A stretch of DNA of 64,000 nucleotides from positions 1 to 64,000 of the forward strand of contig JAJEAI010000143.1 of the NCBI GenBank assembly GCA_022824205.1, read 5' to 3'. This document shows positions 1 to 64,000 of this stretch, piece after piece (within the stretch, counting starts at the first letter, position 1; each line of letters opens with the position of its first letter). The position numbers were made by a program, and so were the translations under genes. A model generated the notes under the pieces. That model had not been told where the DNA came from. It did not search any database and saw only the letters and a program-made list of their open reading frames with translations. The DNA is from Candidatus Binatia bacterium. Its GTDB lineage: Bacteria > Desulfobacterota > Binatia > UBA9968 > JAJDTQ01.

Positions 1-127
1 AGTCGAAGGGCGCCAACACGATTGATCGGAGTCTTCTCAAGGTTGTTCGCCGGGGACGGTAACACCGACCAGCGGCACTGTCAAAGCTCCGCGCCCGCGG
101 CGGTGGTGGGGGTGCCGGGAACCGGTT
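1..127. other. Window edge, no gene called
   Basis: No coding frame in this edge segment could be supported. Bases 3-13 read GTCGAAGGGCG, which is the end of the short dispersed repeat also seen near 4.3, 43.5 and 54.8 kb. This suggests the window opens at the tail of such an intergenic repeat in front of the folate cluster. Confidence 0.4.
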
Positions 128-859
128 ATGATGGCCTTCATGTCCACCTCCAAGGGGGCCGCCCTCGTCACCGGCGGAGCCAGGCGCATCGGCGCGGCCA
201 TCGCGCTGGCGCTGGCGCAACACGGCTACGACGTGGCGCTTCACTTCCACACCTCGGTGGAGCCCGCCCAACGCACGGCCAAGGAGATCACGGGACTGGG
301 CCGCCGGTGCCGGGTGTTCCGCTGCGACCTGAACGATCACGACGAGACGGCCGCGCTCATCCCGAGCGTGCGGGAGCAGTTCCCGCGCTTGAACGTCCTC
401 GTCAACAACGCCTCCGTCTTCGAACCCGCCACCCTGCGCGCGACCGGGCGCGACCTCTTCGAGCGCCACTTCAACATCCATTTCAGGGCGCCCTTCTTCC
501 TGACGCAGGCCTTCGCCGAGGGCTGCTCCGCGGGGCAGGTCATCAACATCCTCGACACGCGGGTGCGCGCCTCCGACCCGCGGCACGCGGCCTATACCCT
601 GTCCAAGAAGGCGCTCCTCGAGCTGACCCGGATGGCCGCGCGCGAACTCGGACCCGCCATCCGCGTGAACGGCGTGGCGCCCGGGATGATCCTGCCGCCG
701 CCGGGCGGCGTGGTGGACGAACTGGAGCGGCGCAGCGCCGGGCTCCCCTTGAAACGCATCGGCGACACGGCTAACGTGGTCGCCGCGGTGCTGTTCCTCA
801 TCGACAACCCCTTCGTCACGGGCGAGTGCGTCTACGTCGACGGCGGGGAGCACCTGTAA
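128..859 (+). CDS. folM: SDR-family pteridine reductase (FolM/PTR1-like)
   Basis: Short-chain dehydrogenase of 243 residues, probably an NADPH-dependent reductase of dihydromonapterin or dihydrofolate. The N-terminal Rossmann motif TGGARRIG is at residues 15-22 and NNAS at 93-96. The catalytic set is D143, Y156 and K160: an Asp 13 residues before the Tyr, as in PTR1 and FolM, where classical SDRs have Ser. Co-location with folB and folK, whose start lies 23 bp downstream, supports a pteridine role. ATG codons at 131 and 140 are alternative starts, and no strong ribosome site decides between them. FolM-like identity is inferred from active site and context; a generic SDR reductase is the alternative. 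Confidence 0.75.
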   Translation: MMAFMSTSKGAALVTGGARRIGAAIALALAQHGYDVALHFHTSVEPAQRTAKEITGLGRRCRVFRCDLNDHDETAALIPSVREQFPRLNVLVNNASVFEPATLRATGRDLFERHFNIHFRAPFFLTQAFAEGCSAGQVINILDTRVRASDPRHAAYTLSKKALLELTRMAARELGPAIRVNGVAPGMILPPPGGVVDELERRSAGLPLKRIGDTANVVAAVLFLIDNPFVTGECVYVDGGEHL

Positions 860-882
860 CCGCGCACCCGCGCCGCCGTGCC

Positions 883-1266
883 ATGATCCATCGAAACCCC
901 GTCAAGATCACCATCGAGAACCTGCGCCTGCGCACCATCATCGGCATCAACGAGTGGGAGCGCCACACCCGGCAGGACGTGGTCGTCAACGTCGAGCTCG
1001 AGCTTCTGGCGGGCACCGCCTTCCCGCGCGACGCCATCGATGAGACAGTGGACTACAAGCGGCTCAACAAGCGCATCATCGAGGAGGTGGAGGCGTCGTC
1101 CTTCTTCCTCGTCGAAAAGCTGTGCGACCATGTGCTCGGACTGGTGATGGACGACCCCCGGGTCGCGCGCGGACGCGTGCGCGTGGCCAAGCCGGGCGCG
1201 CTCCGCTTCACCGATTCCGTGTCCGTCGAATGCTCGGCGGAGAGGACCGGCCCGGAGAGCGCATGA
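883..1266 (+). CDS. folB: Dihydroneopterin aldolase
   Basis: About 127 residues, the usual size of FolB, which converts 7,8-dihydroneopterin to 6-hydroxymethyl-7,8-dihydropterin in folate synthesis. The family signature is clear: an N-terminal strand ending in RTIIGINEWER, DETVDYKRLNKRI in the middle, and a conserved SFFLVEKLCDHV helix with the Glu-Lys pair, followed by VRVAKPGAL. The ATG at 883 is chosen because homology begins there; an in-frame extension to 826 would overlap the upstream reductase. Its stop overlaps the folK start (ATGA), so the two are almost certainly translationally coupled. Confidence 0.92.
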   Translation: MIHRNPVKITIENLRLRTIIGINEWERHTRQDVVVNVELELLAGTAFPRDAIDETVDYKRLNKRIIEEVEASSFFLVEKLCDHVLGLVMDDPRVARGRVRVAKPGALRFTDSVSVECSAERTGPESA

Positions 1267-1646
1267 ACCGCGCCGTCATCGGTGTCGGCTCCAACATCGA
1301 GCCCGAGCGCAACGTGCCGGAAGCGCGCCGGCACATCGCCCAGCGGCACCGGGTCGTGGCCGCGTCGCCGTTCGTGCAGACCCGCCCCGTGGGCTACGCG
1401 GACCAGCCGGACTTCACCAACGGCGCGCTGCTCGTCGAAACGGCCGTGGACCGGGAGCGGCTCCGGGCCGACCTCAAGGCCATCGAGACCATGCTGGGAC
1501 GCCAACCCGGCGAGAACCGCTACGGCCCCCGGGCCATCGATCTCGACATCGTCGTGTGGAACGGCCGCATCGTGGACCTCGACTTCTACACCCGCGAGTT
1601 CCTCCGCGAGGCGGTGATGGCGGTGCTCCCGGACCTGGAACCGTGA
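1263..1646 (+). CDS. folK: 2-amino-4-hydroxy-6-hydroxymethyldihydropteridine diphosphokinase
   Basis: HPPK of 127 residues, transferring pyrophosphate from ATP to 6-hydroxymethyl-7,8-dihydropterin, the step after FolB. It begins with VIGVGSNIEPERN, has the substrate-loop segment FVQTRPVGYADQPDFTNGAL, and carries the signature YGPRAIDLDIVVWN near residue 90 with the two metal-binding Asp residues of DLDI. It is slightly shorter than E. coli FolK. The start at 1263 overlaps the folB stop as ATGA. The last stop base is shared with the start of the next gene (TGATG), so four genes may be co-transcribed. Confidence 0.93.
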   Translation: MNRAVIGVGSNIEPERNVPEARRHIAQRHRVVAASPFVQTRPVGYADQPDFTNGALLVETAVDRERLRADLKAIETMLGRQPGENRYGPRAIDLDIVVWNGRIVDLDFYTREFLREAVMAVLPDLEP

Positions 1647-2659
1647 TGCGACCCCGTCCACACTCAATCTGCCCGCGGCCCGCCCGCGCCCTCGCCTTCG
1701 CGCTGTCGCTCGCCGGCGTCGTGATCGCGGCCGATGGATTCGCGAGCCGGTTTACGGTCACGGCGCTCCCGGTGACGCTGGAACCGGGGGACCCCGGCGC
1801 CACCCGGGTCGGCCGGCTGGCGTTCCTGCGCGGGTTCGAGCTTTCGTCCGACCATAAGCGCTTCGGCGGGCTTTCCGGTCTGAGCGTCAGCCCGGACGGC
1901 AAGCAGCTTCACGCGGTTTCCGACCGCGGCTACTGGGTCACCGCCGCTCTCACCCACGATCGCCAGGACCGACTCACGACGTTCGGCTCGTGGCGTGACG
2001 GACCCCTGCTGACCCCGGCGGGCAAACGGACAGGGCTCTACGAGCACGACGCGGAAGGGCTCGCGCGAGATTCCCGGGGCGCGTTCCTGGTGTCTTTCGA
2101 GGGGAAGCACCGGATCTGGCGCTATCCCGCGCGACTGAGCGCGCATCCCGAGCCGGTCGCGACTCCACGGGGCCTGCGGCACGCGCCCGTGAACGGCGGA
2201 CTCGAAGGCATCACCGTGCTCTCCGACGGCACCCTTCTGGGGATCACCGAGAAGCACGGCAATCCCGACGGCAGCCTCAAGGGCTGGTTCATGAAGGCCC
2301 GCATGACCCACGAGTTCGCCTACATCCCCGCCGACGGCTACAGCCCCACCGACGTTGCGGCAACACCCGGCGGCGACGTGCTGCTGCTCGAACGCAGCTT
2401 CGACCTGTTGCGCATGCGCGTGCGCGTCGTGCGTCTGTCGGGGGAACGCCTGCGGCAAGCCCGGCGGAAGCCGGGGACGCGGGTACGCGGGGAAGTGATG
2501 GCCGACCTCAAGCGCCCGTTGTCGGTGGACAACTTCGAGGGCCTCGCTCTGCGGCGCGACCGGGCGGGACGCATGTTGCTCTACATGGTCTCCGACGACA
2601 ACTTCCTGCCGCTCCAGCGGACTCTGCTGCTCCAGTTCCGGGTGATTGATGATTCATGA
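1646..2659 (+). CDS. Secreted esterase-like/phytase-like beta-propeller protein
   Basis: 337 residues with an N-terminal signal peptide (basic start, hydrophobic ALAFALSLAGVVIAADG). The mature part resembles the phytase-like domain family PF13449: GLSGLSVSPDGKQLHAVSDRG near residue 75, DAEGLARDSRGAFLVSFE, GLEGITVLSDGTLLGITE, and a final DNFEGLALRRD with MVSDDNFLP. These repeated acidic-glycine strands suggest a propeller and a metal-dependent hydrolase exported to the periplasm. The substrate is unknown. The ATG overlaps the folK stop (TGATG), so it reads as the last gene of the folate operon although no functional link is obvious. Confidence 0.75.
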   Translation: MRPRPHSICPRPARALAFALSLAGVVIAADGFASRFTVTALPVTLEPGDPGATRVGRLAFLRGFELSSDHKRFGGLSGLSVSPDGKQLHAVSDRGYWVTAALTHDRQDRLTTFGSWRDGPLLTPAGKRTGLYEHDAEGLARDSRGAFLVSFEGKHRIWRYPARLSAHPEPVATPRGLRHAPVNGGLEGITVLSDGTLLGITEKHGNPDGSLKGWFMKARMTHEFAYIPADGYSPTDVAATPGGDVLLLERSFDLLRMRVRVVRLSGERLRQARRKPGTRVRGEVMADLKRPLSVDNFEGLALRRDRAGRMLLYMVSDDNFLPLQRTLLLQFRVIDDS

Positions 2660-2714
2660 TTTACCGACTAGGATTTGAATCCCGCGAGTACGAATCCATC
2701 CCTTGGGGGTACAC

Positions 2715-3758
2715 ATGAGCGTTCAACAGATCGAACAGAAGCCACTGGAGAACCTGAGCCTGGACGAGTTGCGGCAACTCTTTCACGCGCGGGTCAAGCC
2801 CGAGGCCATCGAGCACGTCATGGGCGCGGCGGAGAGCCACTCCACGCTCAAGCGCAACCGCACCGCGCTGGACCGCCTGCTGTTCCGCCAGCGCATCTTC
2901 CACGACGTCACCGATCCCGACACCTCCGTCGAGCTGTTCGGGCACAGGCTGCCCTCTCCCGCGATGATCGGCCCGGTGGGGAGCTTCCGGCTGGTGCGCA
3001 AGAACGGCGAGCACGAGGTGGCGGAGGGAGGCGACCTGTTCGGCACCATGGTGTTCATCAGCGGCGCAACCCAGTCCACGGTGGACCAGTGGGCGGAGGG
3101 AATCTCCACGCCGCTGGTGTACATGGCTTACCTCAGCAAGGGACGGGACAAGGTGTTGAGCGCCGTGCGGCGCGCGGACGAGATCGGTTACGCCGCGGTC
3201 GGACTCACCATGGACACGCTGCAACCCACCAAGCTGGGAGACCGGGTGCCGCTGTCGTCGGACGGCAAGCCGCGCACGGTTCACCTGTCCTCCCCGGACG
3301 ACGTCGCCTGGCTCAAGAACGAGGTGTCGGTTCCCGTGGTGGTGAAGGGGATCATGAACCCGGACGACGCGCGCATCGCCATCGACGCCGGCGCCGACTG
3401 CCTGGTGGTGTCGAACCACGGCGGCCGCATCCTCGATTTCAACCGCGCCGCCATCGAGGTGCTGCCGGAGGTGGTGGACGCGGCCGCCGGGCGCGTGCCG
3501 GTGTTGCTCGACAGCGGCGCACGCCGGGGCGGCGACATCGCCAAGGCGCTGGCCCTGGGCGCCAAGGCCGTGCTCCTGGGACGGCCCATCTGCTGGGGCC
3601 TCGGCGCCGCCGGCCCCGAAGGGGTGGCGCGGGTGCTGACGATACTCACCGATGAACTGAAGCGCGTGATGATCATGACCGGCACCGCCACGATCCGGGA
3701 CATCACGCCAGCGCTCCTGAGTCTGGACCCCGACAACGTCTGGTTCAGGGGCCTGTAG
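2715..3758 (+). CDS. FMN-dependent alpha-hydroxy acid dehydrogenase
   Basis: 347-residue TIM-barrel flavoprotein of the lactate/glycolate/mandelate oxidase family, expected to oxidise an L-2-hydroxy acid to the 2-oxo acid. The key signature is SNHGGRILDF near residue 236, with the catalytic His and substrate Arg. The FMN phosphate segment follows: LLDSGARRGGDIAKALALGAKA and GRPICWGLGAAGPEGV. A Lys on the preceding strand (VVVKGIMN) is also conserved. ATG 2715 is chosen over the in-frame TTG at 2703 because a GGGGG ribosome site lies just upstream. It stands 40 bp before the RidA gene, so the two may act together on an amino or hydroxy acid. Confidence 0.85.
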   Translation: MSVQQIEQKPLENLSLDELRQLFHARVKPEAIEHVMGAAESHSTLKRNRTALDRLLFRQRIFHDVTDPDTSVELFGHRLPSPAMIGPVGSFRLVRKNGEHEVAEGGDLFGTMVFISGATQSTVDQWAEGISTPLVYMAYLSKGRDKVLSAVRRADEIGYAAVGLTMDTLQPTKLGDRVPLSSDGKPRTVHLSSPDDVAWLKNEVSVPVVVKGIMNPDDARIAIDAGADCLVVSNHGGRILDFNRAAIEVLPEVVDAAAGRVPVLLDSGARRGGDIAKALALGAKAVLLGRPICWGLGAAGPEGVARVLTILTDELKRVMIMTGTATIRDITPALLSLDPDNVWFRGL

Positions 3759-3798
3759 AGTCCCGGACAGGCAACGCACGGTTTTCACGGAGGTCGAA

Positions 3799-4263
3799 AT
3801 GAGTGCCGAAGAACGTCTGAAGGAACTGAACCTGAGCCTGCCGCCCACTCCGCGGCCCATGGCCAACTACGTCAGCGCGGTGCGGACGGGGCCGCTCTTG
3901 TATCTCGCCGGGCACGGTCCCCTGGGGAACGACCGCAAGGCCATCTTCCACGGCAAGCTCGGACGCGACCTGACCGTGGAACAGGGCTACGAGGCGGCAC
4001 GCCAAACGGCGCTCAACACCCTGGTCACGCTCCGGGCGGAGCTCGGCAGCCTCGACCGGGTGCGCCGCATCGTCAAGGTGCTGGGCATGGTCAACGCCGA
4101 TCCCGAATTCCACAAGACCCCGCAGGTGATCAACGGCTTCTCGGACCTGATGGTGGAAGTGTTCGGCGAGAGCATCGGCAAGCACGCCCGCTCCGCGGTG
4201 GGCATGGCGACGCTCCCCAACGGGATCCCGGTAGAGATCGAGTCCATCTACGAGGTCGAATGA
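3799..4263 (+). CDS. RidA/YjgF-YER057c-UK114 family protein (long type)
   Basis: 154 residues, longer than E. coli RidA, matching the roughly 150-residue subgroup of the YjgF superfamily. Seen are YLAGHGPLG on the second strand, TALNTLVTLRAELGSLDRV in the helix, and VINGFSDLMVEVFGE with HARSAVGMATLPNGIPVEIE at the C-terminus. Family members form trimers that deaminate reactive enamines/imines or catalyse related hydrolysis. This one has Ser/Ala at positions where RidA uses Arg, so activity is uncertain. A GGAGG lies directly before ATG 3799. It sits in tandem with the hydroxy-acid dehydrogenase, suggesting a shared catabolic job. Confidence 0.82.
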   Translation: MSAEERLKELNLSLPPTPRPMANYVSAVRTGPLLYLAGHGPLGNDRKAIFHGKLGRDLTVEQGYEAARQTALNTLVTLRAELGSLDRVRRIVKVLGMVNADPEFHKTPQVINGFSDLMVEVFGESIGKHARSAVGMATLPNGIPVEIESIYEVE

Positions 4264-4270
4264 CGGTTCC

Positions 4271-4343
4271 GTTCGTCCTGGGCCCTTCGTCAAGCTCAGG
4301 ACCGCGGGAGCGAAGCCGCGTCGAAGGGCGCGCCCTTCGACGC
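4271..4343. repeat. Dispersed intergenic repeat with 26-bp perfect palindrome
   Basis: The segment starts GTTCGTCCTG and runs to TCGAAGGGCG. Bases 4318-4343 form a perfect palindrome with two 13-base arms (GCGTCGAAGGGCG and its complement). Related sequence occurs at 43486-43546 and 54787-54841 and at the window's first bases. It behaves like a REP element lying between transcription units. Confidence 0.6.
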
Positions 4344-4448
4344 AGCGTTCCGCACCTTCGACGGAATAGTCGACCGCCGGCATGGCGCGACGTGGCGGAA
4401 ACCCGCCAATCCCCTGGAAACACGCCACCTTTCCCTCACTACCGCCGT

Positions 4449-4463
4449 TGGCACGGAAAATGC
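4449..4463 (+). promoter_or_regulatory. Sigma-54 (RpoN) promoter for the htrA locus
   Basis: TGGCACGGAAAATGC matches the -24/-12 consensus TGGCACG-N4-TTGC with one mismatch, and has the required 10 bases between GG and GC. Transcription would start near 4475, leaving a short leader before the AAGGAGG ribosome site (4488-4494) and ATG 4502. A sigma-54 activator with the GAFTGA motif is encoded two genes downstream. Confidence 0.7.
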
Positions 4464-4501
4464 GTCCTTGTACGGCACCATTTTCCGAAGGAGGTAGCTC
4501 A

Positions 4502-5983
4502 ATGCTCCGTAAACCGTCTCGTTCCACATTCGTCAAGGCGTTGGGCGTGTGCGCGGTGTTGCTCGCCGTGATCGCCCTGGCCGGCGGCTTCAGCCGTCCG
4601 CCTCTCAACGCATCGACCCAGCCCGCGGGGACGGAACCGCGGCCCGCGAACACCATCGTCAACCTGGTCAAGCGGGTGAGCCCGGCGGTGGTCAACATCA
4701 CCGCCAAGGGCGATACCCGGGCGGCCAGCCTTTCCGAGCGCTTCGGCCATCAATGGCCCGAGGCCTGGCGCAAGTTCTTCGAGGCGCCGCCGTTCTCCAT
4801 GCCCAACCCCTTCGGGATGCCCGAGGCCCCTTCCCGGCCGAGGAGAAGCCGCTCCTTCGGTTCCGGCGTGATCATCGACGGAAAAGGCCTGATCCTGACC
4901 AACCACCACGTGGTAAGCGGCCGGGAAAACATGACTATTGCCGTCACCCTCTCCGACGACAACGAGTTCGAGGGGGAGATCATCGGCACGGACGAAAAGA
5001 CCGACATCGCCTTGATCCGCATCAATCCCGGCTACAAGCTGCCGACGGTGCCGTTGGGGGATTCCGACAGTCTGGAGATCGGCGAGAGCGTGCTCGCCAT
5101 CGGCAACCCGTTCGGGCTCGACCGCACGGTGACGTCCGGGATCGTCAGCGCCAAGGGACGCCGCATCGGCGCGGGACCCTACGACAACTTCATCCAGACC
5201 GACGCCTCCATCAACCCGGGCAACTCCGGCGGCCCCCTCATCAACCATCACGGCGAGGTGGTGGGCATCAACACCGCCATCTACAGCCGTGGCGGGGGCA
5301 ACGTGGGCATCGGCTTCGCCATCCCCATCAACCTGGTGAAGGAGGTGTTGCCGCAGCTCCGGAACGACGGCCGGGTCACGCGCGGCTGGCTGGGCGTCTC
5401 GCTGCAGAAGGTGACGCCGCTCCTGGCGGAATCGTTGGGGATCGGTGAAGCGCGCGGCGCGCTGGTGGCCGAAGTCCTGCCGGACACGCCCGCGCACAAG
5501 GCCGGCTTCAGGGCGGGTGACGTCATCGTGGAGTTCGACCGGAAAGCGGTCAGGGAATCGGGGGACCTGCCCATGATCGTCGCCCGGACCCCGGTGGGCA
5601 AGGCCGTGGACGTGAAGGTGCTGCGTGACCGCGACGAGCGGACGCTCCGGGTGGAGATCGGCGAGTTGGTGGACGAGAATGCCGTGGCGTCCGTGGAACA
5701 GGGCTCCGACCTGGGACTGACGGTCCTCGAGGTGACCGACGGCGTAGCCAAGCGATACTCCCTCAAGCGCGCCGCGGGCGTGCTGGTAACCGGCGTCAAG
5801 CCGGGCAGTCCCGCGGACCAGGCCGGGTTGCGCCGAGGGGACGTGATCCTGGAGATGAACCGGACGGCCATCCCCAACCTGGAGGCATACAAGAAGGCCC
5901 TGGAGAAGCTCGACAAGGGGGGCAACGCGCTGTTCCTCGTGCAACGCGGCGACGCCAAGAGGTTCTTTGTCGCCAGGGGCTGA
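4502..5983 (+). CDS. degP: HtrA/DegP-family periplasmic serine protease
   Basis: 493 residues. A hydrophobic segment at about 10-30 serves as signal or anchor, followed by the trypsin-like protease domain with the full triad: H136 in LTNHHVV, D168 in KTDIALI, and S242 in NPGNSGGPL. Two PDZ domains follow (roughly 290-380 and 395-485), each with the carboxylate-binding loop and GxRxGDVI-type helix (AGFRAGDVIVEFD; AGLRRGDVILEMN). That is the DegP/DegQ/MucD layout for degrading misfolded envelope proteins. ATG 4502 is fixed by AAGGAGG eight bases upstream and by the signal sequence. A sigma-54 promoter precedes it and a two-component pair follows. Confidence 0.93.
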   Translation: MLRKPSRSTFVKALGVCAVLLAVIALAGGFSRPPLNASTQPAGTEPRPANTIVNLVKRVSPAVVNITAKGDTRAASLSERFGHQWPEAWRKFFEAPPFSMPNPFGMPEAPSRPRRSRSFGSGVIIDGKGLILTNHHVVSGRENMTIAVTLSDDNEFEGEIIGTDEKTDIALIRINPGYKLPTVPLGDSDSLEIGESVLAIGNPFGLDRTVTSGIVSAKGRRIGAGPYDNFIQTDASINPGNSGGPLINHHGEVVGINTAIYSRGGGNVGIGFAIPINLVKEVLPQLRNDGRVTRGWLGVSLQKVTPLLAESLGIGEARGALVAEVLPDTPAHKAGFRAGDVIVEFDRKAVRESGDLPMIVARTPVGKAVDVKVLRDRDERTLRVEIGELVDENAVASVEQGSDLGLTVLEVTDGVAKRYSLKRAAGVLVTGVKPGSPADQAGLRRGDVILEMNRTAIPNLEAYKKALEKLDKGGNALFLVQRGDAKRFFVARG

Positions 5984-6050
5984 CGCCGGTGCGGCGGCGG
6001 ACGCGCTCCGGCGCAACGCCGGAACGCCGGGGCAGGCTTGGAAGACTGGA

Positions 6051-6081
6051 GGCCGATGGGACGAAAGCAGTCCCGTCGGCC
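6051..6081 (+). terminator. Hairpin after htrA, possible terminator
   Basis: GGCCGATGGGAC and GTCCCGTCGGCC form a 12-base stem with one mismatch around the 7-base loop GAAAGCA. No T-run follows, only CTTGT, so it may be a weak or factor-assisted terminator or an RNA-stabilising structure between htrA and the kinase gene. Confidence 0.4.
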
Positions 6082-6120
6082 CTTGTCGTGGCAGGGTCCG
6101 GCGCGGGACGCCGGGCCTGT

Positions 6121-6148
6121 TGCCAACTTCCCGGCCGTTTGTATAATG
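6121..6148 (+). promoter_or_regulatory. Sigma-70-type promoter for the two-component operon
   Basis: TTGCCA (6121-6126), a 16-base spacer and a perfect TATAAT (6143-6148) lie 62 bases before the kinase start. The perfect -10 box in such GC-rich surroundings makes it credible. It would give constitutive expression of the kinase and regulator independent of the upstream sigma-54 promoter. Confidence 0.6.
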
Positions 6149-6209
6149 AAATTCTGTGCGCGCGAACCGACGGCGCCACCTGGAACCCGTCGCCCAATGA
6201 CATGAAACG

Positions 6210-7919
6210 ATGAAACGCACTTCGCTGGTCCCGTACTTCCTCGCCTCGGTCCTGCTGTTGGTGGGGCTCTTCTCGCTCTACGTGTTCTACGAGAGCCGCT
6301 GGCTCGAGGAAGAGTTGGTGCGGCAGGTCGAGGTCAAGGCGCTGGCGCTTACCCGCACCATGGAAACCAGCGCCAAGAAATCCATCAAGGGAAACGCGCT
6401 GATCGAGGAGCTGGTACGGCAGCGGCTGTTGGACAACGCGCGGCTCATCGACCGGCTACTCACCGCCAACGCCCCCGCGCCGCTGGTACAGCGCATCAGC
6501 GCCCTCAACCATCTGCACAAGGTTGAACTCCTGGACCTTCAGGGGCGGCCATGGGTGACGCACACCGGGACCGTTGCCCTCGACGTCGACAGCCTGCTGG
6601 CGGAGTTTCGCGAACGATGGTCCGGCCAGGAATCCACGGTGCACATCTGGGGCCGGCTCTGGTCCCAACCGCGGGGACAGGCGCCCACGCTCCCGCAGCA
6701 CAAGTTCTGGGAGGACAGCGTCTTCGGCGTCGCGCTGGAAGCCCGCAGCTTCCCGGGATTCATCGCCATTCACGCCGACGCCGCCTACATGCTGAAGCTG
6801 CAGCGCGAGATCGGCGTGCAGCGCCAGATTCAGGACCTGGGGCGGCAGGAAGGCATCCACCACCTGACGCTCCTGGACAACGACTTCACCGTGCTTGCCC
6901 ATACCGATCCGGGGCTCACCGGCACGCGGATGGTGGACGACCTGAGCGCACGGGCGCGCATCACCGACCGCTCCGCCCATCGGATCGTGGAGACGGACGG
7001 CGGCGGGAGACGGTACGAACTGGTGAAGCCCATGCGTCTGGATGGCGATCCAATGGGGTTCCTCCGCATCGGCGTGTCCATGGACGCGGTGGACACGGCG
7101 TGGTGGCAGAGCCTCTGGTCCATGGTGGGGCTGGGGTGCGGCATCCTCGGTCTCGGCATGCTCGGGTTCGCGGCGATTCTCTACAACCAGCGTTTCCACA
7201 TGCAGGAGATCAAGGCGCTGGAAGCGGAAGTGGACCGGCGCGAGCACCTGTCCATGATGGGCAACCTGGCGGCCACGGTGGCCCACGAGGTGCGCAACCC
7301 GCTCAACGCCATCTCCATGGGCCTGCAGCGCCTCAAGGGGGAGTTCCAGCCGACGCAGGACGAGGGCGAATACAGCCACTTCATCGAGTTGATGCGCGCC
7401 GAGGTGCACCGCCTCAATTCCATCGTCGAAGAGTTCCTGACGCTGGCGCGGCCGTTGAACATCAAGCCGGACCTGGTGAAGGTCGACCAGTTGCTGAAGG
7501 ACCTCACGACACTGACGGAAAGCGATGCCGATTCCTCCGGCGTGGAGACCGCCGTGGTGCACCATGGCCCGCGGCCGGTGGTGAAGGCCGACCCGGACTA
7601 TCTCAAGCAGGTACTCCTGAACCTCATTCTCAACGGCCTCCAGGCCATGCCCGAGGGAGGCAAGCTGACCATCGAGACGTCGACGCACGCCGGCCGGATG
7701 CGGCTCTCGGTCAGCGACACGGGCACGGGTATCGCGCCGGAGAACCTGACACGCATCTTCGAGCCCTACTTCACCACGAAATCCGAGGGATCCGGACTTG
7801 GGCTGGCGATTGCCCGGAGGATCGTGGAGAGCCACGGCGGAACCATCGAAGTGACCAGTCATACGGGCAGCGGCACACGGTTCGACGTCGTGCTCCCGCT
7901 CGATCACACACTGACCTGA
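6210..7919 (+). CDS. Membrane sensor histidine kinase (NtrB/ZraS-like)
   Basis: 569 residues. A first membrane helix (about 8-27), a periplasmic sensor region of roughly 280 residues with a dCache-like feel, and a second membrane helix (about 305-330, WSMVGLGCGILGLGMLGFAAIL) precede a HisKA domain with phospho-acceptor H359 in VAHEVRNPLNAI. The HATPase domain shows the N box (NLILNGLQAM), G1 (SVSDTGTGIAP), F (FEPYFTTK) and G2 (GSGLGLAIARRI). Just upstream of a sigma-54 response regulator (4-base gap) and downstream of htrA, it most likely senses envelope stress or a periplasmic ligand. The signal is not identifiable from sequence. Confidence 0.9.
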   Translation: MKRTSLVPYFLASVLLLVGLFSLYVFYESRWLEEELVRQVEVKALALTRTMETSAKKSIKGNALIEELVRQRLLDNARLIDRLLTANAPAPLVQRISALNHLHKVELLDLQGRPWVTHTGTVALDVDSLLAEFRERWSGQESTVHIWGRLWSQPRGQAPTLPQHKFWEDSVFGVALEARSFPGFIAIHADAAYMLKLQREIGVQRQIQDLGRQEGIHHLTLLDNDFTVLAHTDPGLTGTRMVDDLSARARITDRSAHRIVETDGGGRRYELVKPMRLDGDPMGFLRIGVSMDAVDTAWWQSLWSMVGLGCGILGLGMLGFAAILYNQRFHMQEIKALEAEVDRREHLSMMGNLAATVAHEVRNPLNAISMGLQRLKGEFQPTQDEGEYSHFIELMRAEVHRLNSIVEEFLTLARPLNIKPDLVKVDQLLKDLTTLTESDADSSGVETAVVHHGPRPVVKADPDYLKQVLLNLILNGLQAMPEGGKLTIETSTHAGRMRLSVSDTGTGIAPENLTRIFEPYFTTKSEGSGLGLAIARRIVESHGGTIEVTSHTGSGTRFDVVLPLDHTLT

Positions 7920-7923
7920 GAGC

Positions 7924-9408
<1,485 letters not shown>

Positions 9409-9447
9409 GACGCGGCCCGCCCGGGGCCGTCGGGGCTAACTTGGTGC

Positions 9448-9476
9448 TTGACAAGGGTTATTTTCAGTGATACCGT
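9448..9476 (+). promoter_or_regulatory. Sigma-70-type promoter upstream of rpoD
   Basis: A perfect TTGACA at 9448-9453 is followed after 17 bases by TACCGT (9471-9476), which keeps the T-A----T positions of the -10 box. It lies in the 334-base gap before rpoD. The rest of that gap holds no supported gene and would form a leader of about 260 bases. Confidence 0.55.
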
Positions 9477-9742
9477 AGGTTGTTGCTGGCTTTCCTCAAG
9501 GACGAGTACCTGGTCGCATCGTATTTGGTCGTATTGCCCGGTCCTGGTGGTCCACAGGGACTGTCTCAACAAATCACTTCAGAAGCGTGCCGGATCCGCC
9601 GATCCTTCGATGACGTTGAACGAACGTCGATGTCGTCGCGAGGGCGGCGGATATTTTTAACCTGCGGATCGTTGGTGTGCCTGTCGGCCGGAAGGAGCTT
9701 GGCCCTTCCGGCGGCGGCGTAACGGAATTTGTGGAAGCCAAA

Positions 9743-11260
9743 ATGATGGAGAGAGCCTTGAACATCGAAGACACCGAGGATGCGATGGACGACTCGATCG
9801 ACGAGCTTGACGATATCGCCATCGGGGAAGTTGAAGACGAAGAGCAGCCCGCGAACTTTTCCGAGGAATCCTCGCCGAGCCAGGTACCCGTGGACAATGA
9901 CCGAGTCGACGACAAGACCGATCCGGTCTCCCTCTACCTGCGCGACATCGGCTCCACGCCGCTGTTGACGCGGGAGCGCGAGGTACAGCTCGGGATGCAG
10001 ATGGAGGAGGGGCAGGAAGAGTATATCGCCAGCGTCATCGTGGCTCCCTATACGGTCCAGCGCGTACTGGACCTGGCCGAAGAGGTCAAGAGGAACGAGA
10101 CTCCGTTGCACCGCGTACTCATGGCCGGCGATGACGGGGAAGCGTTCGACGAAACGGCCGAGCGCCGCCGGTTCCTCAAGGGCGTCACGGTGCTGCGAGG
10201 TCTCGTGCGCGACCGCGAACGCATGCAGGCGGAGATGGCGCGGAAGCGAACCTCTCAGAAGCGCCGCGGGGCACTGGTGCTTGAACTGGCCAAGAAGCAG
10301 ACCCGTATCGTCGACACGGTAAAGGGGCTACGCCTGTCCAAGGAATGGATCGACGACGTCGGTGTCAGCCTGAAGGAGTCGCACCGGGAGCTGGTCGAGC
10401 TGGCACGGCAGGCGGCCACCCATACGCGCGGCAACGCGGCCAAGCAGATCGCGGCCGAGATCGACGCGCTCGAAAGGGCCCTGGGGTCTTCCGCCGCCGA
10501 CATCGCGAGTCAGGTGAAGGGCATCGCCGCCGCGGAATACAAGGCGTCGTCGGCCAAAAAGATCCTCATCGAAGCCAACCTGCGGCTGGTGGTGAGTCTG
10601 GCAAAGAAGTACGGCAACCGCGGCCTGCAGTTCCTCGACCTGATTCAGGAAGGCAACGTGGGGCTCATGCGTGCGGCGGAGAAGTTCGACTACCGGTTGG
10701 GTTACCGCTTCTCCACCTATGCCGGCTGGTGGATCCGGCAGAGCATCACCCGGGGGATCATCGACTCGGCGCCGACCATCCGGATTCCGGTGCACATGAT
10801 CGAGACCCGGAACAAGCTCATCCGCGCGCATCGTTCACTGCACCGCAAGCTCGGGCGGGAACCGCAGCCGGATGAAGTCGCCACCGAGATGGGACTCACC
10901 GCGGACGAGATCCGCCGTTTGATGCGGATCGTGAAGGAGCCGGTCTCGCTGGAAACCCCCATGGGCGACGACGAGGAAAGCCGTCTCGGGGACTTCGTCG
11001 AGGACAAGCATGTCCCGAAGCCCCTGGAGGAGACGATTCAGGCCAACTTGCGCGACAAGGTCAAGAAGGCGCTTGCCTCGCTACCGCCGAGAGAGGAAGC
11101 CGTCTTGCGTTTCCGCTTCGGCATCGGCGAGGTGAGGGACTACACCCTCGAGGAACTGGGCGAGCGCTTCTCGCTCACGAGGGAACGCATCCGCCAGATC
11201 GAGCAGCGCGCCCTGAGGAAGCTCCGCACCTCGGTGGCGGGCCTCAACCTCCAGGACTGA
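9743..11260 (+). CDS. rpoD: RNA polymerase primary sigma factor (sigma-70/RpoD)
   Basis: 505 residues. Region 1.2 ([22 protein letters not shown]) follows an acidic N-terminal stretch that resembles a shortened region 1.1. A non-conserved insert of roughly 150 residues precedes region 2 ([20 protein letters not shown], then LQEGN-type [13 protein letters not shown] and the -10 recognition helix [17 protein letters not shown]). Region 3 and region 4 ([33 protein letters not shown]) complete it. The insert and the acidic start argue for the housekeeping factor, not RpoS. ATG 9743 is preferred; GTG codons at 9731 and 9677 are in frame, with no clear ribosome site to decide. Confidence 0.9.
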
Positions 11261-11316
11261 GCGCCATCCGGTTCCGCGCCGGCGCGACCCATCGCCGATA
11301 GCGCCAGACGACAGGA

Positions 11317-11344
11317 AAAGGGCCGTCCCCACGGACGGCCCTTT
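11317..11344. terminator. Bidirectional intrinsic terminator between rpoD and hpf
   Basis: AAAGGGCCGTCC (11317-11328), a 4-base loop CCAC and the exact complement GGACGGCCCTTT (11333-11344). The perfect 12-bp stem with A-rich and T-rich feet sits between two convergent genes and can end transcription from both sides. Confidence 0.85.
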
Positions 11345-11345
11345 C

Positions 11346-11903
11346 TCATGCGGCCGATCCGTGGGCCATGCGCACGGTGCTCGCTTGAGGACCCTGCTGG
11401 CCCTCCTCCTCCGTGAAGTGGACGCGGGTTCCCAGCGTCAGGCGGTCGAAACCGTCCACGACGCTGTTCCCGTGGAAGTATATCTCCCGACCGTCGCTGG
11501 TTTCGATGAAGCCGTAGCCCTCGGCGGCGAAGAGCTTGCTGACCCGTGCCGGCGGTTCCGCCGTATGCGTCTTCACCTCCCCGCGCCGGCGCCGCGCGTA
11601 GTCCTGGACACGCCGGCGAGCGGCATCGAAGGCATCGCGTATCGCCACGTGGACATCGTGGTGCGCCGCAATCCGGCCGCTGTCGCGATTCACCACCAAC
11701 TCCCCGCCGGGCACCGTCAGGTCGATGCGCACGTTGTAGAGCCGCCCCTTCTGGTGGTGGCGGTGCGGCGCCGCGACCACTACGCGGCAGCCGGTGATGC
11801 GGTCATAGAACTGGTCGAGCTTGGCCGCCTTCTCGCGTATGGCCTGCTCAATGGCGCGAGAGGGCTCCATGTCGCGGAAAGTCACTTGCGGTTCGAGTAT
11901 CAT
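11346..11903 (-). CDS. HPF/RaiA ribosome-associated protein fused to a cold-shock domain
   Basis: 185 residues. Residues 1-110 match the S30AE/hibernation-promoting factor fold (VTFRDMEPSRAIEQAIREKAAKL, then VDLTVPGG-like strand and HHDVHVAIRDAFDAARRRVQD). Residues about 120-180 form a cold-shock domain with RNP1-like AAEGYGFIE and RNP2-like EIYFHGNSV. The first part should dock in the ribosomal A/P-site region; the second can bind RNA. The start is taken at 11903 because a GGAGGGA ribosome site precedes it; an in-frame ATG at 11963 would extend it by 20 unrelated residues. Three copies of an operator-like 21-base repeat lie upstream. Confidence 0.85.
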   Translation of the reverse strand: MILEPQVTFRDMEPSRAIEQAIREKAAKLDQFYDRITGCRVVVAAPHRHHQKGRLYNVRIDLTVPGGELVVNRDSGRIAAHHDVHVAIRDAFDAARRRVQDYARRRRGEVKTHTAEPPARVSKLFAAEGYGFIETSDGREIYFHGNSVVDGFDRLTLGTRVHFTEEEGQQGPQASTVRMAHGSAA

Positions 11904-11935
11904 CGATCCCTCCTCGTTTTCCTTTCCAGCGGCCT

Positions 11936-12101
11936 GTAACATGCAATCGTGTACCAGTAACATGCAATCGTGTACCAGGATGCGCAGGACCTTTCGTGGT
12001 CGGCAAGGCGCGACGACGAGCAGTGGCGGGCACCGCGCGGGGAGGCGTAACGCAGCCGACGACGAATAGGACGAGCGGATTGGTACACGGTTATATGTTA
12101 C
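11936..12101. promoter_or_regulatory. Three copies of a 21-bp operator-like repeat between hpf and glnE
   Basis: Two perfect head-to-tail copies of GTAACATGCAATCGTGTACCA occupy 11936-11956 and 11957-11977. A third copy in inverted orientation is at 12081-12101, matching 18 of 21 positions. They lie between divergent hpf and glnE, 33 and 58 bases from the respective starts, which fits a shared regulator site. Read on the minus strand, each tandem copy resembles a -24/-12 promoter but with GG and GC one base too close. Confidence 0.55.
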
Positions 12102-12158
12102 CGGCCGCTAACGTCTTGGACAATACTGCGCAAATCACCTCCCCATTCCCCAAGTCCC

Positions 12159-15155
12159 ATGAGCGACATTTCCGGCAAGCTCCTCTCCCCCTCCGAACGG
12201 CGGCGACTGAAACGCCTGGCACGGTGGGCGGCCTCTCCCGAAACCGCCCGGGTGCAGCTTGACCGGCTGTTGGAGGCCGGCGGTCCCGGGCCGCTTTCCG
12301 AGCTCGCGCCACGAGAGCTGCGGGCGCTGCTTCAACTCCTGGGAGGGAGCACCTACCTGGGCGACATCCTCATCCGCGCGGGGGACGCGTGGGGCCGAAC
12401 CTTCGCGGAGGCGATCCACACCCGGGGCAAGGCACACGCCCGGCATTCCGAGGACTTCGGAGCCCTCGCCCGGGACGACACTCCGCGCGACCTGCACGCC
12501 CGACTGCGCCGCTACAAGCGCAGGGAATTCCTGCGCATCGGCGCCCGCGACCTTACCGGCCTGGCGCCGGTGGAGGAAACCACCGCGGAGCTGAGCACCC
12601 TGGCGGACTTCACCCTCGACACGGCCTACCGGTTCTGCCGCGCGGACCTCGAACGGCGGCATGGCCGAGTGCGCGTGCCGGGCACGTCACGGCGCAACCG
12701 CTTCGTCATCCTGGGCATGGGCAAGCTCGGCGGCAAGGAACTCAACTTCAGCTCCGACATCGACCTGATCTACCTGTACGAGACCGACGAGCCGGCCGGG
12801 CGGCAAGCGCTGCCGCCGCCGGAGTTCTTCAGCCACCTGGCCGGAGACCTGACCCGCGCCATGGACGAGGTCACCGAAGACGGCATCGTTTTCCGCACGG
12901 ACCTGCGGCTTCGGCCCATGGGAAGCCAGGGGCCGAGCGCTCAGCCCGTGGCCGCGGCGTCGCTCTATTACGAGTCCTGGGGCCAGTGCTGGGAGCGGTC
13001 GGCGCTGATCAAGGCCCGGCCCGTGGCCGGCGACATCGAATTGGGCGAAGCCTTCCTCGACGAGGTCCGGCCCTTCGTCTACCGCCGGTACCTCGACTTC
13101 TCCACCGTCGAGGAACTGCGTGAAATGAAGGCGCGCATCGAGCGCCAACAGCTCGCCGGCGGCGACGGCGCGCAGCGCAACGTCAAGCTCGGGCACGGCG
13201 GCATTCGCGAGGTGGAGTTCTTCACCCAGGCGTTGCAACTGGTGAACGGCGGCTACGACGCGCGCATCCGGCAACGCAACACCATCGAGGCCCTGGCGGA
13301 ACTCTCCGCTCACGGCTACGTGCCGGCGGAGGAAGGCGAGGCCTTGAGCGCGGCCTATCGTTTCCTGCGGAACGTGGAGCACAAGGTCCAGATTCTCGCC
13401 CATCAACAGACCCACGAAATACCCGGCGACGCGGCGCGGGTAAGGACGCTGGCGCGGCGGCTCGGTTATCTGCGGGACAGCGAAGAGGAACAGGCCTTCT
13501 GGCGGGACTACCGTGCCCACACCGATGCCGTGCACGGGTCCTTCCAGCGGCTTTTCTACGGCGCGCGCCAGGAAACCGCCGCGCACGGCGAGCGGCCGGA
13601 AGCGGGGGTTTGGCTGGACCTCGACCGCCGGGAGGCGGTCGTCCAGGCGCTCCGGGAACGCGGGTTCGCCGATCCGGACAAAGGCTACCAAGACCTTCTG
13701 GCAGTGCGTGACGGGAGCGGCGCCACGCCTCCCGGGCCCAAGCGCCGCAAGGTCATGCGCGACCTGATGCCCGCCCTGATGGAAACCATCATCGGATCGG
13801 CGGAACCGCAACAGGCACTGCACCACATGGCCGAGTTCGGCCGCCGCATCGGCGCGCGCACCGGTTTCCTCTCCCTGCTGGCGGAAAACCCAAGGACCAC
13901 GCGCCTGCTCATCGACCTCTTCGCGCACAGCCGGTTCTTGTCGGAACTGTTCGTGAACCGCCCGGAGCTGCTGGACAGCCTCATCCGGGTGGACCTCACC
14001 CGCGTGATGAAGACTCGGGCAGAGATGCTGGGCGAGCTCCGCACCGCCATGGCGGAGGCCGGCGACCTGGAGGACAAGCTCGACCGCCTGAGACGCTACC
14101 GCGTCGAGGAGTTCGTCAGGCTCGGTCTCCACGACCTCGGCGGCGAGCTGGACTTCGGCGATGCCATCACACAACTGACCGGTCTGGCCGAGGCCTGTCT
14201 GGAGACCGCCCTCGCCCTTGCCGGAGGCGAGATGGACCGTCGTTCCGGTGCGCCGGAACCCGGCCGCTTCGCGGTGCTGGCCATGGGCAAGCTCGGCGAG
14301 GGGCAGCTCGATTACAACTCCGATCTCGACCTCATCTTCCTCTACGATGCCCCCGATGCGGCGCGAGCCGGGGAGGTGCCGGGTTATCTCCCGTCCGCGC
14401 ATGATTACTACGTCAAGCTCGGCCAAACGATCATCACGTGCCTCTCCTCACCCACCGCCGAAGGCATCGCCTATCAGCTCGACATGCGGCTGCGTCCCTC
14501 GGGGCGCTCGGGTCCGCTGGTCTCGTCCCTCGACGCGTTCCGCCGCTACCACGAGACCAGCTCCGAATTGTGGGAGAGGCAGGCGCTGATCCGCGCGCGC
14601 TTCGCCGCCGGGGACGCGGGCCTCGGGGCGGAGGCCCAGGGCATCGCCGAGCGCTTCGCCTTTCAGGACAACTTCCGTCCGGGAGACGTGCGGGAGATCG
14701 ACCACCTGCGCGCCCGCATGGAGCGCGAGCTGGCGCGCGAGGACGGTTCCCGTTTCGACGTCAAGACGGGACGCGGCGGACTGGTGGACGTGGAGTTCCT
14801 GGTACAGATGCTGCAACTGCGCCACGGGCACGAGCACGCCGGGTTACGCGTCAAGAACACGCTGAGCGCGGCGGACGCGCTGCGGGACCTGCGGCTCCTG
14901 GGAGCGCGGGACCACCACACCCTGGTGGAAGGATACGGGTTCCTGCGGCGGCTGGGACACCGCCTGCGGCTCGAACGCGACCACGACACCCACGTGCTCG
15001 AACGCGAGCCCGACAAGCTCCGCGCCGTGGCGCTGGCGTTGGGCTATGAAGGAAAGGGCCGCCGGTCGCCCGGCAAGGCCTTGCTGCAGGATTACGAAAG
15101 ACGCCGCGAACGCATTCGCGCGTGTTACGACAAGTTCTTCACGAACGAAGAGTGA
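12159..15155 (+). CDS. glnE: Bifunctional glutamine synthetase adenylyltransferase/deadenylase
   Basis: 998 residues, the usual length of GlnE, which adds AMP to and removes it from glutamine synthetase in answer to PII and glutamine. Two nucleotidyltransferase domains are visible, each with the GMGKLG...D-x-D signature. One (about 186-208, ending SSDIDLIYLYE) belongs to the deadenylase half. The other (about 707-729, ending NSDLDLIFLYD) belongs to the adenylylase half. Each is followed by its helical GlnD-UR-type segment, with GGIREVEFFTQALQL and GGLVDVEFLVQMLQL as matching signatures. ATG 12159 is close after the upstream repeat region. No glnA or glnB is in the window. Confidence 0.95.
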   Translation: MSDISGKLLSPSERRRLKRLARWAASPETARVQLDRLLEAGGPGPLSELAPRELRALLQLLGGSTYLGDILIRAGDAWGRTFAEAIHTRGKAHARHSEDFGALARDDTPRDLHARLRRYKRREFLRIGARDLTGLAPVEETTAELSTLADFTLDTAYRFCRADLERRHGRVRVPGTSRRNRFVILGMGKLGGKELNFSSDIDLIYLYETDEPAGRQALPPPEFFSHLAGDLTRAMDEVTEDGIVFRTDLRLRPMGSQGPSAQPVAAASLYYESWGQCWERSALIKARPVAGDIELGEAFLDEVRPFVYRRYLDFSTVEELREMKARIERQQLAGGDGAQRNVKLGHGGIREVEFFTQALQLVNGGYDARIRQRNTIEALAELSAHGYVPAEEGEALSAAYRFLRNVEHKVQILAHQQTHEIPGDAARVRTLARRLGYLRDSEEEQAFWRDYRAHTDAVHGSFQRLFYGARQETAAHGERPEAGVWLDLDRREAVVQALRERGFADPDKGYQDLLAVRDGSGATPPGPKRRKVMRDLMPALMETIIGSAEPQQALHHMAEFGRRIGARTGFLSLLAENPRTTRLLIDLFAHSRFLSELFVNRPELLDSLIRVDLTRVMKTRAEMLGELRTAMAEAGDLEDKLDRLRRYRVEEFVRLGLHDLGGELDFGDAITQLTGLAEACLETALALAGGEMDRRSGAPEPGRFAVLAMGKLGEGQLDYNSDLDLIFLYDAPDAARAGEVPGYLPSAHDYYVKLGQTIITCLSSPTAEGIAYQLDMRLRPSGRSGPLVSSLDAFRRYHETSSELWERQALIRARFAAGDAGLGAEAQGIAERFAFQDNFRPGDVREIDHLRARMERELAREDGSRFDVKTGRGGLVDVEFLVQMLQLRHGHEHAGLRVKNTLSAADALRDLRLLGARDHHTLVEGYGFLRRLGHRLRLERDHDTHVLEREPDKLRAVALALGYEGKGRRSPGKALLQDYERRRERIRACYDKFFTNEE

Positions 15156-15259
15156 TGCGCCCACGCGCTGGCGGAACCGCGGTAGCGCCCGGTATGCCTG
15201 CTCCACTGCTTGTGGACGCGCCCGCGCACCGGTGGAACCACACCCGCGGCCCTGCACCG

Positions 15260-16012
15260 CTACTCCTCCAACATCTCCGCCAGATCGGCCACCACGACGT
15301 CGGCGCCGTTCTCGCGCAAGGCGTCGGCGTCGCCGTGACGGTCCACGCCGATCACCAGCCCGAAACCGCCCCGGCGCCCGGCCTGCACTCCCGAGAGCGC
15401 GTCCTCCACCACCACCGCCCTTCGCGGCTTCACGCCCAGTTCTTCGGCCGCCTTGAGGTAGGTGTCCGGCGCGGGCTTGCCGGGAATCCCGAGCCGTTGG
15501 GCGATTTCTCCGTCGACCCGTGTATCGAACAGGTCCTCGATGACGGCAACCTCCATGATCGTCTTGCAGTTCTTGCTCGACGACACCACCGCCGTCTTCA
15601 TGCCGCAGGCGCGGAGATGACGGACCCAGCGGATCGTCCCCTCGAACGCCTCCGCCCCCTCTTCACGCAGCACCTCGTTGAACAGGCGGTCCTTGCGGTT
15701 GCCCAGGCCGCAAGCGGTCAGCTTGCCCGGAGGATCCTCGGGATCGCCATACGGCAGCTCGATGCCGCGGGATACGAGAAAGCTCCGGACCCCGTCATAG
15801 CGCGGCTTCCCGTCCACGTACTGCTTGTAGTCGCCGTCCATGTCGAAGGGAACCAACGCCGTGCCCGTGTCCGCGGCGCGACGTTCGAGAAAGGCGTCGA
15901 ACATCCGCTTCCAGCACACGGAGTGGACGCGCGCCGTCGAGGTCAGCACGCCGTCGAGATCGAAGAGCACCGCGTCGAAATCGTCGACGGTCACGCGCGG
16001 ATGCACGCTCAC
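15260..16012 (-). CDS. HAD-superfamily hydrolase, beta-phosphoglucomutase-like
   Basis: 250 residues. HAD motif [13 protein letters not shown] (nucleophile Asp in FDLDG), motif II VVSSSKN, a conserved Lys in GKPAPDTYL and motif [15 protein letters not shown] are all present. The long cap insert ([19 protein letters not shown]) is the version found in beta-phosphoglucomutase-like enzymes often linked to trehalose or kojibiose phosphorylases. A sugar-phosphate mutase or phosphatase role is therefore inferred. It starts with GTG at 16012, overlapping the adk stop by four bases, so it is translated from the adk message. Confidence 0.85.
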
Positions 16013-16674
16013 AACCCCTCCTCCTTCAGTTGCGCCAGGATCGCCTGCTCCACGTCCGCCACCGGACCCACCCCCGACACCTTGATGTAGCGGGGCGCGG
16101 TCGCGCCCTCCCGGGCGCGCCAGCAGGTGTAGTATTCCACCAGCGGCGCCGTCTGTTCGCCGTACACCTCCAGCCGGCGGCGCACCGTCTCTTCCTTGTC
16201 GTCGTCCCGTTGCACGAGATCCTCGCCGGTGAGGTCGTCCTTGCCCTCCGTCTTGGGCGGATTGAAGCTCACGTGATAGACCCGTCCCGATGGTGGATGC
16301 ACGCGCCGCCCGCCGAGCCGCGCGATCACCTCCTCCGCGGGCGTGTCGATCTCCACCACGTGGGTGACCGGGATATCGTTGTCGTTCAGCGCCCGGGCCT
16401 GGGCCAGCGTCCGTGGGAAACCGTCGAAGAGAAAGCCGTCACGGCAATCCGGCGCCTGTATCCGTTCCTTGATGAGCTCCACGATGACGTCGTCGGACAC
16501 CAGCGTGCCCGCCTCCATCACCGCCTTGACGCGCAAGCCCAGCGCCGAGCCTTCCTTGACCGCCGCTCGCAGCATGTCGCCGGTGGAAATCTGCGGAATC
16601 CCGAATGCCGTCGCGATGGACGCGGCTTGCGTCCCCTTGCCCGCTCCCGGCGGGCCCAACAAGATGATACGCAT
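16009..16674 (-). CDS. adk: Adenylate kinase
   Basis: 221 residues catalysing 2 ADP = ATP + AMP. P-loop GPPGAGKGT at residues 7-15; AMP-binding [22 protein letters not shown] around residue 80; and the LID domain starting [15 protein letters not shown], of the non-zinc type, followed by [17 protein letters not shown]. The length and LID make it a long-type bacterial Adk. The start at 16674 is fixed by the P-loop position; the frame is open further upstream without homology. It overlaps the HAD gene as GTGA. Confidence 0.95.
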
Positions 16675-16972
16675 CAACGCGCTCCCCGATGCATGCTCGC
16701 GCGGGGCGAGGCGACGCCCGAATCCGGGCACGGACGGAATTTCCGGAGGTTGCCGTTGGCGAGCGGGACACCCACCCTGGCTGGGGTGGAAACCCGTTGA
16801 GGATTGGCATTTGGGTAGCATGAAAACCGTGGGCCATCAAGGCGAAGCCGCCCCGTGACGAATACTGGCAACCACGCGCGGCATCGCGTAGAATAATAGC
16901 CGGTACATCTTGTCATGACGCAACGCATCTCCATCCCCATCTCATGGGCGAGCCATCGGAGGGGACTCTCAC

Positions 16973-18379
16973 ATGCCTGAAGCCGGGACCGACGACAATC
17001 CTCTGCGAGTAGCCATCATCGGTTCGGGGCCGGCGGGTTTCTACGTGGTCGAACGGTTCTTTCGCGAGAAGAGCCTGCACGTGGAGATCGACATGTTCGA
17101 CGAGCTGGCAACGCCGTTCGGGCTCGTGCGGGGAGGCGTGGCGCCGGACCACCAGAAGATCAAGTCGGTGGTGCGGGTCTACGACCGGAATGCCCGTGAC
17201 CCCCGGTTCCGCTTCTACGGCAACGTGCGCTACGGCCGCGACCTGGGCCTCGACGACCTCAGGGAACACTACCACCAGATCTGCTTCACCACCGGCGCCC
17301 AGACCGACCGCAGCCTGGACATTCCGGGCGAGGACCTCCAGGGCAGCCACGCGGCCACCGAGTTCGTCGCGTGGTACAACGGCCACCCGGACTACCGCGA
17401 CTGCCGTTTCGACCTCTCCGGCGAGTCCGCCGCCGTCATCGGCGTGGGCAACGTGGCCATCGACGTGGCGCGCATCCTGTGCCGCACCCATGAGGAACTG
17501 GCCGTCACCGACATCGCCGACTATGCGCTGGAGGCCCTGCGCGAGAGCCGGATCCGTGACGTCTACCTCATCGGACGCCGCGGCCCGGCCCAGGCCGCCT
17601 TCACCAACCCGGAGATCCAGGAAATGGGCGAGCTGGCGGGCGCCGATGTCGAAGTGCTCCCCGAGGAGGCCCGGCTCGACGCCCTCAGCCAGGCCGACGT
17701 GGATGCCCACCCGGACAAGGCCCTGGTCCGCAAGATCGAGATCCTCCAGCGCTACGCCGCACAGCCGCCCACCGGCAAGCCGCGTCGCCTTCACATCCGC
17801 TTCCTGCTGTCACCCACCGAACTGATCGGCGACGGCGGCGGGCGCGTGCGCGCCGTCCGCCTGGTGCGGAACGAGCTCCACGCGGACAACGGCTCCCTGC
17901 GGCCGCGCCCCACCGATGAGCACGAGACCGTTCCCGCGGACATCGTCTTCCGGTCGGTGGGCTACCTGGGAGTTCCGCTGCCCGACGTGCCCTTCAATGA
18001 ACGCCGGGGGGTGATCCCCAACGACCGCGGCCGGGTGCTGACGAGAGACGGCGGCGACCCTGTCCCGGGCCTCTACGCCTCCGGGTGGATCAAGCGCGGA
18101 CCCAGCGGCGTCATCGGCACCAACAAGCCCGACGCCGCCGAGACCGTCGAACGCATGCTCGACGACCTTCGTGCCGGTGCCCTGCCGGCCCCCGCCCACC
18201 CCGACGTGGCCGCCGCCGAACGCCTGGTGCGGCAGCGCCAACCCGACTACGTGTCCTACGAAGACTGGCTGCGCCTCGACGAGATCGAGACCTCCCGCGG
18301 CAAGCAAAGCGGACGCCCGCGCGTCAAGCTCACGCGCACCGAGGACATGATCGCGGCACTGAAGGGGGTGGACGCGTAG
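16973..18379 (+). CDS. Ferredoxin/adrenodoxin-type NADP+ reductase (FprA-like)
   Basis: 468 residues with two nucleotide folds. FAD binding is at VAIIGSGPAGFYVVE (about 13-27), followed by the family segment DELATPFGLVRGGVAPDHQKIK and later VIGVGNVAIDVARIL for NADP(H). GRRGPAQAAFTNPE is a hallmark of the adrenodoxin reductase/FprA family. The terminal GWIKRGPSGVIGTNKPDAAET is the conserved FAD/C-terminal motif. It should pass electrons between NADPH and ferredoxin. A ribosome site (GGAGGGG) lies about eight bases before ATG 16973. No ferredoxin gene is adjacent. Confidence 0.9.
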   Translation: MPEAGTDDNPLRVAIIGSGPAGFYVVERFFREKSLHVEIDMFDELATPFGLVRGGVAPDHQKIKSVVRVYDRNARDPRFRFYGNVRYGRDLGLDDLREHYHQICFTTGAQTDRSLDIPGEDLQGSHAATEFVAWYNGHPDYRDCRFDLSGESAAVIGVGNVAIDVARILCRTHEELAVTDIADYALEALRESRIRDVYLIGRRGPAQAAFTNPEIQEMGELAGADVEVLPEEARLDALSQADVDAHPDKALVRKIEILQRYAAQPPTGKPRRLHIRFLLSPTELIGDGGGRVRAVRLVRNELHADNGSLRPRPTDEHETVPADIVFRSVGYLGVPLPDVPFNERRGVIPNDRGRVLTRDGGDPVPGLYASGWIKRGPSGVIGTNKPDAAETVERMLDDLRAGALPAPAHPDVAAAERLVRQRQPDYVSYEDWLRLDEIETSRGKQSGRPRVKLTRTEDMIAALKGVDA

Positions 18380-18593
18380 CGTCCGTCCGACTTGCCGGCA
18401 CCACATCGGTTGACCGTCGCTCCCGAAAGGACCCGGCGCATTCTCGGAAACTCTGCTGGGTCTTCCATTGGGTTGATGTCGCGGTCTTGAAGCCATTCGG
18501 GAGGTAGTGGTAAAAGGCCGGGCCAGAGCGCTGGAATCCGTGGCAGTGGGAGCGGGGCACCGTCCAGCCCGTGGTGTTTCAGAGGGGTGCAGA

Positions 18594-21086
18594 ATGGGAT
18601 CCCTACCTTTGATGCGACGCCTGTGGTTCACGTTCGGTTTTTTCGCCGCCATGACCGTCTCGACGTCCCCTCTCGTGCCGGTGTGGGCGGAAGTGCGGAA
18701 TCCGAAGGGAGTAGCGGTCATCATCGGCAACGGCGACTACGAGCACCGGGACGTGCCCGACGTGAAATATGCGCACAGGGACGCGGAGGCCTTCAAACGG
18801 TACGTGCTCGAAGTCCTCGGCTTCGATCCGAACAACGTGATCGATGTGCGGGACGCGACTCGGAGGAGGCTTTTCGACGTTCTGGGAACGCGCAGCGATC
18901 CGCGCAGCGACCTGTGGAGCTACCTGAACCCGAAGGGGGGATCGGACGTCGTGGTGTTCTATTCGGGTCACGGAGTGCCGGGCCAGAAGGACGGGCGCGG
19001 GTATCTCTTGCCGGTGGACGCGGACCCGAAGGCTGCGGAGGAGGACGGCTATCCCATCGATCTGCTTTACAGAAATCTCGGGGAATTGAAAGAGGCACGC
19101 GGCGTACAGGTGTTCCTGGAAGCATGCTTCTCAGGGGGGAGCCACGGCGGCGGGCTCGTGGGTTCGGCAAGCCCGGTGTTTGTGAAGGCAAGCCTGCCGC
19201 AGTCGAGTGGGAACAAGGTCACGTCGTTGACGGCGGCGAGCGGGGAGCAGATCGCCTCGTGGGACGAGGAGGCGAAGCACGGACTGTTCACGCGCCATCT
19301 GCTGGACGCGCTTTACGGCAAGGCCGATGCGGACCGGGACGGCAAGGTGACGGCGGTGGAGGCCAAGGAATATCTGGATCAACACATGACACGGTCGGCG
19401 CGTCGCATGCACCGGCGGGTGCAGGAGGCGAACTTGATGGGGTCCGCCGAAGTGGTGCTGGTGTCGGTAGAGAAGAACGGAAAAGATGCCCCGACCCGGC
19501 GGCCGGACCCTGGTCCTCCGCAACGGGAAGGGGACGGGACGGAGCAGGCCGTGGCTCCCTCTCCACCGGCGGGTCATGAGGCGGCCGAGGGGCCTTTGGG
19601 CCTCGATCGTTCGGAGCGTCGCCGGATTCAGAAGGCATTGGCGTCGTTGGGCTTCGACCCGGGAAAAGCGGACGGATTGTTCGGCCGGAAGACCCGGGGC
19701 GCGATCAAAAGATGGCAAACGTCGCGCGACCGGGAAGCGACGGGCCATCTGGACGCGGAGTCGGCCAAGGCGTTGTTGGCGGTGGTTGAAGAGGTGTCGA
19801 CGCCGACACGAGATGCGTCTTCCCCGAAAGACGCCGTCGACACCCTGGCGCCAGCGATCGCGGTAGCGGAACGGATCAAGGAAGCCGACGACCGAAGCCG
19901 CATATACTCATGGATCGCCGAAGTTCTGGTGAAGGCCGGCAAGTTGCGCGAGGCCGAACAGTCCTTGGTCAAAGCCTTGGAAGCGGCGGAGGCGAGCAAA
20001 GACTATGGCAGAAGCTGGGCGTTCAGTGAGTTGGCGGAGGCATGGGCGGAGGCTGCCAGGCCTGGGCTTGCCTTGCAGATCAGTGAGAGGATCGATGACG
20101 AGGAGACCCAGCAATGGACGTTGCGCGACATCGCCAAGGCACAAGCAGGAGCGGGCAAAGCGCGAGATGCCGAGAAGACGCTGCACAGGGCACTGAAGGC
20201 CGCAGAAGCTCTTGAGAACAGGCTGTACCGAGGCCGCGCATTCTACGGACTCGCCGAAATCCAGGCGGAGTTTGGCAAGCGGCGTGACGCCGAGAGAATG
20301 CTCTCCAAGGCGCTGGCAGCGGCGGAAGATATTCCTGAAGCTCTCTACCGGAGCGCGTTGTTCAGGGAGACCGCCGCGGTACAGGTGAAGTTCGGCAACT
20401 TGCGTGACGCCGCCAAGTCTCTTTCGAAAGCAGTGATCGCGGCGGAGAGAATCGAAGACACGTGCAACTTTGGCGCAACTGAGTTTGCCCGCATCGCTGT
20501 GGTGCAGTCGAAAGCCGGCAACGCCCGTAATGCCGCCAAATCATTCGCCGAGGCGCGGGCGAGAGCCAACAAATGCCAAACGGATGGCAAAGGGTCCAGT
20601 GCATTACGAGAACTGATCGAAGAACAGGCGAAGTCCGGAGGCTTTCGCCAAGCTCTGGCCACGACGGAAAAAATTGAAGACGCTTACTCCAGGTCCTTGG
20701 CACTTGCCGAAGTCGCCGCCGCGCAGGCGAAAGCCGAAAAGGGCCAAGCTGCGGCAAAGTCATTCGCCAAGGCATTGGCGGCTGCCGGCAACATACAGGA
20801 TGAGCGTTCGCGGGAGAGTGCGTTCTCCGACATCGCGTGGCGTCAAGCAGAGGCTGGAAACATCGAGGACGCCGTGTCGATCGCCCAGAGACTGGTGGAC
20901 GACTGGTACCGAGCAAGGGCACTGAACAGTATCGCCACGGCGCAGGCGAAAGCCCGCAAGTTCCGGGATGCCGTCGCTACCGCGGAGGGGATCCTGGACG
21001 ACAAGTTGTATGCCGAAGCGCTGATCGCGGTTGCAAGAGAGCAAGTCAAGCCGGTTGGCGATGCGGCGGAGAACGATCGACCGTAG
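18594..21086 (+). CDS. Secreted caspase-like (C14/orthocaspase) protein with PG-binding-like domain and helical repeats
   Basis: 830 residues. A signal peptide (about 7-32) precedes a caspase p20 domain with catalytic dyad H126 (FYSGHGVPG) and C178 (FLEACFSGG). A textbook EF-hand loop, D245-x-D-x-D-G-x-V-x-x-x-E256, lies at the end of this domain. Residues 338-397 resemble a peptidoglycan-binding domain (IQKALASLGFDPGKADGLFG, then TRGAIKRWQ). From about 410 to 820 run degenerate helical repeats of about 37-42 residues, with cores such as AAAQAKAEKG and AIAVAERI. ATG 18594 is preceded by AGAGGGG. Such orthocaspases usually cut after Arg/Lys; here envelope location and calcium control are inferred. 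Confidence 0.82.
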   Translation: MGSLPLMRRLWFTFGFFAAMTVSTSPLVPVWAEVRNPKGVAVIIGNGDYEHRDVPDVKYAHRDAEAFKRYVLEVLGFDPNNVIDVRDATRRRLFDVLGTRSDPRSDLWSYLNPKGGSDVVVFYSGHGVPGQKDGRGYLLPVDADPKAAEEDGYPIDLLYRNLGELKEARGVQVFLEACFSGGSHGGGLVGSASPVFVKASLPQSSGNKVTSLTAASGEQIASWDEEAKHGLFTRHLLDALYGKADADRDGKVTAVEAKEYLDQHMTRSARRMHRRVQEANLMGSAEVVLVSVEKNGKDAPTRRPDPGPPQREGDGTEQAVAPSPPAGHEAAEGPLGLDRSERRRIQKALASLGFDPGKADGLFGRKTRGAIKRWQTSRDREATGHLDAESAKALLAVVEEVSTPTRDASSPKDAVDTLAPAIAVAERIKEADDRSRIYSWIAEVLVKAGKLREAEQSLVKALEAAEASKDYGRSWAFSELAEAWAEAARPGLALQISERIDDEETQQWTLRDIAKAQAGAGKARDAEKTLHRALKAAEALENRLYRGRAFYGLAEIQAEFGKRRDAERMLSKALAAAEDIPEALYRSALFRETAAVQVKFGNLRDAAKSLSKAVIAAERIEDTCNFGATEFARIAVVQSKAGNARNAAKSFAEARARANKCQTDGKGSSALRELIEEQAKSGGFRQALATTEKIEDAYSRSLALAEVAAAQAKAEKGQAAAKSFAKALAAAGNIQDERSRESAFSDIAWRQAEAGNIEDAVSIAQRLVDDWYRARALNSIATAQAKARKFRDAVATAEGILDDKLYAEALIAVAREQVKPVGDAAENDRP

Positions 21087-21093
21087 CTTACGA

Positions 21094-21774
21094 CTACCCG
21101 GCCGCCGCTCGGTCCGCCATCACCACCGCGGCATCCGGCGCTACCCGGCCCGCGGGGATGGCGGCGTCGCCCTCGCGCAGCCGCGGCAGCATCTCGCGCT
21201 TGTCCGCACCGGTCACCACCCAGAGAATCCGCCGCGCCTTGTTCAGCACCGGGAACGTCAAAGTCATGCGCCGACGGGCCTGGTAGACGCCGGTGGCGGC
21301 CACCGTTGCCTCGCGGATGTCCAGCTCCGGAGCGCCCGGCACCAGCGACGCCGTGTGGCCGTCCGGACCGAGCCCCAGGTGGGCGAGATCGAGGCGGCCC
21401 GACGGCGCTGTCAGCCGCTCCAGCATCCCCGCATATTCGCGTGCCGCCGCATCGAGGTCCGGCGCCTCGACGGGCATGGGATGGATTTGACCGGACTCCA
21501 TCGGCGCCGGCGCCAGGCTCTCGCGCAGGTGCGTCAGGTTCCGGTCCCCGTGTCCCTCCGGGGCCACGCGCTCGTCCACCTGCACGATCTCCACGGCCTC
21601 CCAGGGCAAGTCTTCGTCCGCCAGCGCCCGCAGCATCACCCACGGCGTCCGGCCGCCGCTGGCGGCGAACACGAACCGTCCGCGCGCCTTCACCGCGGCG
21701 CGCGCGGCATCCGCGATGAAAGCGGCGGCACGCCGCGCCACGGCGTCGCTGTCCGGCAATACCTCGACGTCCAC
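21094..21774 (-). CDS. pgl: 6-phosphogluconolactonase
   Basis: 226 residues of the DevB/NagB-like family. It hydrolyses 6-phosphogluconolactone in the oxidative pentose phosphate pathway. Signatures: FAASGGRTPWVMLRAL (phosphate loop), VQVDERVAPEGHGDRN, LAHLGLGPDGHTASLVPG with the catalytic His, and the late RRMTLTFPVLNKAR strand. It starts with GTG at 21774, preceded by GGGAGG; longer in-frame extension runs into gnd and lacks homology. It lies 14 bases after gnd, giving two consecutive pathway steps in one operon. It ends convergently with the caspase gene seven bases away. Confidence 0.92.
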   Translation of the reverse strand: MDVEVLPDSDAVARRAAAFIADAARAAVKARGRFVFAASGGRTPWVMLRALADEDLPWEAVEIVQVDERVAPEGHGDRNLTHLRESLAPAPMESGQIHPMPVEAPDLDAAAREYAGMLERLTAPSGRLDLAHLGLGPDGHTASLVPGAPELDIREATVAATGVYQARRRMTLTFPVLNKARRILWVVTGADKREMLPRLREGDAAIPAGRVAPDAAVVMADRAAAG

Positions 21775-21788
21775 GGCCCGCCTCCCGG

Positions 21789-22808
21789 CTACTTCTTGGG
21801 CGGCAACTCCTCGTGGCCGCCGAACTGGAAGCGCATGGCCGAGAGCAGCTTGTCGGCGTAGTCCGCCTCGCCGCGGGAACTGAAGCGCTCGAACAGGGCC
21901 GCCGTGAGGACGTGGGCGGGCACGGCCTCGTCCACCGCCGCATGGATGGTCCAGCGGCCCTCGCCGGAGTCGGACACCCGGCCGGCGAACCGCTCCAGGC
22001 CGGGGTCCTCCAGCAGCGCGTTGGCGGTGAGGTCCAGCAGCCACGACGCCACCACGCTGCCGCGGCGCCACAGCTCCGCCACCTCGCCCAGGTCGAAGTC
22101 GTACTGGTAGTGCTCGGGGTCCCGCAGCGGAGTGTGCTCCGCGCTGGCCTCGTGTCCCTGCTTGCCCACGTTGGCGTGCTTGAGGATGTTGAACCCCTCG
22201 GCGTAGGCCGCCATGATGCCGTACTCGATGCCGTTGTGGATCATCTTGACGAAGTGTCCGGCGCCGTTGGGGCCGCAGTGGAGATAGCCGTGCTCCGCGG
22301 TGCCCTTGCCCGGCTCACGACCCGGAGTGCGCGGCGCCTCGTCGATGCTGGGCGCCAGCGCCGCGAAGATCGGATCGAGATGCTTCACCACATCCGGCTC
22401 GCCGCCGATCATCTGGCAGTAGCCCCGATCCAGCCCCCACACGCCGCCGCTGGTACCCACGTCGACGTAGTGGATGCCCTTGGACGACAGCTCCTGCGCG
22501 CGCCGGATGTCGTCGATGTAGTACGAGTTGCCGCCGTCGATGAGGATGTCGTCCTCCTCCAGGTGCTCGACGAAGGACTCGATGGTGCGGTCCACCACCG
22601 CCGCCGGCACCATCATCCACACCGCCCTGGGCTTGTCGAGCTTCGCCACCAGCTCGGTGAGCGAGCCGCTCCCCACCGCGCCGTCGGCCACCAGTCCCTG
22701 GACCGCGTCGGCGTGCCGGTCGAAGGCCACCACCTGGTGCCCGGCCTTGATCAGCCGCCGCGCCATGTTGCCGCCCATCCTTCCCAAACCGATGATGCCC
22801 AACTGCAT
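21789..22808 (-). CDS. gnd: 6-phosphogluconate dehydrogenase, decarboxylating (short GntZ/YqeC type)
   Basis: 339 residues, about 130 shorter than E. coli Gnd, so it belongs to the short, usually NAD+-linked class. Rossmann motif LGIIGLGRMGGNMA starts at residue 3; IDGGNSYYIDD and GTSGGVWGLDRGYCQMIGG contact substrate; the catalytic Lys/Asn helix is GHFVKMIHNGIEYGIM. The shortened C-terminus carries YADKLLSAMRFQFGGH. The start at 22808 follows a clear AAGGAGG. It is transcribed with the lactonase and divergently from the GH15 gene across a 520-base repeat-filled gap. Confidence 0.93.
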   Translation of the reverse strand: MQLGIIGLGRMGGNMARRLIKAGHQVVAFDRHADAVQGLVADGAVGSGSLTELVAKLDKPRAVWMMVPAAVVDRTIESFVEHLEEDDILIDGGNSYYIDDIRRAQELSSKGIHYVDVGTSGGVWGLDRGYCQMIGGEPDVVKHLDPIFAALAPSIDEAPRTPGREPGKGTAEHGYLHCGPNGAGHFVKMIHNGIEYGIMAAYAEGFNILKHANVGKQGHEASAEHTPLRDPEHYQYDFDLGEVAELWRRGSVVASWLLDLTANALLEDPGLERFAGRVSDSGEGRWTIHAAVDEAVPAHVLTAALFERFSSRGEADYADKLLSAMRFQFGGHEELPPKK

Positions 22809-22922
22809 GCCAGCCTCCTTGAGTGCAACCTTTCGCTCTGACAGCATCTTAGCACACCAAACAGCGCCGGGATGCCCCTGCCCCACCCGGATTCCCGCTT
22901 CCAGGCTGTCTCAAACTTGTGA

Positions 22923-23196
22923 GGCACGGCCGCCCCGAGTCGTCATTGATACGAAAATAAAATCCTGTTCAATGATTTCTGGTAGTTGCGGAATCCCGCT
23001 ACACCCCAATGAGTCATTCCCGCGGAAGCGGGAATCCAGGGGTGGTGGTGTGGCGGTTCCATCGCCCCGACCCCACCCCGCCTGGATTCCCGCTTTCGCG
23101 GGAATGACGAGAGATGAGACGTTGGATTTGTAACCTGCTGATTTATTGGGGCAATTGTTTGTTTTCATTTCAATGACGACTCGGGGCGGCCGTGCC
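22923..23196. mobile_element. 274-bp MITE-like inverted-repeat element with nested REP palindrome
   Basis: Ends are inverted repeats: GGCACGGCCGCCCCGAGTCG at 22923 and its complement ending at 23196 match perfectly for 27 bases and then diverge. In the middle, 23013-23108 is the REP-like core: GTCATTCCCGCGGAAGCGGG facing CCCGCTTTCGCGGGAATGAC. The stretch 22940-23040 recurs inverted at about 35442-35605. It fills most of the gnd/GH15 gap and carries no protein. Confidence 0.7.
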
Positions 23197-23330
23197 GTTA
23201 CCTGTTCGGGTGGAGCATTGACACAGTCTATTCCGCGGGAATGACGAATTCTTGTCGTCTCCTCCTGGAGGGTTCGACCGGCCGCGTCGCGCGCAAGACC
23301 GTGGCATTGACCCTTGGGATACGATAGATT

Positions 23331-25178
23331 GTGCGCGACATGTACGCTCCCATCGAAAGCTACGGCGTCATCGGCGACCTTCATACCGTCGCCCTGGTGG
23401 GTGACAACGGTGCCATCGACTGGTTCTGTTACCCGCGCTTCGACTCGCCCAGCGTCTTCGGCGCCGTGCTCGACGACGCCAAGGGCGGGCGTTTCGTCAT
23501 CGGCCCGGACGTGGACAACGTCACCTGCCGGCAGTTGTACCTGCCCGATACCAACATCCTGATCACCCGCTTCATGACCGAGGAAGGGGTCAGCGAGGTC
23601 ATGGACTTCATGCCGCCGGGACCGGCCGACGAGAACTACCACGGGCGCCTCATCCGCATCGCCAAGGTCGTGCGCGGCACCATGTCGCTCAAGCTGGAAT
23701 GCACCCCGGCGTTCGACTACGGACGCGCGGAGCACACCGTGGAGGTGCGCGACAACCGCGCGGTGTTCCGGAGCGACGGGCTCGGCTGCATGCTGAAGGT
23801 GTCCCAGAGCGGCCACCGGAACGTCGTGTCCGTGCGCCCGAACGGCAACGGCGGCGTAGTGGCCAGCGGCAGCCTGCGGGAGAACAGCGTGCTGGCGGCG
23901 GTGTTCCAGGGGGTCGACGACCGTGGCATCGACTGCGACTGTCCGGAGGTGGAAGGCTGTCTCGATCTGTTGGAAGACACCGAGCGTTACTGGCACCACT
24001 GGTTGCGTCAGTCCCGCTACAGCGGCCGCTGGCGCGAAATGGTGGACCGCTCGGCGCTGGTGCTGAAGCTCCTGTGCTACGAGCCCAGCGGCGCCATCGT
24101 GGCCGCACCCACCTGCAGCCTGCCGGAGAACATCGGCGGCGGACGCAACTGGGACTACCGTTACACGTGGATCCGCGACGCCAGCTTCAGCCTGTACGGC
24201 CTCATGCGGCTGGGTTTCACCTACGAGGCGGGCCGCTTCATGGACTGGCTCAAGGAGCGCTGCGGCGACCTCAAGCCCGACGGCTCGCTGCAGATCATGT
24301 ACGGCATCCGCGGCGAGAAGAACATCCCGGAGTCCACCCTCGACCACTGGGAAGGCTATCGGAAGTCGGCTCCCGTGCGCATCGGCAACGCCGCCGCCGA
24401 CCAGCTTCAGCTCGACATCTACGGCGAGATGATGGACTCGGTGTACCTGTTCAACAAGTACGGCACCCCCATCGACTCGGAGCTGTGGACCAACCTTTCG
24501 CGCCTGATGGAGTGGGTGTGCGACCATTGGGACCAGCGCGACGAAGGCATCTGGGAAGTGCGGGGAGGGCGCCAGCACTTCGTCTACTCCAAGCTCATGT
24601 GCTGGGTGGCCCTGGACCGGGGCGTGCGCCTGGCGGAGAAGCGCTCCTTCCCGGCCAACCGCGGGCGCTGGCTCGAGAACCGGGACGCCATCTACCACCG
24701 AATCATGGCCGAAGGGTTCAACCGTAAACGGAACGCCTTCGTGCAGGCCTTCGGCAGCGACACGCTGGACGCCAGCAACCTGCTCATGCCGCTGGTGTTC
24801 TTCGTGTCCCCTACCGACCCCAAGATGCTCTCCACCCTGGAGGCCATCAACTGCCCGCCGCACCAGCACGGTCTCGTGTCGGACAGCCTGGTCTACCGCT
24901 ACGACGTGGCACGGACGGACGACGGCGTCGCCGGGGAGGAAGGCACCTTCAGCATGTGCACATTCTGGCTGGTGGAGGCCCTGACCCGTGCCGGCCGGCT
25001 CGGCAATGCCCGCTTCATCTTCGAGAAGATGCTGAGCTACGCCAACCACCTGGGACTCTACTCCGAGGAGACCGGCCCGCGGGGCGAGGCTCTGGGCAAC
25101 TTTCCCCAGGCGTTCACCCACCTGGGACTCATCAGCGCGGCGTTCAACCTCGACCGCAAATTGGGATCGAAGGACTGA
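23331..25178 (+). CDS. Glycoside hydrolase family 15 protein (glucoamylase/trehalase-like)
   Basis: 615 residues with the two-part GH15 layout: an N-terminal beta-sandwich starting [18 protein letters not shown] and [19 protein letters not shown], then the (alpha/alpha)6 barrel. Barrel signatures are [20 protein letters not shown] with a general-acid region and [20 protein letters not shown] with the catalytic-base Glu. Cytosolic bacterial members hydrolyse alpha-glucans, isomaltose or trehalose. No signal peptide is seen. GTG 23331 or ATG 23340 could be the start; neither has a strong ribosome site. Divergence from pgl-gnd suggests a glucose-supply link. Confidence 0.9.
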
Positions 25179-25198
25179 CGCGCGCCTCCCCTCGAAAC

Positions 25199-25298
25199 GT
25201 CATTCCCGCTAAAGCGGCAATCCAGGAGAGGTGAGGCGGGGAAACGCCGCTGTACGGCCCCGCCACTGCCCCTGGATTCCCGCTTTCGCGGGAATGAC
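25199..25298. repeat. REP/MITE-like palindromic core (copy 2) and fragments
   Basis: GTCATTCCCGCTAAAGCGGC faces CCCGCTTTCGCGGGAATGAC across about 60 bases. The following bases to about 25440 hold partial copies (CGGAAGCGGGAATGACG; CCGCGGGGATGACG) and a segment also found at 46238-46300. The whole 400-base gap before the binding-protein gene is made of this material and no gene is seen in it. Confidence 0.75.
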
Positions 25299-25579
25299 GG
25301 ATCGGCGTTCAGTCGCCGGAAGCAGCGTTTTGACACAGCCTCGGAAGCGGGAATGACGATTTGGGTAGTTGGTGACATTTCGTGTCCGAGCAGAATATTG
25401 GCACAGCCTGTTCCGCGGGGATGACGTTTCGAGAGGTCGCGGTCGGCGCCGGCTGGTTTCAGCACCTGTACGCCAGGGGTTGCGACGCCGCCTATATTCA
25501 CGTAAACACCACGCGTTAACGACAGCCGGGTCCGTGAAGCGCACGGTCCCTAGAACATCCCAGGAACGGAGGAAGACGT

Positions 25580-26674
25580 ATGTTCGCAAGAGTGCTCGTG
25601 GCATTGGCCGTGCTCGGCCTCACCCTGCCCGCTTTCGCGGAAGAGAAGATATCCCCGGCGCTTCAGAAAGTCATCGAAGCCGCCAAGGAGGAAGGCGAAC
25701 TCAAGATCCAGTGGACGGCCGGGCGGCTCGGCGGAGACGCCGGGGTGCGCAAGATGGTTGCCGCCATGAACAAGCGGTACGGGACCGGTCTCAAGCTCCG
25801 TTTCACCCCCGGACCCAACTTCCCGCGCATGACCGCCAAGCTGTTGCAGGAACACGCCGCCGGACAGCCGTCCAGCAGCGACATCCTCCTGGGCAGTTCC
25901 AACCACATGTCCCAGGGCACGGCCAAGGGCATGCTCATGCTCATGGACTGGGAGGGGCTGCTGGAACGGCCCAACCCCAAGGACGCCAACATCAACCGCA
26001 CCGCGCCCAAGGGCGCCGGAGTGGCCATCGCCTCGCGCGTGGTGGGCATCTCCTACAACTCGCGGATGGTCAAGCCCGAGGACGTTCCCCAGAGCATGGA
26101 GGACGTGTTCAAGGCCAAGTTCAAGGGCAAGATCGCGTCCACGCCCTACGCCACCGGCCTCTACCAGTTCGCCGCGGACGACATGCTCGGGCGCGAACGC
26201 ATGACGGACTACACCAAGCGCCTCGCCGGGCACATCGGCGGACTGATGGGCTGCAACTCGATGGACCGCGTCGCCAGCGGCGAGTTCCTCATGCTGGTGT
26301 TCGACTGCGGCCACGACGACTCCATCCGCATGGAGCGCAGGGGCGCGCCGGTGAAGCAGGCGACCATCAAGGAGATTTCGCGGGTCAACGTCATCTACTT
26401 CGGCATCCCCAAGCACGCGCAGCACCCCAACGCCGGCATCCTGTTCGCCAACTTCATGCACACGGCGGAAGGACAGAAGCTGCAGTGGGACCTGGGCGGC
26501 CACGACCTGCACATCTACCCCGAAGCCAACACGCGCAAGCCGGTGCTGGACATCCTGGCGGGCGGGGGACGGCTCTTCATCGACACGGTGGAGCGCAACA
26601 ACATCCATGACCCCAAGGAGCTCCGGAAGATCCAGGCGGAGTTCCGGAAAATCCTCAAGGACGGCGGGAAGTAG
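25580..26674 (+). CDS. ABC transporter periplasmic binding protein (Fe3+/thiamine type)
   Basis: 364 residues with a signal peptide cleaved near AFAEEK (about residue 21). It belongs to the family-1 extracellular binding proteins grouped with iron, thiamine and 2-aminoethylphosphonate binders: KVIEAAKEEGELKIQWTAG at the start and a lobe crossover FGIPKHAQHPNAGILFANF with TAEGQ later. The ligand cannot be told; conserved tyrosines typical of ferric binding proteins are not obvious. A ribosome site GGAGGA stands before ATG 25580. It is the first gene of a complete importer with the permease and ATPase that follow. Confidence 0.85.
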   Translation: MFARVLVALAVLGLTLPAFAEEKISPALQKVIEAAKEEGELKIQWTAGRLGGDAGVRKMVAAMNKRYGTGLKLRFTPGPNFPRMTAKLLQEHAAGQPSSSDILLGSSNHMSQGTAKGMLMLMDWEGLLERPNPKDANINRTAPKGAGVAIASRVVGISYNSRMVKPEDVPQSMEDVFKAKFKGKIASTPYATGLYQFAADDMLGRERMTDYTKRLAGHIGGLMGCNSMDRVASGEFLMLVFDCGHDDSIRMERRGAPVKQATIKEISRVNVIYFGIPKHAQHPNAGILFANFMHTAEGQKLQWDLGGHDLHIYPEANTRKPVLDILAGGGRLFIDTVERNNIHDPKELRKIQAEFRKILKDGGK

Positions 26675-26820
26675 CCGGTACGTAAACGGCGACCCGGGAG
26701 GCCGCGAGGTCTTCCGGGCCCCGATTCAGCGTCGGGGCAGGCTTCGGATCGAGTCCGGGGCGGGCACCGACCCGGTCGGGGGCGAGTTGTCGGCACCGGT
26801 TCCGAGAAAGGCCCCTAGCC

Positions 26821-28533
26821 TTGCGTCTGCCGCGTTTTAACGGCCAGGTTTCCCCTCTGCTGCCCGTCGCGCTGGCCCCCATGGCGCTCGTGGCGGTGTT
26901 CATCCTGGTGATCGTGTGGGTGAGCTTCCAGAGCGGCACCCTGGGCACCGTCCACTCCAGCTATACGCTGGAGAACTACCACGACGTCCTCGGAGACTCC
27001 GCGATCTACGGCGTCATATGGAACACGCTGTGGTTCGCGTTCTCCACGGTATTCTTCGCATTGATCATCGGGCTTCCCATCGCCTGGCTGACCGAGCGCA
27101 CCACCATCCCCGGGAAGGCCGCCATCTACGTCATCATGACGCTGGGGCTCCTGATCCCCGGCATCTTCGTGGCCATGGGCTGGACGTTCATCGCCCACCC
27201 GCGCATCGGCTTCATCAACCGCTGGCTGGTGGACCTGTTCGCGCTGGACAACGGCCCGGTTAACATCGCCACTCCCATGGGCATGGGCTTCGTGCAGGGG
27301 ATGAACCTCGCGCCGCTGGCGTTCATCCTCACCACGCAGATGTTCCGGGCCATGAACCCCATGCTGGAGGAGGCGGCGCGCACCGCGGGCATGAGCGCCA
27401 CCGCGACTCTGCGCCGGGTGACGCTTCCCCTGGCCGGGCCCGCCATTCTCGCCGCGGTCATCTACATCTTCATCGTCGGCATCGCGACCTTCGACATCCC
27501 CGCGGTCATCGGGCTCGGCAACCGGGTCTACCTCTTCAGCACCTATCTCTTCACACTGACGTTTCCCGAGGACATGGAGCCGCGTTACGGCATCACCGGC
27601 GCGGTGGGGGTGCTCATGATCGTGGTGGCGCTGGTGCTGACGGCCTGGTACGGCCGCGTGCTGCAGCGCGGCAACCGCTACCAGGTGATCACCGGCAAGG
27701 GCTACCGCCCCAAGATGCTGGACCTGGGCGGGTGGAACTGGGCGGCCTGGGGCATGATCGCCGTCTACGCCCTCATCTCCAAGCTCGTGCCCATCGCGCT
27801 CGTCGGCTTCATCGCCTTCGCGCCCTACGTGGCGCCGCCGTCCCTGGAGATGTGGGAGCAACTCTCCCTCAACAACTTCTACAACGTCAACTGGGAACTG
27901 GTGTGGCGCGGGATGAAGCACACGCTCATCCTGATGTTCGTGGTGCCCCTGGCGGTCATGGTGTGCGCCTTCGCCATCTCGTGGCTGGTGGTGCGCACCC
28001 GCAGCCGCGGGCGCTACGCCCTGGAGTTCGGCGCGTTCCTGCCCCACACCGTGCCCGAGCTGCTCTTCGCCATCGGCGCGCTGCTGGTGGCGCTCTTCGT
28101 GCTGAAGGACTACGTGCCGCTCTACGGCACCGTGTGGCTCATCGCGCTGGTGTACCTGGTGACCCGGCTGCCCTTCGCCACCCGCGCCCTGAACGGCGCG
28201 CTCTTGCAGATACACAAGGAACTGGAGGAAGCCGCCTACGTGTCCGGGCTCACCATGCTGCGGGCCAGCCGGCGGGTGCTGCTGCCGCTGCTGCGCCCCA
28301 CGCTCATGTCCGTGTGGATCTGGACCGCCCTGCTGGTCTACCGCGAGGTCACCGTGGCCGTGTTCCTCGCCACCGAGAGCAACATCACCCTCACCGCGGT
28401 GGTATGGAGCTACTGGGCCGCGGCCGGCATGACCGAGGCCTCGGTGGTGACCACCCTGATGATCCTGTTCTTCTCGCCGCTACTGCTGCTGTTCTGGATC
28501 TTCGGGCGGCGCAGCGCCCTGGCGGAGGATTGA
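26821..28533 (+). CDS. ABC transporter permease, fused double domain (FbpB/ThiP type)
   Basis: 570 residues forming both membrane halves in one chain, with about 12 predicted helices. The first half has the EAA-loop signature EEAARTAGMSATATLRRVTLPLAGPAILAA-like region near residues 180-210. The second has ELEEAAYVSGLTMLRASRRVLLPLLRP near 465-490. That two-domain layout is typical of ferric-ion and thiamine permeases. The likely start is TTG 26821, with GAAAGG upstream; using the ATG at 26881 would cut into the first helix. It lies 146 bases after the binding protein and 25 before the ATPase. Confidence 0.88.
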   Translation: MRLPRFNGQVSPLLPVALAPMALVAVFILVIVWVSFQSGTLGTVHSSYTLENYHDVLGDSAIYGVIWNTLWFAFSTVFFALIIGLPIAWLTERTTIPGKAAIYVIMTLGLLIPGIFVAMGWTFIAHPRIGFINRWLVDLFALDNGPVNIATPMGMGFVQGMNLAPLAFILTTQMFRAMNPMLEEAARTAGMSATATLRRVTLPLAGPAILAAVIYIFIVGIATFDIPAVIGLGNRVYLFSTYLFTLTFPEDMEPRYGITGAVGVLMIVVALVLTAWYGRVLQRGNRYQVITGKGYRPKMLDLGGWNWAAWGMIAVYALISKLVPIALVGFIAFAPYVAPPSLEMWEQLSLNNFYNVNWELVWRGMKHTLILMFVVPLAVMVCAFAISWLVVRTRSRGRYALEFGAFLPHTVPELLFAIGALLVALFVLKDYVPLYGTVWLIALVYLVTRLPFATRALNGALLQIHKELEEAAYVSGLTMLRASRRVLLPLLRPTLMSVWIWTALLVYREVTVAVFLATESNITLTAVVWSYWAAAGMTEASVVTTLMILFFSPLLLLFWIFGRRSALAED

Positions 28534-28558
28534 GGCAAATGGCCGTTGGAACCCCGTC

Positions 28559-29635
28559 ATGATCAGCATTCGCAAGCTGGAAAAGATATTCGACTCGGCC
28601 CGCGGGCCGGTGCGGGCCGTCGACGTCATCGACCTGGAAGTGGCCGAAGGCGAGTTCATGGTGCTCCTGGGGCCCAGCGGCTGCGGCAAGACCACCACCC
28701 TGCGCTGCGTCGCCGGCCTGGAGCGGCCGGACGGCGGTTCCATCGAGATCGACGGCGAGTTGGTGGACAGCGCCGGCGGCGGCACCTACGTGCCGCCCGA
28801 GCGCCGCGACATCGGCATGGTGTTCCAGAGCTACGCGGTGTGGCCGCACCTGAACGTGTTCCAGAACGTGGTCCTGCCGCTCACCGAGGGACAGCGGCGC
28901 ATCCCGCGATCGGAAGTGCGGGACCGGGCACGGGAAGCGCTCCGGCTGGTGCGGCTGGACGGTCTGGAGGAACGCCCGGTGACGGACCTGAGCGGCGGGC
29001 AGCAGCAGCGCGTGGCGCTGGCCCGGGCGGTGGTGACCCGGCCCAAGGTGCTGCTCATGGACGAGCCCCTGAGCAACCTCGACGCGCGCCTGCGCGACCA
29101 GATGCGCGACGAGCTGCGGCGCATCGCCGAGTCCGTCAACGTCACCTCCCTCTACGTCACCCACGACCAGGCCGAGGCCCTGAGCCTCGGCGACCGCGTG
29201 TGCGTCATGAACGAGGGCGAGATCCTGCAACTCGCCACGCCCAAGGAGGTCTACTCCGAGCCCCCCAACCTGTTCGTCGCCCGCTTCGTCGGCGAGATGA
29301 ACTTCCTCCCGGCCAAGGTGCTGGACGCCGGCCACGTGGAGTCGGGCCTGGGCGCCATCGAATGCGCCGTGCCGCCGGGATGCGCGCCGGGCTCGGCGGT
29401 GACCCTGGGTATCCGTCCCGAGCACATCGGCATGACGGCGGGCGAGTCGGCGGCCGGCCCGCGCGGCCAGGTGCTGCGCCAGACCTACCTGGGCGACGCC
29501 CTTCACTGCCAGGTCCAGGTGGGCGAGGTGGAGCTGACGGTCAAGGCGGTGGGTGACGCCGAGTATGACCGCGGTGCGACGGTGACCGTTTCATTGCCCG
29601 AGAAGGGCTGGCACGTGTTCCCCGAAGGACAATGA
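28559..29635 (+). CDS. ABC transporter ATP-binding protein (PotA/FbpC type)
   Basis: 358 residues. Walker A GPSGCGKT at 38-45, Q-loop FQSYAVWPH, signature LSGGQQQRVALARA, Walker B VLLMDEPLSNLD and H-loop YVTHDQAEAL are all intact, so it should hydrolyse ATP to drive import. The C-terminal 120 residues hold a TOBE domain (NFLPAKVL, LGIRPEHIG, LTVKAVGD). It completes the importer of the two preceding genes. The ribosome site before ATG 28559 is weak, suggesting coupling to the permease. The substrate is probably ferric ion, a polyamine or a phosphonate. Confidence 0.92.
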   Translation: MISIRKLEKIFDSARGPVRAVDVIDLEVAEGEFMVLLGPSGCGKTTTLRCVAGLERPDGGSIEIDGELVDSAGGGTYVPPERRDIGMVFQSYAVWPHLNVFQNVVLPLTEGQRRIPRSEVRDRAREALRLVRLDGLEERPVTDLSGGQQQRVALARAVVTRPKVLLMDEPLSNLDARLRDQMRDELRRIAESVNVTSLYVTHDQAEALSLGDRVCVMNEGEILQLATPKEVYSEPPNLFVARFVGEMNFLPAKVLDAGHVESGLGAIECAVPPGCAPGSAVTLGIRPEHIGMTAGESAAGPRGQVLRQTYLGDALHCQVQVGEVELTVKAVGDAEYDRGATVTVSLPEKGWHVFPEGQ

Positions 29636-29670
29636 AGATACCCCCACAGGGGGATGAAAAGAGACTCAGG

Positions 29671-29794
29671 CCCCCCAATACGTCATTCCCGCGGAAGCGG
29701 GAATCCAGGCGGGGTGGGGCCTGGGCAATGGAATCGCCACGGTACACACCACCACCCATGGATTCCCGCTTCCGCGGGAATGACGTATTGGGGG
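29671..29794. repeat. REP/MITE-like palindromic element (copy 3) with extended ends
   Basis: The inverted repeat runs from CCCCCCAATACGTCATTCCC to GGGAATGACGTATTGGGGGG, so here pairing extends 11 bases beyond the common GTCATTCCC core (29682-29784). It separates the ABC operon from the cyclodeaminase gene and can form a large hairpin that may also stop transcription. Confidence 0.75.
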
Positions 29795-29835
29795 GCGGGA
29801 ATGATGAAGACGGACGTCTGTAACAAAGGAAACCC

Positions 29836-30774
29836 ATGGCTTTGATCATCAGCGCCGAACAGACCCGCGAGCTCGTGGACATGACCGCCTGCATCCGCCT
29901 CCTCGACCGCATGTTCCGGGACCGGGCCGCGGGCAAGATCCGCGCCGTCCCGCGCCGGAGGCTCCAGGGCAGCTCCAAGCAGCTCAACGTCATGGCCGCA
30001 TGGCACCAGGACACGGACCTCCTCGCGCTGCGCAGCTACGTCGCCAAGGCCAACACCATCTCGCTGTACGACGCCGGCGCCGGTACGCTCAAGGTGATCA
30101 TGAGCGCCGCCTACCTCAGCAGCCTGCGCACCGGCGCGGCCACGGGGGTGGCGGCGAAGTACCTGGCCCCTCCGAAGCCCGCCGTGCTAGGTCTCATCGG
30201 CCCGGGGTGGCAGGGCACGTTCCAGGTGGAAGCCGTGGTCAAGGCCTGCAGGCCGAAGCAGGTGCTGGTGTACGGCCGCAACGCCGAGCGTCGTCGGGGC
30301 TTCATCGAGGCCATGAGCAAGGTGGTGAAGACGCCGTTCCGGGTTGCGAGTTCCCTCGACGAGGTCGAGAGCGAGTCCGACGTCCTGGTGATCTCCACCA
30401 GCTCCACCACGCCCATCGTCGACGGCAAGCGGCTCAAGGACAACGTCCTCGTGGCCACCATCGGCGCCAATCAGACCGTGAAGCACGAAGTCTCGGGCGG
30501 GCTCATCAAGTCCATGGACCTGGTGGTCACCGACGACCTCGCCACCGCCCGGAACGACAGCGGCGACCTCGTCCAGGCCTGCGCCAGGAGGCACCTGCGC
30601 TGGCGCGACGTGGTGCCGCTGGAGACCATTGTCTCCGACGGCGTTCCCGGCCGGCCCCGCAAGGTCCTGTTCCAGTCCAACGGAATCCCGGACGAGGACT
30701 TGGCGGTGGGGACGTACGTGCTGCGGCAGGCGTTGCGGAAAAAGATGCCGCTGAGGGAGGTCTCCGAGTTCTAG
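29836..30774 (+). CDS. Ornithine cyclodeaminase/mu-crystallin family protein
   Basis: 312 residues. The N-terminal dimerisation/substrate domain begins LIISAEQTRELVDM and includes AYLSSLRTGAATGVAAKYLA, with R98 and the helix that binds the amino acid. The NAD(P) fold has LGLIGPGWQGTFQ (118-130) and DVLVISTSSTTPIVDG. Members act as ornithine, arginine or alanine cyclodeaminases/dehydrogenases or ketimine reductases. The usual acidic catalytic residue could be D227-D228 in LVVTDD. AAAGGA precedes ATG 29836. A truncated relative of this gene lies near 56.5 kb. Confidence 0.85.
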   Translation: MALIISAEQTRELVDMTACIRLLDRMFRDRAAGKIRAVPRRRLQGSSKQLNVMAAWHQDTDLLALRSYVAKANTISLYDAGAGTLKVIMSAAYLSSLRTGAATGVAAKYLAPPKPAVLGLIGPGWQGTFQVEAVVKACRPKQVLVYGRNAERRRGFIEAMSKVVKTPFRVASSLDEVESESDVLVISTSSTTPIVDGKRLKDNVLVATIGANQTVKHEVSGGLIKSMDLVVTDDLATARNDSGDLVQACARRHLRWRDVVPLETIVSDGVPGRPRKVLFQSNGIPDEDLAVGTYVLRQALRKKMPLREVSEF

Positions 30775-30854
30775 GAGGGATGCCCACGCCCCGAATGGTC
30801 ATTTCCGCGGAACAGGCTGTGTCACAACCCTCCAGGCGGAGACGTTACGAATAC

Positions 30855-31015
30855 GTCATTCCCGCGAAAGCGGGAATCCAGGGGTAGGGAGGGGTGCGAA
30901 GTTCGCCTTCCCCGCCACCCCTCCTGGATTCCCGCTTTCGCGGGAATGACGGAGGGGTGGGGCGGGAATGACGGAGGGGCGGCGGGGAATGACGGAGGGG
31001 TGTGACGGGAACGAC
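30855..31015. repeat. REP/MITE-like palindrome (copy 4) followed by decaying short tandem repeats
   Basis: The core 30855-30950 pairs GTCATTCCCGCGAAAGCGGG with CCCGCTTTCGCGGGAATGAC. Right after it, three imperfect repeats of a GGGAATGACGGAGGGG-like unit run to about 31015. They look like slippage copies of the element's end. No gene is seen in the 316-base gap. Confidence 0.7.
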
Positions 31016-31090
31016 CAGGGGTCGCGGACATGACGGGCGAGTTCGGGAACACCGACCGGCCCGGGCGTCACAGAGTGTTGGCGCGTCTGA

Positions 31091-32116
31091 TCAGCTCGTC
31101 ACCCCGTACAGCCGCTTGGCGGAATCCGCCAGCAGCCATTTCTTGTCCTCGGGGGACAGGTCCTCGCGGCGCCCGAGGTGGTCTATGTTCTCCGGGAACT
31201 CCATGTCCCAGTGGGGGTAGTCGGACGCGTAGTAGAGCACGTCCGGGCTCAGCCACTTGCCGGTCTCGCCGATGAAGGGCTCGTAGTCCTCGGCGTGGAA
31301 GTAGATGTTGCCGCCGCGCACGTACTCGCTGGGCTTCTTCTTGCAGAGCGGTGCCTCGGCCGCGCCGCGCTTCTCCCACTCCTCGTCCATGCGGCCGGCC
31401 CAGTAGGGCGCCCACGAGCAACCCGCCTCCATGAACGCCACCCGCAGGTTCGGAAACCGGTCCATGACGCCGCGGAAGATCATGCTGGTCATCTGCATCA
31501 TCTGCGCGAACGCGTGGGACAGGGTGTGCACCTCGATGAACTGGTCGAAGCCGTCGGCGCCGAAGTACTGCGGCCCGCGCACGGTGGCGTGCACGCCCAC
31601 CATGCAGTTGAGCTTCTCGGCCTCCTCGTAGATGGGCCAATAGTCCTGGTGCCCCAGCGGCAGCCGCAGCCCCACGGCCGGCAGCATGAGCCCGGTCAAC
31701 TCCAGCTCGGTGACCGCCCGGCGCAGTTCCTTGACCGCCTCGGGCACGTCCTGGAACGACACCAGCGCCACCCCCTTGAGCCGGGGGCTGACCTTCTGGA
31801 ACTCCTCGGAGACAAAGTCGTTCCACGCCTTGCACAGGGCCACCGCCAGGTCCGTCTCGCGGATCCAGCCGATGCCCAGACCCCCCGTCGGATAGAGGTA
31901 CGCAGTGGTGAGCCCGCCCTCGTCCATGGCGTTGAGCCACGTCTTGGCGTCACACGCCGTCGTCCCCAGGGTCCCGCCGATGGAACGGTCCCAGTTGTCG
32001 ATCGGGTACAGGGTCGCGGTCCGGTCCACCCACGGCGACTCCATGTACTTCTTGAGCTGCTCGTCGGTCTCGGTAATGTGTCCGTCCGCATCGATGACTT
32101 CGACATCTTTGGCCAT
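31091..32116 (-). CDS. PF04909-type amidohydrolase (ACMSD-like decarboxylase/hydrolase)
   Basis: 341 residues of the amidohydrolase-2 family, TIM-barrel enzymes that decarboxylate or hydrolyse aromatic or cyclic acids with one bound metal. The start reads IDADGHITE: the usual D-x-H-x-H has only H13, and T15 replaces the second His. Other ligands appear kept: MVGVHATVRG, the FMEAGCSWAPYW strand, and YYASDYPHWDMEFPE with the catalytic Asp. C-terminal LLADSAKRLYGV is characteristic. AGGAGG precedes the start. Expression likely comes from the promoter at 32247-32276. Substrate unknown. Confidence 0.82.
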   Translation of the reverse strand: MAKDVEVIDADGHITETDEQLKKYMESPWVDRTATLYPIDNWDRSIGGTLGTTACDAKTWLNAMDEGGLTTAYLYPTGGLGIGWIRETDLAVALCKAWNDFVSEEFQKVSPRLKGVALVSFQDVPEAVKELRRAVTELELTGLMLPAVGLRLPLGHQDYWPIYEEAEKLNCMVGVHATVRGPQYFGADGFDQFIEVHTLSHAFAQMMQMTSMIFRGVMDRFPNLRVAFMEAGCSWAPYWAGRMDEEWEKRGAAEAPLCKKKPSEYVRGGNIYFHAEDYEPFIGETGKWLSPDVLYYASDYPHWDMEFPENIDHLGRREDLSPEDKKWLLADSAKRLYGVTS

Positions 32117-32246
32117 GATTTCCTCCTCGTTTGGGTTGGTCGTTTGAAACGGATGCCGGCGGCCGGCGAGACAAGACGGGATGTGGCTTTCCGGTCACGC
32201 GCCGGGACATGGCCCCGCCGCGCGGGCGGCCGCGCTCAACACATCG

Positions 32247-32276
32247 ACTCTAGGGTCATCGCCGGTGTATTGTCAA
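32247..32276 (-). promoter_or_regulatory. Sigma-70-type promoter for the amidohydrolase gene
   Basis: On the minus strand a perfect TTGACA (32271-32276), an 18-base spacer and TAGAGT (32247-32252). It lies about 130 bases before the start at 32116, back-to-back with a promoter for the divergent binding-protein gene. Confidence 0.5.
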
Positions 32277-32297
32277 GATACGGGACCGCCGTTCGCC

Positions 32298-32326
32298 TTG
32301 ACACGGACCTCCCAACCGAATAAACA
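32298..32326 (+). promoter_or_regulatory. Sigma-70-type promoter for the TTT binding-protein gene
   Basis: TTGACA (32298-32303), 17 bases, TAAACA (32321-32326). The -35 box is perfect and the -10 box is poor. It lies 80 bases upstream of ATG 32406 and diverges from the promoter at 32247-32276. Confidence 0.45.
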
Positions 32327-32405
32327 TGGCGATTTTCCGAACGGTGCGGGAATCATCATCCGCGCCGGCGAACCCGGCGGTTACCGCCCTGACGGAGGTC
32401 TGCCC

Positions 32406-33380
32406 ATGAATCGTTCATTGCGCACCGTGATGCTCGGCTTCGCGGCCTTGTTGCTGTTCGGCACCCCGACCCACGCGGTGTTCCCGGAAAAGAACATCAA
32501 CAGCATCGTCACCTTCTCGCCGGGCGGCGGCTTCGACACCATCTCCCGCGCCATTTCCCGAAGCATCGAGAAGTATCTCCCCAAGGGCGTCAAGGCCATC
32601 GTCAAGAACGTCACCGGAGCCGGTGGCGTCACCGGTACGGTGTACCTCTACCGCTCCAAGCCCGACGGCTACACCATCGGACAGATGTACGGCGGCATGA
32701 TGCCCGTGCCTTTCCTCCGGGGCGCCAAGAAGGCCGGCTTCGATTTCGAGAAGTTCACCTGGCTGGCGCGGGTGGGCGGCGAACCCTACGCCCTGCTGCT
32801 GCGCAACGATTCCAAGTACAAGACGCTGAAGGACCTGCAGCAGGGCAAGCGCGTCACCTGGGGCGTCGAGTCCATCGGCGCGGGCCGCTGGTTCGACGCC
32901 TTCATCGCGGCCGCCGAGCTGGGTATCCCCTTCGATGTCGTGTCGGGATACCGCGGCACCGGGGAAAGCCTTCCGGGACTGCTCCGCGGCGACTACGACG
33001 TCTTTCTCCAGCCCATCGATCATCCCTCGATCGTGCCATACCTGAAGACCAACGAAATCCGGCCCGTGCTCGACCTCGCGGGCAAGCGCTCGATGAACGC
33101 GCCGGACGTTCCCACCGCCAGGGATGCGGGCTACGACTTCACCCTGGCCTCTTCGCGCCACATGGCCGCCCCTCCGGGCACCCCGGCCGACCGCGCCAAG
33201 ATCCTGGAGACGGCGTTGCTGAAGGCCATGAACGACAAGGAATTCACCGACTTCCTGCTGAACTCCGGCCTCATCCTCGATCCGGGAGACGCCAAGCGCG
33301 CGCGCAAGGACATCGACGTCCGCGCCGCGCTGTACCGGAAGTACATCGACGACATGAAGAAGGTCCTGAAGATGAAGTAG
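32406..33380 (+). CDS. TTT-family periplasmic binding protein (TctC/Bug type), orphan
   Basis: 324 residues. Signal peptide at 1-25 (MLGFAALLLFGTPTHAVF), then Bug-family features: the first binding loop FSPGGGFDTISRAISR and VKNVTGAGGVTGTVYLYRSKPDGYTI, and a late AAPPGTPADRAKILE. These proteins bind carboxylates or other small acids for tripartite tricarboxylate transporters. No TctA/TctB membrane gene is nearby, as is common for Bug proteins. GGAGG stands eight bases before ATG 32406; the frame is open upstream but without homology. It is only distantly similar to the tandem pair at 46.4-48.5 kb. Confidence 0.85.
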   Translation: MNRSLRTVMLGFAALLLFGTPTHAVFPEKNINSIVTFSPGGGFDTISRAISRSIEKYLPKGVKAIVKNVTGAGGVTGTVYLYRSKPDGYTIGQMYGGMMPVPFLRGAKKAGFDFEKFTWLARVGGEPYALLLRNDSKYKTLKDLQQGKRVTWGVESIGAGRWFDAFIAAAELGIPFDVVSGYRGTGESLPGLLRGDYDVFLQPIDHPSIVPYLKTNEIRPVLDLAGKRSMNAPDVPTARDAGYDFTLASSRHMAAPPGTPADRAKILETALLKAMNDKEFTDFLLNSGLILDPGDAKRARKDIDVRAALYRKYIDDMKKVLKMK

Positions 33381-33407
33381 TGGGATGCTTACGAACGATC
33401 AAAACCC

Positions 33408-33444
33408 GGTTGGCGGCCAGGAGGCAAGCCCCCGACCGCCAACC
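33408..33444 (+). terminator. Hairpin after the TTT binding-protein gene
   Basis: GGTTGGCGG (33408-33416) pairs with CCGCCAACC (33436-33444) over a 19-base loop, 28 bases after the stop at 33380. No T-run follows. It may serve as a weak terminator toward the convergent deacylase gene. The rest of the 247-base gap holds nothing recognisable. Confidence 0.35.
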
Positions 33445-33627
33445 AGTTCGGCAGACGTGCGCGCGGGCTGGTGGACACCACCGGCACAGCCGGACTGCCA
33501 AGAACCCCCGGCCTCGAAACCGGTCGCGCCGCTGAGTGAAGTACTCGCTGAGTTGGATGACGACAGAAGCGACCGATAACCCTCTCGGTACATCTTTCTC
33601 GCTCCCCTTCGTCCTCCTCAGTAAAGG

Positions 33628-35307
33628 TCACACTCCGTTCCGCAACACCTTCCCCGACCGCTCCCCGGTGGGCTCGCCGTCCTCCAGCACCAACTGGCCG
33701 TTGACCAGGACGGTGCGGATGCCGTCGGCGTGCTGGGCCAGGCGGGCGGCGCCGCCGGGGAAGTCGTGCATCAGCTCGGGTTCGCGGGGGGCGACGGTGG
33801 CGGGGTCGAAGACCACCACGTCGGCGGCCAGACCGGGCTCGAGGCGGCCGCGGTCGGCGATGCCGCAGATGTCGGCCTGCATGGAGGTGAGCTTGCGCAC
33901 GCCCTCCTCCAGGGTAAGGTCGCCGCGCTCGCGCACGTACTTGGCCAGCAGCAGGGTGCAGTAGCCAAAGCCCGCGTCGATGGCCACGTGGGCGCCGGCG
34001 TCGGACTGGCCCAGCACGGTGTAGGGGTTCGACACGATGGCGCCGACCGCGTCGGCGTCGCCGTTGGTGTGGGCGGTCTGGAAACCGGTTTCCAGGTTCT
34101 CCTCCAGGCACAGGTCCATGAACGCGTCGAAGACGTCCTTGCCCACGGAGCGGGCGTAGTCGGCCACGTTGGCGCCCTTGAGGTGGGCGTTCTTCCCGGT
34201 GGCGGGCTTGACGATGTAGACGATGTCCCAGCGCCGGTGGAAGGCCGAGGTGCTGGTGTCCTCCACCACCTCCCAGCGGAGTTTCTTGCGCACCTCCGGG
34301 TCCTGGAAGGCGGCCCGGCGTTCCTCGATGGGGCTGAACATGAGGCCGCGCCAGGTGGGGAACTCGTCGAACTCCTGGCCGTCGATGAGGTTGAAGCGGT
34401 TGTTGAAGGGCCGAACGTTGGTGTTGGCCCAGGCCTGCGCGCCGCGCTCGAAGCCCTTCACCGTGGCGTCCAGCAGCTCGCGCCATTCGTCGGGCCTGGC
34501 CCAGCGGTGCAGGATGGAGTTCCACACCACCGGACGGCCGGTGCGCAGCGAGAAGTCGGCCAGGGACGCCACCCGCTCGGCGTTCTGGCCGGCGGAGCTC
34601 ATCTGAATGACGCCGCGGTTCAGGTCCGTGAGCACCTGCCCGAGGGCTTCCAACTCGTCCCATTCCGCAAGCCGGCTGGGCAAGGGCTCGCCGTCCTCGC
34701 GGAAGTGGCGTTCGTTGCGGTTGGTGGAGAAGCCCAGGAGACCGGCGTTGAGCGCCTCGCGCAGGAGCGCCTGCATGGCGGCGACCTCGTCCGGCGTGGC
34801 GGCGCGCTTGATGGCGTCCTCGCCCATGACGTACTGGCGCAGCGGGCAGTGGCCCACGAGCATGCCGACGTTGAGGGCCGGCCGCATGGCCTCCACCGCG
34901 TCCATGTAGCCCGCCATGTCGGTCCAGCTCCATTCCACCGCGCGCCGCAGGAGATTGATGTCCATGCCTTCGACGTGGGAGAAGGTCTGGAGCAGGATGT
35001 CCCGGTCCTCGGGCTTGCACGGCGCGAGGCTCAGGCCGCAGTTGCCCGTGACGATGCTGGTGACGCCGTGGTAGCAGGAACTGGTCACCTGGGGGTCCCA
35101 CAGGAGCTGCGCGTCCATGTGGGTGTGGCCGTCGATGAAGCCGGGAGCCGCCACCAGGCCGTCGCCGTCCACCTCGCGCCGGGCCGCGCCCGCCTTGCCG
35201 CCCACCTGCCGGATGGTCCCGCCCTCGATGGCCACGTCGCCCGTGTAACGGGGGCTGCCCGTACCGTCGCAGATGGTCGCTCCGCGAATCACGAAGTCGT
35301 ATGCCAT
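33628..35307 (-). CDS. N-acyl-D-amino-acid deacylase family amidohydrolase
   Basis: 559 residues, with the D-aminoacylase layout: a small beta domain (YDFVIRGATICDGTG, then GDVAIEGGTIRQVG), a TIM barrel starting APGFIDGHTHMDAQLLWDP with metal pair H61/H63, TSIVTGNCGLSLAP with the metal-bridging Cys seen in D-aminoacylases, TVLGQSDAGAHV with the catalytic Asp, and a closing beta segment ADVVVFDP. It should cleave N-acyl groups or a related amide or cyclic imide. The start at 35307 has AGGAGG upstream; in-frame sequence to 35385 comes from a repeat element. Signal peptide absent. Confidence 0.87.
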   Translation of the reverse strand: MAYDFVIRGATICDGTGSPRYTGDVAIEGGTIRQVGGKAGAARREVDGDGLVAAPGFIDGHTHMDAQLLWDPQVTSSCYHGVTSIVTGNCGLSLAPCKPEDRDILLQTFSHVEGMDINLLRRAVEWSWTDMAGYMDAVEAMRPALNVGMLVGHCPLRQYVMGEDAIKRAATPDEVAAMQALLREALNAGLLGFSTNRNERHFREDGEPLPSRLAEWDELEALGQVLTDLNRGVIQMSSAGQNAERVASLADFSLRTGRPVVWNSILHRWARPDEWRELLDATVKGFERGAQAWANTNVRPFNNRFNLIDGQEFDEFPTWRGLMFSPIEERRAAFQDPEVRKKLRWEVVEDTSTSAFHRRWDIVYIVKPATGKNAHLKGANVADYARSVGKDVFDAFMDLCLEENLETGFQTAHTNGDADAVGAIVSNPYTVLGQSDAGAHVAIDAGFGYCTLLLAKYVRERGDLTLEEGVRKLTSMQADICGIADRGRLEPGLAADVVVFDPATVAPREPELMHDFPGGAARLAQHADGIRTVLVNGQLVLEDGEPTGERSGKVLRNGV

Positions 35308-35355
35308 GACGAATCCTCCTGTGGTGGGGGGTCGGCCGTTCCGCCGCCACCCGCC

Positions 35356-35605
35356 AGGATTCCCGCTTTCGCGGGAATCACCCATGTCGGCCTGCAGCCG
35401 ACAATAAAGGGGAATGAAATGCGGCGTCGCCCCTCCAATGAGTCATTCCCGCGGAAGCGGGAATCCAGGGGTGGGGGTGTGGCGACCTCATTGCCCGGCC
35501 CCACCCCGCCTGGATTCCCGCTTCCGCGGGAATGACTCATTGGGGTGTAGCGGGATTCCATAACTACCCGAAATCATTGAACAAGATTTTATTTTCACAT
35601 CAACG
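35356..35605. repeat. REP/MITE-like element (copy 5) with shared flank
   Basis: A half copy (CCGCTTTCGCGGGAATCACC) is at 35363-35382. The full palindrome core at 35442-35536 has extended ends CCAATGAGTCATTCCC and GGGAATGACTCATTGG. The right flank to about 35605 matches, in reverse, the left part of the 22.9-kb element (GAAAATAAAATCxTGTTCAA and onwards). The 318-base gap between the deacylase and ThDP genes is almost wholly element. Confidence 0.75.
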
Positions 35606-35625
35606 ACGGCTTGCGGCTCCGCGTT

Positions 35626-37371
35626 TCAAATCGACTGTATGATCACGTCCACCAACGCCGGCTTGCGTTCTTCCTTCACCACGGCCAGCGCGCGCCGGAC
35701 CGCGGGCTGGATGTCGGCGGGATCCTCCACCGGGCCTTCGCTGTACACGCCGAAGGACTTGGCCAGGGTGGCGAAGTCCACCGGCGGGGTCTCCATGCGC
35801 ATGCCGATGCCCTTGTTCTCCACCGGGCGGCTGCGCGCGAGCGCAACCCGCTCCTGGTGCTCCTCGTCGTTGTAGTAGGTGCGGTTGTTGGTCATGATCA
35901 TGAGCAGCGGCACGCTGTAGCTGGCGGCGGTCCAGAGCGCGCTGTTGGTGAACAGCAGGTCGCCGTCGCGCTGCAGGTCGATGCACACGGTGCCGCTGTC
36001 CTTGAGGCCCAGGGCGGCGCCCACCGACGCGCCGGGCGAGTAGCCCAGGCCGCCGCCGCCGTAGCCGCCGAGGAACGCGTTGGGCTTCTCCCAGTCCCAC
36101 AGGCGCCGCGGCCAGCCGCGGAAGGAGCCCGCCACCAGTGTCCAGTCCTCGTCCTTGATGACCTCCCAGATTTCCTGGGACATGCGCGGCGGCGAGATGG
36201 GGCGCTCGTCCCAGCGCTTGCGCAGCATGGCCTGGCTCTCCTCGCGGATCTCCCGGTGGCGCTGCTCCAGCGCCCGGCAGCGGTCCTCCTTCACGGACTT
36301 CTCGGGGCCGCCCCGGCGTCGCACGGCCTCGGTCAACGCGGGCACGAACACCTTGGTGTCGGCCAGGATGGGCAAGTCCACGGGCGACAGCTCCATGAAC
36401 TCGGTGGACCAGCTCTTGATGGCGAAGTCCGCCAGGGTGACGTTGACGATCTTGCAGCCGGGCTGGAACGCGGGCGCGGAGGTCTGTGTCTTGGCGTCGT
36501 GGCGGTGCAGCGCGCCGTAGAGGTCCATGACGTCCAGCCCGAGGATCACGTCGGCCTCGGCCACCAGCTCCTTCTCCCTGCCGCTCAGGTCCAGCGGGTG
36601 GGTGTTGGGAAAGTTGTGGCGCGCGCCCCGGTCCACCACCGCGGCGCCCAGCTCTTCGGCCAGTTCCACCAGCGAGAGCATGGACTGGGGATTCCGCCCC
36701 AGGTAGTCGGCGATGATGAGCGGGTTCCGCGCGTCGCACAGCCACGCCGCGGCCTCCTCGATGGCGCCCTGCTCGGCCTGGAGCGGCACCGGCGGGCGGA
36801 AGCGGTCCGGCGCCGGCATGCCCGCGGCCATGGCCTCCGGCAGCCTGGACTCCTGCAGGTCGAGGTCGAAGCACAGGTACACCGGCCCCTTGGGCTCGGT
36901 CATGGCCACGCGGTAGCCCCGCAGGATGGAGTTGGACAGCGCGCCCAGGCTCATGGGCTGGTCGTCCAGCTTGACGATGTCGCGCACGAAGTTGCCCTGC
37001 ACCAGCGCCGTGTGGATCCAGTCGATCCAGGGACGCCGCTTGGTGGTGTCCATGGGGCCCGTGCCCCCCAGCACCAGCACCGGCGTCTTGTCGCACCAAG
37101 CGTTGTAGATGGCCATGGAGGCGTGCTGCAGCCCCACCACGTCGTGCACGATGGCCGCCATGGGCTCGCCCGTGGCCTTGGCGTAGCCGTGGGCCACGGC
37201 CACCGCGATCTCCTCGTGGCAGCACACGATCATCTCCGGGTTCTTGTTGTGGGTGTAGTTCACCAGCGAGTCGTGGATGCCGCGAAAGCTCGCCCCGGGG
37301 TTCAGCGCCGCGTACTTGATGCCCAGGCTCCTGAGCATGTCCACGATGAGGTCGGAGCCGTATTCAGCCAT
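35626..37371 (-). CDS. Thiamine-diphosphate-dependent enzyme (acetolactate synthase/benzoylformate decarboxylase family)
   Basis: 581 residues with the three-domain ThDP decarboxylase/synthase architecture. The N-terminal pyrimidine-binding domain carries the catalytic Glu E53 in VCCHEEIAVAVAHGYAKATG. The central domain has NPLIIADYLGR. The C-terminal PP domain has YGGGGLGYSPGASVGAALGL and the diphosphate/Mg motif with D-G...NN (DLQRDGDLLFTNSALW to MTNNRTYYND), where the usual first Gly of GDG is Arg. It may decarboxylate a 2-oxo acid or act as a carboligase. Product not predictable. GGAGAC precedes the start. Confidence 0.85.
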   Translation of the reverse strand: MAEYGSDLIVDMLRSLGIKYAALNPGASFRGIHDSLVNYTHNKNPEMIVCCHEEIAVAVAHGYAKATGEPMAAIVHDVVGLQHASMAIYNAWCDKTPVLVLGGTGPMDTTKRRPWIDWIHTALVQGNFVRDIVKLDDQPMSLGALSNSILRGYRVAMTEPKGPVYLCFDLDLQESRLPEAMAAGMPAPDRFRPPVPLQAEQGAIEEAAAWLCDARNPLIIADYLGRNPQSMLSLVELAEELGAAVVDRGARHNFPNTHPLDLSGREKELVAEADVILGLDVMDLYGALHRHDAKTQTSAPAFQPGCKIVNVTLADFAIKSWSTEFMELSPVDLPILADTKVFVPALTEAVRRRGGPEKSVKEDRCRALEQRHREIREESQAMLRKRWDERPISPPRMSQEIWEVIKDEDWTLVAGSFRGWPRRLWDWEKPNAFLGGYGGGGLGYSPGASVGAALGLKDSGTVCIDLQRDGDLLFTNSALWTAASYSVPLLMIMTNNRTYYNDEEHQERVALARSRPVENKGIGMRMETPPVDFATLAKSFGVYSEGPVEDPADIQPAVRRALAVVKEERKPALVDVIIQSI

Positions 37372-37386
37372 GTTGTCTCCTGCGCT

Positions 37387-37584
37387 CTAGTGTGGTGTCT
37401 GGTTAATTCGCAGCATAATCTGCGGGTCTTTTGCGCCGTCTGCTGTGTAACGTCACCCCGGGCTTGACCCGGGGTCTTCCGCGGGTAGGGGCGACCGCGG
37501 GTCGCCCCTACGGGTCATCGCGCCTTGCCGACAACGAAGAATCCTCCGCATATTATGCCGCGGATTAACCCGACGCGACACTAG
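37387..37584. mobile_element. 198-bp TA-ended MITE with internal palindromes
   Basis: Terminal inverted repeats of about 40 bases: CTAGTGTGGTGTCTGGTTAA at the left and the complement, ending ACGCGACACTAG, at the right; about four of five positions pair. Inside are CCCCGGGCTTGACCCGGGG and a palindrome GTAGGGGCGACC/GGTCGCCCCTAC. The ends TAGTG...CACTA flanked by TA fit a Tc1-mariner/IS630-type non-autonomous element. No protein is encoded. Confidence 0.7.
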
Positions 37585-37596
37585 GTCGAAGGACGC

Positions 37597-38382
37597 CTAC
37601 TGCCCGCGCCACTGCGGCGCGCGCTTCTCCACGAAGGCTCGCGCCCCCTCCTTGATGTCCTCGGTGGTCCGCAGCAACGCCGAGAGGTCGGTCTCCAGGC
37701 GCAGGCCCTCGTCCAGGGTCATCTCGTAGCCCTCGCGCACCGCCTCCTTGGCGAACACGACCGCGATCGGCGCCTTGGTGGCGATGGCGCGGGCGTACTC
37801 CTCGGCCGCGGCCATGAGCCCGTCCCGCCGCACCACCTTGTTCACCAGGCCGATGCGGCAGGCCTCCTGGGCGTCGATGACGCTGCCCGTGAGGATCAGC
37901 TCCAGCGCCTTGCCAAGCCCCACGACCCGCGAAAGCCGCTGGGTGCCGCCGCTCCCGGGGATCATGCCGCGGGACACCTCGGGCAGCCCGAGCCTGGCGT
38001 CCTCCACCGCCACCCGGATGTCGCACGCCAGCGCCAACTCGCAGCCGCCGCCCAAGGCGAAGCCGTTGATGGCAGCGATCACCGGCTTGTTGAGCCGGGC
38101 GATCATCTCGGTGTCGCTGATCTCCAGCTTGGCCTGCCGCGCCGCCACCACCCCGACCTTCTCCTGGGCCGCCTCCTTGAGGTCCCGTCCCGCCGAGAAC
38201 GAGCGCTCTCCGGCGCCGGTAACGATGACGACCCGAACCTCCGGGTCCTGCCGGATGGCCGTCACCGCGTGGATGAGTTCCTCGCGCATCTGCCGGTTGC
38301 GCGCGTTCAACACCTCCGGCCGGTTCAGCGTCACGTACGCGATGCCGTCCCTTCGCTCAAACAGGATCGCCTTGTAGTCCAT
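37597..38382 (-). CDS. Enoyl-CoA hydratase/isomerase family protein
   Basis: 261 residues, a typical crotonase. Oxyanion-hole residues lie in FSAGRDLKE and GFALGGGCELALACD. The two catalytic glutamates of true hydratases are present as E115 (GGCELAL) and E135 (GLPEVSRGMIPGSGGTQRL), so it should hydrate trans-2-enoyl-CoA. The C-terminal helix TEDIKEGARAFVEKRAPQWRG is standard. It ends close to the 198-bp element and could be expressed with the TPR gene region upstream, although a gap of about 90 bases and no overlap leave this open. Confidence 0.92.
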   Translation of the reverse strand: MDYKAILFERRDGIAYVTLNRPEVLNARNRQMREELIHAVTAIRQDPEVRVVIVTGAGERSFSAGRDLKEAAQEKVGVVAARQAKLEISDTEMIARLNKPVIAAINGFALGGGCELALACDIRVAVEDARLGLPEVSRGMIPGSGGTQRLSRVVGLGKALELILTGSVIDAQEACRIGLVNKVVRRDGLMAAAEEYARAIATKAPIAVVFAKEAVREGYEMTLDEGLRLETDLSALLRTTEDIKEGARAFVEKRAPQWRGQ

Positions 38383-38474
38383 GGTTCTTCTCCTCTACTC
38401 CATATTCGCCGTCATTGACAGGGAATGACGCCGAGCCGAAGTCGGCACCGCGCTTGATCCAGCCGCCCCCCCGG

Positions 38475-40946
38475 CTATCGCGTGGGGAGCGGGTCGTCGC
38501 CCGCGGGACGGAGCCGGCGCAAATCCTCGATGGCAGCACGGGCCGTTTCGAGCCCCGGGTCCAGGGACAGGGCGCGTTCGAAGCTGCGAAGCGAATCCTG
38601 GAGCCGGCCCAAGTGGTACAGCGTCGCTCCCAGGTTGGCATGGGCCTGCGCGTTGTTCGGATCGACCTCGAGCATACGGCGATAGAGCCCGCGCGCGTCC
38701 TCGTAGCGCTTTTGCCCGAAACGCGCCATCGCAAGATGATCGAGCGCGCCGGCGTTCCGAGGATCGAACGCCACCGCGCGCTCGAAGTACTTCACCGCCG
38801 CCTCGGCCCGATCGAGCCGCTCGGACGCCTTGCCCATCAACAGGAGACGAGCGGTCACGGTCGGCGCGAGCGGGCGTAGGGCCACCGCGCGCGCCAGCGA
38901 CTCGACGGCCTCTTCGTAGCGTTCGAGTTCGTACAGGGAAGTGCCGAGACCGGCATGGGCCATCGCGAACCCGGGGTCGATGGCAAGGGCCGCGCGGTAC
39001 CGTTCGATGGACTCCGGGTAGCGCCCGTGTTCCCTGAGCACTTCGGCAACGTTGTGCAGGATCGCGGCGTCTCCGGGGTCCATGGCCACGGCACGCCGCA
39101 GGTAGGCGTCGGCCTCGTCGAAGCGCCGCTGGACGAAACGCAGCCGCCCCATATCCACCAGGGCCATGGCCGCGCCGGGGGTGATCTGCGCCGCTCGCAA
39201 CAAGTGTCGTTCCGCCTCCTCGAAGCGCCCGAGGGCAAGCCATGCACGTCCGGCGAGCAGGTGAAGCGCGTGGAGAGCGGGCGCGCGCGGCATCAACGCC
39301 AACGCCCGACCCATCGACGCCACGGCTTCCTCGTAGCGCTTCAACCCGTAGAGCGAAGTGCCGAGGCCCGCGTGGGCCAGAGCATTGTCCCGGTCCCGCG
39401 CGAGCAACTTGCGGAACCGCGCCACCGCCTCCTGGTAGCGGCCCTGTCTGCGCCGCAGCTCCGCCATGTTCTGCGCCGCGTCCTTGTTGCGCGGATCGAG
39501 CGCCAGGGCACGGGACAACTGCTCCTCGGCCTCGTCGAAACGCCCCTTGAGCAGCAACGCGCGGCCGAGGTTGACGCGCGCACTGGCCGCGTCGGGACGC
39601 TGTTCAACCGCCACGCGGCTCGCGGCGTAACCCTCCTCGACGCGGCCCGCCTCGAACAGCGCGGCGCCGAGATTGAGGTGGGCATCACGGGCGTCGGGAT
39701 TAAGCGACACGATGTGGCTGAAGAACGTGATCCCGTCGCGGTAGATCCCGGCCTGGCGCCAGGTCAGGGTGCCGAGCGACACGACCACCGCGGCGAAGAC
39801 GGCCATGGCCGCGAACCGGAACCCGTCCGGCAACCGCGTCGAAGCGTGCGCCGCACCCCCGGCCAGCACCGCCATCACCCCGATGCCGGCCAGGTACTGG
39901 AAACGGTCGGCCACGAAGGAGAACTGCATGTAGCCGTAGTCCACGAATCCGAGGACCGGGGAGAGGGTCAACCCAAAGAACGCGGCGCCCACCGCGGGCC
40001 CCCGCCCGAACCACCGCCGGCCGAACCACAGGAGCGCCGCCACGCCCGCGGCGGCGACGACGTAGAGCCAACCGTACAACTCCGCGGCGCGAACCTCCCA
40101 CAACGGGTAGATCACCGCCAGCTCGGCGGGCCAGAGCAGCTTGCCGACGTAAAACCACAGCGCGCGTCCCGCGATCAGAATCCGTTCCAGCAGCGAGTAC
40201 CCGAGCGCCAGCGGTTCGCGCGACGTGTAGAACGCAAAGTCGGCCGCGGTGATGGCGAGGCCGGCCGCGAACATCGGCGCGACGCGTACCCATTCCATCG
40301 CCGTCACCCGCCCCCGCTGCCACCAGTGCCACAGGAGCAAGGCCGCGGGCAGGGTGACCGCGATCGACTTCGAGAGCAGACCCGCGACGTACAGGCCCAA
40401 GGCCAGGCCGTACCGCGCCTTGTTTGGCGCTTCGGTGAAGCGTATCCAGACAAGCACCGCGCTCAGGTAGAACAACGCCGAGAGAAGGTCCTTGCGTTCG
40501 ATGACCCAGGCCACCGACTCTACGTGCATGGGGTGAACGGCGAACACCGCGGCCACGGCCCAGGCGCCCGGCACCAGGAGCACCCGCAGCAAGCGCCACA
40601 CCAGCACGGTGTTGACCGCGTGCAGCAGCACGTTGACGACGTGATAGCCGAGCGGATCGAGCCCCCACAGCTTGTGCTCCAACCAGAAGCTCGTGTACAC
40701 GATGGGCCAGTAATGCCCTTCTTTCCCGATGTCGGAGGGTGAGAGCCAGATGCTCCAAAGGCCGGACCACCGCTGGAGGGTCGGCTCTTGGGTGAAGATC
40801 ACGTCATCCCAGACGAAACCGCCCGAGAGCGATGGAAGGTAGGCGACGACGACCATGAAGACGAGCGCCAGCATCGCGGGCACATCGCGGCGCGAGATTC
40901 CAGCGAGTTGCCCCACCGCGGCACCGTGCCCGGGTCCTGCCTTCAC
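38475..40946 (-). CDS. Membrane protein with TMTC-like glycosyltransferase fold and TPR array
   Basis: 823 residues. The N-terminal half (about 25-440) has around 10-11 membrane helices with features of the GT-C/TMTC class: D47-D48 in GGFVWDDVIF, WPIVYTSFWLEHKLWGLDPLG, YHVVNVLLHAVNTVLVW and VHPMHVESVAWVIERKDLLSAL. The C-terminal half (about 445-815) has about 11 tetratricopeptide repeats. Eukaryotic TMTC proteins O-mannosylate extracellular proteins; a protein glycosylation role here is inferred. GTG 40946 with GGAG upstream is taken as start. The TPRs form a duplicated block of four. Confidence 0.8.
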   Translation of the reverse strand: MKAGPGHGAAVGQLAGISRRDVPAMLALVFMVVVAYLPSLSGGFVWDDVIFTQEPTLQRWSGLWSIWLSPSDIGKEGHYWPIVYTSFWLEHKLWGLDPLGYHVVNVLLHAVNTVLVWRLLRVLLVPGAWAVAAVFAVHPMHVESVAWVIERKDLLSALFYLSAVLVWIRFTEAPNKARYGLALGLYVAGLLSKSIAVTLPAALLLWHWWQRGRVTAMEWVRVAPMFAAGLAITAADFAFYTSREPLALGYSLLERILIAGRALWFYVGKLLWPAELAVIYPLWEVRAAELYGWLYVVAAAGVAALLWFGRRWFGRGPAVGAAFFGLTLSPVLGFVDYGYMQFSFVADRFQYLAGIGVMAVLAGGAAHASTRLPDGFRFAAMAVFAAVVVSLGTLTWRQAGIYRDGITFFSHIVSLNPDARDAHLNLGAALFEAGRVEEGYAASRVAVEQRPDAASARVNLGRALLLKGRFDEAEEQLSRALALDPRNKDAAQNMAELRRRQGRYQEAVARFRKLLARDRDNALAHAGLGTSLYGLKRYEEAVASMGRALALMPRAPALHALHLLAGRAWLALGRFEEAERHLLRAAQITPGAAMALVDMGRLRFVQRRFDEADAYLRRAVAMDPGDAAILHNVAEVLREHGRYPESIERYRAALAIDPGFAMAHAGLGTSLYELERYEEAVESLARAVALRPLAPTVTARLLLMGKASERLDRAEAAVKYFERAVAFDPRNAGALDHLAMARFGQKRYEDARGLYRRMLEVDPNNAQAHANLGATLYHLGRLQDSLRSFERALSLDPGLETARAAIEDLRRLRPAGDDPLPTR

Positions 40947-41028
40947 GACTTTTTCTCCGCTACCAAGCTCGGTCCGTGCAGCGAACCGCCGGATGGAACC
41001 GACCGGAACTTTCTCCGGTCACTGACCG

Positions 41029-43455
41029 TCAAAACGCGCCCGCGTCGTCCAGGCCGCGGATCTGCTCGTCCGTCATGCCCAGCAGGCCGCTCAGGACCGC
41101 GCGGGTGTCCTGGCCAAGTAGCGGAGCATGGCGGCGGATCTCTCCCGGCGTCTCCGAGAGCTTCGTCACGATTCCCGGCAGCGTGAGCCTGCCCTGGCGC
41201 GGATGCTCGTGCGCGACCACGGAGCCGCGGGCGCGCAGATGCGGGTCGTGGACCAGCGTGGTGCCGTCACACACCATGCCGGCGGTCACGCCGTGGGCCT
41301 GGAGGGTCTCCATGGCCTCCCGCGCGGTGCGTTGCCGGGTCCACTCGGAAACGATCTCGTTCACGGCTTCGGCGTGGGCCAGACGCGATGCCGCCGTACC
41401 GAAGCGGTCGTCTCGCGCCGCCGCACGGTGTCCCGTGGCCTCACAAAAATGTCGCCACTCTTCATCGTCGGCCACGGTGACCGCGCACCACGCGTCCTCG
41501 CCCCGGCAGGGGTAGCAGCCGTGGGGCGCTGCCGCGCGGCCCCGGTTTCCCATGGGTTCCGCGGCGCGCCCGTTGACCAGGGCGTCCAGCAACGCGGGGC
41601 CGATGAGCGACGCGGTGACCTCCCCCTGGGCGATGTCGATGAGCTGTCCCTCGCCGGTGTTGGCGCGGTGGTGCAGCGCCGCCATGAGCACGAAGGCCAT
41701 GTGAATCGACACGATGTAATCGGGGTAGGAGGTCTGCGATCCCACCGGCGCGCCGCCGTCCGGATGATTCCACAGCCACGTCATGCCGGAGAACGGCATC
41801 AGGCTGGGTCCCCAGGTCACGTAGTTCTTCCGCGGTCCGGTGGTGCCGAGTCCCTGCAGCCGGATCATGATGATGTCGGGCTTGAACGCCCGGAGATCCT
41901 CGTAGCCAAGGCCCAGGCGGCCCATCACTCCGACGCTGAAGTTCTCCACGACCACGTCGCTCCGGGCGATGATGCGGCGCGCCACCTCCCTGCCCTCTTC
42001 GGTCTTGAGGTTGGCGGTCACCGACAGCTTGTTGCGGTTGTGGTCGGCGAAGGGAAGCGACGCCTCCACGTCCTTGTTGCCCTCGCGGATGCGCCAAGTG
42101 TCGGGCCGCGCCCGCGACTCGATCTTGATGACCTCGGCGCCGAAACAGGCGAGCTGCATGGTGCCGTAGGGGCCCGCGACCATGTGGGTGAAGTCCGCGA
42201 CGCGGATGCCAGCCAATGGCGGCGAACCAACCGGCGATGCCGGGGCCATGGCCACACTCCCCGGTCTATCCCTTCGCGAATCGTCAGGCACCGGCCCCTC
42301 TCCGCCGAGCAGTTCCCGGTCATGCTCCCCTACCGCCGGCGCATGGTGCCGGAAGCGCCAGCAGTCCGTCTTGTAGGCCCGACCGGGAAACTCCATAGCG
42401 CCGAGCCGCGGGTGTACGGTGTCGATGACGAAGCCGCGGGAGCGGATGTGCGGGTCGTGTACGAAGTCCAGCGGCGTGTTCACCGGGGCGCACGGGACGT
42501 GGCGCGCCTGGAGTTCTTCGTAGACCTCTTCCTTGGGCAGCAGCGCCAGGATCCCGGACACGACACGGTCCACTTCGGCCACGTGCGCGCGCCGGTAGAC
42601 GGGGTCCCCGAACTCCTCGCGCGCCAGCGCCTCCGGGTGGCCGAGCCAGTCCACGAAGCGGCCCCACGCCCCCGGCTGCGAATTGGTGACGAAGATGTGT
42701 ACGAAGCCGTCGGCGCAACGGTAGATGGTGCCGGGCGTGGCGAAGCGGTGCTGTGTGCCGTCCCGGCGCGGGTGCGCGCCCGTGGAGGCGGAACGCGACA
42801 CCAGGTTCTCCATGGCCGCCAGGCAGTCCATCATCGACACGTCGACATGCTGTCCCGGACCGCCCCGGCGGACATGCCACAGTGCCACGAGGATTGTCAG
42901 GGCGGCGTGGGCCGAGCCCACCAGGAACGCCTGCGCGCCCGGCGCGTTCACCGGCGGGGCCGACGGCTTGCCGCTCACGTACATGAGCCCGCCCATGGCG
43001 AACGCCGTGAGTCCGGACCAACGGTACCGGCTGTAGGGGCCGACCTGGCCGAAGGCGGTGACCGACGCGTAGACCAGCCCCGGGTTGAGCGCGCGCAGGT
43101 CCGCGTACCCCAACCCCATGGCGGGAAGGGTTCCGGGCGTGGCGCTCTCCACCACCGCATCCGCCGTGCGCGCCAGGCGCCGCACCCGCTCCCGCCCCGT
43201 CTCGGTGTCCAGGTCCGCGGTCACGCTCTTCTTGTTGGCGTTGAAGTAAAGGAAGGGAAGGCTTCGGTCCGGTCCCGGTCGGTCCTCCGCGAACGGCGGC
43301 TCATCCCGCGAAGGGCTGCCGCCGGGCGGCTCCACCTTGATGACCTCGGCGCCGAAGTCCGCCAGCAGCTTGCCGCAGTACTCGCCCTCGGCGCCCGCCA
43401 GCTCCAGGACCCTCACGCCGTCCAGCGCCTGTGATGTGCTTAGCGTCTGTGCCAT
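41029..43455 (-). CDS. Tandem-domain CaiB/BaiF class III CoA-transferase
   Basis: 808 residues, twice the normal size: two complete CaiB/BaiF domains (about 1-390 and 405-805) joined by a short linker. Each begins with the family start (LDGVRVLELAGAEGEYCGKLLADFG; LAGIRVADFTHMVAGPYG). Domain 1 has F177 where the catalytic Asp is expected; domain 2 keeps it as D579 in SYPDYIV. So only the second half should form the aspartyl-CoA intermediate. Separate genes equivalent to the two halves lie at 59601-60797 and 58387-59601. Substrate unknown. The gene stands 123 bases upstream of the TMTC-like gene's GTG-side region on the same strand. Confidence 0.88.
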   Translation of the reverse strand: MAQTLSTSQALDGVRVLELAGAEGEYCGKLLADFGAEVIKVEPPGGSPSRDEPPFAEDRPGPDRSLPFLYFNANKKSVTADLDTETGRERVRRLARTADAVVESATPGTLPAMGLGYADLRALNPGLVYASVTAFGQVGPYSRYRWSGLTAFAMGGLMYVSGKPSAPPVNAPGAQAFLVGSAHAALTILVALWHVRRGGPGQHVDVSMMDCLAAMENLVSRSASTGAHPRRDGTQHRFATPGTIYRCADGFVHIFVTNSQPGAWGRFVDWLGHPEALAREEFGDPVYRRAHVAEVDRVVSGILALLPKEEVYEELQARHVPCAPVNTPLDFVHDPHIRSRGFVIDTVHPRLGAMEFPGRAYKTDCWRFRHHAPAVGEHDRELLGGEGPVPDDSRRDRPGSVAMAPASPVGSPPLAGIRVADFTHMVAGPYGTMQLACFGAEVIKIESRARPDTWRIREGNKDVEASLPFADHNRNKLSVTANLKTEEGREVARRIIARSDVVVENFSVGVMGRLGLGYEDLRAFKPDIIMIRLQGLGTTGPRKNYVTWGPSLMPFSGMTWLWNHPDGGAPVGSQTSYPDYIVSIHMAFVLMAALHHRANTGEGQLIDIAQGEVTASLIGPALLDALVNGRAAEPMGNRGRAAAPHGCYPCRGEDAWCAVTVADDEEWRHFCEATGHRAAARDDRFGTAASRLAHAEAVNEIVSEWTRQRTAREAMETLQAHGVTAGMVCDGTTLVHDPHLRARGSVVAHEHPRQGRLTLPGIVTKLSETPGEIRRHAPLLGQDTRAVLSGLLGMTDEQIRGLDDAGAF

Positions 43456-43485
43456 CGGTCCGACCGTTTCAAGCGTGACCGCGCC

Positions 43486-43546
43486 CTTCGACTCCGCTCC
43501 GCGAAGCTTGTCCCGAGCCTTGTTGAAGGGCTCAGGGCGAAGGTCG
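43486..43546. repeat. Dispersed GCCCTTCGAC-type repeat
   Basis: CGCCCTTCGACTCCGCTCCG through GGGCTCAGGGCGAAGGTCG, related in reverse orientation to the repeats at 4271-4343 and 54787-54841. It lies in the short gap between the citrate synthase and double CoA-transferase genes. Confidence 0.5.
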
Positions 43547-43578
43547 TCGAGGAAGCGTGATCGAAGACCGTTCGGCTT

Positions 43579-44700
43579 CTATCCGCGTCGATCCAGGGGC
43601 TCGAACTCGAGGCCCGTGGCGCCCACATAGCGCGAGTTGGGCCGGTAGAGGCGGTTGTTTTCCATCTGCTCGATGATGTGCGCCGACCAGCCCACCACCC
43701 GGCTCATGGCGAAGATGGGTGTGTTGAGGCTGATGGGGATCTTCATCATGTGGTAGATCGGCGCGGCGTAGAAGTCCACGTTGGGGCAGAGGTTCTTCTC
43801 GCGCCGCATGACCTCCTCCACCGTGACGCAGATGTCGCTCAAGCGGGTGTCGTCGAGCTGCTTGCCCAGCAGCGCACCCCACTTCTTGGCCACCTCCACG
43901 CGCGAGTCCGCGGTCTTGTAGATGCGGTGGCCGAACCCCATGACGCGCTCCTTCCGGCGCAGGCTCTCCGCCACCCAGGCCTGGGCGCGGGACGGCTCGC
44001 CTATCTCCAGGATCACGTCCATGGCCTTCTCGTTGGCGCCGCCGTGAAGCGGCCCCTTGAGGGCGGCGATGGCGCCCACCACCGCGCCGTAGAGGTCCGA
44101 CAGGGTGGAAGCGATCACCCGGGCGGTGAACGTGGAGGCGTTGAACTCGTGCTCCATGTAGAGGATCAGCGTCACCTCCAGCACCCTGGCCTCGAACTCG
44201 TCCGGCCGCTCGCCGCGCAGCATGTAGAGGAAGTTGGCCGCGTGGTTGAGCTCGGGGTCCGGCGCCACCGCCTCCAGGCCCTGGGAGAGCCGGTGCAGCG
44301 CCGCCACCGCCGTGGCCATGCGCGCGAGGAGGCGCGTCGCCTTCCTCAGGTTGGCGTCGTGAGAATCATCGCCGGCATCCGGGTCGTAGAGCGCCAGCGC
44401 CGAGACCGCGGTGCGCAGGGCGTCCATGGGAACCGCATCCGGCGGGAGCCCCTTCAGGCTCTCCACCACGGCCGCCGGCAACGCCCGGCCCGCGCGCAGC
44501 TCCGCATCGAAGGCATCCATCCCGGCGGTGTCGGGGAGCCGGCCGAACAGCACGAGATAAGCCACTTCTTCAAAGCGCGCCTGCTCGGCCAGGTCGTGCA
44601 CGTCGTAGCCCCGGTAGATCAACTCGCCTTCCGGACGGACCGAGCAGATGGCCGTCTCCCCGGCCACCACCCCTTCCAGACCCGGTCTAACATCTGACAT
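43579..44700 (-). CDS. Citrate synthase / 2-methylcitrate synthase
   Basis: 373 residues, the short type-I-like bacterial citrate synthase length. Catalytic residues are clear: His in GPLHGGANEKA, His in VMGFGHRIYKTADSR and Asp in CPNVDFYAAPIYHMM. The N-terminal GLEGVVAGETAICSVRPEGELIYRGYDVHDL is typical of CitZ/PrpC proteins, which may use oxaloacetate with acetyl-CoA or propionyl-CoA. No prpB/prpD neighbour is present, so the choice stays open. The start at 44700 follows GGGAGG by five bases; the in-frame extension to 44766 lacks homology. Confidence 0.9.
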   Translation of the reverse strand: MSDVRPGLEGVVAGETAICSVRPEGELIYRGYDVHDLAEQARFEEVAYLVLFGRLPDTAGMDAFDAELRAGRALPAAVVESLKGLPPDAVPMDALRTAVSALALYDPDAGDDSHDANLRKATRLLARMATAVAALHRLSQGLEAVAPDPELNHAANFLYMLRGERPDEFEARVLEVTLILYMEHEFNASTFTARVIASTLSDLYGAVVGAIAALKGPLHGGANEKAMDVILEIGEPSRAQAWVAESLRRKERVMGFGHRIYKTADSRVEVAKKWGALLGKQLDDTRLSDICVTVEEVMRREKNLCPNVDFYAAPIYHMMKIPISLNTPIFAMSRVVGWSAHIIEQMENNRLYRPNSRYVGATGLEFEPLDRRG

Positions 44701-44867
44701 CCATGCCTCCCGCGGGGCGCCTCGCCGCGGCGCCCGGAATGCCCCTTGAGATAGATATCGGAACAATATCGGGACAATTACTTGAATAAGGACCGGCGTT
44801 CAACCGAGGCGGACCGCGATCCCTCGCCACACACCCGCGCCCCACCACACGGATCGGAGTATCGGTG

Positions 44868-46007
44868 TCAGATGGCCTTGGCCCTGCGCAACTCACGGAT
44901 CTCCGCGGTCGCGTACCCCAACTCCTTGAGCACCGCGGCGGTGTGTTGGCCCACGCGGCAGGTCTTTCCCCCGGGGCCGCGCGCGCCCGCGAACCAGAAC
45001 GGCGGCGTGAACTTCACCGTACCGGCGTCCTTCCGCCGTGCCAGCGTCTTGCGGAAACGCACGTGCGGGTCTTCCATGACCTCCTCGGGTTCGTACACCG
45101 GTGCCACGGACAGGCCGTAGTCGTTTCGGAGCAGCGCGACCCAGTCGTCCCGCGGACGAGTCTTGAAGACGCGGCGCATGGCCGCCTTGATGCGTGGCGT
45201 CTTGTCCGGGTCGAAAGCCGCGCCGGCGTACCGATCCAGCCCCAAGGCCTTGCACAGGAGCCCCCACTGCTTGGGCCCCAGGGCCGCCAGCGACACGAAT
45301 CCGCCGTCCGCCGCCTCGTAGGTATCGTAGCAGGCGGCCGTGCCGGCCAGGGTGGCGTGCTCGCGCTTGACCTCCGGACTCGACCTGCGCGGCGGCGGAT
45401 CGAGCATCAGGTACCGCGCCACCAGGAGCAGGGTCCAGTCGAACATGGAGATGTCGATGTAGCGCCCCTCTCCTTCCCGCAGCACGGCTATGTAGGCGGC
45501 GAGGATGGCGGTCAGGGCCGGGTAGCCGCCGCCGGCCACGTCCGCCACCTGGGCCGCCGGAGGCAGCGGCCGCCGGCCGGCCTCCCGCCCGATGGCGAGC
45601 ATCCCGCTCAACGCCAGGAAATTGATGTCGTGGGCCGAGTACGCCACCGACGGGCCGTTCTGGCCGAAGCTGGAGATGGAGCAATAGACGAGCCTGGGGT
45701 TCAGCTCCCGGAAGGTGTCGTAGTCCACCCGGAGCCGGCGCGCGACCCCGGGCCTGAACCCCTCCACGACGATGTCCGACCGCTTGGCCAGGGAATGAAC
45801 GATCTCGCGCCCGGCGTCGGTCTTGAGGTTGAGCGCGATGCTCCGCTTGCCCTGGTTGAGGTAGGGCGCGCCCGAACGCACGGCGCCGGGCTCCTCGACC
45901 TTGAGAATCTCGGCGCCCAGGCCCGCCAGGAGCCACGTGCACAGCGTGCCGGGGTACATGTGGCTCAGGTCGAGGACCTTGACGCCGTCGAGGATCGGTT
46001 TGGACAT
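44868..46007 (-). CDS. CaiB/BaiF class III CoA-transferase
   Basis: 379 residues, a normal single-domain family member. N-terminal ILDGVKVLDLSHMYPGTLCTWLLAGLGAEILKVEEP binds CoA; LNLKTDAGREIVHSLAKRSDIVVEGFRPG follows; the catalytic Asp is D156 in AQVADVAGGGYPAL. It therefore should be active by itself as a homodimer, unlike the partner-type genes elsewhere in the window. AAGGAGG precedes the start at 46007. It is transcribed toward citrate synthase with a 167-base gap. Substrate unknown; carnitine, formyl or aryl-acyl CoA transfers are known in the family. Confidence 0.92.
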   Translation of the reverse strand: MSKPILDGVKVLDLSHMYPGTLCTWLLAGLGAEILKVEEPGAVRSGAPYLNQGKRSIALNLKTDAGREIVHSLAKRSDIVVEGFRPGVARRLRVDYDTFRELNPRLVYCSISSFGQNGPSVAYSAHDINFLALSGMLAIGREAGRRPLPPAAQVADVAGGGYPALTAILAAYIAVLREGEGRYIDISMFDWTLLLVARYLMLDPPPRRSSPEVKREHATLAGTAACYDTYEAADGGFVSLAALGPKQWGLLCKALGLDRYAGAAFDPDKTPRIKAAMRRVFKTRPRDDWVALLRNDYGLSVAPVYEPEEVMEDPHVRFRKTLARRKDAGTVKFTPPFWFAGARGPGGKTCRVGQHTAAVLKELGYATAEIRELRRAKAI

Positions 46008-46137
46008 ACGGCCTCCTTGCGGGAATGGAATCATGGGCGCGGAGGTTGCACAAGTCGAGGGCAACCCCGCTGCGCCACCCCTGGATTCCCGCCTTCCAAG
46101 CCGTATCAAAACTCTTATGGCACCCACGTCACAGAAC

Positions 46138-46237
46138 GTCATTCCCGCGAAAGCGGGAATCCAGGCGGGGTTGGGAGGGGCAAACGACCGCATTCCCCAC
46201 GCCACCACCCCTGGATTCCCGCTTTCGCGGGAATGAC
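46138..46237. repeat. REP/MITE-like palindrome (copy 6) with shared flanks
   Basis: GTCATTCCCGCGAAAGCGGG pairs with CCCGCTTTCGCGGGAATGAC. A truncated piece with CCTGGATTCCCG(C) and TATCAAAACTC lies at 46078-46125, and the right flank to about 46300 resembles 25299-25440. The 396-base gap contains only these repeats and the promoter at 46326. Confidence 0.75.
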
Positions 46238-46325
46238 GGATTGGTGTTTGGTCGCCAGGAAGCAGCGTTCTGACACGGCCTGTTTCGCGGGAATGACGAT
46301 TCGAGAGGTCCGACGGGAGTCGTTG

Positions 46326-46354
46326 TTGAAATGCCCCGCCCGCTGGTTTATCGT
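46326..46354 (+). promoter_or_regulatory. Sigma-70-type promoter for the tandem TTT binding-protein genes
   Basis: TTGAAA (46326-46331), 17 bases, TATCGT (46349-46354), just downstream of the repeat element and 50 bases before ATG 46404, which has its own AAGGAGAA ribosome site. Confidence 0.45.
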
Positions 46355-46403
46355 AGCCCGGTGCGAAAAGGATAGGACTCTTCAACCGACAAGGAGAACC
46401 ACC

Positions 46404-47444
46404 ATGGATCGACGTGTGGCATGGATCGGGGTTATCGTGGCGGTGCTGCTGGCGTGCGCGAGCGCGGCCGCGGCCCAGTCGTTCTACGAAAAAAAGACCG
46501 TCAGGATCGTTTCGGTGCACGCGCCGGGCGGTGGCTACGACACCTACTCCCGCCTCTTCGGGCGTCACTTCGGCAAGCACATCCCGGGCAAGCCCAAGGT
46601 GATCGTCGTCAACATACCGGGCGCGAGCGGCCTCATCGGCACCAACTACGTGTACAACGTGAGCAAGAAGGACGGCCTGACCGTCATCCAACCGAGCTGG
46701 GGCGTGGCCCAGGCGCAGTTCCTGGGGTTCCCCGACATCAGGTACGACGTCACCAAAATGATATGGCTGGGCCTTGCCAACAGCGGCCCCGTCACCGCGG
46801 TGGTGAGAAAGGAATCCCCGATTCAGACCATGGACCAGTGGCTCGATCCCAAGACCAAGCCGCTGATCTTCGGTTGCACGTCGCTCAACAGCCTCACCTG
46901 CAGCATCCCGCTGGCCATGAACAACATCTTCGGCAAGACCTCCGAGATCGTCTCCGGCTACGTGGGGACGGCACGCATTCGCGCCGCGCTGTTGCAGAAG
47001 GAAGTGGACGGGCTGACCGGATGGAGCTGGGACTCGGTGAAATCCACCGGCATGTCGATGATCGACGACGGCGACGCCAAGATCATGGCGTACATCGGAT
47101 TCGACCGGCACGCGGAGTTGGACGAGCGCAAGGTGCCGTTCCTGAACGAGAGGATCACGAAGCCCTCGGACATCGCCTTCATGAAGGTGCTGCTGCTGCC
47201 GGCGGCCATGCTGCGGCCGTGGGCCGTGCCGCCGGGGACGCCGGCCGACCGGGTGGAGATGCTGCGGAAGGCGTTCGAAGCAACGCTGAAGGACCCCGCG
47301 TTCCTCGCGGACGCCAAGCGGACCCGTTTGGACATCAACCCCAAGAGCGGAAAGTGGCTGACGGACCTCATCGCCAACATGAAGACGCAGATGACTCCGG
47401 AGGTGCTGAGCCGCGCCCGGAAGATCGTCGGCCTGGAGAAGTAG
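46404..47444 (+). CDS. TTT-family periplasmic binding protein, paralogue A
   Basis: 346 residues with a signal peptide ending near ASAAAAQ (about residue 25). Bug-family hallmarks: SVHAPGGGYDTYSRLFGRHFGKHIPG and VNIPGASGLIGTNYVYN, then VPPGTPADRVEMLRKAF. A Cys pair (FGCTSLNSLTCSIP) could form a disulfide next to the ligand cleft. The next gene is a close paralogue, with most positions identical by eye along the full length, so they arose by tandem duplication. No membrane subunits are adjacent. GGAG precedes ATG 46404. Confidence 0.87.
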   Translation: MDRRVAWIGVIVAVLLACASAAAAQSFYEKKTVRIVSVHAPGGGYDTYSRLFGRHFGKHIPGKPKVIVVNIPGASGLIGTNYVYNVSKKDGLTVIQPSWGVAQAQFLGFPDIRYDVTKMIWLGLANSGPVTAVVRKESPIQTMDQWLDPKTKPLIFGCTSLNSLTCSIPLAMNNIFGKTSEIVSGYVGTARIRAALLQKEVDGLTGWSWDSVKSTGMSMIDDGDAKIMAYIGFDRHAELDERKVPFLNERITKPSDIAFMKVLLLPAAMLRPWAVPPGTPADRVEMLRKAFEATLKDPAFLADAKRTRLDINPKSGKWLTDLIANMKTQMTPEVLSRARKIVGLEK

Positions 47445-47496
47445 CGGCGTAATCGGCCGGCAGCGGCCATCGGCTTCAAGACAGGAGGTACACGGC

Positions 47497-48537
47497 ATGT
47501 TCGTGCGACGGATATTCTTAATCGGCCTCGTCACGCTGCTCATGGCGGCGGGCGGCACCGCCGGTGCGGCGTCCTTCTACGAGGGCAAAACAGTCAAGAT
47601 CATCTCGGTGAGCTCCCCGGGGGGCGGTTACGATACCTACTCGCGGCTGTTCGCGCGCCACCTCGGGAAGCACATCCCGGGCAATCCCAACGTCATCGTC
47701 GTCAACATACCCGGCGGCAGCGGACTCATCGGCAGCAACTACGTGTACAACATCACCAAGCGGGACGGCCTTGCCCTGGTCCATCCCACCTGGACCGTGG
47801 CGCAGGCGCAGTTTCTGAAGTTTCCGGGGATCCGGTACGACGTCAATCAGTTCATCTGGCTGGGACTGGCCAACACCAGCCCCATCACGGTGGCGGTGCG
47901 CAAGGGCTCGCCCATCCAGAGCATGGACCAGTGGCTCGACACCAAGACCGAGCCGTTGATCTTCGGCTGCACCGCGCGCAACAGCCTGACCTGCAGCATC
48001 CCCCTGGCCATGAACGACATCTTCGGCAACACGTCCAAGATCGTCCCCGGCTACAAGGGGACGGCGCCGGTGCGCGCGGGGCTGTTGCAGAAAGAGGTGG
48101 ACGCCCTCACCGGATGGACCTGGGACTCGGTGAAGTCCACCGGCATGTCCATGCTCCAGGAGGGCTCCATCAAGCTCATCACGTACCTCAGCGAGGAACG
48201 TCACGCCGAGTTGGAGGCGCGCAACGTGCCGCTGCTGAACGACAGGATCACCAAGCCCGCGGACGTGGCCTTCATGAAGGTCCTGCTCCTGCCGGCCGCC
48301 ATGGTGCGCCCCTGGGCGTTGCCGCCCAAGACCCCGATGGACAGGGTGGCCATCCTGCGCAAGGCCTTCGACGCCATCCTGAAGGACCCCGAATTCCTGG
48401 CGGACGCCAAGCGGGCACGGCTCGACATCAACCCCAGGAGCGGCGAGTACCTCACGGGCCTCATCAGCGACATGAAGAAGCAGATGACGCCGGAAGTGGT
48501 GAGCCGCGCGCGCAGGATCGTCGGCCTGGACAAGTAG
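47497..48537 (+). CDS. TTT-family periplasmic binding protein, paralogue B
   Basis: 346 residues, same length and layout as the preceding protein: signal peptide to about GGTAGAAS, SVSSPGGGYDTYSRLFARHLGKHIPG, VNIPGGSGLIGSNYVYN, and the same Cys pair in FGCTARNSLTCSIP. Differences cluster in loops (for example THSW versus TW segments in HPTWTVAQAQFLKF), which suggests the two bind related but distinct ligands. AGGAGG is seven bases upstream of ATG 47497. The gap to its twin is 52 bases and to the thiolase gene 81 bases, so one operon of four or five genes is likely. Confidence 0.87.
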   Translation: MFVRRIFLIGLVTLLMAAGGTAGAASFYEGKTVKIISVSSPGGGYDTYSRLFARHLGKHIPGNPNVIVVNIPGGSGLIGSNYVYNITKRDGLALVHPTWTVAQAQFLKFPGIRYDVNQFIWLGLANTSPITVAVRKGSPIQSMDQWLDTKTEPLIFGCTARNSLTCSIPLAMNDIFGNTSKIVPGYKGTAPVRAGLLQKEVDALTGWTWDSVKSTGMSMLQEGSIKLITYLSEERHAELEARNVPLLNDRITKPADVAFMKVLLLPAAMVRPWALPPKTPMDRVAILRKAFDAILKDPEFLADAKRARLDINPRSGEYLTGLISDMKKQMTPEVVSRARRIVGLDK

Positions 48538-48618
48538 GGCCATTCGAGCGAAGTCGGTGACCGATCCCGGCGGGTCCCGGCACAGGGCCGGCACCCGCCG
48601 GGAAACAAGGAGGCAGGC

Positions 48619-49773
48619 ATGTCGAACATCTCGGGGAAGTACGCCGTCGTAGGCGTGGGCGAGACCCAGGTGGGCAAGCGGCCCGAAGCCACCACCAACT
48701 CGCTGCACATCGAAGCCATCCGCCTGTGCCTGGAGGACGCCGGGGTTGACGCGTCCGAGGTGGACGGGCTCCTGACCAACCAGCCGCTCACCGACGCGCA
48801 CCGGAGCTACGCGGTGCGGCTGGCGCACATGGCGGGCATCGACCCCAGCTACGCCACCGATCTGGCCCTCGGGGGCGCCACGCCCATCGCCATGATCCAG
48901 AACGCGGTGATGGCCATCGAGGCGGGCATGGCCAACTACGTGGTGTGCGTGCACGCGCGCAAGCGGGCGACGCCGGACCCCACCCCGGGCTATCCCATCC
49001 GCAGCGGCGACGAGCACTGGGAGCAGCCCTGGGGCCATTTCTCGGCGGTGGCCAACCACGCGTTCGCGGCCACGCGCCACATGCACGAGTTCGGCACCAC
49101 CAGCGAGGACCTGGGCCAGATCGCGGTGTCCACACGCAAGCACGCGTGCATGAACAAGAACGCCACCATGCAGAAGCCCATGTCCATCGAGGACCACCAG
49201 AACTCGCGTCTGATCGTCGAGCCGCTGCACCTGTTCGACTGCTCGCTGGAATCGGACGGCGGCGCGGCGCTGCTGGTGACCAGCATGGAACGCGCCCGTG
49301 ACCTGCCCAGGAAGCCCGTGCAGGTCCTGGGCATGGGGCAACACCACCCGCACTCCAGCGTCATGGACGCGCCCACCCTCACCACCCTGGGGAGCCGCAA
49401 GTCATCCGAGGCGGCCTACCACATGGCCGGGCTCGGCCCCAAGGACATGGACTTCGCGCAGTTCTACGACTGCTTCACCATCACCACGCTGATCACCATC
49501 GAGGACTACGGCTTCTGCGGCAAGGGCGAGGGCAAGGACTTCATCAAGGACGGCCGCATCGAGGTGGGCGGCGACATCCCGGTGAACACCCACGGCGGTC
49601 TGCTGTCGCAGGCCCATCTCGAAGGCATCATGCACGTCACCGAGGGCGTCAAGCAGTTGCGCGGCAACGCGGTGGAGCCGGAGCGCCAGGTGCAGGGCGC
49701 GAAGGCGGGGGTCATCAGCGGCCACGGCGGCAGCCTGTGCATGCACGCGTCACTCGTACTGGGGGTACAATGA
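48619..49773 (+). CDS. Thiolase-like (SCP-x/lipid-transfer type) protein without the usual Cys
   Basis: 384 residues of the non-classical thiolase group often annotated as acetyl-CoA acetyltransferase or lipid-transfer protein. It has the N-terminal YAVVGVGETQVGKRP and C-terminal ISGHGGSLCMHASLVLG with the GHG histidine region. Where classical thiolases have the acyl-accepting Cys, this one reads DLALGGATPIAMIQNAV, so normal acyl transfer seems impaired. A middle segment (DFAQFYDCFTITTLITIEDYGFC) is conserved in the family. AAGGAGG precedes ATG 48619. The stop overlaps the DUF35 start (ATGA), the standard pairing for these proteins. Confidence 0.85.
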   Translation: MSNISGKYAVVGVGETQVGKRPEATTNSLHIEAIRLCLEDAGVDASEVDGLLTNQPLTDAHRSYAVRLAHMAGIDPSYATDLALGGATPIAMIQNAVMAIEAGMANYVVCVHARKRATPDPTPGYPIRSGDEHWEQPWGHFSAVANHAFAATRHMHEFGTTSEDLGQIAVSTRKHACMNKNATMQKPMSIEDHQNSRLIVEPLHLFDCSLESDGGAALLVTSMERARDLPRKPVQVLGMGQHHPHSSVMDAPTLTTLGSRKSSEAAYHMAGLGPKDMDFAQFYDCFTITTLITIEDYGFCGKGEGKDFIKDGRIEVGGDIPVNTHGGLLSQAHLEGIMHVTEGVKQLRGNAVEPERQVQGAKAGVISGHGGSLCMHASLVLGVQ

Positions 49774-50213
49774 GCAAGCCAGAGGCACACGACAAACGCG
49801 GGCGCGCGGCGCCGCGCAACGAACCGTTCCTGGCGGAGGTGGAAGCCCAGCCCTTCTGGGACAACCTCAAGGAACACAAGCTGACGGTACAGCGCTGCAA
49901 CGTCTGTGGGAGCTACTTCAACTTCCCGCCCCAGGCCATGTGCGCCAAGTGCCTGTCGTCGGACAACGAGTGGGTGCCGGTGAGCGGCAAGGGCACCGTC
50001 TACTCCTTCGTCACCTATCACCGGGCATGGCATCCGGCCTACCAGGACCAGATCCCGTACAACGTCTCGCTGGTGGACCTCGACGAAGGACCGCGGCTCG
50101 TGAGCAACGTCATCGACATCCCGCCGGAGGACGTGAAGGTGGGGATGGCGGTGGAGGTAGTGTTCGAGGACCACGAAGGGTACACGCTGCCGAAGTTCAA
50201 GCCGAGCGGGTAG
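49770..50213 (+). CDS. Zn-ribbon OB-fold protein (DUF35), thiolase partner
   Basis: 147 residues. A rubredoxin-like zinc ribbon with Cys pairs C43/C46 and C58/C61 (CNVC and CAKC) is followed by an OB fold (VYSFVTYHRAWHPAYQ, PYNVSLVDLDEG, VGMAVEVVFED). DUF35 proteins act as acyl-CoA-binding subunits of thiolase or HMG-CoA synthase complexes. Here the ATGA overlap with the upstream gene makes complex formation with the thiolase-like protein very likely. An in-frame ATG at 49737 inside the thiolase gene is less suitable. Confidence 0.9.
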   Translation: MSKPEAHDKRGRAAPRNEPFLAEVEAQPFWDNLKEHKLTVQRCNVCGSYFNFPPQAMCAKCLSSDNEWVPVSGKGTVYSFVTYHRAWHPAYQDQIPYNVSLVDLDEGPRLVSNVIDIPPEDVKVGMAVEVVFEDHEGYTLPKFKPSG

Positions 50214-50439
50214 CGACGGACCGGCGCACGCAAGACATGCCCCCTGTCGGTCGTCAGCGAGACGGGAGGTCTTCAAACGTTCACGCCGGGCATGTCCTTT
50301 TCTTCCACCCAATCCAGTCCCTCCCAGCCAAGCGAGCCCTAATGTTTTGGCGGGATCCGGCGATTACAATAGAAGGAGTCGGTGGCCATCACTTTGTCGC
50401 TTCCTTCGGTGGTCGTCTCAACTTCATAGTTTGCCCAAG

Positions 50440-50456
50440 GCATTTTGGCCAAATGC
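50440..50456. promoter_or_regulatory. Near-palindrome upstream of the helicase gene, possible operator
   Basis: GCATTTTGGCCAAATGC is symmetric apart from one shifted position and lies 45 bases before ATG 50501. A TACAAT -10-like box at 50364-50369 lacks a good -35. Otherwise the 287-base gap 50214-50500 shows nothing recognisable. Confidence 0.35.
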
Positions 50457-50500
50457 AGGAACCGAGCCAAGTCCACCCGGGTTAGCGAACGGCATCCACC

Positions 50501-52663
50501 ATGAGCATTGAAATCGTTCGAGGTCTCAGCGACAAGCCCGTGGCCGGACAAGAACTAGTGGACCTTGCGTCGAAGTGGACCGAGGAGTCCGGCAAGTTGT
50601 TCATCGGATATCCAATAATCGGAACGCCGGAAGGCCGCCATCAAATTGACGCGCTCCTGGTGACCCTCAGCAAGGGCATCGTCGTATTCGATTTGATTGA
50701 AGGTTCGGACACAGGCGACTTTCGATCGCGGCAGGACGACTCGGCAAACAAGCTCGAAGCCAAGCTGAAGGCCCACCGTGAACTGATGCAAGGAAGGACC
50801 CTGCCGATCGAAATCCACACTGTCTCTTTTGCACCCGGTATTGCTCACCGGGAGTCCTTCGAGACGACCGGCTATCGACTCGAAACAACGTCATCGCTTT
50901 TGCAAGCGTTGAGAAACCTGGACTGGAACCAACCCAGCAAGGAGATCTACGAGAGGACCCTGTCGGCGATCGAGAGTATTTCTACTATTCGCAAGAGTGG
51001 CACGAGACGAACCGTAAGAAGAGACGATTCTCGGGGCGGGAAGCTTAAGCGCCTGGAGGACTCCATCGCCACGCTGGATAATCGACAGAGCAAAGCCGTT
51101 ATCGAAACCGTTGAGGGAGTTCAGCGTATTCGGGGACTGGCCGGTTCTGGCAAAACCATTGTCCTGGCGCTGAAGGCAGCGTACCTGCATGCTCAACACC
51201 CCGAGTGGCGGATAGGTGTGACGTTCAACACACGGTCATTGAAGGGCCATTTTCGCCGCCTGATTGAGAAATTCACCTTGGAGCACACAGGGGAAGAGCC
51301 GGACTGGAAGAATCTCCAGATTTGCCAGGCATGGGGTGCGCCAGGAGGAGGTGATCGAGACGGGATTTACCATCAGTTCTGTCAACTCCATGACGTCGAC
51401 TATTTTGACTTCCGGGAGGCACAGCATAGATTCGACCGAGGCGTAGAGTTTGCCATGGCGTGTGAACATGCGTTGTCGCAGGCTCAGGACAGCCGGCCTC
51501 TCTACGATGTTCTCTTGGTCGACGAAGCACAGGATTTCTCGCCTCCGTTTTTGCGGATATGTTACGAATTGCTCGGCGAATCCAAGAGACTGGTCTACGC
51601 CTACGACGAATTACAAAACCTCTCGGGTGAGTCGTTGCCCTCCCCGGAGGACATATTCGGGAAGACGACGGACGGTTCGGCCAACGTACAATTTAACGAT
51701 GTAGGCGCGAATGAACCTCAGCGAAACATAATCCTGCCGAAGTGTTACCGCAACTCGCGTCCCATTCTCGTCACGGCCCACGCCCTCGGCTTTGGCATAT
51801 ACCGGAAACCGCAGCGGCCAGACGAAATGGGCATCATTCAAATGTTTGACCATCCTCAGCTTTGGGAAGAGATAGGCTATCGGCCACGCCAAGGGGACCT
51901 GAGGGAAGGCGTTCCTGTCGTTCTCTCCAGGCCTGAGGAGACGAGCCCGCGTTTTCTTGAAGATCATTCGGACGTCACTGATCTGATACAGCTCACTCAC
52001 TTTGAGAGTGAAGAAGAACAGGCTTCGTGGTTGTCAGACGCGATCCGAGACAATTTGGAGAAGGAAGAGCTGCGACACGACGACATCGTGGTCATCAATC
52101 CAGATCCTTTGAGCACTCGCGATGCCGTCGGCCCGATACGCGCCCGGCTCTTCGAAATGGGGATCAATTCCCACTTGGCCGGCGTGGACACAGGTCCCGA
52201 CACGTTCTTTCAACCGGAGGCGGAATCAGTGACTTTCACGGGAGTCTACCGCGCCAAAGGCAATGAAGGCGGAATGGTCTACATAATTAACGCACAGGAC
52301 TGTCATTCGACGGGACGGAATCTGGCGACTATCCGCAACCGACTCTTTACAGCCATCACGAGGAGCAAGTCGTGGGTTCGCGTTTTGGGTGTCGGTCACC
52401 GCATGAAGGCGCTTCAAGGAGAATTTGAAGAGCTCCGAAAGAAGGACTTCGAGTTGCGTTTCGTCTACCCCACAGAGGAACAACGCAAGCAGTTGCGTAT
52501 TGTCCATAGAGACATGACGACGACGGAACGTAAGAGGGTTCAGTCTCGGCAGAAAGGCTTAGAATACCTTGTCGAAGATCTCGAGTCCGGCAGTGTCCAT
52601 ATTGAGGATCTGAATCAGGAAGTGCTGGAGAAATTGAAGGGCCTACTGGGAGGCGGGCGATAA
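50501..52663 (+). CDS. SF1 (UvrD/DUF2075-like) helicase with N-terminal degenerate nuclease-like domain
   Basis: 720 residues. Walker A GLAGSGKT (212-219), Walker B/motif II LLVDEAQDFS (338-347), a CYRNSRPIL motif, motif V-like VYRAKGNEGGMVYI and motif VI LFTAITRSKSWVRV (about 615-628) define a superfamily-1 ATPase. Residues 30-75 (HQIDALLVTLSKGIVVFDLI) resemble the NERD/PD-(D/E)XK strand pair, but the E-x-K catalytic step reads DLIEG, so cleavage is doubtful. G+C is about 50-55% in sampled stretches against 60% or more around it, suggesting transfer. It stands seven bases before the DUF2290 gene. A phage-defence role is inferred from this make-up, not shown. Confidence 0.82.
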   Translation: MSIEIVRGLSDKPVAGQELVDLASKWTEESGKLFIGYPIIGTPEGRHQIDALLVTLSKGIVVFDLIEGSDTGDFRSRQDDSANKLEAKLKAHRELMQGRTLPIEIHTVSFAPGIAHRESFETTGYRLETTSSLLQALRNLDWNQPSKEIYERTLSAIESISTIRKSGTRRTVRRDDSRGGKLKRLEDSIATLDNRQSKAVIETVEGVQRIRGLAGSGKTIVLALKAAYLHAQHPEWRIGVTFNTRSLKGHFRRLIEKFTLEHTGEEPDWKNLQICQAWGAPGGGDRDGIYHQFCQLHDVDYFDFREAQHRFDRGVEFAMACEHALSQAQDSRPLYDVLLVDEAQDFSPPFLRICYELLGESKRLVYAYDELQNLSGESLPSPEDIFGKTTDGSANVQFNDVGANEPQRNIILPKCYRNSRPILVTAHALGFGIYRKPQRPDEMGIIQMFDHPQLWEEIGYRPRQGDLREGVPVVLSRPEETSPRFLEDHSDVTDLIQLTHFESEEEQASWLSDAIRDNLEKEELRHDDIVVINPDPLSTRDAVGPIRARLFEMGINSHLAGVDTGPDTFFQPEAESVTFTGVYRAKGNEGGMVYIINAQDCHSTGRNLATIRNRLFTAITRSKSWVRVLGVGHRMKALQGEFEELRKKDFELRFVYPTEEQRKQLRIVHRDMTTTERKRVQSRQKGLEYLVEDLESGSVHIEDLNQEVLEKLKGLLGGGR

Positions 52664-52670
52664 ACACTCG

Positions 52671-53339
52671 ATGCCAACATCGCGGGAAATTGAAGGACAG
52701 ATCAATGGGCTCACTAGGTTCTTGGTTGAGAGGAGCCTCGTTGACGACCAGCGCTTTGCGCGTCGGCGACCAGGGGCGGGCAACGTGGTCCACGTCACGT
52801 TTGAGGCGGCAGAACACGTCTCGACGGCCATGCGAAATCTGAGTTATGAAGAGATCTACCAACACCTTATCAAGGAGCGTGCGTATAATCTGAAGATACT
52901 GGATGGTGCATTGATGCAGATGATGTACGTTTTCTCCGGACGAACTCTGCAACGTCACCGGCTGGCGTTCTTTTCCGCGCCCCACCTGGATGAATTCCAA
53001 AACAATCCGGACATCTACCTCAATGACGAGATATATGCGGACGTGGTCGCCAGGAATATTGTTCCCTTTCCATTGCGCTTTGACTACGATGTTCGTGACG
53101 GACGCCATCAGGAACTGATCCACCCCAAAGCACATCTCACATTGGGGCAATATGAGAATTGTCGGATTCCGGTGACCGCTCCACTGACACCTTTTTGGTT
53201 CTTGGATTTTGTCCTCAGGAACTTCTACTATAGAGCCCGGGCGCCGCATGTGGACGGACTCCCCGCCCAGGGTGATTCGTTTGAGGAGTCGATATCGCCT
53301 GCGGAGCGACGGGTAATCCACATAGCAGTGCCCGCGTGA
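52671..53339 (+). CDS. DUF2290 domain protein, partner of the helicase
   Basis: 222 residues. The conserved blocks are recognisable as DUF2290: LSYEEIYQHLIKERAYNLKI with LDGALMQMMYVFSG, LQRHRLAFFSAPHLDEFQNN, VPFPLRFDYDVRDG and HPKAHLTLGQYENCRIPVTA with FWFLDFVLRNFYY near the end. No enzyme motif is known to me for this family. The many His/Asp/Arg residues in strongly kept blocks (HRLAFF, RFDYD, HPKAHLTLGQ) would suit a nuclease or nucleic-acid-binding domain, which is inference only. It shares the lower G+C of the helicase and follows it after seven bases, so the pair is one operon and probably one system. Confidence 0.78.
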   Translation: MPTSREIEGQINGLTRFLVERSLVDDQRFARRRPGAGNVVHVTFEAAEHVSTAMRNLSYEEIYQHLIKERAYNLKILDGALMQMMYVFSGRTLQRHRLAFFSAPHLDEFQNNPDIYLNDEIYADVVARNIVPFPLRFDYDVRDGRHQELIHPKAHLTLGQYENCRIPVTAPLTPFWFLDFVLRNFYYRARAPHVDGLPAQGDSFEESISPAERRVIHIAVPA

Positions 53340-53376
53340 CTTTGGACTGTCACCTTTTTCGCATAAGGAGTCATTC

Positions 53377-54741
53377 ATGGCCTACACGGCACAGGGGCGC
53401 ACCAAGAATTTCCCGGTCTTCGACTGCGACAGCCACATCCACGAGCCTCGGGAGGTCTGGGACGAGTACATCCCGGAGAAGCAGCGGGCGTTCGCCAAGC
53501 AGCACTTCTACCGGGACATGGACCGGCTCGTCACGGTCGTGAACGGGCAGGTGAGCTACGGCAACCCCAAGACCTATGCCTATCCCGGACAGGGATGGCA
53601 CCCGGGCATGAACAAGAAGCTGCTGGGCTCCATCGCGCCCGACGACCCCAGGTGGGACCAGGAGATCGGCCGCAACGCCAGCCAGCGGGACCCGCAGGTC
53701 CGTCTCAAGGACATGGACGCCTCGGGCATCGACCAGGTGATGGTGTTCCCGTCCACCTTCGTGCGCATGCCGCTGGTGAAGAACGCCGACGCCGCCCGCA
53801 TCTGCGCCACCGCCTACAACGACTGGGTCAACGACTACTGCGGCGCCGACCGAAAGCGCCTCTACCCCTGCGCCGTGCTGCCGGTCCAGGACGTGGACTA
53901 CGCGGTGCAGGAATTGCGGCGCGTGGCCAAGCTGGGCTTCAAGTCCGCGGTGGTGCGGCCGGTGCTGGTGAACGACCGCTACCCCACCTTTCCCGAGTTC
54001 GATCCCTTGTGGAAGGAGTTCGAGGAGCTGGGGCTGGCCCTGGGCATGCACACCTTCCCCTCGGGCGGCGAGGCCGTCACCGAGGCCATGGCGGAGCGCA
54101 TGTCCGGCGGCATCCAGGGCAAGAGCAGCGCCCAGCGCTCGCCCTTCACCCGCCACGAGGTCTACGTCTATTCGCCGGGGCAGTTCGTGGAGAACATCAT
54201 GCGCAGCATGGGCTCGGTGCAGCCCGGTTCCGAGTCCCTGAGCTTCATCAGCGAGGCGCAGACCTGGACCATGGTCGTGATGCTCACGGGCTGGCTGGAG
54301 AAGTTCCCCAAGCTCAGGGTCGCCATCCTCGAATCCAACTCGAGCTGGCTGCCGCTGATCCTGGAAAAGGCCGAGACCTACCTCGACCTCTACCGCTTCG
54401 TGCGCGAGCAGGCCAACCCGCCGCAGAAGGTCGGCGACCCGCGGGAGACCTTCGCCCGGCAGTGCTTCATCGCCTTCGAGAGCGACGAGGACATCACGCT
54501 CAGGCTGTGGGACATCTTCGAGGACATCGGCCTGTGGTCGTCGGACATGCCGCACCACGACGCCTCGGACACCTGGGAAGCCATCGACAACATGGACAAG
54601 TTCAACGTGCCCCAGGAAGTGCAGGAGAAGCTCCTGGGCGGCAACGCCCGCAGGCTGTACGGCATCGAGCCGGAGGTGTTCGTGACCGAGGCGCCGGCGG
54701 AGTACACCCCGGTGAACATCGTGCCGCGCTACGCGGGGTAG
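53377..54741 (+). CDS. PF04909-type amidohydrolase, metal site intact
   Basis: 454 residues, longer than the 341-residue relative at 31-32 kb. The N-terminal metal motif DCDSHIHEP has both histidines (H20, H22). The family strand VAILESNSSWLPLILEKAE and SSDMPHHDASDTWEAID with catalytic Asp follow, then VQEKLLGGNARRLYGIEPE. It likely decarboxylates or hydrolyses a cyclic or aromatic acid. AAGGAG lies before ATG 53377, only 37 bases after the lower-GC DUF2290 gene, but base composition is back to the high-GC norm. The radical SAM gene follows after 148 bases containing a dispersed repeat. Confidence 0.85.
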   Translation: MAYTAQGRTKNFPVFDCDSHIHEPREVWDEYIPEKQRAFAKQHFYRDMDRLVTVVNGQVSYGNPKTYAYPGQGWHPGMNKKLLGSIAPDDPRWDQEIGRNASQRDPQVRLKDMDASGIDQVMVFPSTFVRMPLVKNADAARICATAYNDWVNDYCGADRKRLYPCAVLPVQDVDYAVQELRRVAKLGFKSAVVRPVLVNDRYPTFPEFDPLWKEFEELGLALGMHTFPSGGEAVTEAMAERMSGGIQGKSSAQRSPFTRHEVYVYSPGQFVENIMRSMGSVQPGSESLSFISEAQTWTMVVMLTGWLEKFPKLRVAILESNSSWLPLILEKAETYLDLYRFVREQANPPQKVGDPRETFARQCFIAFESDEDITLRLWDIFEDIGLWSSDMPHHDASDTWEAIDNMDKFNVPQEVQEKLLGGNARRLYGIEPEVFVTEAPAEYTPVNIVPRYAG

Positions 54742-54786
54742 GAGCCGTCCCGAGTAGTCTGACCGGAGAGGTTCGAAAGACCTTCA

Positions 54787-54841
54787 ATTCCGTTCGTCCT
54801 GAGCGTAGCGACGCGAAGCGTCGTGAAGTCGAAGGGCGCCA
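54787..54841. repeat. Dispersed CGTTCGTCCTGAGC/GTCGAAGGGCG repeat
   Basis: TTCCGTTCGTCCTGAGCGTA and AAGTCGAAGGGCGCC enclose a GACGCGAAGCGTC palindrome. It is the same family as 4271-4343 and 43486-43546, here between the amidohydrolase and radical SAM genes. Confidence 0.55.
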
Positions 54842-54889
54842 CGACCGGCAGACCCTCTTCGCGGCGCCGATCAACCCGGAGCCAAGACC

Positions 54890-56284
54890 ATGACCGAACT
54901 GGACAGCGTCACGTCGTCGACCGAGACCGAATACCTCGAGTGGCACCTGCGCCACTACGAGGACATGCCCCGGGAGGTCATCCTCAAGATGGACCTGCTG
55001 CGGGTGGGCCACTGGTTCACCGACGCCGCCCTGGAGCTGGCTTCCGACGCCCTGGTCAAGTCCTACCGGCTGTTTTCCTACGATCTCATGTCCATGAAGG
55101 ACATGAAGCGAAAGGAGCACCGCCGCACGCCCGAGTGGTTCGCCATCCGCGGCGGCCACCTGGGCCTCCGCCCGGTCATCGTCCAGACGACCCTGAGCCC
55201 CGATTCGCCCTACGTCATCGACATGGTCGACGGCGCGTGCAAGCTCCTGCTGGACGGGCGCGAGCTCTGTGACGTGAGCTTCCCCAAGCCGCTCAAGTAC
55301 TACACGCGGTCTTTCGAGGACGGCACCAAGTACCACGAGATCATCGCCTTCGGCTACTTCGCCACCGTGTTCCGCAACTGCCAGTACTGGGGACCGGACG
55401 AAGAGTGCCGCTTCTGCGACATCAACGTCAACGTGCGCCAGATGAAGGAGTCACGGGACTTCACCTTCAACACGCCGGTGAAGCCCGTAGCCTACGTGGC
55501 CGAGGTGGCCCGCTCCATCGAACAGGACGCCATAGACGAGGTGGGCTACGCTCCGCCCATCGACTTCCTGATCTCCGGCGGCACCATCCTCAAGACCCTG
55601 CACCGCAAGTCGGAGGACGACTTCTACCTGGAGTACGCCTCGGCGCTCAAGTGGGGCGGCCACCGCCGTTACGTCAACATCCAGACCAACGCCAAGGACA
55701 AGGAGACCATGAAGCGTTACCGCGCCGAGGGCGTCGACTGCCACCACGCCAACATGGAGGTGTGGGACAGGCGGCTGTTCGAGTGGATCAATCCGGGCAA
55801 GAACCGCCGCATCGGCTGGGACAACTGGGTCAAGTGGATGATCGAGTCGGTGGAGGTCCTGGGCGAGGGCAACGCCCGTCCCAACTTCGTCTGCGGCGTG
55901 GAACTGGCCCGCCCCCACGGTTTCGACAACATCCCCGACGCCGTCAACTCCACCGGCGGCGGCATCGACTTCATGATGCGCCACGGCATCTTCCCGCGCT
56001 TCAACCAGTGGCGCCGGGAGCCCGGCTCCGACCTCGTCTCCCAGCACGAGCAGCCCGCCATCCCCCTGGAGTTCTACATCCAGATCATGCGCCGCTACTA
56101 CGAGAGCTGGAAGAAGTACCGCCTCCCCTTCCCCCACCACGACTCCGTCCACCCCGAGCGCCGCTGGGGCTCCGGCCACGCCACCTACGACGACATGCTC
56201 TTCCTGAACGACTGGCCCGACTACGAAGAGGAGTGGGACCGGGGGTCGCGGGAGGGATTGAAGGCGTGCGTCGTCAGCGGTTAG
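54890..56284 (+). CDS. Radical SAM protein with non-canonical CX8CX2C cluster motif
   Basis: 464 residues. The putative [4Fe-4S] site is C164, C173, C176 in RNCQYWGPDEECRFCDIN: CX8CX2C instead of the common CX3CX2C. The aromatic residue before the last Cys (F) and the SAM-binding GGT-type motif (DFLISGGTILKTLH) support a radical SAM barrel. VNIQTNAKDKETMKRY and HHANMEVWDRRLF look like later barrel strands. A long N-terminal part (1-150) has no domain I recognise. Substrate unknown. CGGAG precedes ATG 54890. It may work with the amidohydrolase just upstream. Confidence 0.8.
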   Translation: MTELDSVTSSTETEYLEWHLRHYEDMPREVILKMDLLRVGHWFTDAALELASDALVKSYRLFSYDLMSMKDMKRKEHRRTPEWFAIRGGHLGLRPVIVQTTLSPDSPYVIDMVDGACKLLLDGRELCDVSFPKPLKYYTRSFEDGTKYHEIIAFGYFATVFRNCQYWGPDEECRFCDINVNVRQMKESRDFTFNTPVKPVAYVAEVARSIEQDAIDEVGYAPPIDFLISGGTILKTLHRKSEDDFYLEYASALKWGGHRRYVNIQTNAKDKETMKRYRAEGVDCHHANMEVWDRRLFEWINPGKNRRIGWDNWVKWMIESVEVLGEGNARPNFVCGVELARPHGFDNIPDAVNSTGGGIDFMMRHGIFPRFNQWRREPGSDLVSQHEQPAIPLEFYIQIMRRYYESWKKYRLPFPHHDSVHPERRWGSGHATYDDMLFLNDWPDYEEEWDRGSREGLKACVVSG

Positions 56285-56341
56285 GTGGTATCCGAACTCG
56301 ACCCCCATCCTTACTTTACGGAGCGTCCACCTTAAGGCATA

Positions 56342-56426
56342 CTAGTGTCCTGTCTCACAAATACGTAATTACCAGATCGGTATCGGAATCGTTTCAAGCC
56401 ATTTGTGAGACGGCACATAGCACTAG
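56342..56426. mobile_element. 85-bp TA-ended inverted repeat (MITE or IS remnant)
   Basis: CTAGTGTCCTGTCTCACAAA at the left end faces the complement of a right end reading TTTGTGAGACGGCACATAGC up to ACTAG. The shared pieces are CTAGTG and GTCTCACAAAT. Its TAGTG...CACTA ends resemble those of the 198-bp element at 37387-37584. The right end abuts a truncated cyclodeaminase gene. Confidence 0.55.
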
Positions 56427-56447
56427 CAGTGTGAGAGCAACGCAAAC

Positions 56448-56543
56448 TGCGCCGAGATCGGCGAAGGTGGGCTCCAGCACCTCGATGGCGTCCTCCACGT
56501 TGACAAGCCGCTCCACTTCCTCGTTGGTCAGGAACAGGGCCAT
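56448..56543 (-). pseudogene. Truncated ornithine cyclodeaminase N-terminus
   Basis: From an ATG at 56543, about 32 codons encode MALFLTNEEVERLVNVEDAI and EVLEPTFADLG, which match the N-terminal start of the cyclodeaminase family protein at 29836 (MALIISAEQTRELVDMTACI). The reading then runs into the 85-bp element and unrelated sequence, so the rest of the gene is gone. The in-frame extension upstream to 56603 lacks family similarity. Confidence 0.65.
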
Positions 56544-56624
56544 AATGTCCCTGCCTATCCGACCGTCCGGGGAAAGACAAGACACATCGAAGCTGGCAAC
56601 CACGTGTAGAAGAGGTTGACGCCC

Positions 56625-57380
56625 ATGGCGGAAGACACAACCACGACACTGTTCTTCGAGCTTTTCAGCGGGTTGCCACGGCAGGGACCGGGCGATGCCT
56701 CCAGCACGCTCCGGGCCCTGTCCCTGGTTCCCGACGTCGGGGCCGAGACCCGCATTCTCGACGTCGGCTGCGGGACCGGACTACAGGCGCGAGTGCTGGC
56801 GCAAAACTCCCCAGCCAGCATCGTTGCGATGGACAACCATCCGCCGTTCGTCGACATCCTGAATGACGAAGCGCGCCGTCTCGACCTCGACCACCGTCTG
56901 GAGGCTCGCGTCGGCGACATGCATCGCCTGGATTTCGCGGACGCTTCGTTCGACCTGATCTGGTGCGAAGGCGCCATCTACATCGCGGGCGTCGAGGCCG
57001 CCCTGCGTAACTGGCACCGCCTCCTCGTACGCGATGGGCATGTGGCGTTCACCGAAGTCTGTTGGACGAAGCCCGACCCGCCCGCGGAGTGCGTGTCGTT
57101 CTGGGAAGGGGAATACCCGGGGATACGCGACGCGACGGCCCTGCTGAACGCCATCGACGCGTGCGGATACGAGACCGTCGGGCACTTCATGCTGCCCCGG
57201 TCGGCATGGTGGGACGACTACTACGGCCCGCTCGAACGAAACGCGAAGGCGTTTCGAACGCGCCATCGCGGCCGCCCCGAAGCGCAAGAACTGGCCGATC
57301 AGTGCCAGCGGGAAATCGACGTCTGGAAGGCATACTCGGACTACTACGGCTACGGGTTCTTTGTAGCGCGCGTCCGTTGA
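56625..57380 (+). CDS. Class I SAM-dependent methyltransferase
   Basis: 251 residues. Motif I ILDVGCGTGLQ (44-54), an acidic residue ending strand 2 (VAMDNH), motif II-like RVGDMHRLDFADASFDLIWCEG and motif III-like LLVRDGHVAFTEVCW make a complete Rossmann methyltransferase. The substrate-binding second half (WWDDYYGPLERNAKAFR) gives no family I can name. AGAGG stands just before ATG 56625; a TTG nine bases upstream is less suitable. It sits between a truncated gene and a broken nuclease gene, so its operon partners may be lost. Confidence 0.85.
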   Translation: MAEDTTTTLFFELFSGLPRQGPGDASSTLRALSLVPDVGAETRILDVGCGTGLQARVLAQNSPASIVAMDNHPPFVDILNDEARRLDLDHRLEARVGDMHRLDFADASFDLIWCEGAIYIAGVEAALRNWHRLLVRDGHVAFTEVCWTKPDPPAECVSFWEGEYPGIRDATALLNAIDACGYETVGHFMLPRSAWWDDYYGPLERNAKAFRTRHRGRPEAQELADQCQREIDVWKAYSDYYGYGFFVARVR

Positions 57381-57435
57381 CCCGTATTGAAGGTGTCATC
57401 TTCTGCTTGACTGACCAAACCTGCTCGGTCAAGCC

Positions 57436-57653
57436 TATCCCAATCGGGAGATCCGCGAGAGCCTGAATCGGAGTCTCCTGCGTCACTTGGTGCAGGATTC
57501 AAGGTGGTGGAGATGACCCCGGCCGGTTCCGCAATGGCCCAGTTGAAGAGCCGCCGTTACGCGGACAAGTACCGCGGCCCCCACCAATCCATCTGGCTCA
57601 TCGGGGTCGAATTCAGCAAGGACACGCTCAACGTGGTCGCATTCGAACTTACA
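57436..57653 (+). pseudogene. Remnant of an AAA-ATPase-like/PD-(D/E)XK nuclease gene
   Basis: Two pieces in different frames. First, 57436-57500 reads YPNREIRESLNRSLLRHL, the linker motif after the AAA part in the DUF1703/PF08011 family. Second, from about 57498, FKVVEMTPAGSAMAQLK, then RRYADKYRGPHQSIWLIGVE and FSKDTLNVVAFE match the last segment of its nuclease domain. The domain middle, including the catalytic residues, is deleted and the frame shifted, so the product is dead. The final bases before 57666 are non-homologous. Confidence 0.65.
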
Positions 57654-57665
57654 GGATACATCTTG

Positions 57666-58046
57666 CTATCGGTGTCCTGGATTCTTGAGGGTGACGTCGC
57701 TCATCTGAATCAAGTCGTCTACGTCGACCTCGAGCGCGGTCGCTAGCTTGTAAAGGGTGTGGACGGACCCAGTGCGTCGGCCCGCCTCAATCTCGACGAT
57801 TTGCACACGGTTGACGCCAGAAGTTTGAGCGAGCGCAACTTGCGTAAGCTGCCGGTACTCGCGCCAGACGCGCAGTGGCGCCTCGTCGGCGAGAAGCCGG
57901 TCGACAACAACAGAGGGAATAAGTTCCTCTCCGCCGCTGGCTATCTTTGCTTCGATTACCAGTGCCGCCTCAATATCCGCGAACTCTTCGTCCAAGGCGC
58001 GCAAGCGCTCGTACTCGACTTTGGGAATGGTCACCGTCTCACTCAT
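57666..58046 (-). CDS. XRE-family antitoxin/regulator (HigA-like)
   Basis: 126 residues. The C-terminal half is a clear helix-turn-helix: VWREYRQLTQVALAQTSGVNRVQIVEIEAGRR, then LYKLATALEVDVDDLI. The N-terminal half (IPKVEYERLRALDEEFADIE) is charged and may wrap the toxin. The start at 58046 follows AAGGAG by eight bases; GTG 58055 would overlap that site. It follows the toxin gene by 12 bases, toxin first as in higBA pairs. It likely represses its own operon through the palindrome at 58315. Confidence 0.85.
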   Translation of the reverse strand: MSETVTIPKVEYERLRALDEEFADIEAALVIEAKIASGGEELIPSVVVDRLLADEAPLRVWREYRQLTQVALAQTSGVNRVQIVEIEAGRRTGSVHTLYKLATALEVDVDDLIQMSDVTLKNPGHR

Positions 58047-58058
58047 GGTAGTCACTCC

Positions 58059-58307
58059 TTAGTAGGTGCTGCCTCGGCTGCTCACCTTCAGAATCAACAA
58101 GATGGTGCTTTCACGCATGATGATGCGCCAGTCACCCACCCGAAGGCGCATCAGATTATCCTGCCCTTTCAACTTCTTGACGTTGTTGGCATGAGCCGCC
58201 GGGTCTTCGGCGTAGGCTGCAATCTTGTCCCGGATGAGTATCGCCCAGTTCCTCGGCATCCGGGCGAGCGTCTTTTGCGCCGAGCGGCTATATACGATTG
58301 CTTTCAC
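58059..58307 (-). CDS. RelE/ParE-superfamily toxin (HigB-like)
   Basis: 82 residues with the RelE fold pattern: MKAIVYSRSAQKTLARMPRN, helix IRDKIAAYAEDP, NNVKKLKGQDNLMRLRVGDWRIIM, and a final strand ILLILKVSSRG. The core LMRLRVGDWRII with its basic residues is the signature of RelE/ParE mRNA-interferase or gyrase-poison toxins. It starts with GTG at 58307 and lacks a strong ribosome site, so the antitoxin's better site would give the usual excess of antitoxin. The target is not predictable. Confidence 0.87.
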   Translation of the reverse strand: MKAIVYSRSAQKTLARMPRNWAILIRDKIAAYAEDPAAHANNVKKLKGQDNLMRLRVGDWRIIMRESTILLILKVSSRGSTY

Positions 58308-58314
58308 AGAAGGA

Positions 58315-58333
58315 CTGTAGTGAAAAGCTACAG
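58315..58333. promoter_or_regulatory. Palindromic operator upstream of the toxin-antitoxin genes
   Basis: CTGTAG and CTACAG arms separated by TGAAAAG lie eight bases upstream of the toxin GTG on the minus strand. Position and symmetry fit autoregulation by the XRE antitoxin. Confidence 0.45.
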
Positions 58334-58386
58334 ACGGGTCAACGGCTACGCGTTCGGCAAGGTCTCACGGATCAAGGAGGCCGGCC

Positions 58387-59601
58387 CTACACCAGCACCC
58401 CCTCCCCTTTCCACTTGGCAATGGCGTCGTCGTCGTAGCCCAGAACGTCCCGCATGATCTGCTCGGTGTGCGCGCCCAGGTCCGGGGTGAGGGGAATGTC
58501 TTCCTCCGGCTGGTCCTTGAACAGGATGCCGCCGCGGGGGACCTCGAAGGGGCCGATGGGAGAGGCGTCGTAGTTCTGGAAGTAGTCGCGGTGGCGGAGC
58601 TGGGGGTCCTGGCACAGGTCGGTGCCGTTCTGCACCACCCCGGCGGCGACGCCGAGGGCCTGGAGCCGGTGGGCGACGTCCTCGACGGTCTGGGTGGCGA
58701 GCCACTCGGACATGACGGCGTCCAGCTCCTGTGAATTCCGCCGCCGCTCGATGCAGGTGGCGAAGCGGGGGTCGTGCGCCAACGCCTCGTTGCCCATGAC
58801 GCCGCACAGGCGCCGCCACTCCTCGTCGCTCGTGACCGACACCACGCACCAGCGCTCGTCTCCCTGGCAGCGGTAGCAGCCGTGGGGCGCGGCGGTGAGG
58901 CTCTGGTTCCCGCGGGGCTCGGGATCGACGCCGTTGATGGCGGACTCCAGGTAGCTCACGCCGAGCGTATAGGCGGTCACCTCCCCCTGGGACACGTCGA
59001 TGATGGAACCCTTGCCGGTGAGGCGCTGGCGCAGCAACGCGGCCATCATGATGGTGGGGCCGGAGATGAAGCCCAGGTGGTCGGGGTAGACGCCCTGGCT
59101 GCCGACGGGACGGTCCTGTCCGGGATGGTTCCAGAGATAGGTCATGCCGCTGAAGGCGTTCAGGTTGAAGCCCCATGTGCCGTACCAGTTCTTGGGGCCG
59201 GTCTCCCCCAGTCCCGGCAGCTTCAGGATGATGATGGAGGGGTTCGCCTTCCTCAGCTCGTCGTCGCCGAGACCGAGCCGGCCCAGCACCTGTGGGCGGA
59301 AGTTCACCAGCACGGCGTTGGACTTGGCCGCCAGCTCCTTGATGATGCGCTTGCCGTCGTCGTGCTTGATGTTCACGGTCATGGAGCGAATGGCCAGGTT
59401 GCATTCGATGAAGCGCGGCGCGGCGTTGACGTTGTTGCCCTGGCCGTAGTGCCGGAAGGTGTCGAGCCCGCCGGGGTGGGACTCCACCTTGATGACCTCG
59501 GCGCCGTACTGCGCCAGCAGCCGGGCCGCGTAGGGGCCGGCGTACCCCGTGGTGAAAGACACGATCCGGACGCCTTCGAGAATCCTGTTGGGGGTGGGCA
59601 T
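58387..59601 (-). CDS. CaiB/BaiF CoA-transferase, catalytic-type subunit
   Basis: 404 residues, full-length domain. CoA-binding start LEGVRIVSFTTGYAGPYAARLLAQYGAEVIKVE; catalytic Asp D174 in QGVYPDHLGF. Segments such as SGMTYLWNHPG, RPVGSQGVYPD and AAPHGCYRCQGDERWC are strongly similar to the second domain of the 808-residue fusion at 41-43.5 kb. It overlaps the stop of the Asp-less CoA-transferase by one base (TGATG), and both follow an acyl-CoA dehydrogenase. It probably forms the active half of a heterodimer. The acyl substrate is not known. Confidence 0.92.
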   Translation of the reverse strand: MPTPNRILEGVRIVSFTTGYAGPYAARLLAQYGAEVIKVESHPGGLDTFRHYGQGNNVNAAPRFIECNLAIRSMTVNIKHDDGKRIIKELAAKSNAVLVNFRPQVLGRLGLGDDELRKANPSIIILKLPGLGETGPKNWYGTWGFNLNAFSGMTYLWNHPGQDRPVGSQGVYPDHLGFISGPTIMMAALLRQRLTGKGSIIDVSQGEVTAYTLGVSYLESAINGVDPEPRGNQSLTAAPHGCYRCQGDERWCVVSVTSDEEWRRLCGVMGNEALAHDPRFATCIERRRNSQELDAVMSEWLATQTVEDVAHRLQALGVAAGVVQNGTDLCQDPQLRHRDYFQNYDASPIGPFEVPRGGILFKDQPEEDIPLTPDLGAHTEQIMRDVLGYDDDAIAKWKGEGVLV

Positions 59602-60797
59602 CAGATGACTCCCTCCGCCGCCAGCACGCCGAGGTCGGCCTCGCTCAAACCGAGATCACCGCCCAGGATCTCCCCGTTGTGCTGGCCCAGCATGGGCGCG
59701 GGCCGGGGGCCGCGGCGCTCGCCGTCCAGCAGGAACGGCACGCCCGGCTGCGGGAATTCGCCCAGCACGGGGTGCGACACCGTGCCGAAGAAGCCGCGCT
59801 CGACGATGTGCGGGTCCTCCATGAAGTCCCGCGGCGTGTTCACCGGCAACGCCGGCAGCCCGTGCTTCTGGAGCAGCACGGACAGCTCCTCCTTGCCGAA
59901 CCGCGAGGTGAACGACGCCACCATGGGGTTCAGCCAGTCCGCGGCCGCCCGGCGCTTGCCGTTGTCCAGCAACTCGGGGTCGTCCAGCTCCGCCGGGTGT
60001 CCCTCCCACATGTCCAGGAAGATGGGCCAGTGGCGCTGGGTGGCGAAGAACGAGATCCAGCCATCCTTGCACGGGAACAGGTTGGCCGGGGCCACGTGCT
60101 GGTGCTGGCTGCCGGCGCGCTTCATGAGACGGCCCTCGGACGACCAGGTGAAGGCCACGTGCTCGTGGAGCGCCATGCTCGCCTGCACCGAGGCGTCGAT
60201 GTGAGCGCCCAGCCCCTTGTCCTCGCGTTGCCACAGCGCCAGCAGGGTGCCGAAGGCGGAGTAGATGCTGGTATAGACATAGGACTGGCCGCCCGGGGGA
60301 ACGCACGGCGTCAGGCTGGGGTCGCCGCTGATGAACAGCAGCCCGCCCATGGCATTGGTCACCAGGTCCGGCGCGCGGTAGTCGCGGTAGGGGCCGTCCT
60401 GGCCGAAGCCCGAGATGGACACGAGCACCAGCTTGGGGCGGCGTGCCACCATCTCGCCGTAGCCGATGCCAAGGTCGTCGAGGTAGCCGGGGTCGTGGCT
60501 GTCGATGACCACGTCGGCCTTCTCCACCAGGTCGAGCAGGAGTTTCCGGCCCGACCCGCGGGACAGGTCCAGGGTGATGCCGCGCTTGCCGGCGTTGAAG
60601 TAGGCGAACCGCAGGCTGCCCTCGCGGTTGCTGTGCCCCTTGGCAAACGGCGGCTCGGCGCGGAGGTCATCGCCCGACGGCGGCTCGACCTTGACCACGT
60701 CCATGCCGAGGTCGGCGAGCACCTTGCCGCAGAAGGCCCCCATGGCGGTGCCGAGGTCCAGCACCCGGAAGCCCGAAAGCAGCGCTTCTCCGCTCAT
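59601..60797 (-). CDS. CaiB/BaiF CoA-transferase homologue lacking the catalytic Asp
   Basis: 398 residues with the whole family fold (FRVLDLGTAMGAFCGKVLADLG at the start, VKVEPPSGDD, YFNAGKRGITLDL, ISGFGQDGPYRDYRAPDL). At the active-site position it has Y173 (GGQSYVYTSIY) where Asp is required. It resembles domain 1 of the 808-residue fusion, which has Phe there. It overlaps the acyl-CoA dehydrogenase stop (ATGA) and the next CoA-transferase start (TGATG), so equal synthesis with that active partner is expected. Most likely a structural or substrate-binding subunit. Confidence 0.9.
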   Translation of the reverse strand: MSGEALLSGFRVLDLGTAMGAFCGKVLADLGMDVVKVEPPSGDDLRAEPPFAKGHSNREGSLRFAYFNAGKRGITLDLSRGSGRKLLLDLVEKADVVIDSHDPGYLDDLGIGYGEMVARRPKLVLVSISGFGQDGPYRDYRAPDLVTNAMGGLLFISGDPSLTPCVPPGGQSYVYTSIYSAFGTLLALWQREDKGLGAHIDASVQASMALHEHVAFTWSSEGRLMKRAGSQHQHVAPANLFPCKDGWISFFATQRHWPIFLDMWEGHPAELDDPELLDNGKRRAAADWLNPMVASFTSRFGKEELSVLLQKHGLPALPVNTPRDFMEDPHIVERGFFGTVSHPVLGEFPQPGVPFLLDGERRGPRPAPMLGQHNGEILGGDLGLSEADLGVLAAEGVI

Positions 60798-61963
60798 TGG
60801 CCCTTGGCGCGGGCGCGCAGGAGGTTCTGGGCCATGCGCCAGCGCAGCACCTCGGTGGCGCCTTCGGTGATGCGGATGCTGCGCAACTGGCGGTACCACC
60901 ACTCCAGCGGCAGTTCCTTGGTGAGGCCGATGCCGCCGTGGACCTGGATGGAGCGGTCCACCACCCGGCTGGCCATCTCCGTGCACACGCACTTGACCAT
61001 GTAGGCCAGGTTGCGAACGTCCTCGCCGCGGTCGTGGCGCCAGGCGCATTCGTAGACCAGGTTGCGCGCCATGTGCAGTTCCATGACCGAGTCGGCGACC
61101 ATGAACTGGACGGCCTGCCGTTCCGACAGCGGCTGGCCGAAGGTGGTGCGGATCTGCGAGTAGTCCATCATCATGTCCAGGGCGCGTTCGGCGATGCCGA
61201 TACAGCGGGCGCCGTGGCCCTTGACGCGTCCCTCCTGGAGCCAACCCTGGGCCAGCCGGAAGCCCTGCCCCACCTCGCCCGCGACGTTGCCCACCGGCAC
61301 CCGGGCGTTCTCGAAGAGGATCTGGAACGGCGCGTCGCCCATCATGGTGGGCCAGCGGCGCTCGATGGTGACGCCCGGGGTGTCCATGTCCACCAGGAAG
61401 GTGGTGATGCCGCCGCGCGCGCGCTTCTCGGGATCGGTCACCGCCATGACCTGGGCGAAGTCGGAGAAGCCCGCGTTGCTGATGAACCGCTTGGTGCCGT
61501 TCAGCACCCAATGGTCGCCGTCCAGCACCGCCCGGGTCTTCATGCCCGCGGGATCGCCGCCCGCGTCGGGCTCGGTCTGGGCGAAGCACGCCGTCTTCTC
61601 GCCCCGGAGCACGGGGTAGAGGTAGCGCTCCTTCTGCTCGTCGTTGAGCTCGAACAGGATGCCGCGCGCCTCCGGCCCGAAGATCGGGTTGTTGCGGAAA
61701 GGGATGCAGTTGGTGCGGGAGACTTCTTCCTGGATCACGCAGCGCGTCAACAGGTCGAGCCCGGCGCCGCCGTACTCCTCGGGCACGTCCAGCATCCAGA
61801 ACCCCAGGGCCTTGGCCTTTTCCTGGAGCGGCTTGTACAGTTCCTCGGGCATCTCCTCGCCCTCGGGCACGAACTCCCGCTCCAGCGGGATCAGCTCCCG
61901 GTCCACGAAGTCGCGCATGGTCTTCTTGATGATCTTGATCTCTTCGGGAAGCTCGAAATCCAT
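60794..61963 (-). CDS. Acyl-CoA dehydrogenase
   Basis: 389 residues. FAD/substrate motif ACFAQTEPDAGGDPAGMKTRA, flavin-strand segment GTKRFISNAGFSDFAQVMAV, and C-terminal RSIQVHGGIGLTKELPLEWWYR with RITEGATEVLRWRMAQ, which holds the catalytic-base Glu region of this family. It should oxidise an acyl-CoA to the 2-enoyl-CoA, giving electrons to ETF. AAGGAGG is upstream of the start at 61963. It is the first gene of a tight three-gene operon with two CoA-transferases, so the transferases probably activate the acid that it oxidises. Confidence 0.93.
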   Translation of the reverse strand: MDFELPEEIKIIKKTMRDFVDRELIPLEREFVPEGEEMPEELYKPLQEKAKALGFWMLDVPEEYGGAGLDLLTRCVIQEEVSRTNCIPFRNNPIFGPEARGILFELNDEQKERYLYPVLRGEKTACFAQTEPDAGGDPAGMKTRAVLDGDHWVLNGTKRFISNAGFSDFAQVMAVTDPEKRARGGITTFLVDMDTPGVTIERRWPTMMGDAPFQILFENARVPVGNVAGEVGQGFRLAQGWLQEGRVKGHGARCIGIAERALDMMMDYSQIRTTFGQPLSERQAVQFMVADSVMELHMARNLVYECAWRHDRGEDVRNLAYMVKCVCTEMASRVVDRSIQVHGGIGLTKELPLEWWYRQLRSIRITEGATEVLRWRMAQNLLRARAKGQ

Positions 61964-62106
61964 TCCTCGTCTCCTCCTTGTTCCAGGACTGGGTTGCGTA
62001 ATGAGGTGCTGGAAGACCCGGATCCGGTGGCTTCCGGCAGGACGGCCGGGCAAGGCCCAAGATCGGCGGCACGGGGTCTTCGGGACCTGATCGGACGATA
62101 GCCCGT

Positions 62107-62136
62107 AACATATGCCCGACCTCGGCCGAACGTCAA
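62107..62136 (-). promoter_or_regulatory. Sigma-70-type promoter for the acyl-CoA dehydrogenase operon
   Basis: On the minus strand TTGACG (62131-62136), an 18-base spacer and TATGTT (62107-62112), about 140 bases before the start at 61963. Confidence 0.4.
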
Positions 62137-62180
62137 GTCAACTCGGGCGCACCAAGTGAGCGGCACAAGCGCAAACTCTG

Positions 62181-62276
62181 ACCTGCAATGGCACGGCATC
62201 ATATACTTGAGATTTCACAGCAGTCTGAACTTGCGCCTGCACGGCAACATGCACTTGCAATGCCTCGGAGAGCTGT
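62181..62276. repeat. Four degenerate 24-bp tandem repeats
   Basis: Units start at 62181, 62205, 62229 and 62253, each opening ACYTGMR and most holding TGCACGGCA-like sequence (ACCTGCAATGGCACGGCATC; ACTTGCGCCTGCACGGCAAC). Read on the minus strand in frame they give an eight-residue pattern (QVHVAVQA, QVQTAVKS, QVYDAVPL, QVRVCACA) inside a 93-codon frame, 62138-62419, which I do not call as a gene. The rest of the 508-base gap 61964-62471 is unremarkable. Confidence 0.6.
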
Positions 62277-62471
62277 GATGGCCCAACCGCACGAGAAACT
62301 CGCCGCATCGCTCGCACGGCCGCAACACTTCGGCTTTTCACGACGCCGTCTTCACCCATCCGGTGAACCCGGCGCGGTTTACTCTTGTACTTCACCCGGA
62401 GAGCCGCCCGCATTGACATCCGCCGGGGCAGTGTCTATGTTTCCTCAAACCCACCCGCGCGAGGCCGACTT

Positions 62472-62780
62472 ATGCCCATTTACGAGTACAAGTGTTCGAT
62501 ATGCGGTGTGTTTGAGGTGACTCAGCGGATCACGGAGGACCCGCTGGAGAAGTGTCCGACCTGTCAGGGTGAGGTCAGGAAGCTCATCTCGAACACGTCG
62601 TTCCAACTCAAAGGCACCGGTTGGTACGTAACCGATTACGGCCGCGGCAAGGGCGCCAACGGCGACAAGCAGGATACCAACGGGAGCAAGGATTCATCCG
62701 ACTCCAAGCCCAAGTCCACGGAGAGCAAGTCGTCCGACAAGTCTTCGTCCGGCGACAGCGCTTCCAGCAGCGCGTCCTGA
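62472..62780 (+). CDS. FmdB-family zinc-ribbon protein
   Basis: 102 residues. The first 45 are the FmdB/CxxC regulatory ribbon: [15 protein letters not shown] with C8/C11, then [15 protein letters not shown] with C28/C31, binding one zinc. After [15 protein letters not shown] the tail (about 62-102) is almost only Ser, Lys, Asp and Gly, a low-complexity disordered extension common in this family. Role unknown; a regulator of amidase and formamidase genes was the original description. The start at 62472 is set by the fixed MPIYEY sequence. Confidence 0.9.
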
Positions 62781-62886
62781 TCCACACTCGTTCGTCCAGG
62801 ACGTCCCGGTCACGGCCCGCGGGCCATCGGGGCGCGACGTCCCGCAAGCCGCATCGAACCCGCGCGATGTCGATGGCAAGGACCCC

Positions 62887-63690
62887 ATGATAACGAAACC
62901 GCTGGGAGGCACCGACGTCCAGGTCCCGGAGATCGGCCTGGGGGTCTGGCAATACCGCGGCGGCGTGGCGCCCTTGCGGCACGGCGTGGAGCTGGGGGCG
63001 AACCTCATCGACACGGCCGAGATGTACCGCACCGAGGACGTGGTGGGCGAGGCGGTGCGGGGCATGCGCGAGCGTGTGTTCATCGCCAGCAAGGTATCCG
63101 GCGACCATCTGGGGCACGATCAGGTGCTCCGGGCCGCGGACGCGAGCCTGCGGCGGCTGGGCGTCGACACCATCGACCTGTACCAGATCCACTGGCCAAG
63201 CCGCGGCAAACCCATCGAAGAGACCATGCGGGCGATGGAGACCCTGGTGGATACCGGGCGCATACGCTACATCGGCGTCAGCAACTTCTCCACCGACGAA
63301 CTGGCCGAAGCCCGCGCGGCCATGCGGCACCATCCCATCGTGTCCAACCAGGTGCTCTACAATCTCCGCCGGCGCGAGATCGAACGCACGCTGATGCCCT
63401 ACTGCCTGCGCCACGACGTGACGATCATCGCCTACACGCCGTTGGACAGCGGCAGGCTGGCGGGCAAGCCCGGGCTGTTCGCCGCAAAAGGCGCCAAGGT
63501 GCTCCACGAGATCGCCGGCGCACGCGGCAAGACATCCGCCCAGGTCGCGTTGAACTGGTGTACGGCCCACGAGGGCGTCATCGCCATCCCCAAGTCCGAC
63601 AGTGTCGAGCGCACCGCCGAGAATTGCGGCGCCTCGGACTGGCGTCTTTCCGCGGAAGACATGGCCCGGCTGGACCGGGCCTTCGCATGA
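62887..63690 (+). CDS. Aldo/keto reductase
   Basis: 267 residues, NADPH-dependent carbonyl reductase with TIM-barrel fold. The tetrad is complete: D42 and Y47 (LIDTAEMYRTED), K69 (FIASKV) and H102 (LYQIHWPS). The later IRYIGVSNFSTDELAEA strand and the cofactor segment VIAIPKSDSVERTAENCGA follow. It is close in style to the DkgA/YafB prostaglandin-synthase-type bacterial AKRs. A ribosome site is not clear, but ATG 62887 is followed at once by family sequence. The aminotransferase gene begins 19 bases downstream. Confidence 0.92.
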   Translation: MITKPLGGTDVQVPEIGLGVWQYRGGVAPLRHGVELGANLIDTAEMYRTEDVVGEAVRGMRERVFIASKVSGDHLGHDQVLRAADASLRRLGVDTIDLYQIHWPSRGKPIEETMRAMETLVDTGRIRYIGVSNFSTDELAEARAAMRHHPIVSNQVLYNLRRREIERTLMPYCLRHDVTIIAYTPLDSGRLAGKPGLFAAKGAKVLHEIAGARGKTSAQVALNWCTAHEGVIAIPKSDSVERTAENCGASDWRLSAEDMARLDRAFA

Positions 63691-63709
63691 CCGCGAGGTG
63701 AGGAACCCG

Positions 63710-64000
63710 ATGAATTTTCCCGCGCTCGACCGGACCGGAGCCATGGCGTTCTTCTCCGAGTTCGGAAGAATGATCTACAACCCGCAAGGGATCCTCTACT
63801 GGACCCGCAAGGCCCGCTCCAAGGCCCAGATCAACGCCACCATCGGCTCCGCCCGGGGCACCGAGGGCACGGTCTTCCCCGAGGGCGGCAAGCGCCAGAT
63901 CACCTTGTGCACGCCGCTGATCCACTCGTTCTTTCGCGGGTTGGACACCGAGGAGATCTTCCCCTACACGCCGGAAACCGGCACTCCCGCGTTTCGCTCG
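63710..64000 (+). CDS. PLP-dependent class I/II aminotransferase, N-terminal part
   Basis: Open from ATG 63710 to the window end (97 codons). It starts MNFPALDRTGAMAFFSEFGR and contains GILYWTRKARSKAQINATIG followed by GSARGTEGTVFPEG-like sequence, the start of the aspartate-aminotransferase-fold group with NATIG instead of the usual N-LG. The catalytic Lys lies outside the window. The assignment therefore rests on the N-terminal pattern only. AGGAACCCG before the start is a usable ribosome site. It probably shares a transcript with the aldo/keto reductase. Confidence 0.6.
   Translation, partial: MNFPALDRTGAMAFFSEFGRMIYNPQGILYWTRKARSKAQINATIGSARGTEGTVFPEGGKRQITLCTPLIHSFFRGLDTEEIFPYTPETGTPAFRS

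Follow-up and report, generated by a model that had tools for sequence, protein, structure and literature searches.

The protein of 830 residues studied here, encoded in a window of 64,000 nucleotides (the whole stretch of DNA that was analysed), is probably, taken as a whole, a wall-associated, calcium-stabilised protease of the caspase type and, within a receptor-protease family that diversifies, a fixed member. Its features are collected in Table 1.

Table 1. Features of the gene, its product and its surroundings, in positions of the window
Feature	Position	Strand	Basis
Whole gene, 830 aa	18594..21086	+	Open reading frame, coordinates as in the preliminary description
Probable Sec signal peptide, residues 1-33	18594..18692	+	Inspection by eye and hydropathy
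Caspase-fold domain, residues 38-293 (Pfam C14 match 38-245)	18705..19472	+	PF00656 and fold match
Catalytic His codon, H126	18969..18971	+	Alignment: His in 89/89 regions (79 loci from the best 80 of 173 matches plus 10 own)
Catalytic Cys codon, C178	19125..19127	+	Alignment: Cys in 88/89 regions (79 loci from the best 80 of 173 matches plus 10 own)
EF-hand-type helix-loop-helix, residues 231-273	19284..19412	+	AlphaFold2 model
12-residue EF-hand-type loop, residues 245-256	19326..19361	+	Sequence D-A-D-R-D-G-K-V-T-A-V-E
PG_binding_1 domain, residues 339-394	19608..19775	+	PF01471, 45.8 bits (cut-off 23)
TPR-like alpha-solenoid, residues 411-818	19824..21047	+	PF13424, AlphaFold2 model, Foldseek TPR structures
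Single-gene insertion of ~2.7 kb between two convergent housekeeping genes	18386..21092	.	Flanks adjoin in G001, G002 and G003

As to the catalytic domain, the window protein belongs to Peptidase_C14 (PF00656; 47.1 bits, cut-off 21.4), and the complete His/Cys dyad claimed in the preliminary description is intact (H126/C178), so that a caspase-type cysteine protease is encoded, whose activity is predicted from sequence and model. The AlphaFold2 model (64-row alignment, mean pLDDT 86, pTM 0.57) is read here within domains and not for their relative orientation. Structural matches to its caspase fold (residues 2-263) include the MALT1 paracaspase (Z 22.7, rmsd 3.2, 216 residues), tied with Arabidopsis metacaspase 4 (Z 22.5, rmsd 3.1, 223 residues; 6w8r), a likeness in fold to the eukaryotic metacaspases. 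Against the NCBIfam family caspase_w_EACC1 (NF047832) the protein scores 67.7 bits, below the curated cut-off of 140; when the whole sequence was searched against chains of known structure, it returned PG-binding and helical-repeat chains and no caspase, and PADLOC gave a weak TPR profile alone (15.7 bits). The orthocaspase class is defined as prokaryotic and lacking the p10 domain, its other hallmarks being Arg/Lys cleavage and calcium-independent activation. A separate p10 family is absent by Pfam, and yet the model aligns with whole caspases and with MALT1 through residue 261.

A further feature of this domain is a loop of the EF-hand type. It had been placed at residues 245-256, and exactly those residues fit D-x-D-x-DG-x-V-x3-E, the EF-hand ligand pattern (positions 1, 3, 5 and 12, glycine at 6, a hydrophobic residue at 8) being satisfied by DADRDGKVTAVE. 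In the model the loop connects two long helices, the final ones of the caspase domain (mature-chain residues 199-211 and 222-241; short strand at 219-221; pLDDT of the block 91-97), and the same helix-loop-helix is seen in a second model, of the paralogue on contig C76; thus in two predicted structures the loop lies between helices and not inside one. The rows for these models were chosen by hand (64 for the first model and for the tree discussed below, 51 for the second). The loose form of the motif arises in 30 of 20,000 shuffles of the window protein and the strict form, DxDxDGx[VIL]xxxE, in 4 of 20,000, and a scan of the window's 284 stop-free frames (100 aa or longer) shows the motif nowhere else. 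A chance motif is rejected on this rarity together with the conservation of the columns. In the own genome the loop is kept in all ten copies, with D1, G6 and E12 invariant in 10/10. The wider sample comprises 89 catalytic regions: these ten and 79 loci of named genomes, taken from the best 80 of 173 confirmed matches to two catalytic peptide patterns, so that near relatives are favoured. Across this sample D1 is kept in 86/89 and E12 in 87/89, position 3 is D or N in 84/89 and position 5 in 87/89, G6 is found in 78/89, and V, I or L occupies position 8 in 88/89. By regular expression, 36 of the same 89 regions have the 12-residue loop and 41 a longer loop with an end of the same pattern; the remaining 12 fail both expressions, several of them near misses and one truncated (L111 ends before the loop). 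The expectation that the loop would be conserved in homologues is therefore borne out, and the conservation of the columns across the 89 regions makes the loop a feature of this caspase subfamily.

Whether this makes a canonical EF-hand, as had been proposed, is answered in part: the loop pattern fits, but the Pfam EF-hand family models all stay below their cut-offs (the best, EF-hand_STIM1, at 12.6 bits against 32.2), and hence we speak of an EF-hand-like loop and do not file it as a member of the family. The loop is single and unpaired. At the loop, a profile built from the ten copies matches solved structures of EF-hand proteins, at whole-sequence E values no better than 0.036. The further suggestion that the arrangement had not been described goes too far, as the loop is subfamily-wide and EF-hand motifs have been published for seven archaeal orthocaspases, with an FGE domain in eight others (PMC6426788). 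The loop considered here differs from the archaeal cases in being bacterial and near-universal in its subfamily; by the model, it lies within the caspase fold. An EF-hand motif in an orthocaspase and a fusion of a caspase with a target of a diversity-generating retroelement (DGR) are each already published (PMC6426788, PMC7517822).

It is reasonably probable that the loop binds calcium; that calcium acts as a switch of the protease is a tentative reading, to which we give somewhat less than an even chance. Most eukaryotic metacaspases are calcium-gated (PMC5756287), with calcium sites in the p20 domain and the 280-loop of p10, whereas the window protein would use an EF-hand-type helix-loop-helix. 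Orthocaspases have been proposed to be calcium-independent, with the lack of p10 as the explanation (PMC5756287), and a subfamily-wide loop of the calcium type makes that idea directly testable. A different and somewhat unlikely reading gives calcium at the loop a structural function alone, or none at all for want of binding, in an enzyme that is constitutive once folded and serves general envelope proteolysis with no link to recognition. Consistent with it are the distance in sequence between loop and dyad, the longer loop variants in 41/89 regions (79 loci from the best 80 of 173 matches plus own copies) and the published autoprocessing of a Microcystis orthocaspase in E. coli without further activation (PMC5756287), which by analogy would speak against a general need for calcium; the near-invariance of the first and last ligand positions (86 and 87 of the same 89 regions) argues the other way, and the DGR-diversified tips of the sister proteins, considered below, point to recognition for the family.

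The start of the gene is a choice, as the open frame reaches back to a GTG at 18507; we place it at the ATG at 18594, which has a GAGGGG-type stretch directly 5', and set the mature end near residue 32/33. Judged by eye and by hydropathy, a hydrophobic stretch precedes the mature start in all nine own-genome N-termini compared, that of the window protein being the weakest (mean hydropathy of the h-region 1.42, versus 2.01-3.11 in the sisters); export is considered likely. The PG-binding-like segment seen at first proves to be a PG_binding_1 domain above cut-off, by which the protein may bind the wall. The long array of helical repeats noted along with it is confirmed as an alpha-solenoid, with TPR_12 (PF13424) at 33.4 bits (cut-off 30.1) and some 20 paired helices, two per ~40 residues, in the AlphaFold2 model. 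Among 21 relatives hand-picked from the 79 loci (for FGE-like C-termini, with L055 and L056 included), Pfam recognises C14 in 21/21, FGE in 19/21 and PG_binding_1 in 12/21, along with bacterial SH3 (3), PEGA (3) and ankyrin repeats (2). The recurrence of PG-binding, SH3 and PEGA domains in the family, as well as the hydrophobic stretch in all nine N-termini, makes it quite improbable that these proteins are cytoplasmic, acting as intracellular conflict effectors like the DGR-linked caspase-like and CHAT proteins of multicellular bacteria, even though most cyanobacterial DGR variable proteins are predicted to be cytosolic (PMC7517822), as are several of the targets described in PMC10907252. Among clusters of cellular DGR targets, the majority have a signal peptide or a transmembrane segment according to PMC8144416 ("caspase" does not occur in the main text of that paper).

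The window protein is one of a family. The own genome has 13 C14 matches, among them nine close paralogues of the window gene (54-81% identity in the catalytic region), eight on contig C65 and one on C76. Seven of the nine carry a C-terminal FGE/C-type-lectin domain. In one of these seven (C65, 5565-8159) a single in-frame TAG separates the caspase from the FGE domain, and the FGE end still fits the DGR template pattern, with 15 of 18 mismatches at adenines. Another copy (C65:12299) stops after the PG-binding domain, a third (C65, 11251-12036) is broken, with the catalytic Cys changed to Gly and stops downstream, and C65:31712 is an FGE domain without a caspase. In other genomes of the genus the flanks of the C65 array lie, by subtraction, 954 (G002), 1,037 (G005), 1,050 (G006), 1,076 (G003), 1,883 (G001) and 4,273 bp (G004) apart, versus ~34.6 kb here, and the array is thus an island of ~33.5 kb. 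The family as a general property of the genus is rejected, as one of eight same-genus genomes has a match (69 residues, 38%); of the relatives searched, 8/57 match, at best 33%. The window gene lies apart from the island, alone in its ~2.7-kb insertion, which is missing from three congeners (G001, G002, G003). The flanking genes, read from their translations, we take to be an FAD-type reductase and a 6-phosphogluconolactonase. The plasmid search gave distant caspases alone (31 records, best 39%), the viral-contig search two distant loci (39-40%), and phage reverse transcriptases (RTs) do not exceed 38% identity to the C76 RT among the ten listed of 154 matches, so that a close home on mobile elements was not found. 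Rfam gave no matches in the window, and a scan of it for promoters and terminators nothing useful. Further genes of the C65 island encode an FGE-only protein, a SIMPL-domain protein, an AAA-ATPase-like/PD-(D/E)XK fragment and a protein that weakly matches SLT transglycosylase; apart from this fragment, no NTPase partner was found among the nine island proteins scanned.

A further possibility is that C65 and C76 are mis-binned and foreign to the organism of the window, which would make the DGR link an artefact. The estimated contamination of the MAG is 4.9%, and C76, at 5.6 kb, has no recognised housekeeping gene. However, same-genus genomes contain the flanking sequences from either side of the C65 island, with their order preserved and 79-94% identity in the main pieces, the flanks of the window gene match the same genomes, the template on C76 accounts for four variable regions on C65, the catalytic domain of the window protein is 81% identical to that of a C65 copy, and the GC contents (65.9, 66.6 and 65.6%) agree. 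Mis-binning of C65 is already largely refuted, and the explanation as a whole is scarcely credible.

The probable source of the diversity in the FGE tips lies on C76. After an FGE-bearing caspase gene come an Avd gene (NF033474, 98.2 bits against a cut-off of 80) and an RT gene (PF00078 above cut-off; phrog_1423, 357.7 bits), the end of whose frame is overlapped by a template with adenine at 32 of its 119 nt. Mismatches fall at template adenines in 14 of 15 cases in the C76 variable region and in 16/19, 13/18, 15/17 and 15/18 in four C65 genes (hypergeometric p 1.0e-8 to 1.5e-5 over the five), whereas just upstream of the variable region the same four genes, compared with C76, have 2/14, 6/28, 6/30 and 9/37, and the bias is absent. 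All 12 template codons starting with AA vary among the five variable regions. RT, Avd, template and adenine-specific changes being all present, C76 and its targets constitute a DGR system. The bias is weaker in C65:24141 (19/45), C65:31712 (22/42) and L053 (19/37, three-block alignment); C65:13647 was left out of the scoring. Related variable regions share their variable codons, so we count template pairs within one genome alone and discount adenine excess between genomes. The pairing of caspase and DGR is repeated in two other genomes: G060 has one caspase target adjoining the template (19/20) and another at a remote site (12/13), the template of G064 is matched by a caspase encoded on a different contig (18/19), and the two RTs are 71-73% identical to that of C76. 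Twelve genomes with family loci were searched for the RT; five have some match, two of them strong (G060 and G064), and seven have none, incomplete MAGs possibly concealing more. In the model of the C76 target the FGE domain, which has low confidence (under 50) at 582-593 and 665-673, is similar in structure to PvdO (Z 29.1) and to Treponema denticola variable protein 1 (2y3c; Z 23.6, rmsd 2.8, 223 residues). Unlike both of these, the window protein has no FGE/CLec tip, and as a DGR target it is rejected: the FGE domain is absent by Pfam, contig C8 has no FGE match, and the C76 variable region finds no match inside the window gene.

Instead, sequence comparison presents the window protein as a fixed offshoot of the family, with a helical-repeat module in place of the diversifiable tip. 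In a tree of 64 catalytic domains, for which the alignment was remade and whose bootstrap values have not settled, it falls in a clade of six rows with five FGE-bearing proteins (support 96/84), the nearest row being the FGE-bearing template match C65:8021 at a weak fork (89/49). At the DNA level the gene resembles the own copies through its catalytic and PG-binding parts, and the similarity ends before the repeats. A tail of repeats 32% identical to that of the window protein is found in L055, from an Immundisolibacterales MAG, which falls in a separate, mostly FGE-bearing clade (100/99). The simplest account of this tree is two exchanges between variable tip and repeat module, which suggests how a diversifying system spins off fixed members. 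The kinship of the caspases and the swap of the tip are put forward with high confidence. That the gene is instead decaying or functionless, its lectin tip simply lost, is very improbable: it does stand alone in its insertion, and of the paralogues one is broken (Cys to Gly, stops) and another split by an in-frame stop, but its 830 codons are open, neither dyad nor loop is damaged, and the tail, which recurs in L055, is predicted with good confidence as a solenoid. The dyad, loop, PG-binding domain and helical array of the preliminary description have all been found; it missed the island, the FGE domain of the sisters, the DGR and the single-gene insertion, for which evidence from outside the window was needed.

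The fixed-offshoot reading allows a mechanism to be proposed. The protein would be made in the low-calcium cytoplasm, exported and held at the wall by its PG-binding domain, and calcium bound outside would fix the helix pair, so that the protease might fold or fire only outside the cytoplasm. In the sisters, the variable tip would capture a ligand and thereby set off the cleavage of surface proteins or direct it to a target, and the solenoid of the window protein may bind an invariant partner, possibly one of these sisters. A receptor-protease role of this kind is conceivable, though we would not call it probable. Bolder, and distinctly unlikely in its entirety, is the notion of an outward-facing array resembling adaptive immunity, in which wall-bound caspases have lectin tips rewritten by one retroelement (five of them template-matched) and are armed after export by calcium at the EF-hand, with the solenoid of the window protein as common partner or scaffold. 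Such an array, if real, would contradict the view of prokaryotic orthocaspases as calcium-independent; it would also account for the caspase-FGE fusions, a long-standing puzzle.

Elements of this architecture have been encountered before. One example comes from cyanobacteria, whose DGR variable proteins can begin with an orthocaspase-like part and end in a CLec domain (PMC7517822); with these the present family shares a caspase-type domain joined to a DGR-rewritten C-type-lectin tip, remote targets and caspase paralogues; it differs in being probably exported, in the EF-hand-type loop (the main text of that paper makes no mention of EF-hand), in an often present PG-binding domain, in its occurrence in Proteobacteria and, for the window member, in the exchange of the tip for a solenoid. 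Another example is the fusions of metacaspases or orthocaspases with FGE-sulfatase domains, found in 33 of 671 sequences, with a PG-binding domain in 11 of 671 (PMC3501461; calcium and EF-hand are not mentioned in its main text). C14 and FGE are joined there as they are here; the FGE part was weighed as a possible modifying enzyme, whereas several FGE parts of the present family are DGR targets. The DGR-rewritten FGE tips thus offer a reading of such fusions, for which no purpose had been settled on in 2012 (PMC3501461). A third example is the DGR-linked conflict systems of multicellular bacteria (PMC10907252, PMC7159879), where retroelement-rewritten CLec/FGE domains are likewise tied to caspase-like peptidases; their sensors are STAND or MoxR NTPases with separate effectors, whereas here protease and variable tip form one polypeptide. 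A protease with a retroelement-rewritten lectin tip in a single, probably exported chain would be a compact candidate for a diversifying receptor-protease. No literature joining a diversity-generating retroelement with EF-hand or peptidase C14 was found, which is weak evidence, most subscription journals lying outside the search.

Some further observations concern the retroelements and repeats of these genomes. In L064, a Pseudomonadales MAG chromosome (OY282519.1), an Avd homologue (8191-8463; 67% identity) directly follows an FGE-bearing caspase gene; an RT match was not found at this locus, which is possibly a decayed DGR. Two more RTs above the Pfam cut-off are encoded in the own genome, on C195 and C174 (L035, L036), and are 27-28% identical to the DGR RT. 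Finally, the interspersed repeat at C65:113-380 occurs dozens of times in the own genome and in the genus, and its translated frame resembles, by eye, a palindromic repeat near 22.9-23.1 kb of the window.

Follow-up and report, generated by a model that had tools for sequence, protein, structure and literature searches.

Frc, CaiB, YfdE and SUGCT are homodimeric family III CoA-transferases, each encoded by one gene and having two equal active sites. On a plasmid of Aromatoleum aromaticum EbN1, a pair of CaiB-family genes lies beside UbiD/UbiX, and we take this pair to be SptAB, the succinyl-CoA:phthalate CoA-transferase. In BbsEF, the succinyl-CoA:(R)-benzylsuccinate CoA-transferase (PDB 9fn0, 9fol and 9fun), the enzyme is built from two CaiB-family subunits, one with Tyr and the other with Asp at the catalytic position, and its product is oxidized by the acyl-CoA dehydrogenase BbsG (PMC10818641).

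Here we describe two adjacent CaiB/BaiF genes, P0001 and P0002, found in a stretch of 64,000 nucleotides from a Candidatus Binatia bacterium (hereafter, the window). Judging from sequence, we consider it highly likely that the two proteins form a single family III (Frc/CaiB) CoA-transferase, a heterodimer of the BbsEF type.

Gene arrangement and match to the solved BbsEF structure

The pair makes up the second and third genes of an ACAD-E-F operon, the members of which are as follows.

60794..61963, minus strand: ACAD (acyl-CoA dehydrogenase), gene 1 of the operon, kept upstream of E in the orthologs
59601..60797, minus strand: P0001, E-type (BbsE-like) CaiB/BaiF subunit of 398 aa with Tyr173; PDB match 9fn0_A
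58387..59601, minus strand: P0002, F-type (BbsF-like) CaiB/BaiF subunit of 404 aa with Asp174; PDB match 9fn0_B

As the earlier note on this DNA had it, the two CaiB/BaiF genes overlap by one base, the A at 59601 being shared by the TGA stop and the ATG start. The TGA of ACAD overlaps the ATG of P0001 as ATGA, and a ribosome-binding-like aaggaggag is located 5′ of the ACAD ATG. The two proteins are only 25% identical to each other, and in both cases the match to CoA_transf_3 (PF02515) spans the whole profile (308 bits and 300 bits for P0001 and P0002, respectively).

When compared with solved structures, P0001 gave 9fn0_A as the top match (E 8.6e-59) and P0002 gave 9fn0_B (E 8.8e-58). Tyr173 of P0001 aligned with Tyr171 of chain A, and Asp174 of P0002 with D178 of chain B; the PDB entry 9fol bears the title 'BbsEF, D178-CoA adduct'. 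The PDB text reads 'Subunit of Benzylsuccinate CoA-transferase', and the assignment of chain A to BbsE and chain B to BbsF was made here from the Tyr and Asp residues. The AlphaFold model of P0001 (pTM 0.69) showed the family III fold over the entire length, with 9fn0_A as the top Foldseek match (E 5e-33; VIA Z 33). BbsEF had been named earlier as the precedent for a two-gene enzyme of this class, and the solved structure (2025 PDB entries), with its Tyr and Asp chains, bears this out.

Conservation of the pair in related genomes

Orthologs were searched in 58 genomes of the genus and of wider relatives, the window's own included, with a cut-off of at least 60% identity for P0001. P0001 orthologs were found in 17 genomes besides that of the window, and in each of these the P0002 ortholog is the next gene downstream, in the same orientation; the E-then-F order was kept in 18/18 orthologous loci, one of which is on a contig that ends inside the F gene. 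ACAD precedes the pair in every orthologous locus with enough contig, and a gene for enoyl-CoA hydratase is found 5′ of ACAD in two other genera. The earlier note held that its reading would fall if the Asp-less gene were missing from most homologous loci; this objection fails, because the gene was found in all 18 orthologous loci.

Fusions, other pairs and census of CaiB domains

There are 24 PF02515 matches in the window's genome. Five pairs were recognized, and probably a sixth, divided between contigs 158 and 194. Three natural fusions, one in the window (41029-43455) and the others on contigs 111 and 105, combine an Asp-less front half with an Asp-bearing back half. The fusion in the window and a single-gene paralogue taken for comparison are as follows.

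41029..43455, minus strand: natural E+F-type fusion of 808 aa, paralogue of the pair, with Phe at the front column and Asp579 at the back
44868..46001, minus strand: single CaiB/BaiF paralogue outside the pair, with Asp at the column

In the tree, the front half of this fusion groups with the E lineage and the back half with the F lineage. The AlphaFold model of the natural fusion was of too low a quality (pTM 0.38) to reveal the interlocked dimer.

The pair loci were gathered using P0001 and P0002 as queries and are therefore biased to the lineages of these proteins. Only the census escapes this bias; it took in all 73 PF02515 domains of two near-complete single-contig genomes, regardless of how similar the domains are to the window proteins. 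In this census, 13 of the 15 Asp-less domains adjoin an Asp-bearing one, whereas 18 of the 58 Asp-bearing domains have any CaiB neighbor (Fisher, p = 2e-4).

Other arrangements of CaiB genes were also observed. A pair in reverse order, with the Asp-bearing gene first and approximately 650 bases between the domains, is present on contig 199 of the window's genome (G000:C199:2400-6400; L127), and the same order is found in genome G004. A lone CaiB paralogue with Ala at the Asp column is present at G000:C9:9334-10416 (L009) and likewise at G004:C1:4112663-4113823; it has no CaiB neighbor in G004 and groups with the single-gene paralogues, not with the BbsE lineage. On a plasmid of Rhodococcus rhodochrous (L208, 2504-4864), the front half of a fused double CaiB protein has the non-neutral residue Glu at the Asp column.

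Trees of the two subunits

A tree of 107 rows was made, including 46 Asp-less partners and the 46 Asp-bearing partners. All 46 Asp-less partners, BbsE among them, fell on one side of a branch with support of 98, and the 46 Asp-bearing partners, including BbsF, formed one group with the same support, which two same-genome pair members joined. The other single-gene paralogues fell outside both lineages. The mirror-tree correlation of the two subunits was 0.90 for the 46 pairs and 0.78 for the 23 deep pairs (0/2000 permutations). When plasmid-borne pairs of Proteobacteria and Actinobacteria were added, including the EbN1 pair beside UbiD/UbiX, the Asp-bearing partners were again one clade (support 99), and the E-types stayed together across a branch supported at 90. 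Within the lineages, BbsE was joined by a pair from Variovorax (85), and BbsF by pairs from Variovorax and Chelativorans (99); the window pair lay elsewhere.

The possibility that these groups are an artefact of the active-site columns was rejected, because the groups persisted in a tree rebuilt without these columns, with support of 81 for the E-types and 99 for the F-types; this is a robustness check, in which some rows had been grouped after the earlier tree was seen.

On balance, we favor the idea that the CaiB family gave rise to the inactive subunit a single time, at an early stage, and that the E/F pair then spread over several phyla, forming a second large branch of this family, with repeated fusion into double-domain proteins. 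Because the rooting of the tree is unsettled, a single origin of the E lineage is favored but not proven. Membership in the E lineage does not always mean the lack of Asp, because one protein of this lineage from another family (G050:C1:438037-439233), flanked by two Asp-bearing CaiB genes, has Asp as well as Asn at the catalytic columns. This protein is possibly a reversion or an early branch.

The two genes might instead encode separate homodimers, in which P0002 would be an ordinary CoA-transferase and P0001 would bind a CoA thioester or carry out some other reaction without Asp, for example a racemase-like one; this is difficult to reconcile with the strict pairing, the natural fusions and the mirrored trees. 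Such an arrangement gains some credit from the single-gene CaiB paralogues, which are common in the window's genome, and from the wider chemistry of family III, since 2-methylacyl-CoA racemase is among the matches. However, in the tree the E-types are separate from the single-gene paralogues, and they have lost CoA-binding positions besides the nucleophile (see below), and we regard separate homodimers as improbable. The pairing of an active with an inactive subunit, as put forward in the earlier note, is supported at the sequence level by the chain-wise match to BbsEF, the 18/18 loci, the natural fusions and the co-evolving lineages, and it is the reading that we adopt.

Residues at the catalytic column

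When the pair was aligned with CaiB-family proteins of solved structure and with the CaiB domains of the same genome, Y173 of P0001 and D174 of P0002 fell in one column; 4ed9, 10uh and BbsF have Asp there, and BbsE has Tyr. The catalytic Asp is present in P0002, where D174 occupies the column of BbsF D178, and absent from P0001; the placement of Y173 at the essential-Asp position and of D174 in the downstream protein, claimed before from the sequence of the two genes, agrees with this alignment. A nearby acid as a replacement for the lost Asp was ruled out, because no Asp or Glu is found within 13 residues of Y173 in P0001, the nearest being D159 and E192.

An alignment of the Asp column across homologues, which had been proposed as a check, gave the same division. 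In pairs sampled from related genomes, Asp was found at the column in 0/59 E-type partners versus 58/58 F-type partners, indicating that the loss of Asp in P0001 is no chance event. Asn100 is invariant in the F-types and is replaced by Ser or Thr in 45 of the 59 E-types; Pro23 is likewise invariant in the F-types and is missing from most E-types. The residue of mesaconyl-CoA transferase (Mct) equivalent to Asn100, as set by the common Asn-Phe motif, touches the CoA arm (PMC9813914). Because this CoA-binding Asn is mostly replaced too, the loss in the E-types exceeds the nucleophile alone.

Tyr is the commonest E-type residue at the column (43/59) and occurs in BbsE as well, which could be taken to mean that Tyr, or another residue of P0001, is a different nucleophile and that the two subunits are both catalytic but differ in their chemistry. 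Other E-types, however, have His, Cys, Phe, Gly, Met, Gln or Pro at the column, of which Phe, Gly and Pro are incapable of a nucleophilic role, and CoA-binding Asn100 is usually missing at the same time. Among the 18 orthologous P0001 proteins, the column is Tyr in 16, His in one and Cys in one, and the His variant is the closest relative (95% identical), which disfavors Tyr as a new nucleophile. We therefore reject Tyr as the replacement, and we consider a second kind of active site in P0001 very improbable.

Lack of a catalytic residue would also be expected if P0001 were a decaying duplicate kept by chance, but this is scarcely credible and was rejected, because the gene occurs in seven genera of the order, the frame is intact in all the complete copies, and the dN/dS within the genus (NG86; E, 0.09-0.15; F, 0.12-0.24) indicates purifying selection on both genes.

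Proposed reaction and substrate

In the proposed heterodimer of P0001 and P0002, the sole working active site would be supplied by P0002. According to the general family III mechanism (PMC9813914), Asp174 would attack the acyl-CoA donor to give an acyl-aspartyl anhydride, which would be converted through a beta-aspartyl-CoA thioester into another anhydride, this time with the acceptor acid, followed by release of the new CoA thioester. P0001, without the nucleophile and the CoA-binding Asn, would be retained in an obligate structural role, as one half of the interlocked dimer, and it probably shapes the acceptor/substrate pocket. The product would probably be passed to the co-operonic ACAD and then to an enoyl-CoA hydratase, a succession of steps that parallels BbsEF, BbsG and BbsH. 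Succinyl-CoA as the donor is a guess by analogy.

In the window's genome, which is 97% complete and in which control families were detected, no PFL-family glycyl-radical enzyme was matched, and for this reason benzylsuccinate made by benzylsuccinate synthase was rejected as the substrate. Since the pair also groups with neither BbsEF nor the presumed SptAB, the substrate cannot be guessed from orthology.

Other genes in the window

At 48619-50213 (+), a thiolase gene overlaps a ChsH2/DUF35 zinc-ribbon OB-fold gene. The top solved matches of the thiolase were 4u4e and lipid-transfer-protein-type enzymes, and the benzoylsuccinyl-CoA thiolase subunit was a weaker match. On a Variovorax plasmid (L202), a pair of thiolase and DUF35-type genes is located directly 3′ of an E/F pair. 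Two similar periplasmic-binding-like proteins, TctC-like by eye, are encoded back to back at 46421-48537 (+), the first of which had no Pfam-A match at 1e-5. The conserved 464-aa protein encoded at 54890-56284 (+), which has cysteines recalling the radical-SAM motif and is 97% identical in the relative L025, also had no Pfam-A match at 1e-5.

Comparison with known systems

Annotation labels both genes of the pair 'CoA transferase'. Recognition of the E/F pattern would spare half of them the label of an active enzyme and would point experimenters to co-expression of the pair. A pseudo-subunit lineage that tracks the active lineage, together with the fusions, would be a clean case of homodimers turning into obligate heterodimers. 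If the inactive subunit did arise once, one ancient obligate heterodimer would underlie BbsEF and the presumed SptAB as well as many unnamed 'CoA transferase' genes, among them the five pairs of the window's genome and probably the sixth. For specialists, the interest lies in the apparent single ancient origin and broad spread of the inactive-subunit lineage, which are supported but not proven.

The design of an active subunit with an Asp-less one is already known from BbsEF, and the paper on the BbsEF structure (PDB 9fn0/9fol) may already treat parts of the present subject, such as the inactive-subunit lineage. The earlier note expected both the substrate and the obligate pairing to be new; this holds for the substrate, but the pairing already exists in BbsEF and the presumed SptAB. 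BbsEF and the window pair, which are approximately 30% identical, both consist of two CaiB-family subunits with Tyr and Asp, and both are linked to an acyl-CoA dehydrogenase, which is BbsG in the case of BbsEF.

The genes of the presumed SptAB are, like those of the window pair, adjacent and overlapping and belong to the same E and F lineages; at the Asp column its first protein has Tyr and its second Asp, and at the Asn column the first has Ser and the second Asn. Unlike the window pair, it groups with another (L116-like) pair type of this genus, and it is accompanied by a decarboxylase instead of an acyl-CoA dehydrogenase. SmtAB and the fused double CaiB proteins of the DddD type have two CaiB units per enzyme, as do the fusions of the window's genome. 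The homodimeric family III enzymes share with P0002 the fold, the catalytic Asp and the CoA-binding Asn. Taken with these systems, the window pair is very probably a heterodimer of the BbsEF/SptAB type with one active site.
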